Assembly: GCF_038087665.1 (NCBI RefSeq)
Contig: NZ_CP149925.1
Location: forward strand, 2,108,870-2,172,869
Reading direction: 5' to 3'
Origin: Gallaecimonas sp. GXIMD4217
Lineage (GTDB): Bacteria; Pseudomonadota; Gammaproteobacteria; Enterobacterales; Gallaecimonadaceae
DNA: 64,000 nt
Shown here: positions 1 through 64,000 of the stretch, piece after piece
Layout of the letters: every line of letters starts with the position of its first letter
Numbering within the stretch: the stretch's first letter is position 1
Translations under genes and position numbers: made by a program
The notes under the pieces: generated by a model
Seen by the model: only the letters and a program-made list of their open reading frames with translations
The model's database searches: none
Told to the model about the DNA's origin: nothing

Positions 1-891
1 GACCCCCTGGTCTACGACATCACCCGCAAGAGCTCCAAGCGCCTGGCCAAGCTGGTCACCGGCGAATGCGATGTCACCAGCCTGCCGGTGGCCTCGGAGC
101 TGGACGTGATCGCCGACAGGCCGGAGTTGAAGCTGCAGTCCAAACCGGGCCTCAACGTCGGCTTCTGGGCCTTCAATACCGAGCGACCGCCCCTCAACAT
201 CCCCAAGGTACGCCAGGCCCTGGCCCTGGCGGTGGACCACGACAGCATGCTGCAGGCCGTCTACTACGGCACCGGCACCAAGGCCCGTTCGCTGCTGCCC
301 AGCAGCAGCTGGGCCTTCGACGAGCAGGCCCCGGAGCCGAAGCAGGATCTGGAGTTGGCCAGGGAGCTGCTGGCCGAGGCCGGTTTCGAGAAGGGCTTCG
401 ATCTGGACATCTGGGCCATGCCCATCTCCCGCTCCTACAACCCCAACGCCCGCAAGATGGCCGAGCTGCTGCAGGCGGAGCTGGCCAAGCTCAACATCCG
501 GGTGCGCATCGTCTCCTACGACTGGAACAGCTTCCGGCGCCGCCTGGCCCGTGGCGAACACGACTCGGTGCTGATCGGCTGGAACTCCGACAACACCGAT
601 CCGGACAACTTCTTCACCCCGGTGCTGTCCTGCAGTGCCCTGGCCAGTGACGCCAACAGGGCCAACTGGTGCGATCCCGCCTTCGACGCCCTGCTGGCCC
701 AGGCCCTGAGTACGGCCGACAGGGAGCTGAGGCGCAAGTACTATCTCGAGGCCCAGCGCTACCTGGCCGAACAGATGCCGGTGGTGCCCATCGCCCACAG
801 CCTGCGCTTTCTGGCCAGCCAGACCGATGTCGAGGGCATGGAGCTCAAGGCCTTCGGGGCCATCTCCTTCGTCCGCGCACGGAGGCAATGA
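1..891 (+). CDS. sapA: SapA, peptide ABC transporter substrate-binding protein (5' end missing)
   Basis: The frame is open from the first base of the window, so the signal peptide and N-terminal lobe are missing; 296 codons remain. The protein is the periplasmic peptide-binding component (SBP family 5) of the Sap importer, which is linked in enterobacteria to antimicrobial-peptide uptake and resistance. The C-terminal lobe is recognisable from the GFWAFNTERPPLN stretch, the lysine-rich helix before a YDWNSFRRRL segment, and GWNSDNTDPDNFF. The stop touches the sapB start. Family membership is secure; the Sap assignment rests on the following sapBCDF order. OppA/DppA-type binding proteins are the main alternative. 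Confidence 0.9.
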   Translation, partial: DPLVYDITRKSSKRLAKLVTGECDVTSLPVASELDVIADRPELKLQSKPGLNVGFWAFNTERPPLNIPKVRQALALAVDHDSMLQAVYYGTGTKARSLLPSSSWAFDEQAPEPKQDLELARELLAEAGFEKGFDLDIWAMPISRSYNPNARKMAELLQAELAKLNIRVRIVSYDWNSFRRRLARGEHDSVLIGWNSDNTDPDNFFTPVLSCSALASDANRANWCDPAFDALLAQALSTADRELRRKYYLEAQRYLAEQMPVVPIAHSLRFLASQTDVEGMELKAFGAISFVRARRQ

Positions 892-1922
892 TGCTGGCCT
901 ATACCCTGCGCCGCCTCAACCTCTTCATCATTACCCTGCTGCTGCTGGGCCTGGTGGCCTTCAGCCTGACCCACCTGGTGCCCGGGGATCCCCTGCTGCA
1001 CCTGGTGGCCATCGACGGCCTGAACCAGATGGAGGTGACCGAGCTCAGCCGCCACTACCACCTGCACCAGTCCTACCCGGTGCAGTTCTACCACTACCTG
1101 GGCCGGGTGCTGGACGGGGATCTGGGCCTGTCCCTGGCCACCGGCCAGCCGGTGGCGGATGATCTGCTCAAGGCGGCCCCGGCCACCTTGGAGCTGGCCC
1201 TCTACGCCATGGCGGTGGCGCTGCTGATCGGCATCCCCGCCGGCACCCTGGCCGCCATGTACAAGCGTTCGGCCACCGATTACGCGGTGCAGAGCCTGGC
1301 CCTGCTCGGCTATTCCATCCCCATCTACTGGTGGGCGCTGCTGCTGGCGATGCTGTTCTCGCTGCAGCTGGGCTGGCTGCCCATCTCGGGACGGCTGAGC
1401 CTGCTCTACGAGATCCCCAGGGTCACCGGCCTGCTGCTGGTGGACATCCTGCTCTACGACAGCCCGCTGCGCGCCGCCGCCCTTGGCGACGCCCTGCGCC
1501 ACCTGCTGCTGCCGACCCTGGTGCTGGCCACCGTGCCCACCACTGTGGTGACCCGGCTGATGCGCTCGGCCCTGAGCGAGGTGCTCAAGCAGAACTATAT
1601 CCGCGCCGCCAAGGCCAGGGGCTGGCCGCTATGGAAGGTGGTGTGGCGCCACGGCATGCGCAACGCCCTGCTGCCGGTGGGCCAGCAGGTGGGGCTGCAG
1701 TTCTCCGCCCTGCTCACCGGCGCCATGATCACCGAGAGCATCTTCAACTGGCCCGGCCTCGGCAACTACCTGATCAATGCCATCTATGCCCGGGACTACC
1801 CGGCCATCCAGGGCGGCCTGCTGCTGCTGTCCGCCTTCGTCATCCTGGTGAGCGTGTTGAACGACCTGATCTTCATGGCCCTGGATCCGCTGAAGAGGAA
1901 GCGTCTCTATGCCCAGGCCTAA
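891..1922 (+). CDS. sapB: SapB, peptide ABC transporter permease
   Basis: This is an inner-membrane permease of the binding-protein-dependent transport family (BPD_transp_1), partner of SapC. It has an N-terminal transmembrane segment, a periplasmic region beginning near HLVPGDPLL, and a C-terminal permease domain with the cytoplasmic EAA-like loop (NYIRAAKARGWPLWKVVWRH). Two consecutive ATG codons lie at 888 and 891. A GGAGG ends two bases before the first, so the second has normal spacing and is chosen, giving 343 residues. The start shares one base with the sapA stop and the 3' end overlaps sapC by 14 bases. Confidence 0.92.
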   Translation: MLAYTLRRLNLFIITLLLLGLVAFSLTHLVPGDPLLHLVAIDGLNQMEVTELSRHYHLHQSYPVQFYHYLGRVLDGDLGLSLATGQPVADDLLKAAPATLELALYAMAVALLIGIPAGTLAAMYKRSATDYAVQSLALLGYSIPIYWWALLLAMLFSLQLGWLPISGRLSLLYEIPRVTGLLLVDILLYDSPLRAAALGDALRHLLLPTLVLATVPTTVVTRLMRSALSEVLKQNYIRAAKARGWPLWKVVWRHGMRNALLPVGQQVGLQFSALLTGAMITESIFNWPGLGNYLINAIYARDYPAIQGGLLLLSAFVILVSVLNDLIFMALDPLKRKRLYAQA

Positions 1923-2802
1923 CCTCTACTTCGAAGAGCGTATCCCTTCGCCGCTGCTGCGTACCTGGCTGGCCTTCAAGGCCAGCCCCATGGCCATGCT
2001 GGGCCTGTACCTGATGGGCTTTCTGCTGCTGGCGGCCCTGGTCGGCCCCTGGATCGCGCCCCACGGCCCCAGTGCCCAGAACACCGAGGCACTGCTGGTA
2101 CCGCCGTCCTGGGACCAGTCCGGCCATGTGGACTACTTCTTCGGCACCGACGATCTGGGCCGGGACCTGCTGTCGCGGCTGCTGCACGGTGCCCGCCTGA
2201 CCTTCGGCAGCGCCATACTGGTGGTGCTGGCCGCCGCCGTGGTGGGGGTCAGCATCGGCGCCCTGTCCGGCATGATGAAGGGCATCAAGTCGTCCGTGCT
2301 GCACCATTTGCTGGATACCCTGCTGTCCATCCCTTCCCTGCTGCTGGCCATCCTTATCGTCGCCATCCAGGGGCCGGGCCTGGACAGTGCCCTGATCGCC
2401 GTCTGGCTGGCCCTGGTGCCCCAGTTCGTCAGGGCCACCCACAATGCCATCGCCGACGAGCTGGAGAAGGAATACGTCATCGCCGCCCGCCTGGACGGGG
2501 TGCCCCCAACCCGGCTGATGCTGGACGTGATCTTTCCCAATGTCACCGAGGGCATAGTGCACCAGCTGGCCCTGGCCCTGTCGGCGGCCATCCTCGATAT
2601 CAGTGCCCTCGGCTTTCTCGGCCTGGGCGCCCAGGCGCCCCTGCCGGAATGGGGCACCATGCTGTCCGGCGCCATGGAGCTGGCCTACCGGGCCCCCTGG
2701 ACCGTGACCCTGCCGGGACTGGCGATACTGGTTTCCGTCCTGGCCACCAATCTGGTGGGCGACGGCCTGCGCAAGGCCCTCGGTGCCCGCCTGGAGCAAT
2801 AA
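1909..2802 (+). CDS. sapC: SapC, peptide ABC transporter permease
   Basis: This is the second permease subunit of the Sap peptide importer, 297 residues. It shows an N-terminal OppC_N-type membrane segment, a DPP/OPP permease signature (FFGTDDLGRDLLSRLLHGAR) and an EAA loop (EYVIAARLDGVPPTRLM). It overlaps the end of sapB by 14 bases and is followed with no gap by sapD, so the operon is translationally coupled. SapB and SapC would form the heteromeric pore energised by the two ATPases encoded downstream. Confidence 0.93.
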   Translation: MPRPNLYFEERIPSPLLRTWLAFKASPMAMLGLYLMGFLLLAALVGPWIAPHGPSAQNTEALLVPPSWDQSGHVDYFFGTDDLGRDLLSRLLHGARLTFGSAILVVLAAAVVGVSIGALSGMMKGIKSSVLHHLLDTLLSIPSLLLAILIVAIQGPGLDSALIAVWLALVPQFVRATHNAIADELEKEYVIAARLDGVPPTRLMLDVIFPNVTEGIVHQLALALSAAILDISALGFLGLGAQAPLPEWGTMLSGAMELAYRAPWTVTLPGLAILVSVLATNLVGDGLRKALGARLEQ

Positions 2803-3810
2803 ATGAGCCTGCTACTTGACGTACGCAACCTGACCATAGAGCTGGAAACCCCGGCCGGACGGGTCCAGGCGGTTGAACGCATCAACCTGGGCATCAGGGA
2901 AGGCGAGATCCGCGGCCTGGTGGGCGAGTCCGGCTCCGGCAAGTCCCTGCTGGCCAAGGCCCTGATGGGCCTGGAATCGGAGAGCTGGACCGTCCATGCC
3001 GACCGCATGCACTGGAAGGGCGTGGAGCTGACCGATCTCGAGCCCCAGGACAGGCGCGAGCTGATCGGCAAGGAGCTGGGCTTCATCTTCCAGGAGCCCA
3101 TGAGCTGCCTGGATCCCACCCAAGAGCTGGGCCATCAGCTGGAGGAGGTGATCCCCATGGCCGGCTGCCCCCTGCCCCGCTGGCACCTGCTGGGCCGGGC
3201 CAAGTGGCGCCGCCAGGAGGCCAAGGCGCTGCTGCACCGGGTCGGCATCAAGCACCATCAGCGGGTGATGGATTCCTATCCCCATGAGCTCTCCGAGGGC
3301 CTGTGCCAGAAGGTGATGATCGCCATGGCCATCGCCAGCAGCCCCAAGCTGCTCATCGCCGACGAGCCCACGGCCCAGATGGAGACCACCACCGAGGCGC
3401 GGATCTTCCGGCTGCTGGCCAAGCTCAACCAGCTCGGCAACATGTCGGTGCTGCTGATCACCCACGACCTGGAGTCCATCATCAAGTGGAGCCACAGCAT
3501 CACCGTCATGTACTGCGGCCAGACCGTGGAGACCGGCTCCACGGCCCAGATCACCCAGTCGCCGCACCATCCCTATACCGAGGCGCTGCTGCGCTCCATT
3601 CCCCATTTCGAGTCGGATCTGGAGCACAAGAGCCTGCTGCACACCCTGCCCGGCTCCATACCGCCGCTGCAGCACCTGCCCATCGGCTGCCGCCTGGGGC
3701 CGCGCTGCCCCAACGCCCAGAAGACCTGCGTGCAGAAGCCCGACGTCACCAAGATCAAGGACCACAGGTTCTACTGTCACTACCCCATCAACCTGGACAA
3801 GCCCAAATGA
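2803..3810 (+). CDS. sapD: SapD, peptide ABC transporter ATP-binding protein
   Basis: This 335-residue ATPase belongs to the Opp/Dpp D-type subunits. Walker A is GESGSGKS, Walker B is LLIADEP, and the C-terminal oligopeptide-transporter extension carries a cysteine-rich GPRCPNAQKTC segment. The ABC signature is degenerate (ELSEGLCQKVMIAMA instead of LSGGQ), a feature also seen in E. coli SapD and therefore useful for telling it from OppD/DppD. The start directly abuts the sapC stop, and the last four bases overlap the sapF start (ATGA). Confidence 0.93.
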   Translation: MSLLLDVRNLTIELETPAGRVQAVERINLGIREGEIRGLVGESGSGKSLLAKALMGLESESWTVHADRMHWKGVELTDLEPQDRRELIGKELGFIFQEPMSCLDPTQELGHQLEEVIPMAGCPLPRWHLLGRAKWRRQEAKALLHRVGIKHHQRVMDSYPHELSEGLCQKVMIAMAIASSPKLLIADEPTAQMETTTEARIFRLLAKLNQLGNMSVLLITHDLESIIKWSHSITVMYCGQTVETGSTAQITQSPHHPYTEALLRSIPHFESDLEHKSLLHTLPGSIPPLQHLPIGCRLGPRCPNAQKTCVQKPDVTKIKDHRFYCHYPINLDKPK

Positions 3811-4586
3811 GCGCCCTGCTGACCGTCAACGCGCTGGCCAAGACCTACATCAACAGGCGCGGCCTGCTGCGCAAGGAGGCCGTGCAGGCGGTGCAGGATC
3901 TGTCCTTCGAGCTGGAGGCCGGCCAGACCCTGGCCATCGTCGGCGAGACCGGCTCCGGCAAGACCACGGTCGCCAAGCTGCTGACCGGCGCCGAAAGGCC
4001 CAGCAGCGGCCAGATCAGCCTCGAGGGCCAGGTGGTGGACAGCCACACCGAAGGCAAGGCCTGCCAGTGGATCCGGATGATATTCCAGGATCCCTCCACC
4101 TCCCTGAATCCCAGGGTGACCATAGGCCGGCAGCTGGAGGAGCCGCTCAAGATCAACACCGAGCTGGGCGGTGCCGAGCGCTGGGCCCTGGTGGAGGCCA
4201 CCCTGAGGCGGGTGGGCCTGCTCAGCGAGCATGCCGACTACTACCCGCACATGATCTCGGGCGGCCAGAAGCAGCGGGTGGCCCTGGCCCGGGCGCTGAT
4301 CCTCGGTCCCAGGATCCTAGTGCTGGACGAGGCGGTCTCGGCCCTGGACGTGTCCATCCGCAGCCAGATCCTCAACCTGCTGCTGGAGGAGCAAAAGCGC
4401 AACGATCTGGCCTATGTGCTGGTCTCCCACAACATGGGCATCGTCAAGCACATCAGCGACTATGTGCTGGTCATGGACCACGGCCAGGTGGTGGAGCGGG
4501 GCCCCACGGCCCAGGTCTTCGCCAACCCCAGCCACGAGGTGACCCGGCGCATGCTCTACGCCCAGAACCTGCTGGGCAAGAGCTGA
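3807..4586 (+). CDS. sapF: SapF, peptide ABC transporter ATP-binding protein
   Basis: This is the second ATPase of the Sap system, 259 residues. It has canonical Walker A (GETGSGKTT), signature (MISGGQKQRVALARAL) and Walker B (ILVLDEAVSALD) motifs, unlike the degenerate SapD. The reading frame is open further upstream, but the ATG at 3807 overlaps the sapD stop as ATGA and begins the conserved LLTVNALAKTY N-terminus, so it is taken as the start. It is the last gene of sapABCDF and is followed after 15 bases by an intrinsic terminator. Confidence 0.93.
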   Translation: MSALLTVNALAKTYINRRGLLRKEAVQAVQDLSFELEAGQTLAIVGETGSGKTTVAKLLTGAERPSSGQISLEGQVVDSHTEGKACQWIRMIFQDPSTSLNPRVTIGRQLEEPLKINTELGGAERWALVEATLRRVGLLSEHADYYPHMISGGQKQRVALARALILGPRILVLDEAVSALDVSIRSQILNLLLEEQKRNDLAYVLVSHNMGIVKHISDYVLVMDHGQVVERGPTAQVFANPSHEVTRRMLYAQNLLGKS

Positions 4587-4601
4587 ATCGCCGCCATCAG
4601 A

Positions 4602-4625
4602 AAGGCCGCCCAGGGGCGGCCTTTT
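4602..4625 (+). terminator. Intrinsic terminator of sapABCDF
   Basis: An eight-base GC stem (AGGCCGCC/GGCGGCCT) with a four-base loop is followed by TTTTT. It lies just after sapF. The minus strand also has a short T run after the stem, so it could stop creA transcripts too. Confidence 0.85.
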
Positions 4626-4630
4626 TGGTT

Positions 4631-4709
4631 GTATAGGCTGGGCTCACTTGCCAGGTGTCGCCTGCCAGGCCTGGGTACCGAACAGCGGCACTATGGCGAT
4701 GGCGTCGTG
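4631..4709 (-). pseudogene. Duplicated 3' end of creA (tandem copy)
   Basis: Bases 4644-4691 are identical over 48 bp to 4732-4779, which encode the last residues and stop codon of creA. The 10-mer GTATAGGCTG also occurs at 4631 and 4710, marking the edges of a tandem duplication of about 79-88 bp. Read on the minus strand, the copy would encode AIAIVPLFGTQAWQATPGK and a stop, against AISTVPLFGTQAWQATPGK in the intact gene. It has no start of its own and is a gene fragment. Confidence 0.75.
4644..4691. repeat. 48-bp perfect direct repeat, copy 1
   Basis: This is the outer copy of the duplicated creA 3' end. It is identical to 4732-4779, with a start-to-start distance of 88 bp. Confidence 0.9.
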
Positions 4710-4731
4710 GTATAGGCTGCCTGGCAGCCGT

Positions 4732-4779
4732 TCACTTGCCAGGTGTCGCCTGCCAGGCCTGGGTACCGAACAGCGGCAC
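4732..4779. repeat. 48-bp perfect direct repeat, copy 2 (inside creA)
   Basis: This copy forms the 3' terminal codons and stop of the intact creA gene. A 15-base near-perfect palindrome (GGCTGCC-T-GGCAGCC, 4715-4729) lies between the two copies, just beyond the creA stop. Confidence 0.9.
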
Positions 4780-5190
4780 CGTGGAGATGGCATGGTGATG
4801 GCTGCCCTGGGTCTCCTTGGTGGAATAGGACAGGTAGATCAGGCTCTGGTGCTCACGGTCGAAGATACGGCGCACCTTGAGGCTCTTGAACAGCACCGAC
4901 AGCGAGTCCTTGAACACCACCTCGCCGTTCTTGCCCTTGTCGATACCGGCCAGCATGGCGGCGGTGATGGGGCCGGTCTGGCGGCAGGCGATGGACATGT
5001 CGGAGGGATCGGAGAAATCCAGGTCCGCCTCCACATGGGCCACGTGGCAGGTCACCCCGGCTATGGCCGGATCGGTAAAGCCCTTCACCACCACGTCCTT
5101 GGTGGTGAACCAGCCCAGGGAGACCCGGGCCGAGTCGCCGCCACAGCCGGCCAGCAGCAGCGGCAACAGGCACAATAACGTGCGTTTCAT
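4732..5190 (-). CDS. creA: CreA family protein, predicted lipoprotein
   Basis: This 152-residue protein matches the CreA family (periplasmic proteins of unknown biochemical role, named from the E. coli creABCD locus). Shared features are the TKDVVVKGFTDPAIAGVTC region, a SIACRQTGPI segment, GEVVFK, SLxVLFKSLKVRR, and a C-terminal NAIS-like AISTVP. The N-terminus is a lipoprotein signal with LAGC and Cys16 as the lipidation site; as I recall it, E. coli CreA has a plain signal peptide. A GGAG lies eight bases before the ATG. It stands alone here without creBCD, 48 bp downstream of ppiD, and its last codons are duplicated downstream. Confidence 0.85.
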   Translation of the reverse strand: MKRTLLCLLPLLLAGCGGDSARVSLGWFTTKDVVVKGFTDPAIAGVTCHVAHVEADLDFSDPSDMSIACRQTGPITAAMLAGIDKGKNGEVVFKDSLSVLFKSLKVRRIFDREHQSLIYLSYSTKETQGSHHHAISTVPLFGTQAWQATPGK

Positions 5191-5210
5191 CTTCCATTCT
5201 CCTCAACGAA

Positions 5211-5235
5211 AAAGCCCCGGACCGGCCGGGGCTTT
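5211..5235 (-). terminator. Intrinsic terminator of ppiD
   Basis: The stem AAAGCCCCGG/CCGGGGCTTT lies three bases past the ppiD stop, with T residues on the minus strand. It leaves almost no room for a separate creA promoter outside ppiD coding sequence. Confidence 0.8.
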
Positions 5236-5238
5236 GCG

Positions 5239-7119
5239 TCAGTTCTGCTCGTAGTAGAGCACCTCGGCTTCCGCCTTGAGGGCCTTGAGCAGTTGCTGGT
5301 AGGTGCCGTCGGCACGGCTGCGGCTCAGGGTCGCGGCCAGCTGGCCCACGGCGGCCTTGTCGGCCTCCTGCAGCTGGTAGTCGTTGACCTTGGTCAGCTC
5401 CAGTACCGCCACGTCGCCGTTGGCCAGGGTGACCTGCTCGACCGGGCTGGCCAGGGTCAGCTCGAAGGCGCCCCTGACCAGGGCCTGATCCAGCTGGAAG
5501 TTGTTACGGCCCACGGCCTCGCTGGTTTCGAAGCTGAGGCCGTTTTCGGCCAGCCAGGCACTGGCGTCTTCGCCCTGCTCCAGCTTGGCCAGCAACTCGG
5601 CGGCCTTGTCTTCGGCCAGTTGCCGTTGCTTCTCGGCCATCAGCTCGGCCTTGATCTCGGCAGCCACTTCCTCCAGGGCCTTGCGGCGGGCCGGCTTGTG
5701 ATCGGCCATGCGCACCACGAACACATGCTCCGGAGCCACTTCGATCAACTCGGAGTTGATGCCGTCAAGGATCACCATGTCGGAGAAGGCGGCATCCAGC
5801 ACCTTGGGATAACGCACCATGGCGGCGGGCTGGCTGCGGCTGAACAGCGGGCTGTGCTTGACCTCGACACCCAGCTCCTGGGCGGCAATGGCCAGGCTGT
5901 CCGGGTTTTCGAAGGTGGTGCGCTCCAGGATTTCCTGCTGCTCGTAGAAGCGCTCTTCGGCCTGCTGCTTGACCAGCTGGGCCTTGACGCTGTCCTTGAC
6001 CTCCTCGAAGGGACGGACCTGGCGCGCCTCAATGCCGGTCAGCTTGATCAGGTGGTAGCCGAAGCTGGATTTCACCGGACCCACGACCTCGCCTTCGCCG
6101 GTCATGGCGAAGACCGCCTCGTCGAAGGCCGGATCCATGACGCCCTTGTCGAACCAGTCCAGGTCGCCGCCGTTCTGGCCGCTGAAGGTGTCCTCGGAAT
6201 GGTCCTTGGCCAGGGCAGCGAAGTCCTCACCGGCGTTGATGCGTGCCAGCAGTTCCTTGGCCCTGCCCTCGGCGTCGTCGCCGGTCAGCAGGATATGGGC
6301 GGCACGGCGGCGCTCGGCACGCTCGAACTGCTTCTGGTTGTCCTGATAGTAGGCCTGCAGATCGTCGTCGCTGACCTCGATGGTCTTGGCGATGGCAGCA
6401 CCTGACAGCTCGATGAAGTCCAGGGCCACCTGCTCTTCGGCCATGTAGCCCTCGGGCCTGGCGTCGTAGCGGGCCTTCACTTCCTCGTCGCTCACCTCGA
6501 CCTGGTCGGCGAAGTCGGCGGCCTTGACGGTCAGGTAGCGGATGTCACGGGTCTGGCGGGAGGCGACGTATTGGGCCTCGGCCTCGGACGGCAGCACGAA
6601 GGCGCTGCTCAGCAGACCATCGATCAGCTGCTGGCGGCTCATGTCGGCGCGCATCAGATCCCGGAAGCGGCTCGGGCTCATGCCCTGGCTGCTGATCACG
6701 GCCAGGTAGCGCTCGTTGTCGAACCTGCCGTCGGCCTGGAAGGCCGGGATGGCGCGGATGGCTTCCTTGACCTGCTCATCGGATACCCGCAGGCCCAGCG
6801 CCGCCACTTCCTCGTCGGTGAGCTGCTGGTTGATGAGGCGGTCCAGCACGCCACGGCGCAGCTGCTTCACGTAGTTTTCATCGGCCATCAGCTGCTTGAA
6901 GAAGTCCCCCATCTGGGCTTCCATGCGGGCACGCTCGTTCTGGTAGGCACGCTCCAGCTCGTAGCGGCTGATGGTCTGGCCGTTCACTTCGGCCGCGGCA
7001 TTACGGGCGCCGCCACTGAGGTAGCTATATACCCCGGTCAACGCGAAAGAGAGGATCACCAGGCCAAGGATGAATTTGACGATCAGGCTCTGGGACCCTT
7101 CCCGGATCTTTTCCAGCAT
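5239..7119 (-). CDS. ppiD: PpiD, membrane-anchored periplasmic peptidyl-prolyl isomerase/chaperone
   Basis: PpiD is anchored beside the Sec translocon and assists folding of newly exported proteins. The 626-residue product has a short cytoplasmic N-terminus, one transmembrane segment (near residues 13-33, FILGLVILSFALTGVYSYL), a SurA-N-like chaperone region, and a parvulin domain at about 270-360 (AHILL, GGDLDWFDKG, FGYHLIKL). The frame continues eight codons upstream, but the ATG at 7119 gives MLEKIREGSQ, aligning with E. coli PpiD. It lies 66 bp past tRNA-Asp, most of which is a terminator, so its promoter must overlap the tRNA or rely on read-through. Confidence 0.94.
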   Translation of the reverse strand: MLEKIREGSQSLIVKFILGLVILSFALTGVYSYLSGGARNAAAEVNGQTISRYELERAYQNERARMEAQMGDFFKQLMADENYVKQLRRGVLDRLINQQLTDEEVAALGLRVSDEQVKEAIRAIPAFQADGRFDNERYLAVISSQGMSPSRFRDLMRADMSRQQLIDGLLSSAFVLPSEAEAQYVASRQTRDIRYLTVKAADFADQVEVSDEEVKARYDARPEGYMAEEQVALDFIELSGAAIAKTIEVSDDDLQAYYQDNQKQFERAERRRAAHILLTGDDAEGRAKELLARINAGEDFAALAKDHSEDTFSGQNGGDLDWFDKGVMDPAFDEAVFAMTGEGEVVGPVKSSFGYHLIKLTGIEARQVRPFEEVKDSVKAQLVKQQAEERFYEQQEILERTTFENPDSLAIAAQELGVEVKHSPLFSRSQPAAMVRYPKVLDAAFSDMVILDGINSELIEVAPEHVFVVRMADHKPARRKALEEVAAEIKAELMAEKQRQLAEDKAAELLAKLEQGEDASAWLAENGLSFETSEAVGRNNFQLDQALVRGAFELTLASPVEQVTLANGDVAVLELTKVNDYQLQEADKAAVGQLAATLSRSRADGTYQQLLKALKAEAEVLYYEQN

Positions 7120-7147
7120 TGCGTTGTCTCTTTTTAGGAACATCTAC

Positions 7148-7178
7148 AAAAAAGGCGCATCTCCCGGATGCGCCTTTT
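7148..7178 (-). terminator. Intrinsic terminator after tRNA-Asp
   Basis: The ten-base stem AAGGCGCATC/GATGCGCCTT is followed on the minus strand by seven T residues. It sits seven bases past the tRNA-Asp CCA end and within the 5' region of ppiD. Confidence 0.88.
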
Positions 7179-7184
7179 GGAATT

Positions 7185-7261
7185 TGGCGGAGTGGACGGG
7201 ACTCGAACCCGCGACCCCCGGCGTGACAGGCCGGTATTCTAACCAGCTGAACTACCACTCC
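7185..7261 (-). tRNA. tRNA-Asp (GUC)
   Basis: The 77-nt cloverleaf on the minus strand starts GGAGTGGTAG, carries the anticodon loop CTGTCAC (GUC), contains GGTTCGAGTCC in the T arm, and ends with an encoded CCA. The sequence is very close to E. coli tRNA-Asp. It is placed between hupB and ppiD, which are adjacent in E. coli. Confidence 0.97.
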
Positions 7262-7269
7262 TGCTTAGA

Positions 7270-7296
7270 TTGGGCGCCGGTTTCGCTGGCGCCCAA
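7270..7296 (-). terminator. Hairpin between hupB and tRNA-Asp
   Basis: The inverted repeat TTGGGCGCC/GGCGCCCAA has a nine-base loop, 11 bases past the hupB stop. There is no T run on the minus strand, so it may act as an mRNA 3' stabiliser or processing site with read-through into the tRNA rather than a full terminator. Confidence 0.5.
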
Positions 7297-7306
7297 GCAA
7301 GGCGAC

Positions 7307-7579
7307 TTAGTTGACAGCGTCTTTCAGAGCCTTACCAGCTTTAAAGGACGGGATCTTGGCCGCGGCGATCTCGATGGTAGCGCCGGTTTGCGGGTTGCGG
7401 CCGGTACGGGCAGCGCGCTCGCGAACAGCAAAGGTGCCGAAGCCAACCAGGGCTACCTGGTCACCGGCTTTCAGAGACTCGGTTACAGCGTCGGTGAAAG
7501 CGTCCAGTGCACGACCAGCAGCTGCTTTGGAAATGTCAGCACCAGCGGCAATTTTGTCGATCAGTTGTGACTTATTCAC
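7307..7579 (-). CDS. hupB: HU-beta, DNA-binding nucleoid protein
   Basis: The 90-residue histone-like protein matches HU throughout: [11 protein letters not shown] at the N-terminus, the GFGTF beta-arm base, RTGRNPQTG in the DNA-bending arm, and [12 protein letters not shown] at the C-terminus. The start codon is GTG at 7579, since the only nearby ATG (seven codons of sequence upstream) runs into a stop; AGGGG lies eight bases before it. A good sigma-70 promoter lies about 70-100 bp upstream. HU dimers bend and compact DNA. Confidence 0.97.
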
Positions 7580-7648
7580 AATATCATCCCCTTCAATTGT
7601 TTTTATTGCCCCGCAGTAAATCTCCCAGAAACTGCGGTCTGCCGAGGT

Positions 7649-7677
7649 TTTATATCAAGCCTGTCTATCCAGTGCAA
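7649..7677 (-). promoter_or_regulatory. Sigma-70 promoter of hupB
   Basis: On the minus strand TTGCAC (7672-7677) and TATAAA (7649-7654) are separated by exactly 17 bases, about 70 bases upstream of the hupB GTG. Confidence 0.75.
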
Positions 7678-7769
7678 GCGTCCGGTTTGACGCCTTAAAG
7701 GTCGGGCAACCCTAGATAAAACAGGCCCTCGGGCAGGACGACCTGAAATCAAATCCTAGGCTATACCAG

Positions 7770-7797
7770 ACTCCGGGGCCCTGAAAAGCCCCGGAGT
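7770..7797 (-). terminator. Hairpin downstream of lon
   Basis: The stem ACTCCGGGGC/GCCCCGGAGT lies 15 bases past the lon stop. The T run is on the wrong side for lon (seven A residues follow on the plus strand), so efficiency is uncertain. Confidence 0.5.
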
Positions 7798-7811
7798 GCA
7801 AAAAAATGCCC

Positions 7812-10166
<2,355 letters not shown>

Positions 10167-10199
10167 GTTGGTCTCCATGAAGGGAGGCTGATAGGCGAA

Positions 10200-10228
10200 A
10201 GATGGGGCCTCCCCGTTCCCTTTTCAAG
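10200..10228 (-). promoter_or_regulatory. Sigma-32 heat-shock promoter of lon
   Basis: On the minus strand CTTGAAA (10222-10228) and CCCCATCT (10200-10207) are 14 bases apart, matching the RpoH consensus in both boxes. The lon start codon follows about 34 bases later. Confidence 0.85.
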
Positions 10229-10232
10229 GGAG

Positions 10233-10257
10233 AAAACGGGGCGCTGGGCCCCGTTTT
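10233..10257 (-). terminator. Intrinsic terminator of clpX
   Basis: AAAACGGGGC and its complement flank a four-base loop, five bases past the clpX stop, with a T run on both strands. It ends immediately upstream of the lon heat-shock promoter. Confidence 0.85.
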
Positions 10258-10262
10258 TCCAT

Positions 10263-11531
10263 TCAGCTTGATGCTGCCTGATTATCCGAGCGGTAAATCA
10301 GGATGGGGTCGGACTCGCCCTTGATGACGGTCTCGTCTATGACCACCTTGGCGACATTGTCCATGGACGGCAGTTCGTACATGGTGTCCAGCAGCACGTT
10401 CTCGACGATGGACCTCAGGCCGCGGGCGCCGGTCTTGCGATCCATGGCCTTCTGGGCGATGGCACGCAGGGCGTCTTCGCGGAACTCCAGCTCCACGCCT
10501 TCCAGGGAGAACAGCGCCTGGTACTGCTTGGTCAGGGCGTTCTTGGGCTCGCGCAGGATCTGGATCAGGGCGTCGGCATCGAGCTCGTCCAGGGTCGCCA
10601 CCACCGGCAGGCGGCCGATGAATTCGGGGATCAGGCCGTACTTGACCAGATCCTCGGGCTCGACCTTGCGGAAGATGTCGGACAGGGAGGCCTTGTCCTT
10701 CTCGCCCTTGACCTCTGCGCCGAAGCCGATGCCCTTGGAGGTGGCGGTGCGGCTTTCGACCACCTTATCCAGGCCGGCAAAGGCGCCGCCACAGATAAAG
10801 AGGATCTTGGAGGTGTCCACCTGCAGGAACTCCTGCTGGGGATGCTTGCGGCCGCCCTGGGGCGGTACCGCCGCCACCGTGCCTTCGATCAGCTTCAGCA
10901 GCGCCTGCTGCACCCCTTCACCGGACACGTCGCGGGTGATGGAAGGGTTGTCTGACTTGCGGGAGATCTTGTCGATCTCGTCGATATAGACGATGCCGCG
11001 CTGGGCCTTCTCGATATCGTAGTCACACTTCTGCAGCAGCTTCTGGATGATGTTCTCCACGTCCTCGCCCACGTAACCGGCTTCGGTCAGGGTGGTGGCG
11101 TCGGCCATGGTGAAGGGCACATCCAGCAGGCGGGCCAGGGTCTCGGCCAGCAGGGTCTTGCCGGAGCCGGTGGGGCCGATCAGCAGGATGTTGCTCTTGC
11201 CCAACTCCACGTCGTCGTGGCTGGGGTTGCGCAGACGCTTGTAGTGGTTGTAGACCGCCACGGCCAGCACCTTCTTGGCATGCTCCTGGCCGATGACGAA
11301 GTCATCCAGATGGTCGCGGATCTCCCGGGGCACCGGCAGGGCATCGGCGGCCTGGCGCGGGGCGATCTCCTTGATTTCTTCGCGAATGATGTCGTTACAA
11401 AGATCAACACACTCGTCGCAGATGAACACCGACGGGCCGGCGATCAGCTTACGCACTTCATGCTGACTCTTGCCGCAGAAGGAGCAGTACAGGAGCTTGC
11501 CGTCACTGCTGCCTTTGGAGCTATCTGTCAT
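10263..11531 (-). CDS. clpX: ClpX, ATPase subunit of ClpXP protease
   Basis: This 422-residue AAA+ unfoldase recognises tagged substrates and feeds them to ClpP. The N-terminal zinc-binding domain has four cysteines (CSFCGKSQ and [10 protein letters not shown]), Walker A is GPTGSGKT, Walker B is IVYIDEID, and sensor and C-terminal D2 regions are complete. AGAGGTAGG precedes the ATG. It lies 79 bp downstream of clpP in the same direction, as in most gammaproteobacteria. Confidence 0.97.
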
Positions 11532-11610
11532 TACCTACCTCTTGCTGTTCGGATCAGTCCGACCGGCTCATATCCCTATTTTACGATACTGACCCGAATT
11601 CGGCTCGCTA

Positions 11611-12225
11611 TTACTGTCGCTTGCTGAGTACGGAGTCGATGATGCCGTACTCGGCGGCCTGGTCCGCGGTCATGAAGTTGTCCCGGTCGGTATCCCGGGT
11701 GATGGTCTCCAGATCCTGGCCGGTGTGTTCGGCCAGCAGGCGGTTGAGCTTGTCCTTTATGGACAGGATTTCCCGGGCGTGGATTTCAAAGTCGGATGCC
11801 TGGCCCTGGAAGCCGCCCAGGGGCTGGTGGATCATCACCCTGGCATTGGGCAGGCAGTGGCGCTTGCCCTGGGCACCGCCGGCCAGCAGGAAGGCGCCCA
11901 TGGAGGCGGCCTGGCCCATGCAGACGGTGCTGACATCCGGTTTGATGAACTGCATGGTGTCGTAGATGGCCATGCCGGCGGTCACGGAGCCGCCCGGGGA
12001 ATTGATATAGAGGAAGATATCCTTTTCCGGATTCTCCGCTTCCAGGAACAGCATCTGCGCCACGATCAGGTTGGCCATGACGTCTTCGACCTGACCGTTC
12101 AGGAAGATCACCCGCTCTTTCAACAGCCTGGAATAGATGTCGTAGGAGCGCTCCCCCCTGGAGGTCTGTTCCACGACCATGGGTACCAGTGCATTCATCA
12201 CTGTGTTATCGGCGGTGTTGTGCAT
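11611..12225 (-). CDS. clpP: ClpP, proteolytic subunit of Clp proteases
   Basis: This 204-residue serine protease forms the double-heptamer chamber of ClpXP/ClpAP. The catalytic triad is visible as Ser in [11 protein letters not shown], His in [10 protein letters not shown] and Asp in [14 protein letters not shown] four codons upstream is possible, but ATG at 12225 has GGGA at normal spacing. The leader contains the tig terminator hairpin and, overlapping it, a plausible -10 element. Confidence 0.96.
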
Positions 12226-12243
12226 GTTCAGTCCCAAAACAAA

Positions 12244-12270
12244 AATGGCTCGAGTGTAGCTCGAGCCATT
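12244..12270 (-). terminator. Terminator of tig / leader hairpin of clpP
   Basis: The 11-base stem AATGGCTCGAG/CTCGAGCCATT with a five-base loop is followed on the minus strand by TTTTTGTTTT, 45 bases past the tig stop and only 19 bases before the clpP ATG. Confidence 0.85.
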
Positions 12271-12298
12271 ATAACTACCGACTTGAGAACCAAGTCAA
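12268..12298 (-). promoter_or_regulatory. Candidate clpP promoter overlapping the tig terminator
   Basis: On the minus strand TTGACT (12293-12298) and a perfect TATAAT (12268-12273) are 19 bases apart, slightly longer than ideal. The -10 hexamer overlaps the first arm of the hairpin, so a clpP transcript would start inside the stem-loop. Confidence 0.5.
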
Positions 12299-12315
12299 CG
12301 CGGCAGAAAGCTTTC

Positions 12316-13620
12316 TTAGCCGGCGTTGTTCATGATTTCATCAAACTTGGCGGCTTTCTCGGTGACCTTGGCCTTGCCCAGGATGAAGTCGATGGTCTGC
12401 TCTTCCAGGGCCAGGTTACGCATCTGGCCGAGCATCTCTTCGTTGCTGTTGAAGTACTCGATGACTTCCTTGGGATCCTCGTAGGCAGAAGCCTGGGTCT
12501 CGATGATCTCCTGAACGCGGGCATCCTCGGCCTTCAGCTCGTTGACCTTGATCAGCTCGCCCAGCACCAGGCCAACCTGGACGCGGCGACGGGCCTGCTC
12601 TTCGAACAGCTCGGCCGGCAGCTCGGGCAGGTTGGCGGCTTGCTGGTTGCCACCGAAGCGGGCCAGGGCCTGGCGGCGCAGGTTGTCGATCTCGGCGTCA
12701 ACCAGGGCCTTGGGCATGTCGACTTCGTTTTCCTTGAGCAGCTTGTCCAGGACCTGCTCCTTCAGCTTGTTACGCAGCACGTTCTTGAGCTCGCGCTCCA
12801 TGTTCTTGCGTACTTCCGCCTTCAGGGCCTCGACACCACCTTCGGTCACACCGAAGCGAGTGGCGAACTCGTCGGTCAGCTCGGGCAGTTCCTGGGCTTC
12901 GACCTTGATCACCTTGATGGCGAACTGGGCGGCCTTGCCCTTGAGGTTTTCGGCGTGGTAGTCCTCGGGGAAGGTCACGTCGGCGGTCACTTCCTCGCCG
13001 GCCTTCTTGCCCAGGATGGCGTCTTCGAAACCGGGGATCATGCGACCCTGGCCCAGGTTCAGGCTGAAGCCTTCGGCCTTGCCGCCGTCGAACTCTTCAC
13101 CGTCGATGGTACCGACGAAGTCGATGACGACGCGGTCACCGCTTTCGGCGGCCTTGTCGGCTTCGGCGAAGGTGGCGTGCTGCTTGCGCAGGGTGTCCAG
13201 CATGTTGGCCAGATCTTCGTCGGTCACGTCAACGACCGGCTTTTCGATTTCCAGGCTGTCCAGGCCCTTGACCTCGAACTCGGGGTAGACTTCGAAGGTA
13301 GCGGCGAACTCGAAATCGGCGCCGTCTTCGTCCTTGACCACTTCCAGGGTCGGGCCGCCGGCCGGGTTAATCTTTTCCTTGATGATGGCTTCGATGTAGT
13401 GGCGCTGCATCAGCTCCTGGGTGACGTCACCGCGCACGGCCTTACCGAAACGCTTCTTGATCAGGGACATCGGAACCTTGCCCTTACGGAAACCATCCAT
13501 ACGCTGGTTCTTGGCAACGTTACGCAGGCCTTGTTCTACGGCCGCTTCTACGGTGTCCGCCGGTACCTTGATGGTCAGGCGGCGCTCAAGACCCTGAGTC
13601 GTCTCAACAGAAACTTGCAT
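12316..13620 (-). CDS. tig: Trigger factor, ribosome-associated chaperone
   Basis: This 434-residue protein binds the ribosome exit tunnel and shelters nascent chains. The N-terminal ribosome-binding domain carries the signature [17 protein letters not shown]; the FKBP-type isomerase domain lies at about 150-240 ([20 protein letters not shown]); the rest is the helical C-terminal chaperone domain. GAGG precedes the ATG at normal spacing. It heads the tig-clpP-clpX-lon-hupB-ppiD order conserved with E. coli. Confidence 0.97.
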
Positions 13621-13825
13621 CGTATTACCTCAGTTTTGTATCGCGAGCATGCAGTGCTTTCTGCATCTCTTTCTGACTTCCTGACAAAGGCATGGGCCTT
13701 TGCCGCATTGTCTTTATCTACCGGGAAAAGGGCCCCGGAAAGACCTGGTGACTATAGAATGACGGGGCATTATAACGACCCTTTAACCGGGAGTCGAGGC
13801 GCCACGGGGACCGGGTCCGGAAACG

Positions 13826-13856
13826 AAAAAGGCCCCGCTCTGTCGAGCGGGGCCTT
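13826..13856 (-). terminator. Intrinsic terminator of the tRNA-Arg/tRNA-His unit
   Basis: AAGGCCCCGCTC pairs with GAGCGGGGCCTT around a short loop and is followed by a T run on the minus strand, seven bases past the tRNA-His CCA. Confidence 0.88.
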
Positions 13857-13863
13857 GGGTATC

Positions 13864-13940
13864 TGGGGTGGCTGACGGGACTTGAACCCGCGACAACTGG
13901 AATCACAATCCAGGACTCTACCAACTGAGCTACAGCCACC
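13864..13940 (-). tRNA. tRNA-His (GUG)
   Basis: The 77-nt cloverleaf begins GGTGGCTGTAGCTC (including the extra 5' G typical of tRNA-His), has anticodon GTG in GATTGTGATT, and ends CACCCCA. It is near-identical to E. coli tRNA-His. It is co-transcribed with tRNA-Arg eight bases upstream. Confidence 0.97.
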
Positions 13941-13948
13941 ATATCAAA

Positions 13949-14025
<77 letters not shown>

Positions 14026-14058
14026 TTTACCGGCAACCCGTGCCGTTAACGCCGGCGC

Positions 14059-14087
14059 ATAATACGGATTTCACTACCTTGGGTCAA
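14059..14087 (-). promoter_or_regulatory. Sigma-70 promoter of the tRNA-Arg/tRNA-His operon
   Basis: On the minus strand TTGACC (14082-14087) and TATTAT (14059-14064) are 17 bases apart, followed by the GC-rich discriminator GCGCCGGC expected of a stringently controlled stable-RNA promoter. The first tRNA base is 33 bases downstream of the -10 box. Confidence 0.85.
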
Positions 14088-14190
14088 CCGCCCGATTGTG
14101 GCAAGTATTTCATGGCCCAAAGCCGGGAATTTTGTCAAAATATGGCGCGTCTCGTGCATCAAAACGTTTTCCTAGAGGACGCCCCTGTTC

Positions 14191-15037
14191 ATGTCTGCTC
14201 AGCTTATTGATGGCAAGGCCATCGCCGCCAAAGTCCGAAATCAAGTCAAAGACGCCGTCGCCAGCCGCGTTGCCGCCGGCAAACGGGCCCCCGGCCTGGC
14301 CGTGGTGCTGGTGGGCGAAGATCCCGCCTCCCAGGTCTATGTGGGCTCCAAGCGCCGCGCCTGTGAAGAGGTGGGTTTCGTGTCCCGCTCCTTCGACCTG
14401 CCGGACACCACCAGCGAAGCCGAGCTGCTGGCGCTTATCGACCAGCTCAACGAGGATGCCGAGATCGACGGTATCCTGGTGCAGCTGCCGCTGCCGGACG
14501 GCATCGACTCCACCAAGGTGCTGGAGCGGATCCGCCCCGACAAGGACGTGGACGGCTTCCATCCCTACAACGTCGGCCGCCTGGCCCAGCGCATCCCGGC
14601 CCTGCGCCCCTGCACCCCCAAGGGCGTGATCACCCTGCTCGAACACATGGGTGTCAAGACCCACGGCCTGGAGGCCGTGGTGGTGGGCGCTTCCAACATC
14701 GTCGGCCGTCCCATGACCCTGGAGCTGCTGCTGGCCGGCTGCACCACCACCACCTGCCACCGTTTCACCCGGGATCTGGAAGCCCATGTGCGCCGCGCCG
14801 ATCTGGTGGTGGTGGCCGTGGGCAAGGCCGAGTTCATTCCCGGCGACTGGATCAAGGAAGGTGCCATCGTCATCGATGTGGGCATCAACCGCCTGGACAG
14901 CGGCAAGCTGGTTGGCGACGTGGCCTTCGAGGTCGCCGCCGAGAAAGCCGCCCTGATCACCCCGGTACCGGGCGGCGTCGGCCCCATGACGGTGGCCACC
15001 CTGATCGAAAACACCCTGGAGGCCTGTGAAAGGTTCC

Positions 15038-15051
<14 letters not shown>
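14191..15051 (+). CDS. folD: FolD, methylenetetrahydrofolate dehydrogenase/cyclohydrolase
   Basis: This 286-residue bifunctional enzyme interconverts 5,10-methylene-, methenyl- and 10-formyl-tetrahydrofolate with NADP. Visible signatures are [13 protein letters not shown] with the catalytic Lys, [24 protein letters not shown], the Rossmann [10 protein letters not shown], and [24 protein letters not shown] lies 11 bases before the ATG, a rather long spacing. It is divergent from the tRNA operon, and its 3' end overlaps the next gene by 14 bases. Confidence 0.97.
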
Positions 15052-15854
<803 letters not shown>

Positions 15855-15856
<2 letters not shown>

Positions 15857-15884
15857 AAAAACCGGCCAACTGGCCGGTTTTTTT
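15855..15884. terminator. Bidirectional terminator between the K+ channel gene and cysS
   Basis: The stem ACCGGCCA/TGGCCGGT is flanked by seven A and seven T residues, so it works for the plus-strand channel gene and the minus-strand cysS, whose stop lies just beyond. Confidence 0.92.
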
Positions 15885-15885
15885 A

Positions 15886-17268
15886 TCAGGCTTTCTTGCG
15901 CCAGCTGGTGCCGCTGGGGCCATCCTCCAGCTCGATGCCCATGGCGGTCAGCTCATCCCGGGCCGCGTCCGCCGCCGCCCAGTCCTTGGCCGCCCTGGCC
16001 TGGTTGCGCTTGGCGATCAGGCCCTCGATGAGCTGAACCTCTTGCTCGGACTCGCCGCCCTTGAGGAACTCGGCCGGGTCCCGCTCCAGGATGCCCAGCA
16101 CGGCGCCCAGGGTCTTGAGCAGGGCCGCCAGCTGGCCGGCGCGCTCGCCGTCCTCCTGCTTGGCCTTGTTGAGTTCACGGGCCAGCTCGAAGATCACCGT
16201 CATGGCCTCGGGGATGTTGAAGTCGTCGTCCATGGCGGCGCGAAAGCGCGCCACATGGGCGTCGTCCAGGTCCACCTCGGCCGCCGGCGCCACGTCGCGC
16301 AGGGCGGTGTAGAGGCGCTCCAGGGCCGATCTGGCCTGGTTGAGGTTGTCCTCCGAGTAGTTGAGCTGGCTGCGGTAGTGGCTGGACAGCAGGAAGAAGC
16401 GCACCGTCTCGGCGTCGTAGACCTTGAGCACGTCGCGCACGGTGAAGAAGTTGCCCAGGGACTTGGACATCTTCTCCTTGTCCACCTGCACCATGCCGGA
16501 ATGGATCCAGTAATTGGCGAAGCTGTCGCCGGTGGCGCCGCAGCTCTGGGCGATTTCGTTCTCATGGTGGGGGAAGGTCAGATCCGAGCCACCGCCATGG
16601 ATGTCGAAACGGCTGCCCAGGTGCTTGCAAGACATGGCGGAGCACTCGATGTGCCAGCCGGGCCTGCCCGGGCCCCAGGGGGAATCCCAGGCCGGCTCGC
16701 CGGCCTTGGACTGCTTCCAGAGCACGAAATCCAGGGGGCTGCGCTTGCTCTGGTCCACCTCGACCCGGGCGCCGGCCTTGAGCGCTTCCAGATCCTGCCT
16801 GGACAGCTGGCCGTAGGCTTCGAAGCTGGGCACGTCGAACAGCACGTCACCGTTGTCGGCCACATAGGCGTGGCCGCGGTCGATGAGATCCTGGACCATC
16901 TGGATGATCTCCGGCATATGGCCGGTGACGGTGGGCTCGATGTCCACCGGCAGTATGTTGAGGGCAGCGAAGTCCTCGTGCATCAGCTTGGTCTGGCGGG
17001 TCGTCAACGCCTCACAGCTCTCACCATTTTCCGCCGCGCGCTTGATGATCTTGTCTTCCACGTCGGTGATGTTGCGCACATAGGTCACGTCGTAGCCGAC
17101 GTGGCGCAGGTAACGAACGATGACATCGAAGGCGGTGTAGGTGCGGGCATGACCTATGTGCATCAGGTCATAGATGGTGATGCCGCACACGTACATGGAA
17201 ACCTTGCCGGGAACCTGGGGTTTGAAGGCTTCCTTCTGGCGGGTCAGGGTGTTGTATATCTGGAGCAT
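15886..17268 (-). CDS. cysS: Cysteinyl-tRNA synthetase
   Basis: This 460-residue class I synthetase charges tRNA-Cys. It has the zinc/active-site cysteine in YVCGITIYD, the HIGH motif (HIGHART), further zinc ligands in [10 protein letters not shown] and [14 protein letters not shown], and the KMSKS loop ([10 protein letters not shown]), followed by the DALR-type C-terminal helical domain. Length matches E. coli (461). It is transcribed divergently from ppiB across about 107 bp. Confidence 0.97.
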
Positions 17269-17375
17269 GACGACTCATTCTTGGGCACGAATGGCTCCAT
17301 TGTATTCACCGCGGCTACCAGAGTCATCGGCAAATTAGTAGAATGACAGGCAAATCATCTAGCGAGGACAACCCC

Positions 17376-17867
17376 GTGGTCATACTGCACACCAACATGG
17401 GCGACATCAAGATCAAGCTGTTCGAAGACAAGGCTCCGGAAACCGTGGCCAACTTCAAGCAGTACGTGGCAGAAGGTTTCTACGACAACACCATCTTCCA
17501 CCGCGTCATCGACGGCTTCATGATCCAGGGCGGCGGCTTCGAGCCGGGCATGGACCAGAAAGCCACCCGCGCCCCCATCAAGAACGAGGCCGACAACGGC
17601 CTGGCCAACAAGCGCGGCACCCTGGCCATGGCCCGCACCCCGGATCCCCATTCCGCCACCGCCCAGTTCTTCATCAACGTCAAGGACAACGACTTCCTGA
17701 ACTTCCAGTCCGCCACCCCCAACGGTTACGGCTACTGTGTGTTCGCCGAAGTGGTTGAGGGCATGGACGTGGTCGACGCCATCAAGGGCGTGGACACCGG
17801 CAGCCACGGCTTCCACCAGGACGTGCCCCTGGAAGACGTGCTGATCGAGAAGGCGGAGCTGGCTTGA
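17376..17867 (+). CDS. ppiB: PpiB, cytoplasmic cyclophilin-type peptidyl-prolyl isomerase
   Basis: This 163-residue cyclophilin carries [34 protein letters not shown] and [16 protein letters not shown]. An in-frame ATG lies 11 codons upstream, but the GTG at 17376 has GAGGA eight bases before it and gives [10 protein letters not shown], which aligns with the E. coli start (MVTFHTNHGD, 164 residues). The stop overlaps the lpxH start in the string TTGA, so both genes are translationally coupled, an arrangement also seen in other gammaproteobacteria. Confidence 0.94.
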
Positions 17868-18589
17868 GCCAAACCCTCTTCATCGCCGATCTGCACCTGA
17901 GCCCGGAGCGCCCCGATATCACGGCGGCGCTCCGGCGCTTTCTGGCCCAGGAAGGCGCCAAAGCCGAGGCCCTCTATGTGCTGGGGGATCTGTTCGAGAC
18001 CTGGATCGGCGACGATGACGACCATCCCTTCAACCAGGAAGTCATCAACCTCTTCGCCGCCAACGCCAAGCGCGGCGTCAAGCAATACTTCATCCACGGC
18101 AACCGCGACTTCCTGATAGGCCAGCGCTTCGCCAGGGCCGCCGGACTCACACTGCTGCCGGAAGTCGCCGTCATCGATCTCTACGGCCGCAAGGCGCTGA
18201 TCATGCACGGCGACAGCCTCTGCACCCTGGACGAGGCCTACCAGGCCTTTCGCAGGAAGAGCCGCGGCTTCTGGTGGCAGCTGCGCATCCGGCTGCTGCC
18301 GCTGTGGCTGAGAAGGCGCATCGCCCGCAACTACCGCCAGCAGAGCCAGGCCGCCAACGCCATGAAGGCAGACAGCATCATGGACGTGACCCCGGCCGAG
18401 GTGGACAGGGTCATGGCCGAGCAGGGCGTGGATCTCTTGATCCACGGCCATACCCACAGGCCGGCCCGGCACCAGGTGCAGGCCGGCGAGCGTATCGTGC
18501 TGGGCGACTGGTATGAACAAAGCTCCCTGCTGAGGGTGACGCCGGACGGCATCAGCCTGGAGTTCGCTCCCTTAGAAAAAAGCGCCTGA
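17864..18589 (+). CDS. lpxH: LpxH, UDP-2,3-diacylglucosamine diphosphatase
   Basis: This 241-residue metallophosphoesterase removes UMP from UDP-diacylglucosamine to give lipid X in lipid A synthesis at the inner-membrane surface. The metal-binding motifs are complete: ADLHLS, LGDLFE, GNRDF, MHGDSLC and HGHTHRP. The start is TTG at 17864, sharing bases with the ppiB stop; GGAG lies five bases upstream and the protein begins [12 protein letters not shown]. The stop codon lies inside the downstream terminator stem. Confidence 0.94.
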
Positions 18590-18601
18590 CGGCGCTTTTT
18601 T
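18576..18601. terminator. Bidirectional terminator between lpxH and miaE
   Basis: AAAAAAGCGCC and GGCGCTTTTTT pair around TGAC, which contains the lpxH stop codon. The miaE stop on the minus strand abuts the other side. Confidence 0.88.
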
Positions 18602-19366
18602 CTATGCCGGACTGCCGCTATGGAAGCGGAGCTCGCTATCCGGGCTTTGAATGAGTTCGGCTTCCAGCCGGCGGAAGAAGGCCACCCTCTCACCGATATC
18701 CTCAGCGGCCACCTGCTCGGCAAGCCCAAGGTAATCCTGGTAATGGCGAGCCTCGGAGCGCAGCAGCGACACGTAGAAGCGGGCGATATCGTCGTCCAGG
18801 TGCGGCGCCAGGGCGGCGAAACGCTCGCAGGAGCGGGCCTCGATAAAGGCGCCGATGATGAGCTTGTCCACCAGGGTGGCCGGCTCGTGGCCACGGACAT
18901 GGCGAATGAGCCCCTTGGCGTAGCGGGCCGCCGTCACCGTCTGATAGGGGATGCCCCGCGCCGCCATCAGCTCCAGTACCTGCTCGAAATGGTGCAGTTC
19001 CTCCTTGATGAGGCGCACCATCTTGTCGAGGATGTCCGGGCCATGGGCAAAGCCCTCTTTTGGCGCCAGGGTGCCTATCAGGGCGTTCTTCTTGTCGCCG
19101 AAGTCCCCTGCCCCGCCCCGGTAGACGAAATCCTCGTAGGGCTTGACCCAGTCCAGCAGCGCCTGGCCGCTGGGACCGTCCACGCCATAGCGGCGGATCA
19201 GCCAGATGGCGGTCTGGGCCGCCTTGAGCTCGCAGTTGCAGTGGTCGATGAGCAGCAGCGGCAGGTTTTCCGGGGCCCTGGCCTTGTCTATCCAGGCAGC
19301 CGGCGTCGGGCAGCCCAGGAAGGCGTTGATGGGGGCAAGCAGCTCGGCATGGGCGGATACGGGCAT
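18602..19366 (-). CDS. miaE: MiaE, tRNA ms2io6A37 hydroxylase
   Basis: MiaE is a non-heme diiron monooxygenase that hydroxylates the isopentenyl group of ms2i6A at tRNA position 37. The ferritin-like metal ligands are visible in DHCNCELKAAQ, IKEELHHFEQVLELM, FIEARSCERF and SEARHYQDYLGLAE. ATGATG begins the frame; AGGAG stands two bases before the first ATG and five before the second (19366), which is preferred and gives 254 residues. miaE is present in only some proteobacteria, so it is a modest lineage marker. It is convergent with lpxH. Confidence 0.92.
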   Translation of the reverse strand: MPVSAHAELLAPINAFLGCPTPAAWIDKARAPENLPLLLIDHCNCELKAAQTAIWLIRRYGVDGPSGQALLDWVKPYEDFVYRGGAGDFGDKKNALIGTLAPKEGFAHGPDILDKMVRLIKEELHHFEQVLELMAARGIPYQTVTAARYAKGLIRHVRGHEPATLVDKLIIGAFIEARSCERFAALAPHLDDDIARFYVSLLRSEARHYQDYLGLAEQVAAEDIGERVAFFRRLEAELIQSPDSELRFHSGSPA

Positions 19367-19425
19367 CATTACTCCTTGGTTCGGCCAGGGATTCTAATGA
19401 AGGGCCAGCAGCGCCTCAAGCCATG

Positions 19426-19455
19426 AAAAAGGCCCTTCCGGGGAAGGGCCTTTTT
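19426..19455 (-). terminator. Intrinsic terminator of the TSP3-repeat lipoprotein gene
   Basis: The stem AAGGCCCTTCC/GGAAGGGCCTT is flanked by A and T runs, ten bases past the stop of the repeat gene. Confidence 0.88.
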
Positions 19456-19465
19456 GCGCCTCGGC

Positions 19466-22400
19466 TCAGGATGCCGGCGGCGCCACACAGAGGGCGTAGA
19501 CATTCAGGTCTTTCAGCGCCCCCAGCACGGCGGCCTTTTCCAGCTCCACCTCGTCGAAATCCTGGGTCGTTTCCATGATCACCAGCTGGCGTGTGGCGTC
19601 ATTGAACAGGCCCAGCAGCTGCAGGCCCAGCAGGCCACCGCTGTCGCTGTTTTCCTGCTCGGCGCCATTGAGGTAGGTGGTGATCCCCAGGTTGGCCAGT
19701 AGGCTCACGTCCAGCTGGCCACCCGGCGACGACACCAGGAAGCCGACCCGCTTGGCCCCCGTATAGCTGGTGTTGCCGTCCTCCACGCTGGCCCAGAGGC
19801 TCGCCGCCACCGCCGCGGGCGTGGTCATGAGCCCGGCATTGTTCATATTGGTGTCGACGATATTGCCGGCGTCACTGATACCACAGCCCAGGCAAACAGC
19901 GCCACGCTGTCCCGTGGTCACGCCGACCCCCGTACCCACCACCGGCTCGAACAGCAGGCCGGCGCCACAGGCGATGTTTTCCTCGCTGTCGCAGACATCG
20001 CCAATGCCGTCGCCGTCGGTGTCGGCCTGGTCGGCGTTGGCATTGAGCGGACAGTTGTCGGCACCATCGAGTATGCCGTCGCCATCATCGTCCGTGTCGC
20101 AGGCGTCACCCAGGCCATCGCCGTCGGTGTCGGTCTGGTCGACATTGGCGGTCAGCGGGCAGTTGTCGGCACCGTCCAGGACGCCGTCACCGTCATCGTC
20201 GCCGTCGCAGACATCACCGACGCCGTCACCATCGGTGTCGGTCTGGTCGGCGTTGGCGTCGACAGGGCAGTTGTCGGTGCCGTCCGTGACGCCGTCACCA
20301 TCATCGTCGTCGTCACAGACGTCACCCAGGCCGTCGCCATCCAGGTCGGCCTGATCGGCATTGGCCACGGCCGGACAGTTGTCGGCACCGTCGTCGATAC
20401 CGTCACCATCGCTGTCGGTGTTGGCGTCGCAGGCGTCGCCTATGCCGTCGCCGTCGGTGTCGAGCTGGTCGGCATTGGCGGTCAGCGGGCAGTTGTCGGC
20501 GCCGTCCAGCACGCCATCGCCATCGTCGTCATCGTCGCAGGCATCGCCCAGGCCGTCACCGTCGGTGTCGAGCTGGGAGGGGTTCGCCGTCAGCGGGCAG
20601 TTGTCGGCACCGTCGCTGACACCGTCACCGTCATCGTCGCTGTCACAGGCATCACCAATGCCGTCGCCGTCGGTGTCGGTCTGGTCGGCATTGCCGGTCA
20701 GCGGGCAGTTGTCGACACCGTCGCCAACGCCATCGCCATCGTCATCGCCGTCACAAAGGTCACCTTGCCCATCGCCGTCCGTATCGAGCTGGGACGGGTT
20801 GGCGGTAACGGGGCAATTGTCGCTGCCGTCGAGGACACCGTCACCGTCGTCGTCGGCATCACAGGCGTCGCCTTGACCATCGCCGTCGAGGTCGGACTGG
20901 CCGGGGTTGGCCACGGCCGGGCAGTTGTCACTGCCGTCGGCGATGCCGTCGCCGTCCGAGTCGGTCAGGGGATCGCAGGCGTCCCCCAGGCCGTCGCCAT
21001 CGAGATCGCTCTGATCGGCATTGGCATTGACCGGGCAATTGTCGGCGCCATCGCTGATGCCGTCGCCATCGTCATCGTTATCGCAGAGATCGCCCAGGCC
21101 GTCACCATCGAGATCGCTCTGGTCGGGATTGGCCACGGCCGGGCAGTTGTCGCTGCCGTCGTCGATGCCATCGCCGTCGCTGTCGGTATTGGCATCACAG
21201 GCATCGCCCAGGCCGTCGCCGTCACCGTCCGCCTGGTCGGCGTTGGGAGTCAGCGGGCAATTGTCGGCACCGTCGGAGACGCCGTCGCCATCATCGTCAC
21301 CGTCACAGGCATCGCCCAGGCCATCGCCGTCGAGATCGCCCTGACCGGGGTTGGCCGTCACCGGACAGTTGTCGCTACCGTCGCTGATGCCGTCGCCGTC
21401 GTCATCGCTGTCGCAGGCATCCCCCAGGCCGTCGCTGTCGGTATCGGTCTGGCTGGGGTTGGCGGTCAGCGGACAGTTGTCACCGGCATCGGCAATGCCG
21501 TCACCGTCATCGTCGGCGTCACAGGCGTCGCCGAGACCATCGCCGTCGCTGTCCTGCTGGCCGGTGTTGACGGTCAGGGGGCAATTGTCGGCACCGTCGA
21601 GGACGGTATCGCCATCGTCGTCGGCGTCACAGGCATCGCCCTGGCCATCGCTGTCGGTGTCGGTCTGGTCGGGGTTGGCGGTCAGGGGGCAGTTGTCCAG
21701 GTCATCCTGGATGCCGTCACCGTCATCGTCACTGTCACAGACGTCGCCCTGGCCGTCACCGTCGCTGTCGATTTGAGCACCGTTGGCCTGCAGTGGGCAG
21801 TTGTCGACATCATTGTCGACACCGTCACCGTCCCTGTCGTCGTCGCAGGCGTCACCTATGCCGTCGCCATCCTGGTCACTCTGGCCCGGGTTGGCGACGA
21901 CGGGGCAGTTGTCGACGCCGTCATCGACACCGTCACCGTCACTGTCGGTGTTGGTATCACAGGCATCCCCGACACCATCGAGATCGCCATCATCCTGGCT
22001 GGGATTGGCGATCAAGGGGCAGTTATCACTGTCGTCATCAACACCATCGCCGTCATCGTCCGAGTCGCAGGCATCACCCGAGCCGTCCCCGTCGGTGTCG
22101 GTCTGATCCGGATTCACCTGCAATGGACAGTTGTCGCTGCCATCACTGATGCCGTCGCCATCATCGTCGGAATCACAGGCATCGCCCACACCGTCACCGT
22201 CGGTGTCGCTCTGGCCTGGGTTGGCGTTGACCGGGCAGTTATCCAGATCATCCTGGATGCCATCACCATCGTCGTCGGCATCACAGACATCGCCCTGGCC
22301 GTCGCCATCGGTATTGCTCTGTTCCGGATTGGCATTGACCGGGCAGTTGTCGCTGCCGTCGCCGACGCCGTCACCGTCATCATCGGCGTCGCAGGCATCG

Positions 22401-23749
22401 CCCTGGCCGTCGCCGTCCAGGTCCGCCTGATCGGGATTGGCGGTCACAGGACAGTTGTCGCCACCGTCCTCAATACCGTCACCATCGGTATCGGTATTGG
22501 TATCACAGGCATCGCCGATACCGTCGCCATCGGCGTCTTCCTGCCCACTGTTGGCGGTAAGGGGGCAATTGTCGGCGCCGTCGTCGAAACCGTCACCATC
22601 GTCGTCGTTGTCACAACTATCACCCAGGCCGTCTCCATCGGTATCGGTCTGCTCAGGGTTGGCGGTTAGGGGACAATTGTCGTTGCCGTCCGTGACGGCG
22701 TCGCCATCGTCATCGCCATCACAGGCATCGCCGATGCCATCGCCGTCGGTATCGGTCTGGGATGGGTTGGCGACCGCCGGGCAATTGTCGACATCGTCGT
22801 CAAAACCGTCCCCGTCCGAGTCGCCATTGCTGTCGCAGGCATCACCTATGCCATCACCATCGGCATCGGCCTGATCGGCATTGCCGATGGTGGGACAGTT
22901 GTCGGCGCCATCGAGGACGCCGTCATTGTCATCGTCGTCATCACAGGCATCGCCAGTGCCGCCACCGTCGCTGTCGGTCTGATCGGCATTGGCGATCAGT
23001 GGGCAGTTGTCGACATCGTCGTTGATGCCATCGCCATCGTCATCACTGTCGCAGACATCCCCCAGACCGTCATTGTCCCTGTTTATCTGGTCCGGATTGA
23101 CCTGGGCAGGGCAGTTGTCATTGCCGTCTTCGACACCGTCACCGTCGGTGTCCTCTGCGCTGTCACAGGCATTGCCCACGCCATCGCCATCGCGATCCGC
23201 CTGGTCGGGATTGGCTACCAAGGGGCAGTTGTCGATATCGTTGGCGATATCGTCGCCATCGATATCGTTGTCGCAGGCATCCCCCTGGCCGTCTTCATCC
23301 AGATCCGCCTGGTCGGTGTTGGCGTCATCGGGGCAATTGTCCGCCTCGTTGAGTACGCCGTCGCCGTCGCGGTCGTCATCACAGGCATCACCTATGCCGT
23401 CGCCGTCGCGGTCTTCCTGTTGCGGGTTGGGCTCGGTGGGACAGTTGTCGACATCGTTGGCAATGCCGTCATCATCATTGTCGTCCGGGACCTGCCCGCC
23501 GCCCTCGACATCACAGACATCGCCCAGGCCGTCGCCGTCCGCATCCGCCTGATCGGCATTGGACGTGGCCGGGCAATTGTCGGCATTGTCCGGAACGCCA
23601 TCACCATCCGTGTCCTGGACCACGGGGCCGGGCTCCACCGCGGCGGGCTCGCCGTCGGCACGGCAACCTGACAACAACAGCAGGCACAGCAGCGCTGACA
23701 ACAGCAAGGGGCCACTGCCCCACAAAGATCCTTGCTTGCATCCGTTCAT
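19466..23749 (-). CDS. Giant lipoprotein with 33 thrombospondin type-3 calcium-binding repeats
   Basis: The 1427-residue product has a lipoprotein signal (LSGC, lipidation at Cys29), then an unbroken array of thrombospondin type-3 repeats from about residue 45 to 1257. I count 33 DNCP units, each followed by a DxDGDGxGDxCD calcium-binding loop; the cysteine pairs and aspartates are strongly conserved. About 170 C-terminal residues have no repeats, contain several cysteines (CGAG, CLGCG, ALC) and do not match a domain I recognise. The protein is extremely acidic and should form a rigid, calcium-stabilised rod anchored to a membrane. It begins nine bases after the beta-barrel gene ends, which suggests one operon. 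Function is unknown; adhesion, matrix or envelope-spanning roles are possible. Confidence 0.88.
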   Translation of the reverse strand: MNGCKQGSLWGSGPLLLSALLCLLLLSGCRADGEPAAVEPGPVVQDTDGDGVPDNADNCPATSNADQADADGDGLGDVCDVEGGGQVPDDNDDDGIANDVDNCPTEPNPQQEDRDGDGIGDACDDDRDGDGVLNEADNCPDDANTDQADLDEDGQGDACDNDIDGDDIANDIDNCPLVANPDQADRDGDGVGNACDSAEDTDGDGVEDGNDNCPAQVNPDQINRDNDGLGDVCDSDDDGDGINDDVDNCPLIANADQTDSDGGGTGDACDDDDDNDGVLDGADNCPTIGNADQADADGDGIGDACDSNGDSDGDGFDDDVDNCPAVANPSQTDTDGDGIGDACDGDDDGDAVTDGNDNCPLTANPEQTDTDGDGLGDSCDNDDDGDGFDDGADNCPLTANSGQEDADGDGIGDACDTNTDTDGDGIEDGGDNCPVTANPDQADLDGDGQGDACDADDDGDGVGDGSDNCPVNANPEQSNTDGDGQGDVCDADDDGDGIQDDLDNCPVNANPGQSDTDGDGVGDACDSDDDGDGISDGSDNCPLQVNPDQTDTDGDGSGDACDSDDDGDGVDDDSDNCPLIANPSQDDGDLDGVGDACDTNTDSDGDGVDDGVDNCPVVANPGQSDQDGDGIGDACDDDRDGDGVDNDVDNCPLQANGAQIDSDGDGQGDVCDSDDDGDGIQDDLDNCPLTANPDQTDTDSDGQGDACDADDDGDTVLDGADNCPLTVNTGQQDSDGDGLGDACDADDDGDGIADAGDNCPLTANPSQTDTDSDGLGDACDSDDDGDGISDGSDNCPVTANPGQGDLDGDGLGDACDGDDDGDGVSDGADNCPLTPNADQADGDGDGLGDACDANTDSDGDGIDDGSDNCPAVANPDQSDLDGDGLGDLCDNDDDGDGISDGADNCPVNANADQSDLDGDGLGDACDPLTDSDGDGIADGSDNCPAVANPGQSDLDGDGQGDACDADDDGDGVLDGSDNCPVTANPSQLDTDGDGQGDLCDGDDDGDGVGDGVDNCPLTGNADQTDTDGDGIGDACDSDDDGDGVSDGADNCPLTANPSQLDTDGDGLGDACDDDDDGDGVLDGADNCPLTANADQLDTDGDGIGDACDANTDSDGDGIDDGADNCPAVANADQADLDGDGLGDVCDDDDDGDGVTDGTDNCPVDANADQTDTDGDGVGDVCDGDDDGDGVLDGADNCPLTANVDQTDTDGDGLGDACDTDDDGDGILDGADNCPLNANADQADTDGDGIGDVCDSEENIACGAGLLFEPVVGTGVGVTTGQRGAVCLGCGISDAGNIVDTNMNNAGLMTTPAAVAASLWASVEDGNTSYTGAKRVGFLVSSPGGQLDVSLLANLGITTYLNGAEQENSDSGGLLGLQLLGLFNDATRQLVIMETTQDFDEVELEKAAVLGALKDLNVYALCVAPPAS
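19982..23620 (-). repeat. Tandem coding repeats (TSP3 array)
   Basis: About 3.6 kb consists of 33 degenerate units of roughly 105-117 bp. Units differ at many synonymous positions but repeat the codons for DNCP and DGDG. Variants with an NTDSDGDG insert recur at several points, pointing to block duplications inside the array. Confidence 0.9.
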
Positions 23750-23758
23750 GGTCAGCTC

Positions 23759-24292
23759 CTATTCCAGGGGAAATTCGAAACCCAGGCCAAACTGCCAATC
23801 CAGGTAGTTGTCATTGAAGGTGTCGTAGAAGACCCGGAACTCGGTTCTTATGCGGATCTTCGAAGGCCCCAGTTCCCTGGAAACCAAGCCGGCGGCGCCA
23901 TTGAGAAAGGCGGAGGTTTCATCCCTGGCATCCGGGATGACGTCGTTGTATACGGCGCCCAGGCCAAAGGACAGATAGGGGGTCATGCCACCGTCGGAAT
24001 CGAAGTTGTACCTGGCATCCAGCCCCAGGCCGGTTTGATAGAAGTCGGTCATGGCTGGCGTGTCGGTTTCCAGGACCAGATGGAATAACTGGGCCTCGTA
24101 TTGCCAGTTACCCTTGAGCTTCCAACCGTAGAAAGCCCGCAAGCCGAAGCCATGCTCATCGGTCTGCCGGTCTTTGTCGGCACCGACAAAGGTCGGCAAT
24201 ATGCTGGCATTGAGGGGTTGGAATGATTCGCTTTGGCTGAACAGGGGCAGGCAGGCGCAGCAGATGCCGAGACAGTAAGACGTTCTTCTCAT
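23759..24292 (-). CDS. Small outer-membrane beta-barrel protein
   Basis: The 177-residue product has an N-terminal signal sequence (hydrophobic YCLGICCACLPLFSQS) and alternating aromatic/hydrophobic strands typical of an eight-stranded barrel, such as FGLRAFYGWKL, YEAQLFHLVL, PYLSFGLGAVY and a C-terminal strand DWQFGLGFEFPLE. This resembles the transmembrane half of OmpA-type proteins that carry TSP3 repeats in Shewanella and Vibrio relatives, here without any repeats of its own. AAGGA lies eight bases before the ATG. The gene precedes the TSP3 lipoprotein by nine bases, so barrel and rod may assemble. Exact family not identified. Confidence 0.7.
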   Translation of the reverse strand: MRRTSYCLGICCACLPLFSQSESFQPLNASILPTFVGADKDRQTDEHGFGLRAFYGWKLKGNWQYEAQLFHLVLETDTPAMTDFYQTGLGLDARYNFDSDGGMTPYLSFGLGAVYNDVIPDARDETSAFLNGAAGLVSRELGPSKIRIRTEFRVFYDTFNDNYLDWQFGLGFEFPLE

Positions 24293-24508
24293 CAGAGGGG
24301 TCCTTTTTATAGGCCTTCGTTCCTATCGCCCCTGAGATTAGTAAAGGGAAACCTTATTTTTCTTCCGTCAAAGCCTTATTTAACTCTTTTCACACGGCAA
24401 CTTGAGCCCTTTCTCAGAACCGTCATCTTATTCAACAACAACGCCTATCTTCTTCTATTCTTTAGGGTTTTGGTCAGGTGCATACAGGCACTGCGATGGC
24501 CGGCTCCC
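24293..24508. other. AT-richer upstream region of the barrel/TSP3 operon
   Basis: No gene is visible. The stretch is clearly less GC-rich than its surroundings and should contain the promoter for the minus-strand operon; a TTGACG occurs on the minus strand but no convincing -10 partner follows at 16-18 bases. Confidence 0.4.
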
Positions 24509-24766
24509 TTAGTCACCGGCCAGGGCCTTAGTGAAGTGACGCTCGGCCTCGTCCTGCCTTGCCAGCGCCAGCAGTTGCTCCCCCTTTCGATGTCGGCATG
24601 GGGAGTTGCCGGCATCAAGTGCCGGGCCTGGGCCAAAGCCTGGCGACTTGCCGCCATGTCGCCCTGGTAGGCCAGCTTGAAGGAGCGCTTTCGGGGCCCT
24701 GGGGGTCTGGGCACAGGCACTAAGCAGCAGGCACAGAACGGCCCGGACGGCTCCAGAAAACATCAT
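24509..24766 (-). pseudogene. Broken small TPR-like lipoprotein gene (two compensating frameshifts)
   Basis: The minus strand opens with ATGATG and a lipoprotein signal (CLLLSAC, Cys18) followed by AQTPRAP. The sensible continuation is then in the next frame: KLAYQGDMAASRQALAQAR, HLMPATPHADIE. It returns to the first frame for GEQLLALARQDEAERHFTKAL and a stop. The combined protein is a coherent TPR-like helical lipoprotein of about 85 residues. The shifts fall near CCCC and GGGGG runs, an extra base then a missing base. Either the gene is decayed or the sequence has homopolymer errors. Confidence 0.6.
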
Positions 24767-24897
24767 TTAAACCTTGACTTAACATATTTATTACACTTTA
24801 GTTCTAATCAAGGTGAGTGTTTTTGCTCATCGCATGCCAGCAGTCATGCAAGGGGAGTTTGCAGTTGAATTAGTCGTTATTTCAAAGGGATACCATT

Positions 24898-25494
24898 ATG
24901 ATACTCAACCATCTCTGGGGCCTCTACGCCCACCCGAAAGACGAGTGGCACAGCATCGACGAGCGCCATGAGAGCCTGCTCTACAGCCTGTCCCATATCA
25001 TGATCATCGCCCTGATCCCGTCCCTGTGCGGCTTCTACTCCTCGGCCTTCATCGGCTGGCGCATTGGAGTGGGCGAGCCCGTGCTGTTGACCGTCAACAG
25101 CGCCCTGATGATAAGCATCGCCATGTACTTCGCGCTGATCGCCGGCGTCTTCCTGCTGGCCTACCTGGCCAAGTGGATGGCGCAGACCTTTGGCTCCAAT
25201 CCGAGCTTCACCCAGACCCTGGAGCTGGCCGCCTATACCGCCACGCCCCTGTTCATGGTGGGCTTTGCCTCCCTGTACCCGGAGCCCTGGTTCATCATGC
25301 TGGTGGGCCTGGCCGGCCTGGCCTATTCGGTGTACCTGCTCTATACGGGGGTGCCCATCCTGATGCATATCCCGGAAGAGCGTGGCTTCATCTATGCCAG
25401 CTCGCTGGTCACCGTCGGCCTGGTGCTGCTGGTGGGCATACTGGCCGCCACCGCCATCCTCTGGGGCATGGGCCTGGGTCCCATGTTTACCTGA
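24898..25494 (+). CDS. Yip1 family inner-membrane protein
   Basis: The 198-residue protein starts with the HPKDEWHSI segment that marks bacterial Yip1/DUF1282 (YohC-like) proteins, then has five predicted transmembrane helices (for example IMIIALIPSLCGFYS, ALIAGVFLLAYLAKWMA, and a C-terminal VTVGLVLLVGILAATAI). AAGGGA lies eight bases before the ATG. The gene is single and is closed by a bidirectional terminator shared with purF. Its function is not established in bacteria. Confidence 0.78.
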   Translation: MILNHLWGLYAHPKDEWHSIDERHESLLYSLSHIMIIALIPSLCGFYSSAFIGWRIGVGEPVLLTVNSALMISIAMYFALIAGVFLLAYLAKWMAQTFGSNPSFTQTLELAAYTATPLFMVGFASLYPEPWFIMLVGLAGLAYSVYLLYTGVPILMHIPEERGFIYASSLVTVGLVLLVGILAATAILWGMGLGPMFT

Positions 25495-25509
25495 TGGGGC
25501 CCTGGTAAG

Positions 25510-25538
25510 AAAAAAGGCAGCCGCTTGGCTGCCTTTTT
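25510..25538. terminator. Bidirectional terminator between the Yip1 gene and purF
   Basis: AAAAAGGCAGCC and GGCTGCCTTTTT pair around a four-base loop, with A/T runs on both sides. Confidence 0.9.
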
Positions 25539-25541
25539 CAT

Positions 25542-27059
25542 TCAAGCTCCTTCGTTGTGGAGCTCGAGGTTGGGCTCTTCGGACTGCGACTTCTTGTGCT
25601 TGGCACTGTCCGAGCGCTCCTGATCCAGCCTGTCCAGGTAGGCCTGGCTGACATCACCCGTGACATAGTCACCGTCGAAGACCGAGGTCTCGAAGCGGTG
25701 GATGGCCGGGTTTTCTTCCCGTACCGCCGCCACCAAATCCTGGATGTCCTGGAAGATGAGGCCGTCGGCACCGATCTGGGCACAGACGTCGTCCACTTCC
25801 CGGCCATGGGCGATCAGTTCGTTGGCGGTGGGCATGTCGATGCCGTAGACGTTGGGGAAGCGGATCTCCGGGGCAGCAGAGGCGAAGTAGACGCTCTTGG
25901 CGCCTGCTTCCCTGGCCATCTGGATGATCTGCTCCGAGGTGGTGCCACGGACGATGGAATCATCCACCAGCAACACGTTCTTGCCCTTGAACTCGGCATT
26001 GATGGCATTGAGCTTGCGACGCACCGACTTCTTGCGCTGGGTCTGGCCCGGCATGATGAAGGTACGGCCGATGTAGCGGTTCTTCACGAAGCCCTGGCGA
26101 TACGGCAGGCCCAGGACGCCGGCGATCTCCAGGGCGATGTCGCAGGAGGTCTCGGGGATGGGGATCACCACGTCGATGTCCAGATCCTGCCACTGGCGCT
26201 TGATCTTCTCGCCCAGCTTGCGGCCCATGTGCACCCGGGCACCATAAACGGAGACACCGTCTATGAAGGAGTCGGGGCGGGCAAAATAGACATATTCGAA
26301 GATGCAGGGGCAATGGGTGGGGTTGTCGGCGCACTGCTGGGTGTAGAGTTCGCCCCCCTCGGTCACGTACACGGCTTCACCGGGCGCCAGATCGCGCAGG
26401 AAGCTGAAGCCGACGGCGTCCAGGGCCACGCTTTCGGAGGCCACCATGTATTCATCGCTGCCGTCTTCCGCCTGCTTCTTGCCCAGCACCAGGGGACGGA
26501 TGCCGTAGGGATCGCGGAAGGCCACCATGCCATGGCCGATGATCACCGAGATGAAGCCGTAGGCGCCACGGCACTTCTGGTGCACCTCGGCCACCGCCTT
26601 GAAGATATCGTCCTGGCTCAATCGGTAGGCCTGGGTCTTCTCCAGGGCATGGGCGAAAACGTTTAACAGGATCTCCGAATCAGAGGTGGTGTTGATGTGG
26701 CGGCGCGCCTCCTTGAAGAGGTTCTCCTTGAGTTCCTTGGCATTGGTGAGGTTGCCGTTATGGGCGGCGGCAATACCAAAGGGGGAGTTGACATAGAAGG
26801 GCTGCGCCTCGGCGCTTGAGCTGGAGCCGGCAGTGGGGTAACGGACATGGCCGACACCGATGTTGCCACTCAGCCGCTGCATATGACGCGCTTCAAACAC
26901 ATCCCGGACCAGGCCATTGGCCTTGCGCAGACGGAAGGTGTTGTCGGAAATGGTGACAATGCCAGCCGCATCCTGACCGCGATGCTGAAGCACCGTCAGG
27001 CCGTCATAGATGGCCTGGTTGACCGGCGACTTGCCGACGATACCGACGATACCACACAT
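25542..27059 (-). CDS. purF: Amidophosphoribosyltransferase
   Basis: PurF makes 5-phosphoribosylamine from PRPP and glutamine, the first step of purine synthesis. The mature N-terminal nucleophile cysteine is in MCGIVGIVG, the glutaminase domain follows, and the PRPP loop is [13 protein letters not shown]. Length (505) equals E. coli PurF, including a charged C-terminal tail. GAGGAAG precedes the ATG. It is the last gene of the accD-folC-dedD-cvpA-purF series, 24 bases after cvpA. Confidence 0.97.
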
Positions 27060-27083
27060 GTGAACTTCCTCTTACGTAGCAAC

Positions 27084-27572
27084 TCAGCTTTTCGGCAAAA
27101 AGCTGGAGCTGGATTTCAGGTAGTCAAAGAACCATTCGATCACCACGCCAAACTCGGGGATCAACAGCGATTGCTTCCACCAGGGCGCGGATGACAGGGT
27201 CGTAAAGCTGTCCATCGCGAACAGCAGTGCCGCCACCACCAGTACGCCCCGCAGGGCGCCGAACACCATGCCCAGCACCCGGTCGGTGCCGGACAGGCCG
27301 GTCTTGTGGACCAGCTGGCCGATGATGTAGCTGAGCAGGCCGCCCAGCACCAGGGTGGCGATGAAGAGCAGTGCTATGGCTGCGCCATTACGAAGCAGGG
27401 GATCGGACAGGCCGGTCAGCAGGGCTGCCAGCTGCTGGTAGAAGAGGCTGGCGACGAAAAAGGCCGCCACCCAGATCACCAGCGACATGGCCTCACGGAC
27501 GAATCCCCGGACCAGGCTGATCACGGTGGAGACACAGATGATGGCGATGATGGCGTAGTCGACCCAGATCAT
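27084..27572 (-). CDS. cvpA: CvpA family membrane protein
   Basis: The 162-residue inner-membrane protein has four transmembrane helices and the family signatures [10 protein letters not shown] and [10 protein letters not shown]; its length equals E. coli CvpA, which is required for colicin V production and linked to envelope stress. A TTG start four codons upstream is possible, but the ATG at 27572 aligns with the E. coli N-terminus. An extended -10 promoter and a PurR-like box lie in the 70 bases upstream, as expected for cvpA-purF. Confidence 0.94.
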
Positions 27573-27578
27573 GATATG

Positions 27579-27594
27579 GCGCAAACGATTGGCT
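27579..27594 (-). promoter_or_regulatory. Candidate PurR operator before cvpA-purF
   Basis: On the plus strand GCGCAAACGATTGGCT matches ACGCAAACGTTTTCGT at 11 of 16 bases, with the CGCAAACG half perfect. It sits 7-22 bases before the cvpA start, in the same place where PurR controls cvpA-purF in E. coli. Confidence 0.5.
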
Positions 27595-27608
27595 TGATTC
27601 GGGCGCGT

Positions 27609-27617
27609 ATTCTAACA
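27609..27617 (-). promoter_or_regulatory. Candidate extended -10 promoter of cvpA-purF
   Basis: The minus strand reads TGTTAGAAT (TGn plus TAGAAT). No good -35 box is seen at 17 bases, as is common for extended -10 promoters. The PurR-like box would lie just after the transcription start. Confidence 0.45.
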
Positions 27618-27642
27618 GACAGTGCCGGCAAAAGGATACGCA

Positions 27643-28179
27643 TCAGTTGTTCAGGGGCTCGTAGCGCACGATCCGCCCCTTGAGGCCGGAATAACCGTTG
27701 AGCTTGGGCAGCATCAGCTCCAGCTTGCCCCTGTCCAGCTCCGGCCCGACGAAAACCCGGGACAAGCCGCCGCTTTGCTGGCGGAAGGCCTTGTAGCCTC
27801 CTTGCCTCAGCCTTTCGACCAGCTCGGCCGCCGCCTGGTGGTTCTTGAAGGCCCCCAGCTGCACCGCAAAGGCGCTGTCATCGAAACCGGCCGGGGCCGG
27901 CGGCAGCTGCGCTTCAGTATCCTTGTCGTCTGCCTGTGGCTCCTCACCGTCGTCGACGGCGGCCACCTCGGCGGGCAGCTCCAGCTCGGCGGCCGGGGAG
28001 TCGGCCGGGAAGGTCTTGGCGGCGGGCACCTCACCCAGCTCAGGGCGCAGCGGGATCACCTCGAACTGCTCCGGGGTGGGCGTCTCGGGCTCCCTGAGCA
28101 GTTCCGGCACGATCAAGGCCCCCAGGGCAAGCAGCACCAGGGTGCCAACGATACGGTTTTTGACTGGGCTCGACACCAT
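27643..28179 (-). CDS. dedD: DedD, SPOR-domain cell-division protein
   Basis: The 178-residue protein has a short cytoplasmic N-terminus, one transmembrane helix (IVGTLVLLALGALIVPELL), an acidic linker, and a C-terminal SPOR domain (FAVQLGAFKNHQAAAELVERL to VFVGPELDRGKLE) that binds denuded septal peptidoglycan. The ATG at 28179 shares one base with the folC stop (TGATG), so the longer upstream frame is not needed. Gene order folC-dedD-cvpA-purF matches E. coli. Confidence 0.93.
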   Translation of the reverse strand: MVSSPVKNRIVGTLVLLALGALIVPELLREPETPTPEQFEVIPLRPELGEVPAAKTFPADSPAAELELPAEVAAVDDGEEPQADDKDTEAQLPPAPAGFDDSAFAVQLGAFKNHQAAAELVERLRQGGYKAFRQQSGGLSRVFVGPELDRGKLELMLPKLNGYSGLKGRIVRYEPLNN

Positions 28180-29429
28180 CAATCTCCCTTCGCGGCCAGG
28201 ACATCGGCCACAGTGTAAAAGGAACCAAAAACGATCACCACGTCTTCTGCCGAGGCCAGCGCCAGGGCCTGCTCCAGGGCCTGGCCGACGCTGGCGAAAC
28301 ACCCTGCCACATCATCGGGTGGCAGCAGCGCCGCCAGCTCCCCGGCCTTGGCGGCCCTGGGGGTGCTGGGCAGCTCGGCCAGCAGCCAGCGGTCGATGCA
28401 ATCCAGTTCGGACAGGGTGCCGGCCATGTCCTTGTCGGCCAGCATGGCGCAGACGGCGATGACCCTGCCCTGCCCTTTTTTGGTCCGCAGTCGCGCGTTG
28501 AGGTAACGGGCCGCATGGGGGTTGTGGGCCACATCCAGCAGCACCAGGGGCTTCTCCTGCCACACCTGCAGGCGCCCGGGCAGGCCGGCCTTGGCCAGGC
28601 CCAGGGACACGGCGTCGTCTGGCAGGGCAATGCCCAGGGCATCCAGTGCCGCCAGGGCGGTGGCGGCATTGGCCAGGGGCAGGCTGGGCAGCGGCAGTGC
28701 CCGCCGCTCCCGGGCGCCGCTGAAACCCCATTGCTCGCCGTCCAGGCGGTAGCTGAAATCCCGGCCCACCTGCAGCAACTTGGCGCCCACATCCCGGGCC
28801 GTTTCTGCCAGGCTGGCTGGGGCATCCGGCTCGCCGCAGATCAACGGCCGGCCGGGGCGGCAGATCCCGGCCTTTTCCCGGGCGATACCCTCGCGACAGT
28901 CGCCCAGGAAGGCCTGGTGATCGATATCAATACTGGTGACCACGGCCACGTCGGCATCGACGATGTTGGTGGCGTCCAGGCGCCCGCCCAGCCCCACTTC
29001 CAGGATCACCACATCGGGCTTGTGCCGACGGCACAGCCAGAGCGCGGCCAGGGTCGAGAATTCGAAATAGGTCAGGGAAATGTCGCCCCGGGCCGCCTCA
29101 ACGGCCTCGAAGGCCTGGCAATGCTCGGCGGCGGGCAGTTCCTCGCTGTTCAGGCGCAGCCGTTCCGTATAGCGGATCAGGTGCGGCGAGGAAAACACCG
29201 CCACGTCGTGACCGGCGGCCAGCAGGATCTGCTCCATCATGGCGCAGGTGCTGCCCTTGCCGTTGGTGCCCCCCACCAGCAGCACCCTGCTGTCCAGGGG
29301 CAACAGGCCCAGGCGCTCGGCCACCTGGCGCACCCGGGTCAGGCCCAGCTCGATGTCGGTGCCATGCAGGGTTTCAATACGAAAAAGCCAGTCCGCAAGG
29401 GACTGGCTGGCATCATGATGTTCGGTCAT
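28179..29429 (-). CDS. folC: FolC, folylpolyglutamate/dihydrofolate synthase
   Basis: This 416-residue Mur-ligase-like enzyme adds glutamate to dihydropteroate and to folates. The P-loop is VGGTNGKGSTCAMME, followed by SPHLIRYTERL, the central EVGLGGRLDATNIV and the C-terminal ligase domain (LLDVAHNPHAARYL). ATG at 29429 lies four bases after the accD stop and begins the conserved SLADWLFRIETLH. Coupled translation with accD upstream and dedD downstream is likely. Confidence 0.96.
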   Translation of the reverse strand: MTEHHDASQSLADWLFRIETLHGTDIELGLTRVRQVAERLGLLPLDSRVLLVGGTNGKGSTCAMMEQILLAAGHDVAVFSSPHLIRYTERLRLNSEELPAAEHCQAFEAVEAARGDISLTYFEFSTLAALWLCRRHKPDVVILEVGLGGRLDATNIVDADVAVVTSIDIDHQAFLGDCREGIAREKAGICRPGRPLICGEPDAPASLAETARDVGAKLLQVGRDFSYRLDGEQWGFSGARERRALPLPSLPLANAATALAALDALGIALPDDAVSLGLAKAGLPGRLQVWQEKPLVLLDVAHNPHAARYLNARLRTKKGQGRVIAVCAMLADKDMAGTLSELDCIDRWLLAELPSTPRAAKAGELAALLPPDDVAGCFASVGQALEQALALASAEDVVIVFGSFYTVADVLAAKGD

Positions 29430-29433
29430 TCGC

Positions 29434-30303
29434 TCAGGCGACGTCTTCGACGGAGGCCTGCCCCATGAGTTTGGCCAGCAGTCTGGCGATTGTATCACGG
29501 AGCTGGCGACGGTCGACGATCATGTCGATGGCGCCCTTTTCCAGCAGGAACTCGGCCCGCTGGAAGCCTTCCGGCAGATCCTCGCGCACCGTCTGCTTGA
29601 TGACCCGCGGCCCGGCGAAACCGATCAGCGCCTTGGGCTCGGCAATATGGATGTCGCCCAGCATGGCGAAGGACGCCGAGACACCACCCATGGTGGGATC
29701 GGTCAGCACCGAGATGAAGGGCAGGCCCTTGTCGCTCAGGCGCGCCAGGGCGGCGGAGGTCTTGGCCATCTGCATCAGCGACATCAGCGCCTCCTGCATG
29801 CGGGCACCACCGGACGCGGAGAAGCAGATCAGGGCCCGGTTCTCCTTGAGGCACTCCTCAACGGCACGCACGAAACGGGCACCGACCACGGAGCCCATGG
29901 AACCGCCCATGTAGTCGAATTCGAAGGCGCAGGCGACCACGGGCAGGCCCTTGAGCTGGCCCTTGAGCACGATCAGGGCATCCTTCTCGCCGGTCTTCTT
30001 CTGGGCATCGACGATGCGGTCCTTGTATTTCTTGGAATCGCGGAACTTCAGGATGTCCTGGGGCTCCAGCTCACCACCCAGTTCCTGGCGGCCGCCCTGA
30101 TCCAGGAAGCCGTCCAGGCGGTCGCGGGCGGAGATCCGCATATGGTGGTCGCACTTGGGACACACCTTGAGATTCCTTTCCAATTCAGCGTGATAGAGGA
30201 TCTGATCACAGCTGGCGCACTTGGCCCAGACCCCTTCCGGGATGTTCTTGCGACGGGGAGAAATGGTTTTGGTTTTGGTGAAAATCTTTTCAATCCAGCT
30301 CAT
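29434..30303 (-). CDS. accD: AccD, acetyl-CoA carboxylase carboxyltransferase beta subunit
   Basis: AccD joins AccA to transfer the carboxyl group from biotin to acetyl-CoA, the first step of fatty-acid synthesis. The 289-residue protein has the N-terminal four-cysteine zinc finger (CASC and CPKC), a crotonase-like core with [33 protein letters not shown] and [15 protein letters not shown], and the [11 protein letters not shown] segment. The ATG at 30303 gives MSWIEKIF as in E. coli and follows GAGG at good spacing. Confidence 0.97.
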
Positions 30304-30329
30304 GAAACGCCTCTGTGGGACCATGAGAG

Positions 30330-30354
30330 AAAAGCCGGCGTTGGCCGGCTTTTT
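30330..30354 (-). terminator. Intrinsic terminator of truA
   Basis: AAAAGCCGGC and GCCGGCTTTT pair around GTTG, with T residues on both strands. It lies 82 bases past the truA stop and 27 bases upstream of accD. Confidence 0.8.
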
Positions 30355-30435
30355 CAGGTAATACCTTAAAACTCATGACATTAAAGCATAGAAGACGGGA
30401 GCGGTAATACCAAAAACTGGTCCTACCGGCCGCTC

Positions 30436-31233
30436 CTAGGCATCCCTGGGATCGGGCAGAAACAGCGGGCCTACCGGCGCCTTGGGCAGCCGGAAGTGCT
30501 CCGGGTAGGTGACGTCCACCAGGTAGAGGCCGTGGGAGGGCGCCGTGGCCGGTGCCAGGTTGCGATCCCGGGCCGCCAGCAGCTCGGCCACCTGCTCCTG
30601 GATCATTTCCCCCGTGCCCACCTTGAACAGGGTGCCCACTATGTTGCGCACCATGTGGTGCAGGAAGGCATTGGCCTCGATGTCCACCACCACGAAGTGG
30701 CCGAAGCGGTAGACGTCCAGCTGCATCACATTGCGGTTGGGACTGTTGGACTGGCACTGGATGGCCCTGAAACTGGAGAAATCCCGCTCCCCCAGCAGCA
30801 GCTGGCCGGCCTGATGCATGGCGTCGTGATCCAGGGGCTGGTGGAAATGGGTGATGCCCAGGCGGTGGATGCCGGGCCTGAAGCGCTGGTTGGCGATCAC
30901 GTAACGGTATCGGCGGGCGGTGGCAGAAAAGCGGGCATGGAAGTCCGGCTCCACCTCCTTTACCCAGCGCACGGCGATGTCGTCGGGGAGGTTGGAGTTA
31001 ACGCCCAGGGTCCAGGCCACCTCTTTGCGGCTGGCCTGGGTGTCGAAATGGATCACCTGGCCGGTGGCATGGACGCCGGCGTCGGTGCGACCGGCGCAGA
31101 ACACCTCTATGGGTTCATTGGCCACCTTGCTCAGGGCCTTTTCCAGGCGCTCCTGGACACTGTCCACTTCCCGCTGACGCTGCCAGCCGTAATACCTGGC
31201 ACCGTCGTATTCGATGCCCAGTGCGATCCGCAT
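30436..31233 (-). CDS. truA: TruA, tRNA pseudouridine(38-40) synthase
   Basis: TruA modifies uridines 38-40 in the anticodon arm of many tRNAs. The catalytic Asp is in [15 protein letters not shown]; further signatures are [24 protein letters not shown] and [13 protein letters not shown]. At 265 residues it matches E. coli (270). It is bounded by terminators on both sides, so it is probably monocistronic. Confidence 0.97.
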
Positions 31234-31278
31234 GCCATTACCCTTTTCACTTTACCGGGCGCGCATTATAGCCATAAA

Positions 31279-31306
31279 GAAAAAGCGGTGGCACTGCCAC
31301 CGCTTT
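31279..31306 (-). terminator. Intrinsic terminator of fimV
   Basis: AAAGCGGTGGCA and TGCCACCGCTTT form a 12-base stem, followed on the minus strand by TTCTTT, 18 bases past the fimV stop. Confidence 0.88.
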
Positions 31307-31323
31307 GCTACCGGATTAAGGCC

Positions 31324-34300
31324 TTAGCCCTTCAACCTGGCCAACAACTTGGCCGCATCGGCCTGCTCGTCATTGGAGCCATGCTGCTGCACGTCGTTGA
31401 GCAGCTCCCGGGCGCTGTCGAGATCGTCGATCTCGATATAGGCCCTGGCCAGATCCAGCTTGGAGGCATAGCTCTGGTCGGCTTCGGCATCGCCCTGGCT
31501 CTTGACCAGCTCCTGGTAGTTGGCCATATCCAGGTCCATGTCCCAGGACTGGTAGGGATCCTCTTCGCTGAGGTCCTTGTCGCTGTCGGCCAACAGCTCA
31601 TCGATCTCAACGAAGTCGCCCTTGACCGCTTCCTTGCCCGAGGCCAGTTCCTGCTCGGCTTCGGCCAGCAGAGCATCGAAATCGTCCAGCTCCACCTCTG
31701 CGCCTGGCTGGCTTTGTTCCGATTTCACCAGGTCGTCCAGGGCATCATCGGCACTCAGCGCCACCAGGCTGTCGTCCAGCTCAAAGGCATTCTCTTCGCC
31801 TTGCGGCTCGCCCTGGCCCAGATCCAGGCCGGCCAGCTCGGCGTCCAACTCGCTATCAAGGCCGGCACTCTCCTCCGCCTGTTCCTCCTCGACCAGGGCC
31901 TTGGTCAGGGCGGACAGATCCTGTTCCGGCTCGGCCTGCTCCGGTTGCTCCTCGGCCAGCAGGGCGTCCAGTTCGTCGTGCTGCTCCGCCTTGGTGCCCA
32001 GGCCGAAATCACCATCGAACTCCATGGTCGGCATGTCGAACTGGTCCTGGCGCTCGGTCGCCATATTGGTCTGCGGTGCCTCGAAGGCCATGGCAGTGGC
32101 ATCGTCCGGTGCGACCTGGCTCTGTTGCTGTTCAACCTTGTCCTTGTGCGCGGCATCAAAGTCCAGAATATTGCCGCCCAGGTGGCTGTCATTGGCCTGG
32201 GAGGCGTCGGCGATGGTCGGCGCCGTGGTTTCACCCAGGAGCTTGTCGATGGCCGCTTCTTCGCTGAGCCCCTCTTCCTGAGCCTCGGTCGTGACCGGCT
32301 CATCGGCAGCCACCAGCAGGTTGTCGAAGTCGTCTTCCTGGGCGGCCGGCTCGGCCTGGGCCTCTTGCTCCTGCTCGGCTTCCTTGGGCGTTTCGGCGCT
32401 CATAAAGAGGCTGTCGAAGTCGTCTTCCTCGGCTGCCGGTTCGGCCTGGGCCTCTTGCTCCTGCTCGGCTTCCTTGGGCGCTTCAGCGCTCATAAAGAGG
32501 CTGTCGAAGTCGTCTTCCTCGGCGGCCGGCTCGGCCTGGGCCGCTTGCACTTCCTCAAGTACCGGCTCGGCTTCCTTGGGCGTTTCGGCACTCATAAAGA
32601 GGCTGTCGAAATCGTCTTCCTCGGCTGCCGGCTCGGCCTGGGCCGCTTGCTCTTCCTCAAGTACCGGCTCGGCTTCCTTGGGCGCTTCGGCACTCATAAA
32701 GAGGCTGTCGAAATCGTCTTCCTCGGCAGCCGGTTCGGCCTGGGCCGCTTGTACTTCCTCAAGTGCCGGCTCGGCTTCCTTGGGCGCTTCAGCGCTCATA
32801 AAGAGGCTGTCGAAGTCGTCTTCCTCGGCTGCCGGTTCGGGCTGGGCTTCGGTTTCTTCCTGCAGCAGGGTATCGGCGTCCGCCAGCAGGGCATCGAAGT
32901 CCTCTTCCTCGGCCGCCGCCGGCTCGGGCTGGGCTTCGGTTTCTTCCTGCAACAGCGCATCGGCGTCCGCCAGCAGGGCATCGAAATCCTCTTCCTCGGC
33001 CGCTGCCGGCTCCGGCTGGGCTTCGGATTCACCCTGCAGCAGCGCATCGGCGTCCGCCAGCAGGGCATCGAAGTCCTCGTCTTGCGCGGCGGCATCGGCC
33101 TTCTCGGCACTGGGCAGCTCGGACTCTTCCTTCAGCAGGGCGTCGGCATCCATAAACAGGCTGTCGATGTCCTCCGCGGCTTCCGGCAGCTCGCTGGCGG
33201 CGCCTTGTTCTTCCTTGCTCAACAGGGCATCGGCATCGTCCAGCAGGCTGTCGAGGGCATCGTCGCTCTGCTCAGCCACCTCGGCCTGCTGTTCGGCCGG
33301 TGCTTCATGCTCCAGCATGGCTTCGGCCTCGACCAGGTTCTGGTCCTGCTGTTGTTGCTCCTGTTCCAGCCAGTCGTCCAGGTCGCCGTCGTCATCAAGG
33401 CGGATGGCGAAGTCTTCCTCCTCCTCGGCCTGGCTGTCATCTTCGGCCGGTTCCTGCTCGGCGGCGGCTGCGGCTGCGGCAACCGGCTCGGGCTCAACGG
33501 CCTGCCTGTCGCCGTTAACCAGACGATCGGCCAGGCTGCCACCACTGCTCTGCTGCACTTCGGCCTCGTCGCCGCCACGGCGGCGCAGCCAGGCGAACAG
33601 CAGGCCCAGCAGCAGCAGGCCGGGAATGGTGGCCAGGGTGATCAAACCCCAGGTGGAGTTCAACAGTTCGTCCAGGAAGCTGCCTTTGCCGGAACCGCCT
33701 GTAGTGGACGCCTGCTGGCTCAGCTTGCGGTTCTGCTCGGCAATCACCTCTCGCAGTTCGGCCTGCAGCTTGGCTTCGTCGCCCAGCTGCTGCTGCAGGC
33801 TGTCGATGTCTTCGGTGAGCTGGCTGAGGCGGCTGCGCAGCTGCTGGTTCTCGGTCAGCACCTCTTCCAGGTTGCGGGTAGAGGTGGCCAGTTCATCACG
33901 CAGGCGCCTGACCTCGTCGGCATGGCGTTGGGACTGCTCGTTGAGCTTGTCCTGCAGCAGGTTACCGTCCACCTTGGCGGGGGAGCTGACCCTGGGCTGG
34001 CTCGGCGCCGGCTCTCTCGGCACCTCGGTCACGGTGAATTCGCTGGGCGCCTTGCTGCTGGGTCTGAATGCGGTCTGGCCCTTGCTGGCGCCGCTGACAA
34101 AGAAGGCACGGGCTTCATCCCTGTCCACGGCCTCGACCTCCGCCAGGGTCGGCACCCTCAGCACCGCGCCCTTGACCATGCGATTGATATCGCCGGACAC
34201 GAAGGCGTTGGGGTTCTTTTGGTGGATGGCCACCATGGTCTGGTGGACGGTGACGCTGCTGTTGGGCCTGAGCTGGTTGCCGATGCTCCACAGGGTGTCC

Positions 34301-34803
34301 GAGGGTGAAATGGGGCCATAGACCTCGGCGCCGGGTTCATCGCTCTTGAGCTGATCCCCGGAGATGACGGCACCCGTCCTGCCGTCGAAGGCGCCCTCCT
34401 GGGGCAGCACCGGGATGCGGTTGGCCGGATCGTCGTCCAGCAGCAGATCGTATTCGTTGCTGACGCTGCCCTCGGGCAGGCCGCGGATCTCGATGGACAG
34501 CGACACGAAGGGCGAATCGACGGCGTCGTTGCCGACCACCGTCATGTAGCGGCGGCCACTTTGTACGCTGATATCATCCACCCTCAGGGTGAATTTCTGC
34601 CCTTTGGGTTCGAAGGCCTGGCGGGCCGAGAGTTCGACGCGGATCTTGCTGGGATCCAGCGCTTCCGGTCCCAAGAGTTCGACCTTGGCCTTGAAGGGTT
34701 CATTGATGGCGGAGCTGACGCTCAGCTCTCCCAGCTCCAACGCAAGCGACTGGCCACAGATCCCCATGGCCAGGATGGAGGCAGCAATCCTGGATAATTT
34801 CAT
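31324..34803 (-). CDS. fimV: FimV/HubP-type polar organising protein
   Basis: This 1159-residue inner-membrane protein recruits polar machinery (type IV pili, chemotaxis, chromosome origin) in Pseudomonas, Vibrio and Shewanella. Order of parts: signal peptide, FimV N-terminal domain (LGELSVSSAINEPFKAKVEL), a LysM peptidoglycan-binding motif at about 158-218 (YGPISPSDTLWSIGNQLRPN), a coiled coil at 285-360, one transmembrane helix near 383-405, a very acidic cytoplasmic region with tandem repeats at about 572-825, and a C-terminal FimV/TPR domain (KLDLARAYIEIDDLDSARELL). Of two tandem ATGs the second (34803) has AGGA six bases upstream. It replaces dedA of the E. coli order. Confidence 0.92.
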   Translation of the reverse strand: MKLSRIAASILAMGICGQSLALELGELSVSSAINEPFKAKVELLGPEALDPSKIRVELSARQAFEPKGQKFTLRVDDISVQSGRRYMTVVGNDAVDSPFVSLSIEIRGLPEGSVSNEYDLLLDDDPANRIPVLPQEGAFDGRTGAVISGDQLKSDEPGAEVYGPISPSDTLWSIGNQLRPNSSVTVHQTMVAIHQKNPNAFVSGDINRMVKGAVLRVPTLAEVEAVDRDEARAFFVSGASKGQTAFRPSSKAPSEFTVTEVPREPAPSQPRVSSPAKVDGNLLQDKLNEQSQRHADEVRRLRDELATSTRNLEEVLTENQQLRSRLSQLTEDIDSLQQQLGDEAKLQAELREVIAEQNRKLSQQASTTGGSGKGSFLDELLNSTWGLITLATIPGLLLLGLLFAWLRRRGGDEAEVQQSSGGSLADRLVNGDRQAVEPEPVAAAAAAAEQEPAEDDSQAEEEEDFAIRLDDDGDLDDWLEQEQQQQDQNLVEAEAMLEHEAPAEQQAEVAEQSDDALDSLLDDADALLSKEEQGAASELPEAAEDIDSLFMDADALLKEESELPSAEKADAAAQDEDFDALLADADALLQGESEAQPEPAAAEEEDFDALLADADALLQEETEAQPEPAAAEEEDFDALLADADTLLQEETEAQPEPAAEEDDFDSLFMSAEAPKEAEPALEEVQAAQAEPAAEEDDFDSLFMSAEAPKEAEPVLEEEQAAQAEPAAEEDDFDSLFMSAETPKEAEPVLEEVQAAQAEPAAEEDDFDSLFMSAEAPKEAEQEQEAQAEPAAEEDDFDSLFMSAETPKEAEQEQEAQAEPAAQEDDFDNLLVAADEPVTTEAQEEGLSEEAAIDKLLGETTAPTIADASQANDSHLGGNILDFDAAHKDKVEQQQSQVAPDDATAMAFEAPQTNMATERQDQFDMPTMEFDGDFGLGTKAEQHDELDALLAEEQPEQAEPEQDLSALTKALVEEEQAEESAGLDSELDAELAGLDLGQGEPQGEENAFELDDSLVALSADDALDDLVKSEQSQPGAEVELDDFDALLAEAEQELASGKEAVKGDFVEIDELLADSDKDLSEEDPYQSWDMDLDMANYQELVKSQGDAEADQSYASKLDLARAYIEIDDLDSARELLNDVQQHGSNDEQADAAKLLARLKG
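32327..33087 (-). repeat. Acidic tandem repeats inside fimV
   Basis: Two repeat families adjoin: three copies of DFDALLADADxLLQ with a QPEPAAAEE linker, then five nearly identical units EEDDFDSLFMSAExPKEAE of about 30-34 codons and a degenerate sixth. The DNA units are nearly identical, so copy number is probably unstable. Confidence 0.88.
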
Positions 34804-34911
34804 CATTATTCCTCAGGCTATCCTGAGCCGGTTCTAATTGTGATTTATCGTAGTCCGTTAACGAAAAGTATCATAATCAAGGCGCTGCGTTGACACCAGT
34901 GATGACTAAAC

Positions 34912-34937
34912 AAAAAGGCCGCCTATTGGCGGCCTTT
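34912..34937 (-). terminator. Intrinsic terminator of pdxB-asd
   Basis: AAAGGCCGCC and GGCGGCCTTT pair around TATT, with a T run on the minus strand, two bases past the asd stop. Confidence 0.88.
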
Positions 34938-34939
34938 GC

Positions 34940-35944
<1,005 letters not shown>

Positions 35945-35953
35945 CATTACCTC

Positions 35954-37063
35954 TTAGTGCTGCAGCTGCAGGCCCCATGCCCGCAGCGGCTCCAGTGCCT
36001 TGTTGTCGGACCATACCTTGATGGCCCCCAGTTCCCTGCGCTTGGGGTAGGCCTTGCGCAGGGCGTCGAATGTCTGTCCGGCCGCCAGCCCCTGGCGGAA
36101 CCAGTGGTCGTCGTCGCGGATGTCGTAGGCCAGCCGCATCAGGGCGGTCAAGGACTTCAGCTGCTCCGCGCCCTGGCCCAGGGTCACCCCCAGTACGGCC
36201 GGCTCGGGCAGGTGTTGTTCCAGGCTGCCGGACACCAGCCGCCCCATATGTTCGCAGCAGGCCTCGTAGAGCATCCAGGTGCCACGATACTTGCCTTCGA
36301 TGCTGTGGCCGGCGATATGGGGCGTGGCCAGCCAGCACAGCTCCAGAAGCTCAAGGTCGATGTCGGGTTCGTTCTCGAACACGTCCAGCACCGCCTGGCC
36401 CCGGCCTGCGACCAGCCAGGCCTTGAGGGCGGTACCGTCGATCACGTCGCCGCGGCTGGCGTTGATGACCAGGGCCCCCTGGGGCAGCAGCGCCAGTTGC
36501 TCCTGGCCGATCATGGCCCGGGTGCCCGCGCCGCCCGGCACATGCAGGGTCAGCAGATCCACCTGGGGCAGCAGTTCGGCCAGGTCCGTGGAGTCCAGCT
36601 CGCCGCGCTCGGCCCGGGGCGGATCGCAGTGCAGTACTCTAAACCCTAATGCGTTTAGCCGTCTAGACACCCTTGAGCCGATATTGCCGACCCCGACCAC
36701 GCCGACGGTCAGCCCCCTGGGCTCTTCGCCGCTCAGGGCCAGCCAGTTCAGGGTGGCGCTCAGCACATAGTCGGCCACGGCATCGGCATTGCAGCCCGGG
36801 GCGGCACTGACGGCGATGCCGCGCCGCTTGAGGGCGGGCAAGTCCAGGTGGTCGGTGCCTATGGTGGCGGTGCCCACGAAACTGAGGTTGTGGGCCTGGC
36901 TGAGCAGCGCCTCGTCGACCCGGGTCACCGAACGCACCAGCAGCGCATCGGCCCTGGCCAGGGCGTCGGCGGGAGGCTGGCGGCCATCGAAACGTTCCAC
37001 CGTCGCAAAGTGGGAAAAGAGCGCCTCCACCAGGGGCATGAGGCCATCGGCAAGTATATGCAT
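35954..37063 (-). CDS. pdxB: Erythronate-4-phosphate dehydrogenase
   Basis: PdxB oxidises 4-phosphoerythronate in the DXP-dependent pyridoxal-phosphate pathway. The 369-residue protein shows FVGTATIGTDHLD, SAAPGCNADAVADYVLSA, the Rossmann VGVVGVGNIGSRVSRRL, NASRGDVID and the PdxB-specific C-terminal dimerisation domain (YDIRDDDHWFRQG). The frame stays open upstream but ATG at 37063 starts MHILADGLMP, aligning with E. coli MKILVDENMP; no strong ribosome site is seen. It forms an operon with asd. Confidence 0.93.
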   Translation of the reverse strand: MHILADGLMPLVEALFSHFATVERFDGRQPPADALARADALLVRSVTRVDEALLSQAHNLSFVGTATIGTDHLDLPALKRRGIAVSAAPGCNADAVADYVLSATLNWLALSGEEPRGLTVGVVGVGNIGSRVSRRLNALGFRVLHCDPPRAERGELDSTDLAELLPQVDLLTLHVPGGAGTRAMIGQEQLALLPQGALVINASRGDVIDGTALKAWLVAGRGQAVLDVFENEPDIDLELLELCWLATPHIAGHSIEGKYRGTWMLYEACCEHMGRLVSGSLEQHLPEPAVLGVTLGQGAEQLKSLTALMRLAYDIRDDDHWFRQGLAAGQTFDALRKAYPKRRELGAIKVWSDNKALEPLRAWGLQLQH

Positions 37064-37130
37064 TAGGACTGTCACCGGACTTTTGCCACAGTGTACTGAA
37101 AGTGCCTGTCCTTTCACAAAACAGAGCCAT

Positions 37131-37157
37131 AAAAAAGGGCTTCCCTCGGGAAGCCCT
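37131..37157 (-). terminator. Intrinsic terminator of fabB
   Basis: AGGGCTTCCC and GGGAAGCCCT form the stem, with six T residues on the minus strand, 22 bases past the fabB stop and upstream of pdxB. Confidence 0.9.
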
Positions 37158-37179
37158 CTCTTGCTCACCACAGGGAAAG

Positions 37180-38394
37180 TCAGCCCTGGTAGCGTTTCAG
37201 TACCAGGGAGGCGTTGGTGCCACCGAAGCCAAAGCTGTTGGACATCACCTGGTTGAGCTGGGCCTCGCGGGCCTCGGTGACGATGTCCATGCCCTCGGCC
37301 TTCTCGTCCAGGCTGCCGACGTTGACGCTGGGGGCCACGAAGCCGTGCTTCATCATCAGCAGGCTGTAGATGGCTTCATGAACGCCGGCGGCGCCCAGGG
37401 CGTGGCCGGTCATGGCCTTGGTGGCGGAGATGGCCGGGGTCTGGTCGCCGAACACTTCACGGATGGCCGCCAGCTCCTTGACGTCACCCACCGGGGTGGA
37501 GGTGCCGTGGGTGTTCAGGTAGTCGATATTGCCTTCGACGGTAGCCATGGCCTGCTGCATGCAGCGCACGGCGCCTTCGCCGCTGGGAGCGACCATGTCG
37601 TAGCCGTCGGAGGTGGCGCCGTAGCCGACGATCTCGGCGTAGATGGTGGCGCCACGGGCAAGGGCGTGCTCCAGCTCCTCAACCACTACCATGCCGCCGC
37701 CACCGGAGATGACGAAGCCGTCACGGTCGGCGTCATAGGTGCGGGAGGCCAGCTCGGGGTTGTCGTTGTACTTGGTAGACAGGGCGCCCATGGCGTCGAA
37801 CATCATGGCCAGGGTCCAGTCGACCTCTTCACCGCCACCGGCAAAGACCACGTCCTGCTTGCCCAGCTGGATGAGCTCGGCGGCATGGCCGATACAGTGG
37901 GCGGAGGTGGCACAGGCGGAGCTGATGGAGTAGCTGACACCCTTGATCTTGAAGGGAGTGGCCAGACAGGCGGAAACGGTGGAGGACATGGTGCGGGGCA
38001 CCATGTAGGGACCGACCCGCTTGACGCCCTTCTCACGCAGGGTGTCCACGGCGACCGCCTGGTTCTTGCTGGAGGCGCCGCCGGAGCCAGCCACCAGGCC
38101 GACGCGGGGGTTGGAGATCTGCTCTTCGCTCAGGCCGGAATCGGCCAGGGCCTGCTGCATGGAAATGTAGGCATAGCCGGCGGCCTCGCCCATGAAACGC
38201 AGCTGCTTGCGATCGATGTGCTCGGCGATGTCCAGCTTGATGTCGCCCCAAACCTGGGAACGCAGGCCCATCTCGGCGAACTGCTCGGAACGGCGAATGC
38301 CGCTCTTGCCCGCCTTCAGGGATGCCAGAACTTCTTCTGCATTGTTACCGATGCTGGATACCACACCCAGACCGGTGATCACGACGCGTTTCAT
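37180..38394 (-). CDS. fabB: FabB, 3-oxoacyl-ACP synthase I
   Basis: FabB is the condensing enzyme that elongates unsaturated fatty acids in the FabA/FabB pathway. The Cys-His-His triad is in [23 protein letters not shown] and [15 protein letters not shown]. The 404-residue protein starts at ATG 38394 ([16 protein letters not shown]), which follows AGAGG at good spacing; a further seven codons upstream are probably untranslated. It is divergent from mnmC. Confidence 0.96.
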
Positions 38395-38526
38395 GTTGCC
38401 TCTCTTAGAAATCAATTCCTTCGCTTTCGCGCTGGCGCCATGTTAACCAAAGCGCCCGTAACAAGTGGTCGGCTTTCAGGGCCACAGCCGTTAAAATAGC
38501 CCCTTTGGCCCCAGCGGACGACAGTA

Positions 38527-40482
38527 GTGAGTATCAAGAGCGCCCGGATCCATTTCAACGAGCACGGCACCCCGGTGGCCGACGACTTCGACGACGTCTA
38601 CTTTTCCAACGCCAGCGGCCTGGACGAAACCCGCCACGTGTTCCTGATGCACAACGGCCTCCCCCAGCGCTTCCGGGACCACCGCGGCGCCTTCGTCATC
38701 GCCGAAACCGGTTTTGGTACCGGCCTTAACTTTTTGACCACCTGGCAGGCCCATCGTGCAGAAGCGGGGCCTAACTGCCGGCTGCACTTCATCAGCTTCG
38801 AGAAGTTTCCCCTGGCAAGGGCGGACTTGGCCAAGGCATTGGCGGCCTGGCCTGAGCTGGCCGAGCTCAGTGAGGCACTCATCGACCAATACCCGCCCCT
38901 GGTGCCGGGCTGCCACCGGCTGCTGTTCGACGGCGGCAGGGTAACCCTGGATCTGTGGTTGTGCGACGTGGCCGAAGGCACCGCCCAGCTCCATTGCCCA
39001 CAAGGCGGCCTGGTGGACGCCTGGTACCTGGACGGCTTTGCGCCGGCCAAGAACCCGGACATGTGGAGCCAGGCCCTGTTCGACGCCATGGGCCGGCTGG
39101 CCAGGGCCGATGCCAGCTTCGCCACCTTCACCGCTGCCGGTTTCGTGCGTCGTGGCCTGATCGCCGCCGGCTTTGCGGCCGAAAAGGTCAAGGGCTTCGG
39201 CCACAAGCGGGAGATGCTGCGCGGCGATTTCACCGGCACGCCCTCGGCCGGTTCGCTGCCGCCCTGGTCGCACCGGGCCAGGGCCGGCGATCTGAGCGAC
39301 GTGGCCATCATAGGTGGCGGCCTGGCCGGCGCCGCCAGCGCCTGGCAACTGAGCCGGCGCGGCCTGGCCAGCACCCTCTACTGCGCCGATCCCAAGCCGG
39401 GCCTGCGCGCCTCCGGCAACCGCCAGGGGGTGCTCTACCCGCTGCTGAATCGGGATCACGACAACCTCAGCCAGTTCTTTACCGCCTGCTACCTGTACGC
39501 CCTCAACCGCCTCAAGGAGATGGACATACCCAAGGGCCTCGACGGGGTGCTGCAACTGGCGGTGGACGACAAGCTGGCCGAGCGCTATCGCGATATCGCC
39601 GCCAAGGGCCCCTTCCCAACCGAGTTGTTAAGGTGGCTGGAGCCCGATGAGGCGTCCGAGCTGGCCGGCGTCAGCCTGCCCTATCCGGCCCTGCACTACC
39701 CCAAGGCGGGCTGGCTGCAGCCACCGGCCCTGGTCAGGTCCCTGCTTGAGGCCAGCCAGGTGGATTGCCGCTATGGCATCCAGATCACCGGGCTGAAAAG
39801 GGACGGCGAGCACTGGCAGCTGCTGAGCGGCGACAAGGTGATCGGCCGCCACCAGACGGTGATCCTGGCCGCCGGCAGCGGTCTGCTGGATATGGAGCAG
39901 CTCAAGGGGCTGCCCATGTCGGCGGTACGGGGCCAGGTCAGCCAGGTCAAGGCCGAGCAGGGCCTGGACCAGCTCAAGCAGGTACTCTGCTACAAGGGTT
40001 ACATGGCGCCGGGCTGGGACGGCTCCCTGTGTCTGGGTGCCAGCTTCGTGCGCCAGGACAGGGGCGAGGATGTGCGCGAGGAAGAAGACCAGGAAAACTG
40101 GCAGAAGCTCAGCCGCACCTTCCCGGATGCCGACTGGCTGCCGGAGCAGCCGGAAAAGGTGGGCGCCAAGGCGGGCATTCGCGTCGTGCTCAGGGATCAC
40201 CTGCCGCTGATCGGCCAGGTGCCACAGCTTGAGGGCCACCTGGCCTACGATGGCTTTGCGGCCAGGGATCCCGCCGCCCTGCCCCGCCAGCCTGTGCTGC
40301 CCGATTTGTGGCTGCTGGGTGGCCTGGGCGCCCGGGGTGTCACCTCCGGCCTCTTGGCTGCCGACATCCTGGTCAGCCAGATGGCCGGCGAGCCCCAGCC
40401 GGTGCCCGATGCCCTGCTGGAGGCCCTCAGCCCCAACCGCTTCTGGCTGCGGCGGCTGAAAAAAGGCCAGGCGCCCTGCTAG
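38527..40482 (+). CDS. mnmC: MnmC, bifunctional tRNA mnm5s2U34 methyltransferase/FAD oxidoreductase
   Basis: MnmC completes 5-methylaminomethyl-2-thiouridine at the wobble base: the C-terminal FAD domain removes carboxymethyl and the N-terminal domain methylates. The N-terminal SAM domain has FVIAETGFGTGLNFL and WYLDGFAPAKNPDMW; the FAD domain begins near residue 258 with VAIIGGGLAGAASAWQLSRRG and ends with GLGARGVTSGLLAA. The start is GTG at 38527 (MSIKSARIHF), without a strong ribosome site. The 651-residue length fits the family. Confidence 0.94.
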   Translation: MSIKSARIHFNEHGTPVADDFDDVYFSNASGLDETRHVFLMHNGLPQRFRDHRGAFVIAETGFGTGLNFLTTWQAHRAEAGPNCRLHFISFEKFPLARADLAKALAAWPELAELSEALIDQYPPLVPGCHRLLFDGGRVTLDLWLCDVAEGTAQLHCPQGGLVDAWYLDGFAPAKNPDMWSQALFDAMGRLARADASFATFTAAGFVRRGLIAAGFAAEKVKGFGHKREMLRGDFTGTPSAGSLPPWSHRARAGDLSDVAIIGGGLAGAASAWQLSRRGLASTLYCADPKPGLRASGNRQGVLYPLLNRDHDNLSQFFTACYLYALNRLKEMDIPKGLDGVLQLAVDDKLAERYRDIAAKGPFPTELLRWLEPDEASELAGVSLPYPALHYPKAGWLQPPALVRSLLEASQVDCRYGIQITGLKRDGEHWQLLSGDKVIGRHQTVILAAGSGLLDMEQLKGLPMSAVRGQVSQVKAEQGLDQLKQVLCYKGYMAPGWDGSLCLGASFVRQDRGEDVREEEDQENWQKLSRTFPDADWLPEQPEKVGAKAGIRVVLRDHLPLIGQVPQLEGHLAYDGFAARDPAALPRQPVLPDLWLLGGLGARGVTSGLLAADILVSQMAGEPQPVPDALLEALSPNRFWLRRLKKGQAPC

Positions 40483-40488
40483 GGCGCC
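40470..40488 (-). terminator. Hairpin between mnmC and the YfcL gene
   Basis: GGCGCCCT and AGGGCGCC form a perfect eight-base stem around GCT, containing the mnmC stop. On the minus strand TTTTTT follows only after six bases, so its strength as a terminator of the yfcL-aroC series is uncertain. Confidence 0.45.
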
Positions 40489-40587
40489 CGGTAGCTATCG
40501 ACTGGCCAATACAAGGCAGGCCAAGCGCAGTTGGTGAGCAACCAATAAGCGAGGCTTAACGCCCCATCAGGATATGCTGGTGGCAGC

Positions 40588-40857
40588 TCAGGCGCAGAGC
40601 CGCTGCCAGAGGCCGATAACCAGCTGCTGATCCTGCTCGTTCAGCTCGCCCTTGGCGATGGCCTGTTCCAGGCTGGCCTGGACCCGATTCTTCAGCTCGG
40701 CAAGCTCCGGCTGCTCCACTTCCAGCTCGTAGTGGCCGCTCACCAGGGACAGGTGCCCCTGCAGGTAGCCGCTGGCAAAGAGCTCGTCGTCACTGCCGGT
40801 GACCACCAGTTGATCCAGCTCGGTCTGGGCATTTTCCAAAAAGGCGTCGTAAGCCAT
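40588..40857 (-). CDS. YfcL family protein
   Basis: The 89-residue soluble protein matches E. coli YfcL in length and in the core DDELFASGYLQGHLSL and the C-terminal LEQAIAKGELNEQDQQLV; no function is established. An ATG at 40863 overlaps the upstream stop as ATGA but directly follows GGAGGA with no spacing; the second ATG at 40857 has ideal spacing and is preferred. It is the last gene of a minus-strand series prmB-aroC-epmC-NAD kinase-yfcL. Confidence 0.85.
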   Translation of the reverse strand: MAYDAFLENAQTELDQLVVTGSDDELFASGYLQGHLSLVSGHYELEVEQPELAELKNRVQASLEQAIAKGELNEQDQQLVIGLWQRLCA

Positions 40858-40859
40858 TG

Positions 40860-41975
40860 TCATTCCTCCGTGGGATCGGCGGCCCGGTACATGACCAGAT
40901 CCCGATAACCTGTGATGATGGGGTAGATCCCGGCCAGCTCCCGGTCCAGCGTGCTGTCGCCGGTGTCGATGCGCAGCGGCCGGCCCGCCAGGGCCTGGAG
41001 CTTGCGCTTGCTGGCCACGATCAGGATGTTGTGGCGGCCGATGGCGCGGATCACCCTGGGGCTGAGCTGCTGGTTGCCGCGGCCGAACAGGTGGCCCTGG
41101 CCACCGATGAGGGTGATCACCAGCCGGGCGTCGCGGCCCTTGATCTGCTCGTAAAGCTCGGCCTCGGTGAGGTCCGAGCCGATGAGCTGCTGGTCTTCCA
41201 GCAGATCCACCCCCAGCAGGGTGTTGGGCAGAGCCAGCTCTTCCATGATGGCGGCAACGGTGCCGCCGGAGCCCATCACGAAGCGGATGCCGTCGTCCAT
41301 GCGTTCGATGATGTCGGCGGCCAGGTCGGCCAGCACCAGCTCATCGGATTCCCGGCCGCCCTGCTTGACCGCCTGCACGTAGCGAAGCGACATGGGCACC
41401 TTCATCTCGCCGAAACGCCTGGCCCGTACCACGCCCTGGCGGAACTGCGCCTCGTCGATGTCCATGACGTCGGCCTCGGCCAGGGTCAGCAGCTCCCCCT
41501 TGAGCAATGACACCACCAGCTCGCCGGCGGCCCTGGGGGTGATGCCGTAGACGCCGGAGTGGATCTTGCAGCCGGCGGGGATGCCCAGCACCGGCATGGC
41601 GTCGTCCACCACGGCGCAGATATCGCGGGCGGTGCCGTCGCCACCGGCGAACAGCAGCAGCTCCGCCCTGGCGTCCAGCACTGCCTGGGCCGCCAGGCGG
41701 CTGTCTTGGGCGCTGGTCTTTGCCGGGGTCTGGTGCACCACCTCGAACGAAAAGCCCAGTTCGGCCAGGAGGTCGGCGCCCATCTCACCACTGGCGGTGA
41801 GGAACTGAACGCGATCCTTCAGGGGCAGCAGCGCCTCCAGGGCGGTGCGGGTGCGGGCATTGGCCTGCTTGACGGCGCCCCTGGCCAGGGCTTCTTCCAC
41901 CACGCCGTCCGAGCCCTTCAGGGCCACGGCGCCGCCGACACCGGCCACGGGATTGATGATGAGTCCCAGCCTCAT
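40860..41975 (-). CDS. ATP-NAD kinase family protein (AcoX-like)
   Basis: The 371-residue protein belongs to the diacylglycerol/NAD kinase fold superfamily. It has INPVAGVGG at the N-terminus, the nucleotide-binding LLFAGGDGTARDI, and GIPAGCKIHSGVYGITPRAAGEL. This subfamily is distinct from the essential NAD kinase NadK and resembles AcoX-type proteins; its true substrate is unknown. AAGGAG precedes ATG at 41975. The 3' end overlaps the yfcL region and the 5' end overlaps epmC by four bases (ATGA). Confidence 0.85.
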   Translation of the reverse strand: MRLGLIINPVAGVGGAVALKGSDGVVEEALARGAVKQANARTRTALEALLPLKDRVQFLTASGEMGADLLAELGFSFEVVHQTPAKTSAQDSRLAAQAVLDARAELLLFAGGDGTARDICAVVDDAMPVLGIPAGCKIHSGVYGITPRAAGELVVSLLKGELLTLAEADVMDIDEAQFRQGVVRARRFGEMKVPMSLRYVQAVKQGGRESDELVLADLAADIIERMDDGIRFVMGSGGTVAAIMEELALPNTLLGVDLLEDQQLIGSDLTEAELYEQIKGRDARLVITLIGGQGHLFGRGNQQLSPRVIRAIGRHNILIVASKRKLQALAGRPLRIDTGDSTLDRELAGIYPIITGYRDLVMYRAADPTEE

Positions 41976-42505
41976 GGCGTCTCCTTGGGAAAGTGTTCGG
42001 CGGTCAGGGGGCCGGTGCGGTAATGGCTGCACAGGGCATCGATAAAGGCCGCCGCTCGGGCCGGGAAGCCCTGCTCCAGGTAGGTCAGCGCCTGCTCACG
42101 CACCTTGTTGGTGAAGCCGATGCGATCCGGCTCGGCGCCGTTGAGGTTGTCGGTGCTGACCCGAAAGCGGAAGCCGGCGGCGGCGGAAAAGGCCCATTCC
42201 AGGGCCTGGGGTTTGATCTCCACCTTCTCGAACCGAGCCTGTTGCTCGGCGTCACGGCCGTCCGGGCAGTACCAGTAGCCGTAGTCCTCCAGCTGCCGCC
42301 GCTTGGCACCGGCGATGCACCAGTGGGCTACCTCGTGCAGGGCCGAGGCGAAGTAGCCGTGGGCGAATACCACCTGGTGATGGTCGACACCCTGGCCGGC
42401 CGGCAGGTAAATGGGCTCGTCCCCGCCCTTGATCAGGCGGGTGTTGTGGCTTTCGAAGAAACAGTGGTCGAAAAGGCGGATCAGATCCTGGTAACTGTGC
42501 TTCAT
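41972..42505 (-). CDS. epmC: EpmC, elongation factor P hydroxylase
   Basis: EpmC (YfcM) hydroxylates the beta-lysylated lysine of elongation factor P, the last step after EpmA and EpmB. The 177-residue protein has the metal-binding ALHEVAHWCIAG motif and the family segment GYWYCPDGRDAEQQ. ATG at 42505 is chosen over an upstream TTG. It lies five bases after the aroC stop, as yfcM neighbours aroC in E. coli. Confidence 0.92.
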   Translation of the reverse strand: MKHSYQDLIRLFDHCFFESHNTRLIKGGDEPIYLPAGQGVDHHQVVFAHGYFASALHEVAHWCIAGAKRRQLEDYGYWYCPDGRDAEQQARFEKVEIKPQALEWAFSAAAGFRFRVSTDNLNGAEPDRIGFTNKVREQALTYLEQGFPARAAAFIDALCSHYRTGPLTAEHFPKETP

Positions 42506-42510
42506 ACGAC

Positions 42511-43572
42511 TCAATTGCGGCCGGTTTGTCCCCGATGGCGGAGCCAGTGGTCCATCAGGGTCAGGGCCAGCATGGCCTCGGCGATGGGCACGGCGCGGAT
42601 CCCCACGCAGGGATCGTGACGGCCCCGGGTGACCACCTCGGCAGGCTCGCCCGCGACGTTGATGGTGCGGCCCGGCACCTTGATGCTGGAGGTGGGCTTG
42701 AGGGCCATGTGCACACTGATCACCTGGCCGGTGCTGATGCCGCCCAGGATGCCGCCGGCATGGTTGGACAAGAAGCCGTCCGGGGTCAGCTCGTCCCTGT
42801 GTTCGCTGCCTTTTTGGCGGCTGGACTCGAAACCGTCGCCGATCTCCACGCCCTTGACGGCGTTGATGGACAGCATGGCCTTGGCGATGTCGGCGTCGAG
42901 GCGGTCGAACACCGGCTCACCCAGGCCCACCGGTACGCCGCAGGCTTCTACCAGCACCCGGGCACCTATGCTGTCCCCTTCCTTCTTGATATCGCGGATC
43001 AGGGCATCAAGTGCTTCCAGCTTGCCGGCGTCGCCACTGAAAAAGGGGTTCTGCTCCACCTGGTCCCAGTCCAGCACCGGCACGTCGATGTCGCCCATGC
43101 CGACCATGGCGCCGCGGACGGTCACGCCGTGCTGGGCCAGCCATTTCTTGGCGATGGCGCCGGCGGCGACCCGCATGGCGGTCTCCCGGGCCGAGGAGCG
43201 GCCGCCGCCGCGGTAGTCGCGGTGGCCGTACTTGTGGTGGTAGCCGTAGTCGGCGTGGCCGGGCCGGAACAGCTGGGCGATGTCACCGTAGTCACGGGAG
43301 CGGGCATCGGTGTTCTCGATCAAAAGGCCTATGGGGGTACCCGTGGTTTTGCCCTCGAAGACCCCGGAGAGGATCCTGATCTGATCCGGCTCGTTGCGGG
43401 GGGTGGTGTAGCGGGAGCTGCCGGGGCGGCGCCGGTCCAGGTCGCGCTGCAGATCCGCCTCGCTCAATGCCAGGCCCGGAGGACAGCCGTCGACAATGGC
43501 ACCCAGGGCCGGGCCGTGGCTTTCACCAAAGGTGGTGACGCGAAAGAGTTCACCGAAGCTGTTTCCGGCCAT
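42511..43572 (-). CDS. aroC: Chorismate synthase
   Basis: AroC removes phosphate from EPSP to make chorismate using reduced FMN. The 353-residue protein carries all family signatures: [18 protein letters not shown], the [27 protein letters not shown] region with its active-site histidine and arginine, and the C-terminal [17 protein letters not shown]. It follows prmB by three bases, the same prmB-aroC order as E. coli. Confidence 0.97.
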
Positions 43573-43575
43573 GGC

Positions 43576-44514
43576 TCAGTCCTTGTAGAGGGCGAAGGTG
43601 TCGGCGTGGGCCAGCAGATCTTCCTTGCTGATCATGAAGACGCCGCTGCCGCCCCGTTCGAATTCCAGCCAGGTGATGGGCAGATCCGGGTACTGGTGAT
43701 CCATGTGGATCTCGGAGTTGCCCACCTCGCAGATGAGGATGGCGCCGTCCTTCATGTAGCGCGGCGCATTGGCCAGGATGCGGTTGACCAGCTTGAGGCC
43801 ATCGCTGCCGGCGGCCAGGGCCAGGGCCGGCTCGTGCTGGTACTCGTCGGGCAGATCGCCCATGTCCTCGGCGTCCACGTAGGGCGGGTTGGTGACGATG
43901 ACGTCGTAGAGCTCCCCTTCCGGCAGGGCCTTGAACAGATCGGAATGGATGGGGGTCACCTGGTGCAGCATGCCGTGCTCTTCGATGTTGCGCTCGGCAA
44001 CGATCAGAGCGTCCCTGGAGATGTCGGTGATGTCCACTTCCGCTTCCGGGAAGTAGTGGGCGCAGGCGATGCCGATGCAGCCGGAGCCGGTGCACAAGTC
44101 CAGGATGCGGGTCACCTCGCGGCCGTCCATCCAGGGCGAGAAGCGGTTTTCGATCAGCTCGCCGACGGGGGAGCGGGGGATCAGCACCCGCTCGTCCACG
44201 TAGAAGGGCATGCCGCAGAACCAGGCCTCGTTGGTGATGTAGGGCACGGGCACCCTGTCCTGGATACGCACCATGACCCGCTCGACGATGCGCTGGCGCT
44301 CGGAGCTGGTCAGCCTGGCGTGGCGGGTGTCGGCATCCACGTCGTGGGGCAGGTAGAGGGTGGACAGCACCAGGGCCACGGCCTCGTCCCAGGGATTGTC
44401 GGTGCCATGGCCGTAGTAGATACCGGCGGCGTTGAAACGGCTGACCGCCCAGCGGATCATGTCCTGAATGGTATGAAGCTCGTTTACCGCTTCATCCAGA
44501 AAAATCTTGTCCAA
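43576..44514 (-). CDS. prmB: PrmB, ribosomal protein L3 glutamine methyltransferase
   Basis: PrmB N5-methylates a glutamine of ribosomal protein L3. The 312-residue protein starts [19 protein letters not shown] as in E. coli, and has the SAM-binding [16 protein letters not shown] and the catalytic [14 protein letters not shown] methyltransferases also include PrmC, but the N-terminal domain and the aroC/smrB neighbourhood identify PrmB. It is divergent from smrB across 61 bases. Confidence 0.95.
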
Positions 44515-44575
44515 GAAAGGCCTCCGATGGCTGTGCTATGACAGTGCTGCAAGTGCTGAGGTAGAATACCGCCCC

Positions 44576-45097
44576 ATGAAGAAGACGCAACTGAGCGCCG
44601 ACGAGCAAGAGCTCTTTCGGGATGCCGTGGCCGGCATCAAACCGATGGCGCAGGATACCATAGCCCAGGCGCCCAGGCGACGCCCTGCCCAGCCGCGCCA
44701 ACAGCTGCGTCAGCGGGCCGAGCGCCAGGCCGGATTCTACTTCTCGGACGATTTCGAGCCCCTCTTTGCCGAGGGCTGGCCCAACTATGTACGCGAGGAC
44801 GTGTCCACCGGCGAGTTGAAGAAGCTCAGGCGGGGCGACTACTACCCGGAAATGACCCTGGACTTGCACGGCATGAGCCGGGAAGAGGCCAAGGTGGAGC
44901 TGGCGGCGCTCATTGAGCGGGCCATACAGGATCATGTGCTGTGCTGCTGCGTGATGCACGGCATCGGTACCGGCGCCCTCAAGCGCAAGGTGCCGGCCTG
45001 GCTGGCCCAGCACCCCAAGGTACAGGCCATGCATTCGGCGCCACGGGAGTTCGGCGGCCAGGGCGCGCTGTTGATCCTGCTGGAGTTAGCCCAGTGA
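44576..45097 (+). CDS. smrB: SmrB, ribosome-rescue endonuclease
   Basis: SmrB cleaves mRNA between collided ribosomes. The 173-residue protein has an N-terminal helix that binds the ribosome (MKKTQLSADEQELFR), the YFSDDFEPL segment, and a C-terminal Smr domain with LDLHGMSREEAK and VMHGIGTGALKRKVP. ATG at 44576 aligns with E. coli; the frame upstream overlaps prmB and is not used. Its last 12 bases overlap the convergent sixA. Confidence 0.94.
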   Translation: MKKTQLSADEQELFRDAVAGIKPMAQDTIAQAPRRRPAQPRQQLRQRAERQAGFYFSDDFEPLFAEGWPNYVREDVSTGELKKLRRGDYYPEMTLDLHGMSREEAKVELAALIERAIQDHVLCCCVMHGIGTGALKRKVPAWLAQHPKVQAMHSAPREFGGQGALLILLELAQ

Positions 45098-45544
45098 CGG
45101 CAGGCGCTGGGCCTGGATGCGCAGCCGGCCCTGCTCTTCCTGCAACCAGATGATCTGGCCGGTGGCGAAGGCCAGCGGGGCCTGGCCTGGTACCAGCGCC
45201 TCCACCAGGTAGGCCACCAGCGGCATGTGTGACACCAGCAGCAGGGTCTCGTCGCTGCCCAGGTAGCCGTGGATCAGATCGGTAACGGCCTGCAGGTTGC
45301 CGCTTGGGGTCAGCTCGTCGAGAGTGACGGGCTCAACATTGGCAAAGGCGGCGCCGACCTGGGCCGCGGTCTGGCGGGTACGCCGGTAGGGGCTGACAAA
45401 GAGGCGGCTCGGAACCAGGCCCTGAGACTTCAACCAGTTGCCCTGGGCCCAGGCTTCTTCCTCGCCCCGGGCCGTCAGGCTGCGTTCGGCGTCACTGGGC
45501 GCCTGGGGCACCGCCTGGCCGTGTCTCATGATCAGAACCTGCAT
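45086..45544 (-). CDS. sixA: SixA, phosphohistidine phosphatase
   Basis: SixA removes phosphate from histidine-containing phosphotransfer proteins (ArcB HPt domain, NPr). The 152-residue histidine-phosphatase-fold protein has the catalytic RHG at the N-terminus (MRHGQAVPQ), FVSPYRRTRQTA, and the second histidine in LLVSHMPLVAYLVE. In E. coli sixA lies next to fadIJ; here about 8.5 kb intervenes. It ends in a 12-base convergent overlap with smrB. Confidence 0.93.
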   Translation of the reverse strand: MQVLIMRHGQAVPQAPSDAERSLTARGEEEAWAQGNWLKSQGLVPSRLFVSPYRRTRQTAAQVGAAFANVEPVTLDELTPSGNLQAVTDLIHGYLGSDETLLLVSHMPLVAYLVEALVPGQAPLAFATGQIIWLQEEQGRLRIQAQRLPSLG

Positions 45545-45598
45545 GCCAACCTCCCTCTAACAACTGGCGGCGAAGTCTACTCAATGCCCGGCCGGTTT

Positions 45599-45613
45599 CC
45601 AATTGTCAATTGG
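45599..45613. promoter_or_regulatory. 15-bp palindrome between sixA and the M16 peptidase gene
   Basis: CCAATTGTCAATTGG is a perfect dyad (seven bases each side of a central base) about 54 bases before both divergent starts, next to a CATAAT that could be the -10 box of the M16 gene. The regulator is unknown. Confidence 0.5.
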
Positions 45614-45653
45614 CCATACATAATAGTGAGACCGCGATCGGAGCGAGCCCAGC

Positions 45654-48425
45654 GTGCACAAAAATCCTTTTGACCACCGCACTTACCGTCACCTGACCCT
45701 CGACAATGGCCTGAAGGTGCTGGTGGTGGAGGATCCCAAGGCCACCAGGGCTGCCGCCGCGGTGGCCGTGAACGCCGGCCACTTCTGTGATCCCAGGGAG
45801 CGCCAGGGCCTGGCCCATTTCGTTGAACACCTGCTGTTCATGGGTACCGAGACACACCCGGGCAGCGGCGAATACCAGCAGTTCATCCAACGCCATGGCG
45901 GCCAGCACAATGCCTGGACCGGCACCGAGTTCACCAGCTACTTCCTGGAAGTGGCCCCGCACCAGTTTGCCGAGGCCCTGTATCGCTTCAGCCGCTTTTT
46001 TGTCTGTCCGCTGTTCTCCCCACAAGCGGTGGACAAGGAGCGCCACGCCATAGACGCCGAATACCGGCTCAAGCTGCAGGACGACACCCGCCGCCTCTAC
46101 CAGGTCCACAAATCGGTAGTTAACCCCGACCACCCCTTCAGCCAGTTCTCGGTGGGCAGCCTGGAGACCCTGGCCGGTGAACCCGAACGGCTGGCCGCCG
46201 AGGCCAGGGCCTTCTTCGATACCTATTACGTGGCCAAGGGCATGACCCTGGTGCTCTATGGCCCCCAGTCCATCGGCGAGCTGGGCGCCTGGGCCAGGCA
46301 ATATTTCACCGGGGTGTCCGATGCCGCCAGAGCGCCCATACCGGGTGCCGATATCCCTCTCTACAGGGATGGCCAGCTGCCGATGCTGGTCCAGGCCAGG
46401 CCTTTCAAGGAAAGCCGGCGCCTGGTGGCTGCCTTTTCACTGCCGTCCGCCAAACGGCACTACAGGACCAAGCCGCTGACCTTCATCAGCCACCTGCTTG
46501 GTCACGAGGGGCCCGACAGCCTGCTGAGCCGCCTGCGAAGGCAGGGCTGGGTGGAGGAGCTGTCCGCCGGCGGTGGCGTCAGTGGCGCCCACTTCCGGGA
46601 ATTTTCGGTGCAGTTCCTGCTGACCGAGGAAGGCGAGGACCATATCCCGGACATTCTTGAGCAGTTGCTGGCCTACCTGCAGCTGATCCGCGATCAGGGT
46701 GTTGAGCGCTGGCGCTATGAAGAGCGCAGCCATATGGCCGAACAGGCCTTCAGGCACCTGGAAGTGACCCAACCCATGGAGTTTTCCAGCCACCTGGCGG
46801 TGAACCTGCACAGCTATGCGCCGGACGATGCCCTCTATGGCGATTTCGTGATGGCCGAGTTCAAGGAGCAGCAGATCCGCCATTGGCTGGAGCTGATGCG
46901 GCTGGACAACCTGAGGGTCGGCCATGTGTCCGACAGAGCTACTTGCGACAGGGAAGCGCCCTGGTACGACACCCCCTTCGGTTGTGGCCCCCTGCCACAG
47001 GAATGGCGGGCCCGACTGGCTCAGCCCCAGGGCTGGCCCGATTTGAGCCTGCCCAAGGCCAATCCCTTCATGGGCCAACCACCGGCCTGCCATGCGGTGT
47101 TGAGCGGCAAGGCCAATCCCAGCCTGCTGGTGGACACGCCGAGCCTGAGGCTCTGGCATCACCAGGACGGCGACTTCGTCATGCCCAAGGGGGAGATCTT
47201 TTTGGCCATGGAGAGCACCCTGGCCACCGCTTCCCCCAGGGCCATCGCCCTGACCCGGTTGTGGCTGGATATGAGTGCCGACAGCCTCACCCCCTTGCTT
47301 TACGATGCCGAGCTGGCCGGCCTGCACTGGAACCTCTACCCCCAGCAGGCAGGTTTCACCCTGCAGCTCGGCGGCCTGATCGGCCACCAGGAAGTGTTGC
47401 TGGACACCTTATTGGATACCCTCTTCCAGCAATTCCCCTCCAGAGAGCGGTTTGACCGCTGCCGCCAGGATCTCATTCGCCAGTACCGCAATACCCGGCA
47501 GCAAAAGCCCATACAGCAGCTGTTCGGCGAGCTGACCCGGCTGATGCAACCCGCCCACCCGGGCTACCCGAGGCTGGCCAGGGAACTGGAAACCATTGGC
47601 TATGACGAGTTGCTGGCCCACAGAGAGGTCTTCAAGAACACCCTCTACATAGAATCGCTGATGCATGGCAACTGGCCGGAACAGGAAGGCCACCGGCTCA
47701 GCCAGCGCCTGACGTCGCTGGCCAGCGCCAGCGAACCAAGCCGGCAGGTACTGCGACTGGGCGGCCTGGGCAGCCGCCTGCGCCTTTGCGATGTGGAGCA
47801 TGGTGACTCGGCCCTGGTCGTCTACTACCAGGGCAGCTCTACGGCCCCCAGCCAGTTCGCCGCCTTCATGCTCACCAACCAACTGATGGCTGCCACCTTC
47901 TTCGAGGAACTGCGCAACAAGCAACAGTTGGGCTATCTGGTCGGTACGGGCCTGATCCCCATGCACCGCTTCCCTGGCCTCGCCTTCTACATACAAAGCC
48001 CGGTGGCATCGCCCTTACAGATCAGGGATGCCATTGACGACTTCATCGAAGAATTTTCCTACATGGTAATAGGGCTCAGCGAAAGCCAATGGCAGGCGGC
48101 CAAGGGGGCCCTGATCCACAAGCTGTCAGAGCCCGATGCCAGCCTGCACGACAAGGCGACCCGACTCTGGCAGGCCATAGGCCATGGTGATACCCGCTTT
48201 GACCGCCGTCAGCGGCTGATCCAGGCCATTCGTGCCATGACCCGGGCCAGTTTATTGAAATTCATGAAGAAACACTTGAAGCCAGGAACCGCCAACCGGC
48301 TGCTGCTGGCAAGCCACGGTGAACAGCACCGTAATCTGGAACTGCTTGCAGACTACCCGCTGATCACCGACATCCATGCCTTCAAGGCTCATTCACCGCA
48401 ATATCGGTGGAAGGCAGCGGGATAA
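45654..48425 (+). CDS. M16 family zinc metallopeptidase (insulinase/pitrilysin-like)
   Basis: The 923-residue protein has the inverted zinc motif HFVEH at residues 55-59 and the third ligand glutamate near residue 136 (IDAEYRLK), followed by three further M16-type domains including an inactive C-terminal half and the late LRNKQQLGYLVGTG segment. This matches pitrilysin/insulysin enzymes such as E. coli PtrA, but I see no signal peptide, so it is probably cytoplasmic. The start is GTG at 45654 behind GGAGCGAG. Its 3' end overlaps the convergent lipoprotein gene by 44 bases. Confidence 0.9.
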   Translation: MHKNPFDHRTYRHLTLDNGLKVLVVEDPKATRAAAAVAVNAGHFCDPRERQGLAHFVEHLLFMGTETHPGSGEYQQFIQRHGGQHNAWTGTEFTSYFLEVAPHQFAEALYRFSRFFVCPLFSPQAVDKERHAIDAEYRLKLQDDTRRLYQVHKSVVNPDHPFSQFSVGSLETLAGEPERLAAEARAFFDTYYVAKGMTLVLYGPQSIGELGAWARQYFTGVSDAARAPIPGADIPLYRDGQLPMLVQARPFKESRRLVAAFSLPSAKRHYRTKPLTFISHLLGHEGPDSLLSRLRRQGWVEELSAGGGVSGAHFREFSVQFLLTEEGEDHIPDILEQLLAYLQLIRDQGVERWRYEERSHMAEQAFRHLEVTQPMEFSSHLAVNLHSYAPDDALYGDFVMAEFKEQQIRHWLELMRLDNLRVGHVSDRATCDREAPWYDTPFGCGPLPQEWRARLAQPQGWPDLSLPKANPFMGQPPACHAVLSGKANPSLLVDTPSLRLWHHQDGDFVMPKGEIFLAMESTLATASPRAIALTRLWLDMSADSLTPLLYDAELAGLHWNLYPQQAGFTLQLGGLIGHQEVLLDTLLDTLFQQFPSRERFDRCRQDLIRQYRNTRQQKPIQQLFGELTRLMQPAHPGYPRLARELETIGYDELLAHREVFKNTLYIESLMHGNWPEQEGHRLSQRLTSLASASEPSRQVLRLGGLGSRLRLCDVEHGDSALVVYYQGSSTAPSQFAAFMLTNQLMAATFFEELRNKQQLGYLVGTGLIPMHRFPGLAFYIQSPVASPLQIRDAIDDFIEEFSYMVIGLSESQWQAAKGALIHKLSEPDASLHDKATRLWQAIGHGDTRFDRRQRLIQAIRAMTRASLLKFMKKHLKPGTANRLLLASHGEQHRNLELLADYPLITDIHAFKAHSPQYRWKAAG

Positions 48426-49071
48426 CTTCTTCGTTGTTGGGAGGCATCCGTTCGATGACCCGGGCGGCCGCTTCCCGGACGACATCATGGAAGGTGACGG
48501 AATCCGAGGTCATGGTATCGACCGCATAATTGACCTCTTCCACCGCTTCCCAGGCAATATCGCCACTCCAACCGTCCCAGACCTGCACAAACAAGCGCAT
48601 GTTGGCGTATTTGGTCTGCACCACCCTAAGGCCGAATACGCTGAATCGCCCGGACTGCCATTGCTCGAAGCTGGCCAGCTTCAGCTGCACAAGGTAACGG
48701 GCATCCAATGCCTTGCTCAGCTTGTTCAATGTCGAGACCGGAAACAACCCGGTGACATCGTACTGGTGGTACATCTGCAGGTAATCCTGACTGAGGTCGG
48801 CCCTGTTGATACGGCCCAGCGACACCTGCAGGGGCACCACGGGCACGTCTGGCCTTTCCTCCTTGAGGTGGGAGTAGACCAGCAAGGCCAGCGCTTGTCT
48901 GTCTTCCTCCTTGCCGGTAACTGTTGAGGGGGTCAAAAAGGCGAATCCATCCGGGTAGTGAACAGCACTGCCAAAGCTGTAGCGCTGCGCTTCTAGCCGG
49001 GTTTCAACCTCATTGGTCGAGCACGCGCTGAGCAGTATCACCACAAGGCAAATGTAGTTTTTCACGTCCAT
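48382..49071 (-). CDS. Predicted lipoprotein of unknown function
   Basis: The 229-residue product begins with a lipoprotein signal (hydrophobic core, LSAC, Cys17). The mature part has alternating hydrophobic strands and ends in a proline-rich tail; a segment resembling the curli/lipoprotein assembly fold is possible (LDARYLVQLKLASFEQW, LFVQVWDGWSGDIAWEA, AAARVIERMP) but I do not recognise the family. It overlaps the 3' end of the M16 peptidase gene by 44 bases and lies upstream of, and divergent from, the large sensor gene. Confidence 0.7.
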   Translation of the reverse strand: MDVKNYICLVVILLSACSTNEVETRLEAQRYSFGSAVHYPDGFAFLTPSTVTGKEEDRQALALLVYSHLKEERPDVPVVPLQVSLGRINRADLSQDYLQMYHQYDVTGLFPVSTLNKLSKALDARYLVQLKLASFEQWQSGRFSVFGLRVVQTKYANMRLFVQVWDGWSGDIAWEAVEEVNYAVDTMTSDSVTFHDVVREAAARVIERMPPNNEEVIPLPSTDIAVNEP

Positions 49072-49210
49072 GCTCCGCTATGGCTTTCCTTGAGTATTGT
49101 CAGACAGCTCGCAGAGATCCAGCCAGTCGCCGCAGCCGCCTTTGACACCCAGTTGGCGCCACGTTATAAGGGAGCAATAACAAATCAATAACCACCCACA
49201 GGCGACCAAA

Positions 49211-52200
49211 ATGTCACCAAAGGTCAGCTGGTGCCTCAGGCTTGCACAACTTCCAGCTCTGCTGCTCATCCTTTCTTTCGCATTCTTTGCGCAAGCTGAA
49301 ACCCAATACTATGAAGCCCAGCGAGTAGGCTTGGACGAGGGCCTGACTCAAGCAACTGTGTTCGATATCGAGCAGGATGATGAAGGTTATTACTGGCTGG
49401 CCACTTCCAATGGTTTGAACCGTTTTGATGGATACGATATCAAGACATTTTTCTCAGATGACGCTACTTTTCCATCAAAATCAAATCTAATCCGTAAGAT
49501 CTTCATCGATTCCAAGAGCAATGTTTGGGTAGGTACACAAAGCGACTTGCTAGTTAGAAGAAAATCAGAGCAGATCTTCAAGCAGTTCAATAACATCTCT
49601 GGATCCCCTATTTGGCTTATTGATGAGGATAAAACAAACGAAAACCTCATCATCGGCTTTAATGACAGAATTGAAGTCTTCAAAGAATTTGACGATTCTA
49701 AGAAGCAGATCATTAGCATACCACGAGGGAAGTCCATAGCCTTCTCAAGAGAAAAAATATTAATCGGCACCCATGAAAAAGGACTATTTGAGTTAAGCCG
49801 AGATTACAAAGTGACCGAAAACACTGACCGTTTCGGACACAGAATCAATAGCATTCGTTACTACAATGGTGCTTTTTACATTGGTAGTGAACAGGGTTTA
49901 TTCTTTCTTTCCAATGATACAGCAAAAAAGCTTGACGATTCCTACACAAAAGACATTTCCGCATCCGACGCAGGGATTTTTTTTGCAACAGAAAAGGGCC
50001 TATACCAGTATAGGCACGGAAAGAAATTCAAACTAAACAGTTTTAATACATGGTCATTGCATATTAACTCAGAATCTATTGTCTCTGGAACCCATACTGA
50101 TGGCTTCATAAAATATAACGTTGTCCCCCTTGGGCTGGAAAACATTATCGATGCCATTCCTGGAAACTACATCCGCCATATTAGCTCTGATGGTAGAGGC
50201 AACCTCTTTTTTACTAGTGATAACGGCGTCTATTCAAGAGATGTTGAAAACACCCATTTTGAGACCTTAATACAGAATAAAGAGGCAAAAAAAACCTTTT
50301 CCATTGGTAAAGAGAGCATTTCAATATTCAATACTGGCGTTCTTTTAAAGAAAGAAAAAAAACCATCCCATTTCTACGAAACCAGATCGGGTGTCAATTT
50401 TGCCATATTCTCAAAGTCAACCTGGTGGTTGATTTGGCAAGATGGTGTTATTTCATCGTTTCCCACAAAAGAAGATCCTATTCAAGCCTGTTCGGCAGGA
50501 TTTGTAAACAGTTCTCTAGCATTAGATAGCACTAGTATTCTTTATGCTGGTGACAGTGGCATCTGTAAAACAAACCTTACCACTAAGGAAAGCAACAAGC
50601 TTATTGCAGATGTCTGGATTAGAAAACTGGAAGTTGTCAATGACAAAATCATTGCCATCTCCAATCATGGTAGCATCTACCAAGTCAATGACTCAGAAGT
50701 AAGACATCTTGGCCAAATAACACTTAGCAAAGGTGAAGAAATACTTTCCATCGAGATTATTCAGAGCGAAAACATTTTCTACCTGGCTTCTGCAACCTCA
50801 CTAGGAATAAGAGTTAACACACTGCGTGCTGATGAGAGTTGGACTGTAGACCTGGTTAGCTTTATCCCTATGAAAAATGGACCGCTAAAAGAGTATACTT
50901 CTCTTTCATCAACAACAGACGGAAATGGGAGAATCTATTTTGGTGGAATCAACGGTTACTCCGTTATTAATCCCACAGAATTTTCGAAAGAAAAGAAAAG
51001 CCACGAAGTAAAAATTACCAAGGTCAAGCTTTTTGATAATGAGCATGATGATCTTTTAAATTCAACACATGAAAAAAACCTCAGACTAAGGTATTCTGAC
51101 TATCCTATATCTTTTACTCTTGCTGCACCCGGGCATCCTTCACCTGGAAATATTTCCTTTTACTATCAACTGTCTGATTATGGTGACAGGTGGTATAGTC
51201 TGGATAAAAAATCAAGAACCCTGACTCTCAGCAGATTAGAGCCTGGTGAACATGAACTACACTTCATGGCAAAAGACCATAACGATTTCATCGTCGGCAG
51301 ACTAGATGGTCTTTTGCTCGAAGTCGCCCCCCCTTGGTGGAAATCAACTGCTGCCTATTCTATCTATATCTCTATTATTTCACTTTTTGCCCTTCACATA
51401 CTGAACATTATCCGTATTAGAAGGCAGCAACATTTAAAGGTAATTGAAAGTGAAGAGCGCCTGAAACTTGCACTGTGGGGCAGTGGCGACGAACTCTGGG
51501 ACTGGGATATCAGGGAAGGGAAGATCTACCGGTCCAATATGTGGGAATCACTGGAACTCCCTGAGGATGGACTTCGACACGGTGCCACTAGCGATAACAG
51601 CAACATCCATAGGAATGACATAGACCGAGTCAAGCACGCACTCAACTCCTGCTTTGTGGGGGACAGCGACAGCTTCGAAGTGACTTACAGGGTCAAGGGA
51701 CACGATGACCAGTGGATCTGGATCCTGGATAGGGGAAAGGTCGTCGAATACAACGACTACGGCGCCCCTCTGCGTATGACAGGGACACTGAAGAATATCT
51801 CTCAACTCAAGAAGGCAGAAGAGAAACTCAAGTTGTTCGCCAAGAGCTTTGAAAACATCTCGGACGCCGTCTGTGTCCTGACTGCTGACTTCGTGGTGGT
51901 GGAAACCAACACGGCCTTTACCGATATTACCGGCTACACAAGAGAGACTGTCATCAACAAGCCCTGGAAATTCTCACTCTACAGCGAGCCCTTTACTGCC
52001 CAGATATTGAATGGCCTGCAGAAACACGGCCGTTGGCATGATGAGTTGGAAGCCGAGAGGGCGAATGGTGATATCTACCCCATCGAGATCACCATCGACA
52101 CCATTCGCGACGAAGATGAAAAAACAACCCATTTTGTCGCCGTCTTTTCTGATATTTCTGAACGAAAGGAACGTGAGCGAGAGCTGGAAAGGCTGACCAA

Positions 52201-53506
52201 CACCGACACCCTGACCAACCTGCCCAACCGCAGCTACTTCATGACCATGCTGGAGAGCCTGGTCAGGCGTCAAAAAGCTTTTTCACTGTTGATCCTGGAT
52301 ATCAACAACTTCAAGCAGATCAATGACTCCTTGGGCCACCAGAGCGGTGACCAGATGCTGGTCGAAGTCGCGGAGCGCCTGCAATATGTGCTGGGTGAGT
52401 CCCATACCCTCTACCGGCTTGGCGGCGACGAGTTCGCCATCCTCGTCGAGCAGCCCCCCCGCCTGGAGGATGCTACCCGCTTGTCCCGTTCTCTGCACCG
52501 ACAGCTCTACGCGCCTTTCTATCTCAAGGGGCAGGAAGTGAACGTCGGCTGTTCCATAGGCGCCGTCTTCTATCCGGAAGATGGTGAAACACCGGAGACC
52601 CTGCTCAGAAATGCCGACGCCGCCATGTACCATGCCAAACAGGTCGGTGGAGAGAGTTGTCAGTTCTTCTCCAGCTCCATGAACGAACAGGCCCTGGCCA
52701 GGCTGGCCTTGGAAAGCCGTATCCGCCGCGCCATCAGGGATGGCGCCTTTGAACTCCACTACCAGGCCAAGGCGGATACCGAGTCATCGCGCATTTGCGG
52801 CGTGGAAGCCCTGTTGCGACTGAGTGATGGTAAGGGCGGCTACATATCCCCGGCCGAGTTCATTCCTGTTGCCGAGGAAAGCGGCCTCATCGTCGACATC
52901 GGTGCCTGGGTGTTGCGGGCCGCCTCTGAGCAGGTCAGGCATTGGTACGATGCCGGCATCTTCCGAGGCCGTATCGCCGTCAATCTGTCAGCAAAGCAAT
53001 TCAAGCAGGGGGATCTTGTCGAACGCATCGATGAAATCCTGGATGAAACCGGCCTGCCGGCCCACCTCCTCGAGCTGGAAATAACGGAAGGTACCATGAT
53101 GGAAGATCCGACCCGGGCCGTTTCCGTCATGAACCGCCTGCGTGAGCGGGGCATCACCCTGGCCATGGACGATTTCGGTACCGGCTACTCGTCCCTGTCA
53201 CATCTGCGACAATTTCCCGTCACCACCGTCAAGATTGACCGTTCATTCATCCGGGAATTGACGCCGGAGAATGCCAGCAAGAGCCTGACCGCCGCCATCA
53301 TGTCGCTGGCGGAAAACCTGGATCTGTCCGTGGTCGCGGAAGGGGTGGAAACGGAAGAGCAGCTGCAGGCTCTGAAAGATCTGCACTGCAAGCAGGTACA
53401 GGGTTTCCTGTTCAGTCGCCCCGTACCGGCTTTGGACTTTGAACGGCTATTGACCACAAGGGAGGGATTTCTGGGGACCGCACAAATCATTTCAATAACG
53501 AAATAA
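49211..53506 (+). CDS. Propeller/Y_Y_Y/PAS/GGDEF/EAL cyclic-di-GMP sensor protein
   Basis: The 1431-residue protein has a signal peptide (about 1-30), a long periplasmic region with two-component-propeller repeats (for example DIEQDDEGYYWLATSNGLNRFDG, ISSDGRGNLFFTSDNGVYS) to about 610, a Y_Y_Y domain near 640-710, a transmembrane helix near 713-735, two PAS domains, GGDEF at 1071-1075, and a complete EAL domain (EAL at 1199-1201, DDFGTGYSSL at 1320). Both catalytic motifs are intact, so it could make or degrade c-di-GMP. The RxxD inhibitory site before GGDEF is absent. The first two thirds are AT-rich and the rest is GC-rich like the genome. Ligand unknown. Confidence 0.92.
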   Translation: MSPKVSWCLRLAQLPALLLILSFAFFAQAETQYYEAQRVGLDEGLTQATVFDIEQDDEGYYWLATSNGLNRFDGYDIKTFFSDDATFPSKSNLIRKIFIDSKSNVWVGTQSDLLVRRKSEQIFKQFNNISGSPIWLIDEDKTNENLIIGFNDRIEVFKEFDDSKKQIISIPRGKSIAFSREKILIGTHEKGLFELSRDYKVTENTDRFGHRINSIRYYNGAFYIGSEQGLFFLSNDTAKKLDDSYTKDISASDAGIFFATEKGLYQYRHGKKFKLNSFNTWSLHINSESIVSGTHTDGFIKYNVVPLGLENIIDAIPGNYIRHISSDGRGNLFFTSDNGVYSRDVENTHFETLIQNKEAKKTFSIGKESISIFNTGVLLKKEKKPSHFYETRSGVNFAIFSKSTWWLIWQDGVISSFPTKEDPIQACSAGFVNSSLALDSTSILYAGDSGICKTNLTTKESNKLIADVWIRKLEVVNDKIIAISNHGSIYQVNDSEVRHLGQITLSKGEEILSIEIIQSENIFYLASATSLGIRVNTLRADESWTVDLVSFIPMKNGPLKEYTSLSSTTDGNGRIYFGGINGYSVINPTEFSKEKKSHEVKITKVKLFDNEHDDLLNSTHEKNLRLRYSDYPISFTLAAPGHPSPGNISFYYQLSDYGDRWYSLDKKSRTLTLSRLEPGEHELHFMAKDHNDFIVGRLDGLLLEVAPPWWKSTAAYSIYISIISLFALHILNIIRIRRQQHLKVIESEERLKLALWGSGDELWDWDIREGKIYRSNMWESLELPEDGLRHGATSDNSNIHRNDIDRVKHALNSCFVGDSDSFEVTYRVKGHDDQWIWILDRGKVVEYNDYGAPLRMTGTLKNISQLKKAEEKLKLFAKSFENISDAVCVLTADFVVVETNTAFTDITGYTRETVINKPWKFSLYSEPFTAQILNGLQKHGRWHDELEAERANGDIYPIEITIDTIRDEDEKTTHFVAVFSDISERKERERELERLTNTDTLTNLPNRSYFMTMLESLVRRQKAFSLLILDINNFKQINDSLGHQSGDQMLVEVAERLQYVLGESHTLYRLGGDEFAILVEQPPRLEDATRLSRSLHRQLYAPFYLKGQEVNVGCSIGAVFYPEDGETPETLLRNADAAMYHAKQVGGESCQFFSSSMNEQALARLALESRIRRAIRDGAFELHYQAKADTESSRICGVEALLRLSDGKGGYISPAEFIPVAEESGLIVDIGAWVLRAASEQVRHWYDAGIFRGRIAVNLSAKQFKQGDLVERIDEILDETGLPAHLLELEITEGTMMEDPTRAVSVMNRLRERGITLAMDDFGTGYSSLSHLRQFPVTTVKIDRSFIRELTPENASKSLTAAIMSLAENLDLSVVAEGVETEEQLQALKDLHCKQVQGFLFSRPVPALDFERLLTTREGFLGTAQIISITK

Positions 53507-53570
53507 TTGGCACGCGCTTTGTATTAATCAGGTTGGACATTTGGACCAACTGTTAAAAAGGAATAAGAAA

Positions 53571-53702
53571 ATGCTGAACATTGCCCTCATCACCGCACTG
53601 CTGAACCTGCTTGGCGTACAGAGCGCTCCCGAAGCTCAGACCATGGCCGCTCCTGCCGGTGCCGGTGAAACCGTCGCCATCGAAGAAGGCGTAGCCATCT
53701 AA
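53571..53702 (+). CDS. 43-residue peptide with hydrophobic N-terminus
   Basis: The frame runs from ATG to TAA with AGGA eight bases before the ATG. The first 17 residues (MLNIALITALLNLLGVQ) are hydrophobic and signal-like, followed by an Ala/Gly/Glu-rich tail ending EEGVAI. It starts 64 bases after the sensor gene, on the same strand, and precedes a second tiny frame and a terminator. No family recognised; it could be a secreted or membrane peptide. Confidence 0.5.
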   Translation: MLNIALITALLNLLGVQSAPEAQTMAAPAGAGETVAIEEGVAI

Positions 53703-53706
53703 TATT

Positions 53707-53817
53707 ATGACAGCCCTAGTGAAAGCCTGGCTCAACAAACGACGCAAGCGTCGTGTCCGGCTGCCGTCAGGGCTGGAGACACTGACCGTGACCCCAGCCC
53801 GAAAATGGTGGTCCTAA
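53707..53817 (+). CDS. 36-residue basic peptide
   Basis: ATG lies four bases after the stop of the preceding small gene, with no ribosome site of its own, so translation would depend on coupling. The peptide is very basic (WLNKRRKRRVRLPSG) and ends KWWS; the stop is at the edge of a strong terminator. It may be real or a chance frame. Confidence 0.35.
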   Translation: MTALVKAWLNKRRKRRVRLPSGLETLTVTPARKWWS

Positions 53818-53842
53818 AAAAGGCGCCCTAGGGCGCCTTTTT
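53816..53842. terminator. Bidirectional terminator after the small reading frames
   Basis: AAAGGCGCCC and GGGCGCCTTT pair around TA with A and T runs on the two sides, serving the plus-strand small genes and the minus-strand membrane-protein gene. Confidence 0.9.
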
Positions 53843-53843
53843 C

Positions 53844-54041
53844 TTATGCTCGCAGTATGACTCCCCCGAAGCCGCAAACCCTGCGCCACCACAGGCGTTT
53901 CTGAATGCTCATCAGCGGCCAGGCCAGGGGGCCCAGTAGAAAGCCCATCAATGCCCAGTAGCGCGGCCTAATGCCCCCCTTCCATGCTTCCACATAGAAC
54001 CAGCAGGCACAGATCACACTGACAACCAACAACCAGGGCAT
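53844..54041 (-). CDS. Small inner-membrane protein, 65 residues
   Basis: The product has two hydrophobic segments (LLVVSVICACWFYVEAW and a second around YWALMGFLLGPLAWPLM), then a basic tail (QKRLWWRRV). GAGGAAAG lies at good spacing before the ATG and a terminator directly follows the stop, which support a real gene. No function can be assigned. Confidence 0.65.
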   Translation of the reverse strand: MPWLLVVSVICACWFYVEAWKGGIRPRYWALMGFLLGPLAWPLMSIQKRLWWRRVCGFGGVILRA

Positions 54042-54103
54042 TCGACTTTCCTCTTACTGCAAGGGCGCGGCATCCTACCATGCAGTCGATATTTTGACCA
54101 AAC

Positions 54104-54129
54104 AAAAAGGAGGCCCATGCCTCCTTTTT
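54104..54129 (-). terminator. Intrinsic terminator of fadI-fadJ
   Basis: AAAAAGGAGGC and GCCTCCTTTTT pair around CCAT, 20 bases past the fadJ stop, with a T run on the minus strand. Confidence 0.88.
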
Positions 54130-54149
54130 GACGCTGCGTCACTATCTCG

Positions 54150-56306
54150 TCAGTCGTGATAGAAGCGCTCACCCTGCTCGGCCATGGTCTTGAGCAGTTC
54201 ACAAGGCGCGAAACGGCTGCCATGCTGACTCTCAAGCTGTGCCAGCTTGGCTACCACGGCCTTGACGCCCAGCTTGTCCATATAACGGAAGGGACCGCCC
54301 TGGAAGGGCGGGAAACCGATACCGAAGATGGCGCCGATGTCGCCGTCCCGGGCGTTGCGGATGATGCCCTCCTCCAGGCAGCGTGCCGACTCGTTGAGCA
54401 TCTGCATCATGGCCCGCTCGGCAATGGCCTCCAGCTCCAGCTTGCCGGCCGGGCTGATCCCCAATACCCGGTAAACGCTCTCGTCCACCGGCTTCTTCGG
54501 AGCCTTCTTGAGCGGATTCCAGGACTTGGGCAGGTTCTTGTACTGGTAGATACCCTTCTGGCTCTTCTTGCCCTTGCGGCCATCGGCCAGCAGCTTGTCG
54601 AAGGCGGCCGGCGCCTTGAAGCGCTCACCCAGTTCCTGTTCCAGGATGGGGGCGATCTTGGCACCCACGTCGATGCCCACTTCGTCCAGCAGGGTCATGG
54701 GGCCCACCGGCATGCCGAACTGGGTCAACGCCTTGTCCAGCTTCTCCACCGGCTCCCCTTCCATCAGCAGGAAGGCGGCCTCGTTCATGTACAGGCCCAG
54801 GATACGGTTGACGTAGAAACCGGCGCCGTCCTTGACCACGATGGGCGTCTTGCCCTGGCGACGGGCAAAGGCCACGGTATCGGCGATGGTCTGCTCTGAG
54901 GTCTTGTCGTGGGCGATGATCTCCACCAGGGGCATCTTGTCCACGGGTGAGAAATAATGCAGACCGATGACGTTCTCCGGCCGCTTTGCCCCTTCGGCGA
55001 TCTGGGTGATCGGCAGCGACGAGGTGTTGGTGGCAAAGATGGTCTCGGGGCGGCAATGGCTTTCCACGTCCTTGACCATCTGACGCTTGAGCTCCAGATC
55101 CTCGAACACCGCCTCGATCACGATGTCGGCATCGTGGAAGCCCCGGTACTGAGTATCGCCGGTCAGCATCATCATCTGCTTCTGCATCTCGGCCTTGAGC
55201 ATATGGCGGCGCCTGACCTTCTTGTTGAGCAGATCATAGCTGTACTTGAGCGCGTGGCTGATGCCCTGGTGGCCGATGTCCTTGATACGGGCCGGCACCC
55301 CGGCCTTGTTGACGGTCACATGGGCGATGCCGCCACCCATCAGGCCACCGCCCAGCACGGCCGCCTTGGCCACCTGGCGCGGCTCCACGCCCTCGGCGCC
55401 GGTTTCCTTCTTCATCTCGGTGGTGGCGAAGAAGATACCGCGCAGCTGCTTGCTTTCGGGGGTCATCACCAGCTCACCGAAGTGCCTGGCTTCCAGGGCC
55501 AGGCCCTCGGCCATGCCGCTGCTCATGCCGACCCGTACGCAATCGAGGATCTTCAGGGGTGCCGGGTAATGGCCCTTGGTCTTCTTCAGCACCTGCTTGC
55601 GGGCCTGATCGAAAAGGATGTTGCGGCCGGCGCCATTGCCTTCCAGCAGCTTGGCCACCACGCCCTGCTGGGGGCCCTCGCGGTCGGGCTTGCCGGCCTG
55701 GGCCAGCTTGACGGCGGCCTCGACCAGGATGCTCCTGGGCACCACTTCGTCCACCAGGCCGGCCTTCTTGGCCTGCTTGGCGCGCAGCTGCTTGCCGGTC
55801 AGCATCATGTCCAGGGCCTTCTGGATCCCCACCAGGCGCGGCAGGCGCTGGGTACCACCTGAGCCCGGCAGCAGGCCCAGCTGGACCTCGGGCAGGCCCA
55901 GGGCGGTCTTGGCATCGTCGGAGCAGATCCGGGCATGGCAAGCCATGGCCAGCTCCAGGCCGCCGCCCAGGCAGGGACCGTGAATGGCCGCCACCAGCGG
56001 CATCTTCAGGCCTTCCAGCTCGGCGCAGATGGCATGGCCCTGCTTGGACAGCGCCTCGGCGTCGGCGGCGCTCTGGCAGGCGTCCAGCATGCCGATGTCG
56101 GCGCCGGCAATGAAGGAGTCCGCCTTGCCGGACACCAGCACCAGGCCCTTGACCTGGGGATCGTGCTTGATCTCGGCAAGAATGGCGCCGATCTCGTCGG
56201 CAAATTCCGCCTTCAGGGTGTTCATGGACTCGCCCGGCACATCCATGGTGATGATGCCGATGCCGTCTTCCCGAAGCTCGAGGCTAAAGGTCTTTTGTTC
56301 GCTCAT
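54150..56306 (-). CDS. fadJ: FadJ, multifunctional fatty-acid oxidation complex alpha subunit
   Basis: FadJ has enoyl-CoA hydratase and 3-hydroxyacyl-CoA dehydrogenase activities and works with FadI. The 718-residue protein has an N-terminal crotonase domain ([47 protein letters not shown]) and a dehydrogenase domain starting near residue 310 ([39 protein letters not shown]). Its ATG shares one base with the fadI stop (TAATG). The sequence and fadI-fadJ order distinguish it from FadB. Confidence 0.95.
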
Positions 56307-57619
56307 TATTCTGTCTCCACTACCATGGCTGCGCCCAGGCCGCCGGCGGCGCAGGCGGTGGTCAGGCCCAGGCCGCCGCCGCGGCGTTTCAGCTCGTGCA
56401 GGGTCTGGGTGATCATGCGGGTACCGGTGGCGGCAAAGGGATGGCCGTAGGCGATGGAGCCGCCCAGCACGTTGAACTTGTCCATGTCGATCTCGCCGAT
56501 GGCCTTGCTGCGACCCAGCTTTTCCTGGGCGAATCTGTCGGAGGCGAACATCTTGACGTTGGCCAGGGTCTGGGCGGCAAAGGCCTCGTGCATGTCGATC
56601 AGGGTCAGATCGGACAGGCTAAGGCCGGCCCTATCCAGCGCCAGGGGGGTGGCATAGCTGGGGCCCATCAGCATGTCTTCCCAGACGTCGATGGCGGCAA
56701 AGGCATAGGAGCGGATGTAACCCAAAGGCTGGTAGCCCAGCTCCTTGGCCCGGCTCTCCCGCATCAGCACCACGGCGGAGGCGCCGTCGGTCAGGGGCGT
56801 GGCGTTGGCGGCGGTGACGGTGCCGTGCTTGCGGTCGAACACCGGACGCAGCTTGGCGTAGCTGGCCAGCTCGGAGTTTTCCCGCACATTGTTGTCCTTG
56901 TCCAGGAAGCCCTTGTAGGGTTCGGCGTGGGCGGTCATCACCTCGTCGGTGAGCAGCCCCTCGGCCCAGGCCTTGGCGGCCAGGCTATGGGAGCGGTGGG
57001 CCAGCTCGTCTTGGGCGGCGCGGCTGATGCCATGGCTCTTGGCCATCTGCTCGGCGGTCTGGCCCATGGACAGGCCTGTGGTGTATTCGGCCACCGCCGG
57101 CGGTACCGGCGCCAGATCCTTGAGCTTCAGTCGCTTGAAGATGTTGAACTTCTGGCCAAAGGTCTTGGCCTTGGTCAGATCCACCAGGGCCCGGGCCAGG
57201 TTCTTGGACACGCCTATGGGCAGCACCGAGGAGGAGTCGGCACCACCGGCCACGCCCACGTCGACGGTACCGGAGATGATGGATTCGGCGACATTGGCCA
57301 CGGACTGGAAGGAGGTGGCGCAGGCCCTAGACACGCTGTAGGCATCGGTGTGCACGTTCATGCCGGTGCCGAGCACGATCTCCCGGGCGATGTTGGGCGC
57401 TTCCGGCATCTGCACCACCTGGCCGAAGACCAGTTGATCGATGACCTTGGGGTCCAGCTCCATCCGCTGGATCAGCTCGTTGACCACCATCTTGCCCAGA
57501 TCCAGCGCCGGCACACCGTGGTAGTAGGTGGCCTGGCGGGCAAAGGGCGTACGCAGACCGGCGACAACGGCGATACGCTCGCCGCCGTGGGTCTTGAGTT
57601 GCTGGGTTCTTGCCGTCAT
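56306..57619 (-). CDS. fadI: FadI, acetyl-CoA acyltransferase
   Basis: FadI is the thiolase of the FadIJ beta-oxidation complex. The 437-residue protein has the nucleophile cysteine in [25 protein letters not shown], the histidine in [17 protein letters not shown], and the second cysteine in [19 protein letters not shown] lies five bases before the ATG. A FadR-like operator and a promoter lie 38-90 bases upstream, so the operon should be induced by long-chain acyl-CoA. Confidence 0.96.
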
Positions 57620-57642
57620 CCCTATCCTCTTCTTCTCTGCTA

Positions 57643-57659
57643 TCTGTGCGCTGCACAGA
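57643..57659. repeat. Inverted repeat in the fadI leader
   Basis: TCTGTGC and GCACAGA are separated by three bases and overlap the FadR-like operator by three bases. It could form a small hairpin in the fadI 5' leader or extend the regulatory site. Confidence 0.5.
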
Positions 57660-57671
57660 GGTCTGACCTCT
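57657..57671. promoter_or_regulatory. FadR-type operator of fadI-fadJ
   Basis: AGAGGTCTGACCTCT is a perfect dyad around its central base and contains the GGTCnGACC core of the gammaproteobacterial FadR site. It lies just downstream of the -10 box, over the expected transcription start, so binding would block transcription. Confidence 0.75.
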
Positions 57672-57680
57672 AAAGGCCCG

Positions 57681-57709
57681 ATTGTAACGACTCCCTCACA
57701 AAATGAAAA
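57681..57709 (-). promoter_or_regulatory. Sigma-70 promoter of fadI-fadJ
   Basis: On the minus strand TTTTCA (57704-57709) and TACAAT (57681-57686) are 17 bases apart, about 62 bases before the fadI ATG. Confidence 0.6.
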
Positions 57710-57765
57710 CGCTTCCCTGGTCGGGCCGTTGTTCCGTCAAGGCATCCGAGCGGCCGGCGCTGGTT

Positions 57766-57794
57766 AAGGCGCTGTAGATTTACGCGCCTTTTTT
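57766..57794 (+). terminator. Terminator-like hairpin before the MoxR gene
   Basis: AAGGCGC and GCGCCTT pair around an 11-base loop and are followed by TTTT on the plus strand, 41 bases before the MoxR start. No plus-strand gene lies upstream for it to close, so it may be a leader attenuator or the end of a small RNA. Confidence 0.5.
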
Positions 57795-57835
57795 CGTTAC
57801 AACGGGGGCTTCGAAAGAGAATAATCATAAAATCC

Positions 57836-58792
57836 ATGACACGCGCCGCCTTCACTCGACTACGCAGCCACCTGGACAAGCAGGTGGTGGGACAACAGCA
57901 ACTCACCGAGAAACTGCTCATCGCCCTGTTGGCCGACGGCCACCTGATCGTCGAAGGCCCACCGGGCCTGGCCAAGACAAGGGCCATCAAGGCGGTGGCC
58001 CAGGGCATCGAAGGGGACTTCCACCGGGTCCAGTTCACCCCGGATCTGCTGCCGGCGGATCTGACCGGCACCGACATCTACCGCCCCGAAACCGGCGAGT
58101 TCAGTTTCCAGTCCGGGCCCCTGTTCCACAACCTGCTGCTGGCGGACGAGATCAACAGAGCCCCGGCCAAGGTACAGTCCGCCCTGCTGGAAGCCATGGC
58201 CGAGGGCCAGATCACCGTCGGCAAGACCAGCTACCCGCTGCCGAAGCTGTTCCTGGTCATGGCCACCCAGAACCCCCTGGAGCAGGAAGGCACCTACCCC
58301 CTGCCCGAGGCCCAGCTGGACCGCTTCCTGATGCACGTGGAGGTGGACTACCCGGACGCCCAGACCGAGCTGGCCATACTGCGCCTCAACCGCCAGGAAG
58401 CCATCGAGGACAGCCCGGTCACCATAGAGCCCATCGGCCAGGACGACATCTTCAAGGCCCGCCGGGAGATCTTCCACCTGCACCTGAGCGACGCCGTGGA
58501 GCAGTACATCATCGCCCTGACCATGGCCACCCGGGATCCCGCCCAGGTTGACGAGGAGCTGGCCGGCTGGCTGGCCTACGGCGCCAGCCCCAGGGCCACC
58601 TCGGCCCTGGAGCGCTGTGCCCGGGCCCGGGCCTGGCTGGCCGGCCGTGACTTCGTCACTCCAGACGACGTCCAGGCCCTGGTACCCAACGTGCTGCGCC
58701 ACCGCCTGCTGCTCTCCTACCAGGCCGAAGCCAGTGGCATCACCATGGACCAGGTCATCGATCGCATCCTGACCCGCGTGCCATGTCCGTAG
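57836..58792 (+). CDS. MoxR family AAA+ ATPase
   Basis: The 318-residue ATPase has Walker A GPPGLAKT, Walker B LLLADEINRAPAKVQSALLEAM, and sensor TQNPLEQEGTYPLPEAQLDRF, all typical of MoxR proteins, which act as chaperone-like ATPases for partner VWA proteins. It is the first gene of the operon, with DUF58 overlapping its last ten bases and two VWA proteins downstream. The leader contains a terminator-like hairpin; no strong ribosome site is seen before the ATG. Confidence 0.92.
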   Translation: MTRAAFTRLRSHLDKQVVGQQQLTEKLLIALLADGHLIVEGPPGLAKTRAIKAVAQGIEGDFHRVQFTPDLLPADLTGTDIYRPETGEFSFQSGPLFHNLLLADEINRAPAKVQSALLEAMAEGQITVGKTSYPLPKLFLVMATQNPLEQEGTYPLPEAQLDRFLMHVEVDYPDAQTELAILRLNRQEAIEDSPVTIEPIGQDDIFKARREIFHLHLSDAVEQYIIALTMATRDPAQVDEELAGWLAYGASPRATSALERCARARAWLAGRDFVTPDDVQALVPNVLRHRLLLSYQAEASGITMDQVIDRILTRVPCP

Positions 58793-59724
58793 CCAGCCAG
58801 TTACCGCCGGGCGCCGACGGCATCGGCCTGTGCCTGGAAGAGCTGACCCCCTACCGGCGCCTGGCCGGCCAGCTGACCCTCAAGCCCAGGAGCGGCAACC
58901 TCGGCCACCAGGCCGGTCACCATGTGGCCCGCGCCAAGGGCCGGGGCATGGAGTTCGACGAGGTGCGCCAGTACCAGGTCGGTGACGATGTGCGCACCAT
59001 CGACTGGCGGGTCACGGCCCGCTCCGGCAAGCCCCATACCAAGCTGTTCCAGGAGGAGCGGGAAAGGCCAGTGCTGCTGCTCACCGATCTGGGGGCCAGC
59101 ATGCAGTTCGGCACCCGGCTGCTGTTCAAGGCGGTCCAGGCCGCCCACCTCAGCGCCCTGCTGGCCTGGCACGTGGCCGAGCGCGGCGACCGCATCGGCG
59201 CCCTGATCGGCGACGGCCGCCAGCTGCGCGAGCTCAAGCCCAAGGCCCGCCAGCAGGGGGTGCTGGCCATACTGCACGGCCTGGTGGAAATGCAAAACCA
59301 GGCCCCGGCCCTGGCCGACGGCCTGGCCAGCCCCCTCAACGACCTGCTGCGCCGGGCCCTCAAGCAGGCGCCGCCGGGCAGCCAGCTGTGGGTGCTGTCG
59401 GACTTCAGCGGCTGGAGCGACGAAAGTCAGTGGTTACTGTCAAGGCTCCACAAGCACGCCGAGGTGGCCTGCTTCATGGTCACCGATCCCCTGGAGCTTG
59501 CCCTCCCCCAAAGCCGGCTGCCGCTGTCGCTGCCGGTGACCTCCAGTCAGGGCGACGGCCTGCTCAGCATCGGCAACCCCCGCTTTCGCCAGCAATACCA
59601 GCAGGCCAACACCAAGGCGATGGCCGCCCTGCGCGACACCCTCCGCTCCCTGGATATCCGTTTTGCTTCCCTGGGCGCCCACCACGCCCTGGAAGCGCAA
59701 CTGGACAAGCTGCACCTATGTTGA
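58783..59724 (+). CDS. DUF58 domain protein
   Basis: The 313-residue protein carries the DUF58 signature GRGMEFDEVRQYQVGDDVRTIDWRVTARSG, followed by FQEERERPVLLLTDLGASM, a degenerate VWA-like fold. It overlaps the MoxR gene by ten bases and the next gene by seven. MoxR-DUF58 pairs are widespread; they are thought to act in envelope or protein-complex maturation, but the substrate here is unknown. Confidence 0.9.
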   Translation: MSVASQLPPGADGIGLCLEELTPYRRLAGQLTLKPRSGNLGHQAGHHVARAKGRGMEFDEVRQYQVGDDVRTIDWRVTARSGKPHTKLFQEERERPVLLLTDLGASMQFGTRLLFKAVQAAHLSALLAWHVAERGDRIGALIGDGRQLRELKPKARQQGVLAILHGLVEMQNQAPALADGLASPLNDLLRRALKQAPPGSQLWVLSDFSGWSDESQWLLSRLHKHAEVACFMVTDPLELALPQSRLPLSLPVTSSQGDGLLSIGNPRFRQQYQQANTKAMAALRDTLRSLDIRFASLGAHHALEAQLDKLHLC

Positions 59725-60176
59725 GCCAACTACGCGACATTCATGAGCCCGCCCTGCCCTCGGCCTGGCCCTGGGCCCCGGGTTGGTGGTTACTGCTGCT
59801 GGCGGCCCTGGCCGGCGCCGCCTGGCTGGCCTGGCGCTGGTGGCAAAGACACCGGAAGGTGGCCGCCTACCAGCGACTGCTGACCAGCATCGAGGCCCTG
59901 GGTAACGGCGACAGCTTCCTGGCCGAATTCAACATGCTGCTCAAGGAGGCCGCCTGCCACTATGACGGCAAGGCCCAGGTGGCCGCCCTCAGCGGCGCTG
60001 ACTGGACCCGCTACCTGGCGTCGGCCACCGCCGTCACGCCGCCGGCCCGCGATGCCCTGGAAATGCTGGAAGCCGGCCCCTACGCCCCCAGCTACCCTAT
60101 CCGCTTTGAATACTTCCGGGATCTCAAGGCCTATGCCGTCGCCTGGATCAAGGCCAAGGAGGGGCTGGATGCTTGA
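59718..60176 (+). CDS. DUF4381 domain membrane protein
   Basis: The 152-residue protein starts MLSQLRDIHEPALPSAWPWAPG, the usual beginning of DUF4381 proteins in this operon, followed by a transmembrane helix (WWLLLLAALAGAAWLAW) and a cytoplasmic helical domain. ATG at 59718 overlaps the DUF58 stop; the 3' end overlaps the next gene by eight bases. Function unknown. Confidence 0.85.
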   Translation: MLSQLRDIHEPALPSAWPWAPGWWLLLLAALAGAAWLAWRWWQRHRKVAAYQRLLTSIEALGNGDSFLAEFNMLLKEAACHYDGKAQVAALSGADWTRYLASATAVTPPARDALEMLEAGPYAPSYPIRFEYFRDLKAYAVAWIKAKEGLDA

Positions 60177-61140
60177 GTGGCTGAATCCCTGGGCACTGCT
60201 GTTGCTGCCCCTGCCGCTGCTGTGGCGCTGGCTGCCCCATTACCGGAAACCCAAGCTGCAGCGGCTGCTGGTGCCCGGCCAGGTGGCCAGGGGCGCCCTG
60301 GCCGAGGAGAGCGGCAGCGACGGCCGCGTCCAGTCACCGCTCTGGCTGTGGCCCGTCTGGCTACTGCTGCTGGCCGCCCTGGCCAGGCCCATCTGGGTCG
60401 GCGAGCCCCTGACCCTGCCCGACAACCGCCGCGAGATGATGCTGCTGGTGGATCTGTCCGGCTCCATGAAGCAGCAGGACATGCACCTGGAGGGCAGGCC
60501 CATCAGCCGGCTCCAGGCCGCCAAGCTGGTGCTGGCCGACTTCATCCGCCAGCGCCAGGGCGACCGCCTGGGCCTGGTGCTCTTTGGCGACCACGCCTAT
60601 GTGCAGGCTCCCCTCAGCCATGACCTGGACACCATCGCCACCCTGCTGGGGGAGGCCGAATGGGGCCTGGCCGGCAACAGGACCGCCATCGGCGAAGCGG
60701 TCGGCATGGCCGCCAAGCGCCTCAAGGACAGGAGCACCCCGGACAAGGTGGCCATATTGCTCACCGACGGCCAGAACACCGCCGGCGACATCAGTCCACA
60801 GCAGGGGCTGCAGGCGGCCCGCCAGCTGGGGCTGACCCTCTATACCATAGGTTTCGGCACCGACTATCAGGAAAAGAAGACCCCCTTCGGCACCATCAAG
60901 GTGCCCAACGATGACCCACCGGACGAGGCCCTGCTCAGGCAGCTGGCCGACAGCACCGGCGGCCGCTATTTCCGGGCCCAGGATCTGGAAACCCTGGAGG
61001 CCATCTATGACGAGCTCAACCGCCTCGAGCCCATCAGCGACAACCAGCAGGTGCTCAGGCCCCGCAAGGACGTCTTCGCCTGGCCCCTGGCCTTGGCGCT
61101 GCTGCTGAGCCTGGCCCTGGCACTGTGGAGGCTCAGATGA
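60169..61140 (+). CDS. BatA-like von Willebrand factor A membrane protein
   Basis: The 323-residue protein has an N-terminal membrane segment (WLNPWALLLLPLPLLW), a second before the VWA domain, the metal site DLSGSMKQQDM, GDRLGLVLFGDHAYVQAPL, ILLTDGQNTAGD, and a C-terminal helix (WPLALALLLSLALALW). The intact MIDAS (DxSxS) suggests metal-dependent partner binding in the periplasm. It overlaps both neighbours; ATG at 60169 is chosen from that coupling. Confidence 0.9.
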   Translation: MLEWLNPWALLLLPLPLLWRWLPHYRKPKLQRLLVPGQVARGALAEESGSDGRVQSPLWLWPVWLLLLAALARPIWVGEPLTLPDNRREMMLLVDLSGSMKQQDMHLEGRPISRLQAAKLVLADFIRQRQGDRLGLVLFGDHAYVQAPLSHDLDTIATLLGEAEWGLAGNRTAIGEAVGMAAKRLKDRSTPDKVAILLTDGQNTAGDISPQQGLQAARQLGLTLYTIGFGTDYQEKKTPFGTIKVPNDDPPDEALLRQLADSTGGRYFRAQDLETLEAIYDELNRLEPISDNQQVLRPRKDVFAWPLALALLLSLALALWRLR

Positions 61141-62834
61141 ACGAATTCCTCTGGCTGAGGCCCTGGTGGCTGCTGGCGCTGCTGCCGGCAGCCATGCTGC
61201 TGTGGCTGTGCTGGCAGAAGAGTCCCAGCGGCTCGGCCTGGCAGAAGATCCTGCCGCCCCACCTGGCCGCGCGGCTGCTGGTGGGTGAGCGCGGCGGCCA
61301 GCGGCGCTGGTCGCTGGTGGGGCTGGGCCTGGCCTGGCTGCTGGCGGTGCTGGCCCTGGCCGGCCCCAGCTGGCAGCAGACGCCCCTGCCCCTCTATGAA
61401 CTCAAGGGCGGCCGGGTACTGGTGATGGACATGTCCCTGTCCATGCGCGCCACCGACTGGCAGCCGGACCGGCTGACCCAGGCCAGGTTCAAGGCCATCG
61501 ATCTGCTGCGCGGTATCCGCGAGGGCGAGACCGGCCTGGTGGCCTATGCCGGCGATGCCTTCGTCATAGCCCCCCTGACCAAGGACAACAACACCCTGGA
61601 GCACCTGGTGCGCTCCCTGAGCCCGGAGATCATGCCGGCCCAGGGCTCCAGGGCCGACCTTGGCATCGCCCAGGCCAAGGCACTGCTCAGCGGCGCCGGC
61701 TACCAGAGCGGCGACATCATCCTGTTCACGGACGGGCTGAGCGACAGGGAAAGGGAGGCCATCCACGCCCTGGAGCTGGGCAACTACCGGCTTTTGGCCC
61801 TGGCCTTCGGCACCCCGGAAGGGGCGCCGGTCAGAAAGCTCAGCGGCGAGCTGCTCAAGGACGCCGACGGCCAGGTGGTGCTGCCGAAGCTGGCGCTGGA
61901 GCAACTCTGCCCCGTGGTGACCGGACCCTGCATCCGCGCCGGCAGCGACGACCTGGATCTGGGCCTGCTGCTGCAGCCGCCCACCGAAGACGGCGAGGAA
62001 AGCATTGAGCGCCGGCTGATGCCCGACGACGGTGGCCGCTACCTGCTCTGGCTGCTGCTGCCGCTGTGCTGGCTGGCCTTTCGCCGTGGCCTGATGGTGG
62101 TGGCCCTGGTGCTGGTGCTGCCGCTGCCAAGCCCGGCGGCCACCCTCTGGCAGAACGACAACCAACAGGCCCACGGCCAGTACCAGCTCGGCCGCTACGA
62201 GCAGGCCGCCGGGGCCTTTGCCGATGCCAGGTGGCAGGCCGCCGCGCTCTATCGCGCCGAGCAGTACCGGGCGGCCGCCGAGATCTGGGCCCAATTCGAC
62301 GAGGCCGACGGCCATTACAACAGGGGCAACGCTCTGGCCTTGGCCGGCGAGCTGGAAGCAGCCAAGGCCGCCTACCAGGCCGCCCTCGGGCTTCAGCCCG
62401 ACCATGAAGACGCCGAATACAACCTCAGGCTCCTGGAGCAACAACAGCAACAACAAAACCAGGGTGCTCAGCAGGAGCAGCAGCAGAGCCAGTCCGACCA
62501 GGACAGCCAGGCCGAGCCGCAGCCCGATACTCCCGACAACAAGATTCCCGAAGACGGCGAACAGACCGAGCAGCCGCAGTCCCAAAGCCAGCGGCCCGAG
62601 CAGGGCCAGCAGCCGGAGCAGCAGCCCCAGGGCGCCGACAACCAGGGAGACGACAGGGCCAGCCGCCAGGGTGGCCGCGAGGCCGAGGGCGGTGGCGACG
62701 ACCAGCCCCTGGCCCTGAGCACCGAGGCGGTGCTGGACGCCGTCAACGACGATCCCGGCCACCTCCTCCAGGAAAAAATGCGCCGTGCCTACGAGGCCCG
62801 GCAACAGCGGCAAACGGAAGAAGAACAATGGTAA
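61137..62834 (+). CDS. BatB/BatC-like VWA and TPR membrane protein
   Basis: The 565-residue protein has two N-terminal transmembrane segments, a VWA domain (VMDMSLSMRATDW with a MIDAS, VAYAGDAFVIAPLT, LFTDGLSDRE), a third helix (LLWLLLPLCWLAFRRGLMVVALVLV), TPR repeats (YQLGRYEQAAGAF, YNRGNALALAGELEAAKAAYQ), and a long Gln/Glu-rich tail. It thus joins VWA and TPR units found as separate BatB and BatC proteins elsewhere. GGAGG lies five bases before the ATG, which overlaps the previous stop as ATGA. Confidence 0.9.
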   Translation: MNEFLWLRPWWLLALLPAAMLLWLCWQKSPSGSAWQKILPPHLAARLLVGERGGQRRWSLVGLGLAWLLAVLALAGPSWQQTPLPLYELKGGRVLVMDMSLSMRATDWQPDRLTQARFKAIDLLRGIREGETGLVAYAGDAFVIAPLTKDNNTLEHLVRSLSPEIMPAQGSRADLGIAQAKALLSGAGYQSGDIILFTDGLSDREREAIHALELGNYRLLALAFGTPEGAPVRKLSGELLKDADGQVVLPKLALEQLCPVVTGPCIRAGSDDLDLGLLLQPPTEDGEESIERRLMPDDGGRYLLWLLLPLCWLAFRRGLMVVALVLVLPLPSPAATLWQNDNQQAHGQYQLGRYEQAAGAFADARWQAAALYRAEQYRAAAEIWAQFDEADGHYNRGNALALAGELEAAKAAYQAALGLQPDHEDAEYNLRLLEQQQQQQNQGAQQEQQQSQSDQDSQAEPQPDTPDNKIPEDGEQTEQPQSQSQRPEQGQQPEQQPQGADNQGDDRASRQGGREAEGGGDDQPLALSTEAVLDAVNDDPGHLLQEKMRRAYEARQQRQTEEEQW

Positions 62835-64000
62835 TGCGCACATGCCTGCTGCTGGCGGCCCTGCTGGCCAGCCTGTCGACCCTGGCCGCCAGCAAGGTCA
62901 CCGCCAATCTGGACAGGACCCGGATCCCGATCAACGAGTCCGTGGTCCTGGAAATCGAGGCAGACGACAACCTGCCCGGCAGCGCCTTGGATCTCAGCCC
63001 CCTGGAAGCGGACTTCCAGGTGGGCCGCAGCACCCTGTCCCGGGCGGCCCGCCTCAGCGGCAACGGCATGCAGGAGATCACCCGCTGGCGCATCAACCTG
63101 ACCCCCAGGCGCAGGGGCAAGCTGCTGGTGCCCTCCCTGACCGTCGCCGAACTGGTCACGGCCCCCATCAAGCTGGAGGTGGTGGCCAAGGACGCCGCCA
63201 AGGCCCCGGATCTGCTGCTGCAGGTGGAAACCAGCAGCGACACCGCCTACGTGGGGGCGCAGCTGGGCTACACGGTGCGGCTGCTGGTGGCCCGGGATCT
63301 CAAGTCCGGCCAGCTATCGGCCCCGGCCATGGCCAACGCCGAGCTGCGCATGCTGGGCAAGGAAACCGAAAGCCAGACCACCCACCGGGGCCGCAACTAC
63401 AAGGTCTTCACCCGGGAATACGCCATCTTCCCCCACCAGGCCGGCACCGCCCTGATCGAAGGCCCGGTATTCGAGGGCGAACTGTTCGAACAGGACGCCC
63501 GCGGCTTCTACCAGACCCGCGAGGTCAGCAAGGTGGCCCCGCCCACCCAGGTGGTGGTCAAGGCGGCTCCGGCCGGCAACCAGCCCTGGCTGCCGGCCCT
63601 GGAGCTGCAGCTGGAGGAGCGCTGGTCCAAGGATCCCGGCCAGTGGCAGGTGGGCGAGCCCATCACCCGCACCCTGGTGCTGACCGCCAAGGGCACCCAG
63701 GCCTCGGCGCTGCCGCCCCTGGATTTTCAGAGCCCGGCCGGCTTCAAGCGCTACCCGGATGAGAACCAACGCGATTCCTTCTTCAAGGATGGCTGGCTCC
63801 ATGCCCAGCAGCTGCTGTCCATCGCCCTGGTGCCCACCCAGGCCGGCGAGCTGGTGCTGCCGGCCGTGGACGTGACCTGGTTCGATATCCAGAGCGGCGA
63901 CTACAAGACCCAGCGGCTGCCCGAGCAGGTGCTGACCATTGCCCCCGGCCAGGAGGCCGAGGCCCTGGTGGCCGACAAGCCCGAGGTGGTGGCAAGCACC
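62828..64000 (+). CDS. BatD family protein (3' end beyond the window)
   Basis: The frame is open to the last base, 391 codons. It begins with a signal peptide (CLLLAALLASLSTLAAS) followed by beta-rich BatD repeats (VTANLDRTRIPINESVVLEIEAD, WRINLTPRRRGKLLVPSLTV, YAIFPHQAGTALIEGP). ATG at 62828 overlaps the previous gene by seven bases; an ATG two codons later is an alternative. BatD proteins are large periplasmic proteins with a C-terminal membrane anchor, not yet reached here. Confidence 0.88.
   Translation, partial: MVMRTCLLLAALLASLSTLAASKVTANLDRTRIPINESVVLEIEADDNLPGSALDLSPLEADFQVGRSTLSRAARLSGNGMQEITRWRINLTPRRRGKLLVPSLTVAELVTAPIKLEVVAKDAAKAPDLLLQVETSSDTAYVGAQLGYTVRLLVARDLKSGQLSAPAMANAELRMLGKETESQTTHRGRNYKVFTREYAIFPHQAGTALIEGPVFEGELFEQDARGFYQTREVSKVAPPTQVVVKAAPAGNQPWLPALELQLEERWSKDPGQWQVGEPITRTLVLTAKGTQASALPPLDFQSPAGFKRYPDENQRDSFFKDGWLHAQQLLSIALVPTQAGELVLPAVDVTWFDIQSGDYKTQRLPEQVLTIAPGQEAEALVADKPEVVAST

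Follow-up and report, generated by a model that had tools for sequence, protein, structure and literature searches.

A bare OmpA-type barrel gene beside a 33-unit TSP3 lipoprotein gene: a candidate two-gene surface grappling device

Why would a bacterium divide between two genes what its relatives encode as a single protein, and what would the two products do together? The question is raised by a locus in the window, the whole 64,000-nucleotide stretch of the Gallaecimonas sp. GXIMD4217 genome analysed here. The original prediction had described a small barrel gene followed after nine bases by a lipoprotein carrying 33 thrombospondin type-3 (TSP3) units, and had proposed a two-part surface or envelope-spanning device. 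The coordinates agree with two open reading frames of 177 and 1427 aa separated by nine bases, and the features that the argument needs are the following.

23759-24292, minus strand: bare OMP_b-brl barrel of OmpA-family type, 177 aa (PF13505; signal peptide at about residues 1-23, by eye)
23750-23758, minus strand: spacer of 9 bases between barrel stop and rod start (from the coordinates)
19466-23749, minus strand: rod lipoprotein gene, 1427 aa
23663-23749, minus strand: lipoprotein signal peptide with lipobox LSGC at its end, Cys29 then Arg (by eye and regex)
19988-23611, minus strand: TSP3 array of 33 DNCP units, each 36 or 38 aa long (motif count and Pfam)
19469-19987, minus strand: head, predicted discoidin/CBM32-like jelly roll, residues 1255-1427 (AF2, Foldseek and VIA)
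19426-19455, minus strand: terminator-like hairpin lying after the rod gene and before the MiaE gene downstream of it

Because the two genes lie only 9 bases apart, we infer that they share one transcript. A generic terminator/promoter scanner listed no sigma-70-like promoter immediately ahead of the barrel gene. Ten bases past the rod stop, the hairpin combines a 13-bp stem, a loop of 4 and a TTTTT end (-20.9 kcal/mol); it is only moderately better than shuffled sequence (z -2.26, with 6 of 200 shuffles as good), and the same scanner did not list it.

The Pfam scan of the 177-aa product returns OMP_b-brl (PF13505, E 1.9e-7, 31.8 bits against a cut-off of 28.7) and no C-terminal OmpA peptidoglycan-binding domain. 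Its profile matches 33 of the 369 genomes of the window's class, own genome included. Among the 44 matches outside that genome, we read 19 fetched as loci and three more (G123 L070 and two in L077). By motif, each of the 19 closest relatives from beyond the genus is a barrel+TSP3+OmpA-type protein, and Pfam confirms the OmpA domain in all ten of these that were scanned, so that the contrast first proposed, fused in relatives and separate here, is borne out. In one of the three further matches the OmpA-like end is no more than a divergent one. Five of the 25 weaker matches (E 1.4e-5 to 3.1e-4) fall in open frames of 197-249 aa; judging by such short frames, bare barrels lacking a rod of this kind probably exist elsewhere. 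A sequence search of the PDB gave no match to the barrel, and its single-sequence AF2 model was poor (pLDDT 51, pTM 0.42) and was set aside. In viral contigs 142 pattern matches to the barrel were found and none confirmed, and a search of plasmids matched neither barrel nor head.

The rod begins with the lipobox LLLLSGC, its cysteine at residue 29, as expected of a bacterial lipoprotein signal peptide from sequence; its relatives of 1532 aa (G003) and 1540 aa (G002) carry LTAC and LSAC, respectively. A linker of 16 residues separates Cys29 from the first calcium motif. Pfam finds TSP_3 alone on the whole rod (PF02412, 34 stretches, 1044.9 bits against a cut-off of 25, far above chance). The 33 DNCP units follow one another at 36 or 38 aa, except for a first gap of 44, and each contributes about two cysteines and two DxDxDG-type loops, amounting to 63 motifs counted as putative calcium sites. 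Acidic residues (421 D+E) greatly outnumber basic ones (13 K+R), and the chains retrieved by sequence from the PDB are those of thrombospondin-2, COMP and thrombospondin-1 (best E 1e-62). Chance or misassembly as the source of the array is ruled out, since it is present in three genomes. The repeat count that had been described holds, and the separate lipid anchor is predicted from the lipobox.

It had also been suggested that repeat number sets the length of the device. The three rods of the genus have 33 (window), 36 and 36 units, and their 36/38 spacing is collinear between species at 30 of 31 positions, a fit reached by 0 of 20,000 shuffles. In this register the window rod has one unit more at the N-terminal side and four fewer at the C-terminal side than G002 and G003. 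Because the spacing is collinear, rod length looks conserved in the genus, and repeat number as a length dial is unsupported there; we see no sign of length tuning.

What stands at the end of such a rod? Neither Pfam nor NCBIfam has a family that matches the C-terminal 173 aa, and in this respect the domain is as unrecognised as the original prediction had it. Its predicted fold, however, is recognisable: the AlphaFold2 model (pLDDT 83.3, pTM 0.84) indicates a discoidin-like, lectin-type domain. The nearest folds are fucose-binding lectin modules, with a VIA Z of 12.1 to 4gwj over 129 residues (rmsd 3.2, for a predicted model rather than a solved structure) and 11.8 to 2j1r, followed by CBM32 and CBM29 entries at about 9.2-10.4. 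The best Foldseek match is 2v72 (E 9.9e-5), with modest TM-scores of 0.43-0.47 by query length. By sequence, no PDB chain is reached at E up to 1. F-type lectins bind fucose through a His/Arg motif, H-x26-R-x-D-x4-R/K; a relaxed form of it occurs in 0 of 66 heads, and the window head contains no His at all. The CBM32 / F5-8 type C Pfam profile likewise matches 0 of 16 head members at E up to 0.1.

By sequence, relatives of the head occur in tandem within secreted proteins of Bacteroidota and also as heads of other lipoproteins. Tenacibaculum (L015) has six copies, Dyadobacter (L016) five and Fibrivirga (L017) two, at 25-33% identity to the window head; of the three Bacteroidota head proteins scanned, two have type IX sorting domains (CHU_C or Por_Secre_tail). 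In the 25 head proteins whose architecture was counted (G401's two copies excluded), TSP3-type motifs precede the head in 19 and follow it in none, and the protein ends within 31 aa of the head in 19. A likely fold is thereby given to a domain absent from Pfam and NCBIfam that is nevertheless present in 17 of 198 Bacteroidota genomes sampled (seed genome included) and in 5 of 369 genomes of the window's class.

We compared the locus across the genus. Both genes are present in three of five genomes, adjacent at one syntenic site and 9-12 bp apart (12 bases in G003, 11 in G002), and both are absent from the other two, while the MiaE/purF-like flanking neighbourhood is kept in all five. The pairing in relatives that the original prediction called for is therefore found. 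It recurs in a second, distant genus (G123, G464), where a barrel+OmpA gene lies directly upstream of a head lipoprotein with one TSP3 unit. OmpA is above the Pfam cut-off in both of these partner barrels; for TSP_3 the G464 partner gives a weak 22.8 bits against 25, and the G123 partner is recognised by motif only. Outside the genus, no other barrel of the class matches that of the window as well as the G123 partner does (E 2.8e-30). The runner-up (E 6.7e-23), however, is also from G123, and its own stretch contains no head gene, so that closeness of the barrel is partly closeness of the genome.

The reading that we prefer, with a probability of roughly 0.48, is that of a surface adhesin anchored by lipid and stiffened by calcium, which has the barrel for its partner in the outer membrane. 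The two genes would form one operon encoding a surface grappling device, in which the N-terminus of the rod would be held in the outer membrane by its lipid and the rod would be stiffened by calcium and disulfides across the 33 TSP3 units. The discoidin-like head would bind a putative ligand, be it a glycan, a polymer of the envelope or a second head, and the small barrel may hold the foot of the rod or help to expose it. In its favour are the linkage in the genus, the G123/G464 pairing, the predicted head fold, the exported relatives of the head, the shared architecture and the unit spacing. Against it count the many unpaired head proteins, a weak fork in the barrel tree and the lack of a sugar-binding residue pattern. 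A surface binding device is favoured over an envelope-spanning one because the C-terminal fold is discoidin-like and of lectin type; the first half of the earlier "surface or envelope-spanning" proposal is thus retained in preference to the second.

The alternative that survives best, although we consider it unlikely, is that the rod works at the surface as an adhesin by itself and shares an operon with the barrel but forms no physical complex with it. Such a barrel adjoins 5 of 33 head proteins; for the other 28, the stretches read contain none up to 8 kb away. In the same stretches no barrel accompanies the three tandem head genes of G375 and of G476, nor the rods of the G375 family, which reach 18 units, so that head proteins as a class do not require it; the probable bare barrels elsewhere point the same way. 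Mere cohabitation would nevertheless have to account for linkage in all three genus carriers, joint absence in the other two and a second pairing in G123/G464, when the rough expectation for chance adjacency is 0.01 over 30 proteins (assuming 3,000 genes and two barrels per genome).

Phylogeny bears on the origin of the pairing. In the barrel tree (L049, L050 and L052, second copies of L068, L074 and L076, left out) the two paired clades are nearest neighbours, but the fork is weak (83/84) and includes two unpaired long branches. The paired heads sit in different parts of the head tree, which was built from 33 loci and the window rod with a midpoint root, after dropping hits above E 1e-6 or spanning fewer than 115 model positions and leaving out weaker hits in L107, L108, L112, L115, L122 and L123. 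A single origin of the barrel pairing is thus not supported.

A second alternative, which we hold to be improbable, places the rod inside the cell envelope as a ruler or tether: the lipoprotein would face inward, the rod would span the periplasm, the head would bind peptidoglycan or an inner-membrane partner and the barrel would be a plain co-factor in the outer membrane. In E. coli, an Arg after the lipoprotein Cys allows outer-membrane sorting; the Arg after Cys29 would permit this, with the periplasmic face as the default. A near-constant length between species would suit a ruler, as would the OmpA peptidoglycan-binding domains on relatives of the barrel. On the other hand, an extended rod of 33 units, each about 36 aa, would seem to exceed the depth of a periplasm, other head lipoproteins range from 0 to 18 TSP3 units, which is ill-suited to a fixed gap, and relatives of the head occur in secreted Bacteroidota proteins.

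An interlocked pair resembling RcsF, with the rod linker threaded through the barrel lumen, lipid and rod on opposite faces and a role as strain or ligand sensor, appears very improbable. PMC7553776 and PMC4942254 describe complexes of RcsF with OmpA and its transmembrane orientation in beta-barrel proteins, and the rod has its 16-residue linker, but no signalling gene was recognised by eye among the listed genes beside the pair. That the rod is simply a calcium store or acidic matrix protein, its charge a calcium sink and its head only an anchor, has the charge count in its favour but is hardly credible, since position-by-position conservation of unit spacing would be needless for a mere sink.

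We return, then, to the grappling device. Because near relatives keep both the pair and the stalk almost unchanged, the pair with its stalk probably acts in this genus as such a device at the cell surface. The locus offers a compact two-gene candidate for cooperation between a lipoprotein and an OmpA-type barrel there, and the conserved rod of 33-36 units is a natural test of selection on stalk length.

How does the pair relate to known systems? In the open-licence PMC full text covered, no paper was found to describe a lipoprotein with a TSP3 rod together with a partner barrel. The barrel+TSP3+OmpA proteins (OprF/OmpA-like) share the barrel family, but the window protein stops after the barrel and the TSP3 units are on the neighbouring lipoprotein. 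The signature domain of thrombospondins likewise runs from TSP3 units into a C-terminal beta-sandwich; the window rod differs in being a bacterial lipoprotein with 33 units and a head that is discoidin-like by model, whereas the thrombospondin globe has a different, L-type-lectin fold. F-type lectin/CBM47 and CBM32 modules have the discoidin-like jelly roll in common with the predicted head, which differs from them in lacking a Pfam match and the F-type lectin motif. The Bacteroidota proteins (L015, L016, L017) belong to the same domain family, but carry it in tandem with DUF11, Ig or cadherin-like domains, while here a single copy ends a lipid-anchored TSP3 rod.

A close comparison is with TraA/TraB, the outer-membrane exchange receptor of Myxococcus xanthus, whose operon has two genes: one for a long surface protein stiffened by cysteines and bearing a beta-rich head, the other for its partner, a barrel of the OmpA family. 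The window pair is alike in that a long, cysteine-rich protein and a barrel of the outer membrane are encoded side by side on one strand, with a short gap that is kept in relatives. TraB is barrel+TSP3+OmpA, like the G123/G464 partner and unlike the bare window barrel; the domain layout of TraA/TraB also appears in PMC6372800, and a preprint (PMC12045341) states, citing another paper, that TraB without its OmpA domain still forms foci and adhesion. The head of TraA is N-terminal and PA14-related and its anchor is MYXO-CTERM, whereas the window rod has a lipobox, a TSP3 rod and a C-terminal discoidin-like head; neither a PA14-like head nor MYXO-CTERM was found in it (Pfam on the whole rod, NCBIfam on the C-terminal 173 aa). 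The best reading of this analogy is that the pair may work like TraA/TraB without belonging to it. A further step, tentative and on balance doubtful, would make it a separately evolved TraAB-like contact system outside myxobacteria, in which the barrel, reduced to its membrane portion, is a dedicated outer-membrane port or socket for a fixed-length, lipid-anchored TSP3 stalk whose uncatalogued discoidin-like head would recognise partner cells or surfaces.

The window carries on its minus strand the two frames of the original prediction, at the positions given there: a bare outer-membrane beta-barrel of the OmpA-family type and, after a gap of 9 bases, a TSP3 lipoprotein (the rod), followed by a hairpin.

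Barrel gene: 23759-24292, minus strand, 177 aa
Rod gene: 19466-23749, minus strand, 1427 aa
Terminator-like hairpin with a 13-bp stem: 10 bases 3' of the rod stop, ahead of the same-strand MiaE gene

The hairpin has a moderate edge only over dinucleotide shuffles (z -2.26, 6/200 equally good) and is absent from the list of a generic scan, in which no sigma-70-like promoter showed up ahead of the barrel either. We infer that barrel and rod lie on one transcript. Just upstream of the barrel, at 24445-24766 (minus strand), are two short overlapping frames, one of which opens with a lipoprotein-like signal, LLLSAC. The expected 33-unit lipoprotein is borne out by a lipobox (LLLLSGC, Cys29), 33 DNCP units at intervals of 36 or 38 aa, apart from an initial gap of 44, and Pfam TSP_3 matches in 34 stretches. 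The rod has 421 acidic versus 13 basic residues.

Linkage was assessed in a sample of 99 genomes that covers the genus (five genomes) and its order. Head (the C-terminal domain of the rod) and barrel were matched in the same three genus genomes, the window's own (G000, 3.35 Mb), G002 and G003, and neither was matched in the other 94 genomes of the order sample. The locus is syntenic in 5/5 genus genomes, with MiaE on one side and a purF-like gene on the other (assigned by Pfam in the window), and G001 and G004 have no barrel and no rod between these flanks. The original prediction depended on a conserved pairing, and the adjacent pair is kept in 3/3 carriers, with spacers of 9, 11 and 12 bases and identities to the window proteins of 54-55% for the barrels and 62-64% for the heads. 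The barrel-rod pair is thus real and conserved in three of the five genus genomes. At the G001 locus (L036, 8625-9798), the stretch from the purF-like gene to MiaE lacks the TPR and Yip1 genes as well as the barrel and rod. G002, G003 and G004 carry a lipoprotein-like gene of 381-384 aa in an interval bounded by Yip1 on one side and by the barrel or MiaE gene on the other; the G003 copy is a TPR protein by Pfam and has no convincing tblastn match in the window.

Rod length had been proposed to be set by repeat number and calcium. Unit number differs little (36 in G002 and 36 in G003 with a looser anchor, which still gives 33 in the window), and the spacing pattern is nearly constant position by position, so tuning of length by repeat number finds no support in this genus. 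When the spacing lists were slid against each other, 30/31 positions were equal between G000 and either relative and 33/35 between G002 and G003; 0/20,000 shuffles matched any of these agreements. Mean unit-to-unit protein identity peaks at the same offsets as spacing: 0.757 and 0.767 at -1 (0.70-0.73 elsewhere) for the window comparisons, and 0.808 at 0 (0.72-0.74 elsewhere) for G002-G003. For single units the best matches scatter (Spearman 0.13-0.56); the register is therefore visible in averages and spacing, not unit by unit. Judged from only three genomes, in which spacing and mean identity keep register, the array looks more like a fixed structure than like a repeat prone to slippage. Elsewhere in G000 there are three further TSP3 proteins, of 692 aa (locus L020, 3210-5288, minus strand), 783 aa (L022, 3208-5559, minus strand) and, as a 408-aa open frame, a third (L021, G000:C1:2611041-2611571, plus strand); none has a head, since this genome yields one head match only.

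The head (173 aa, residues 1255-1427) had been noted as a domain of no recognised family, and a profile search indeed gave 0 matches in Pfam and NCBIfam; 16 diverse members matched nothing consistently in profile libraries. A genome scan yielded three Bacteroidota relatives with 6, 5 and 2 copies per protein; two of the three proteins have type IX sorting domains (CHU_C, Por_Secre_tail), and the head copies are not overlain by any listed best stretch of an above-cut-off family. The AlphaFold2 model, built from the window head and 13 Bacteroidota copies (pLDDT 83.3, pTM 0.84), is mostly beta with two short helices. Its first 14 Foldseek matches come from CBM32, CBM29, lectinolysin and CBM11 modules, at E values from 9.9e-5 to 9.6e-4 and with TM-scores, normalised by query length, of 0.43-0.47, and VIA-align places it near the lectinolysin lectin domain (Z 12.1, 129 residues, rmsd 3.2), a fucose-binding module (Z 11.8) and CBM32, chitosan-binding, IFT25 and other entries (Z about 9.2-10.8). 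Given these nearest folds, the predicted head fold is discoidin-like; the fold alone does not imply sugar binding. A relaxed F-type lectin motif occurs in 0/66 heads. The window head has no histidine and four cysteines (7, 32, 35, 167), invariant across the genus.

Heads were found in 5/369 class genomes drawn (G000 included), in 4/4 genomes of the G123 family and 7/17 of the G375 family, and, by scan, in 17/198 genomes of the Tenacibaculum phylum (seed included; two listed frames contain a stop). We tabulated 33 class head proteins, with 0 to 69 TSP3-type motifs each. A lipobox regular expression fits 27/33, perhaps with the wrong Cys in some, and near-fits that it missed were seen by eye in G123 L068, G464 L105 and G465 L109. 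TSP3-type motifs precede the head in 19/25 proteins and trail it in 0/25 (the two tandem copies of G401 left out); six of the 25, all of the G375 family, have about 390-410 aa after it. In a midpoint-rooted tree of 66 rows the window genus groups at 99/95, within a 17-row clade (96/88) that also holds the G375-family heads, G465 L109 (the one long-rod protein of the G123 family, with 14 units) and two Bacteroidota copies; the short f52 lipoproteins stand apart.

Three consecutive head-bearing TSP3 genes occur in G375 (L073, 3160-10884, plus strand; 1026/726/509 aa) and G476 (L121, 6481-15975, minus strand; 1010/726/871 aa by position), with no barrel match in either stretch; the 726-aa type has a leucine-rich repeating tail of about 390 aa after the head. 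G401 (L072, 4400-8722, minus strand) encodes a 1440-aa protein with two heads near its N-terminus, then repeats that are cadherin-like by eye; the lipobox expression does not fit it, and its heads group with Bacteroidota copies. The four G123-family genomes (L068-L071, L105-L115, L122, L123) have 3-5 head matches each; most of these are small lipoproteins with one head, which points to local diversification.

The window barrel matches PF13505 just above cut-off and has no OmpA domain by Pfam. Its profile matches 33/369 class genomes, and we read 19 fetched relatives among 44 matches outside G000. As anticipated, barrel, TSP3 repeats and OmpA domain are often one protein: 19/19 end in NRRV and contain 1-5 TSP3-type motifs, 18/19 show a GHTD-like motif, and among ten barrel proteins run against Pfam (including that of G464 and the second of G123) OmpA is above cut-off in 10/10, the barrel in 7/10 and TSP_3 in 5/10. 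Since its relatives carry these parts, the most fitting view of the window barrel is of such a protein reduced to the barrel alone. Five weak matches, at E 1.4e-5 to 3.1e-4 (G141, G286, G402, G405, G148), fall within open frames of 197-249 aa and may be further bare barrels, which would count against a unique truncation event. A barrel lies near 5/33 head genes, always directly upstream on the same strand, in flanks of varying length, down to a 3.2-kb contig. In G123 and G464, of one genus, a full-length barrel-OmpA protein directly precedes a lipoprotein that has a head and a single TSP3 unit. In the barrel tree (26 rows) each of the two paired groups has the other as its closest neighbour, without the two forming a resolved clade. 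The second-best match of the barrel lies in G123 itself and is unpaired.

The arrangement is uncommon, and is made of known parts and one domain unnamed in Pfam and NCBIfam. In the mechanism we propose, the N-terminal lipid of the rod would sit in the outer membrane, the TSP3 stalk would be stiffened by disulfides and presumably calcium, the head would bind a putative ligand at the tip, and the barrel would stand at the foot, where it may contact the rod, with the device likely at the surface. Among systems already worked out, the closest parallel is the TraA/TraB pair of Myxococcus, in which TraB combines barrel, TSP3 and OmpA, TraA has a beta head on a shaft rich in cysteine, and the two are 1:1 in complexes (PMC12045341, preprint; PMC6372800); TraB without OmpA is said there to retain adhesion (PMC12045341, preprint). 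By the feature tests applied the window pair is not a TraA/TraB member, although in the best reading it would, by analogy, work alike. RcsF with OmpA-type barrels, as described in PMC7553776 and PMC4942254, offers a second model for the union of a lipoprotein with a barrel.
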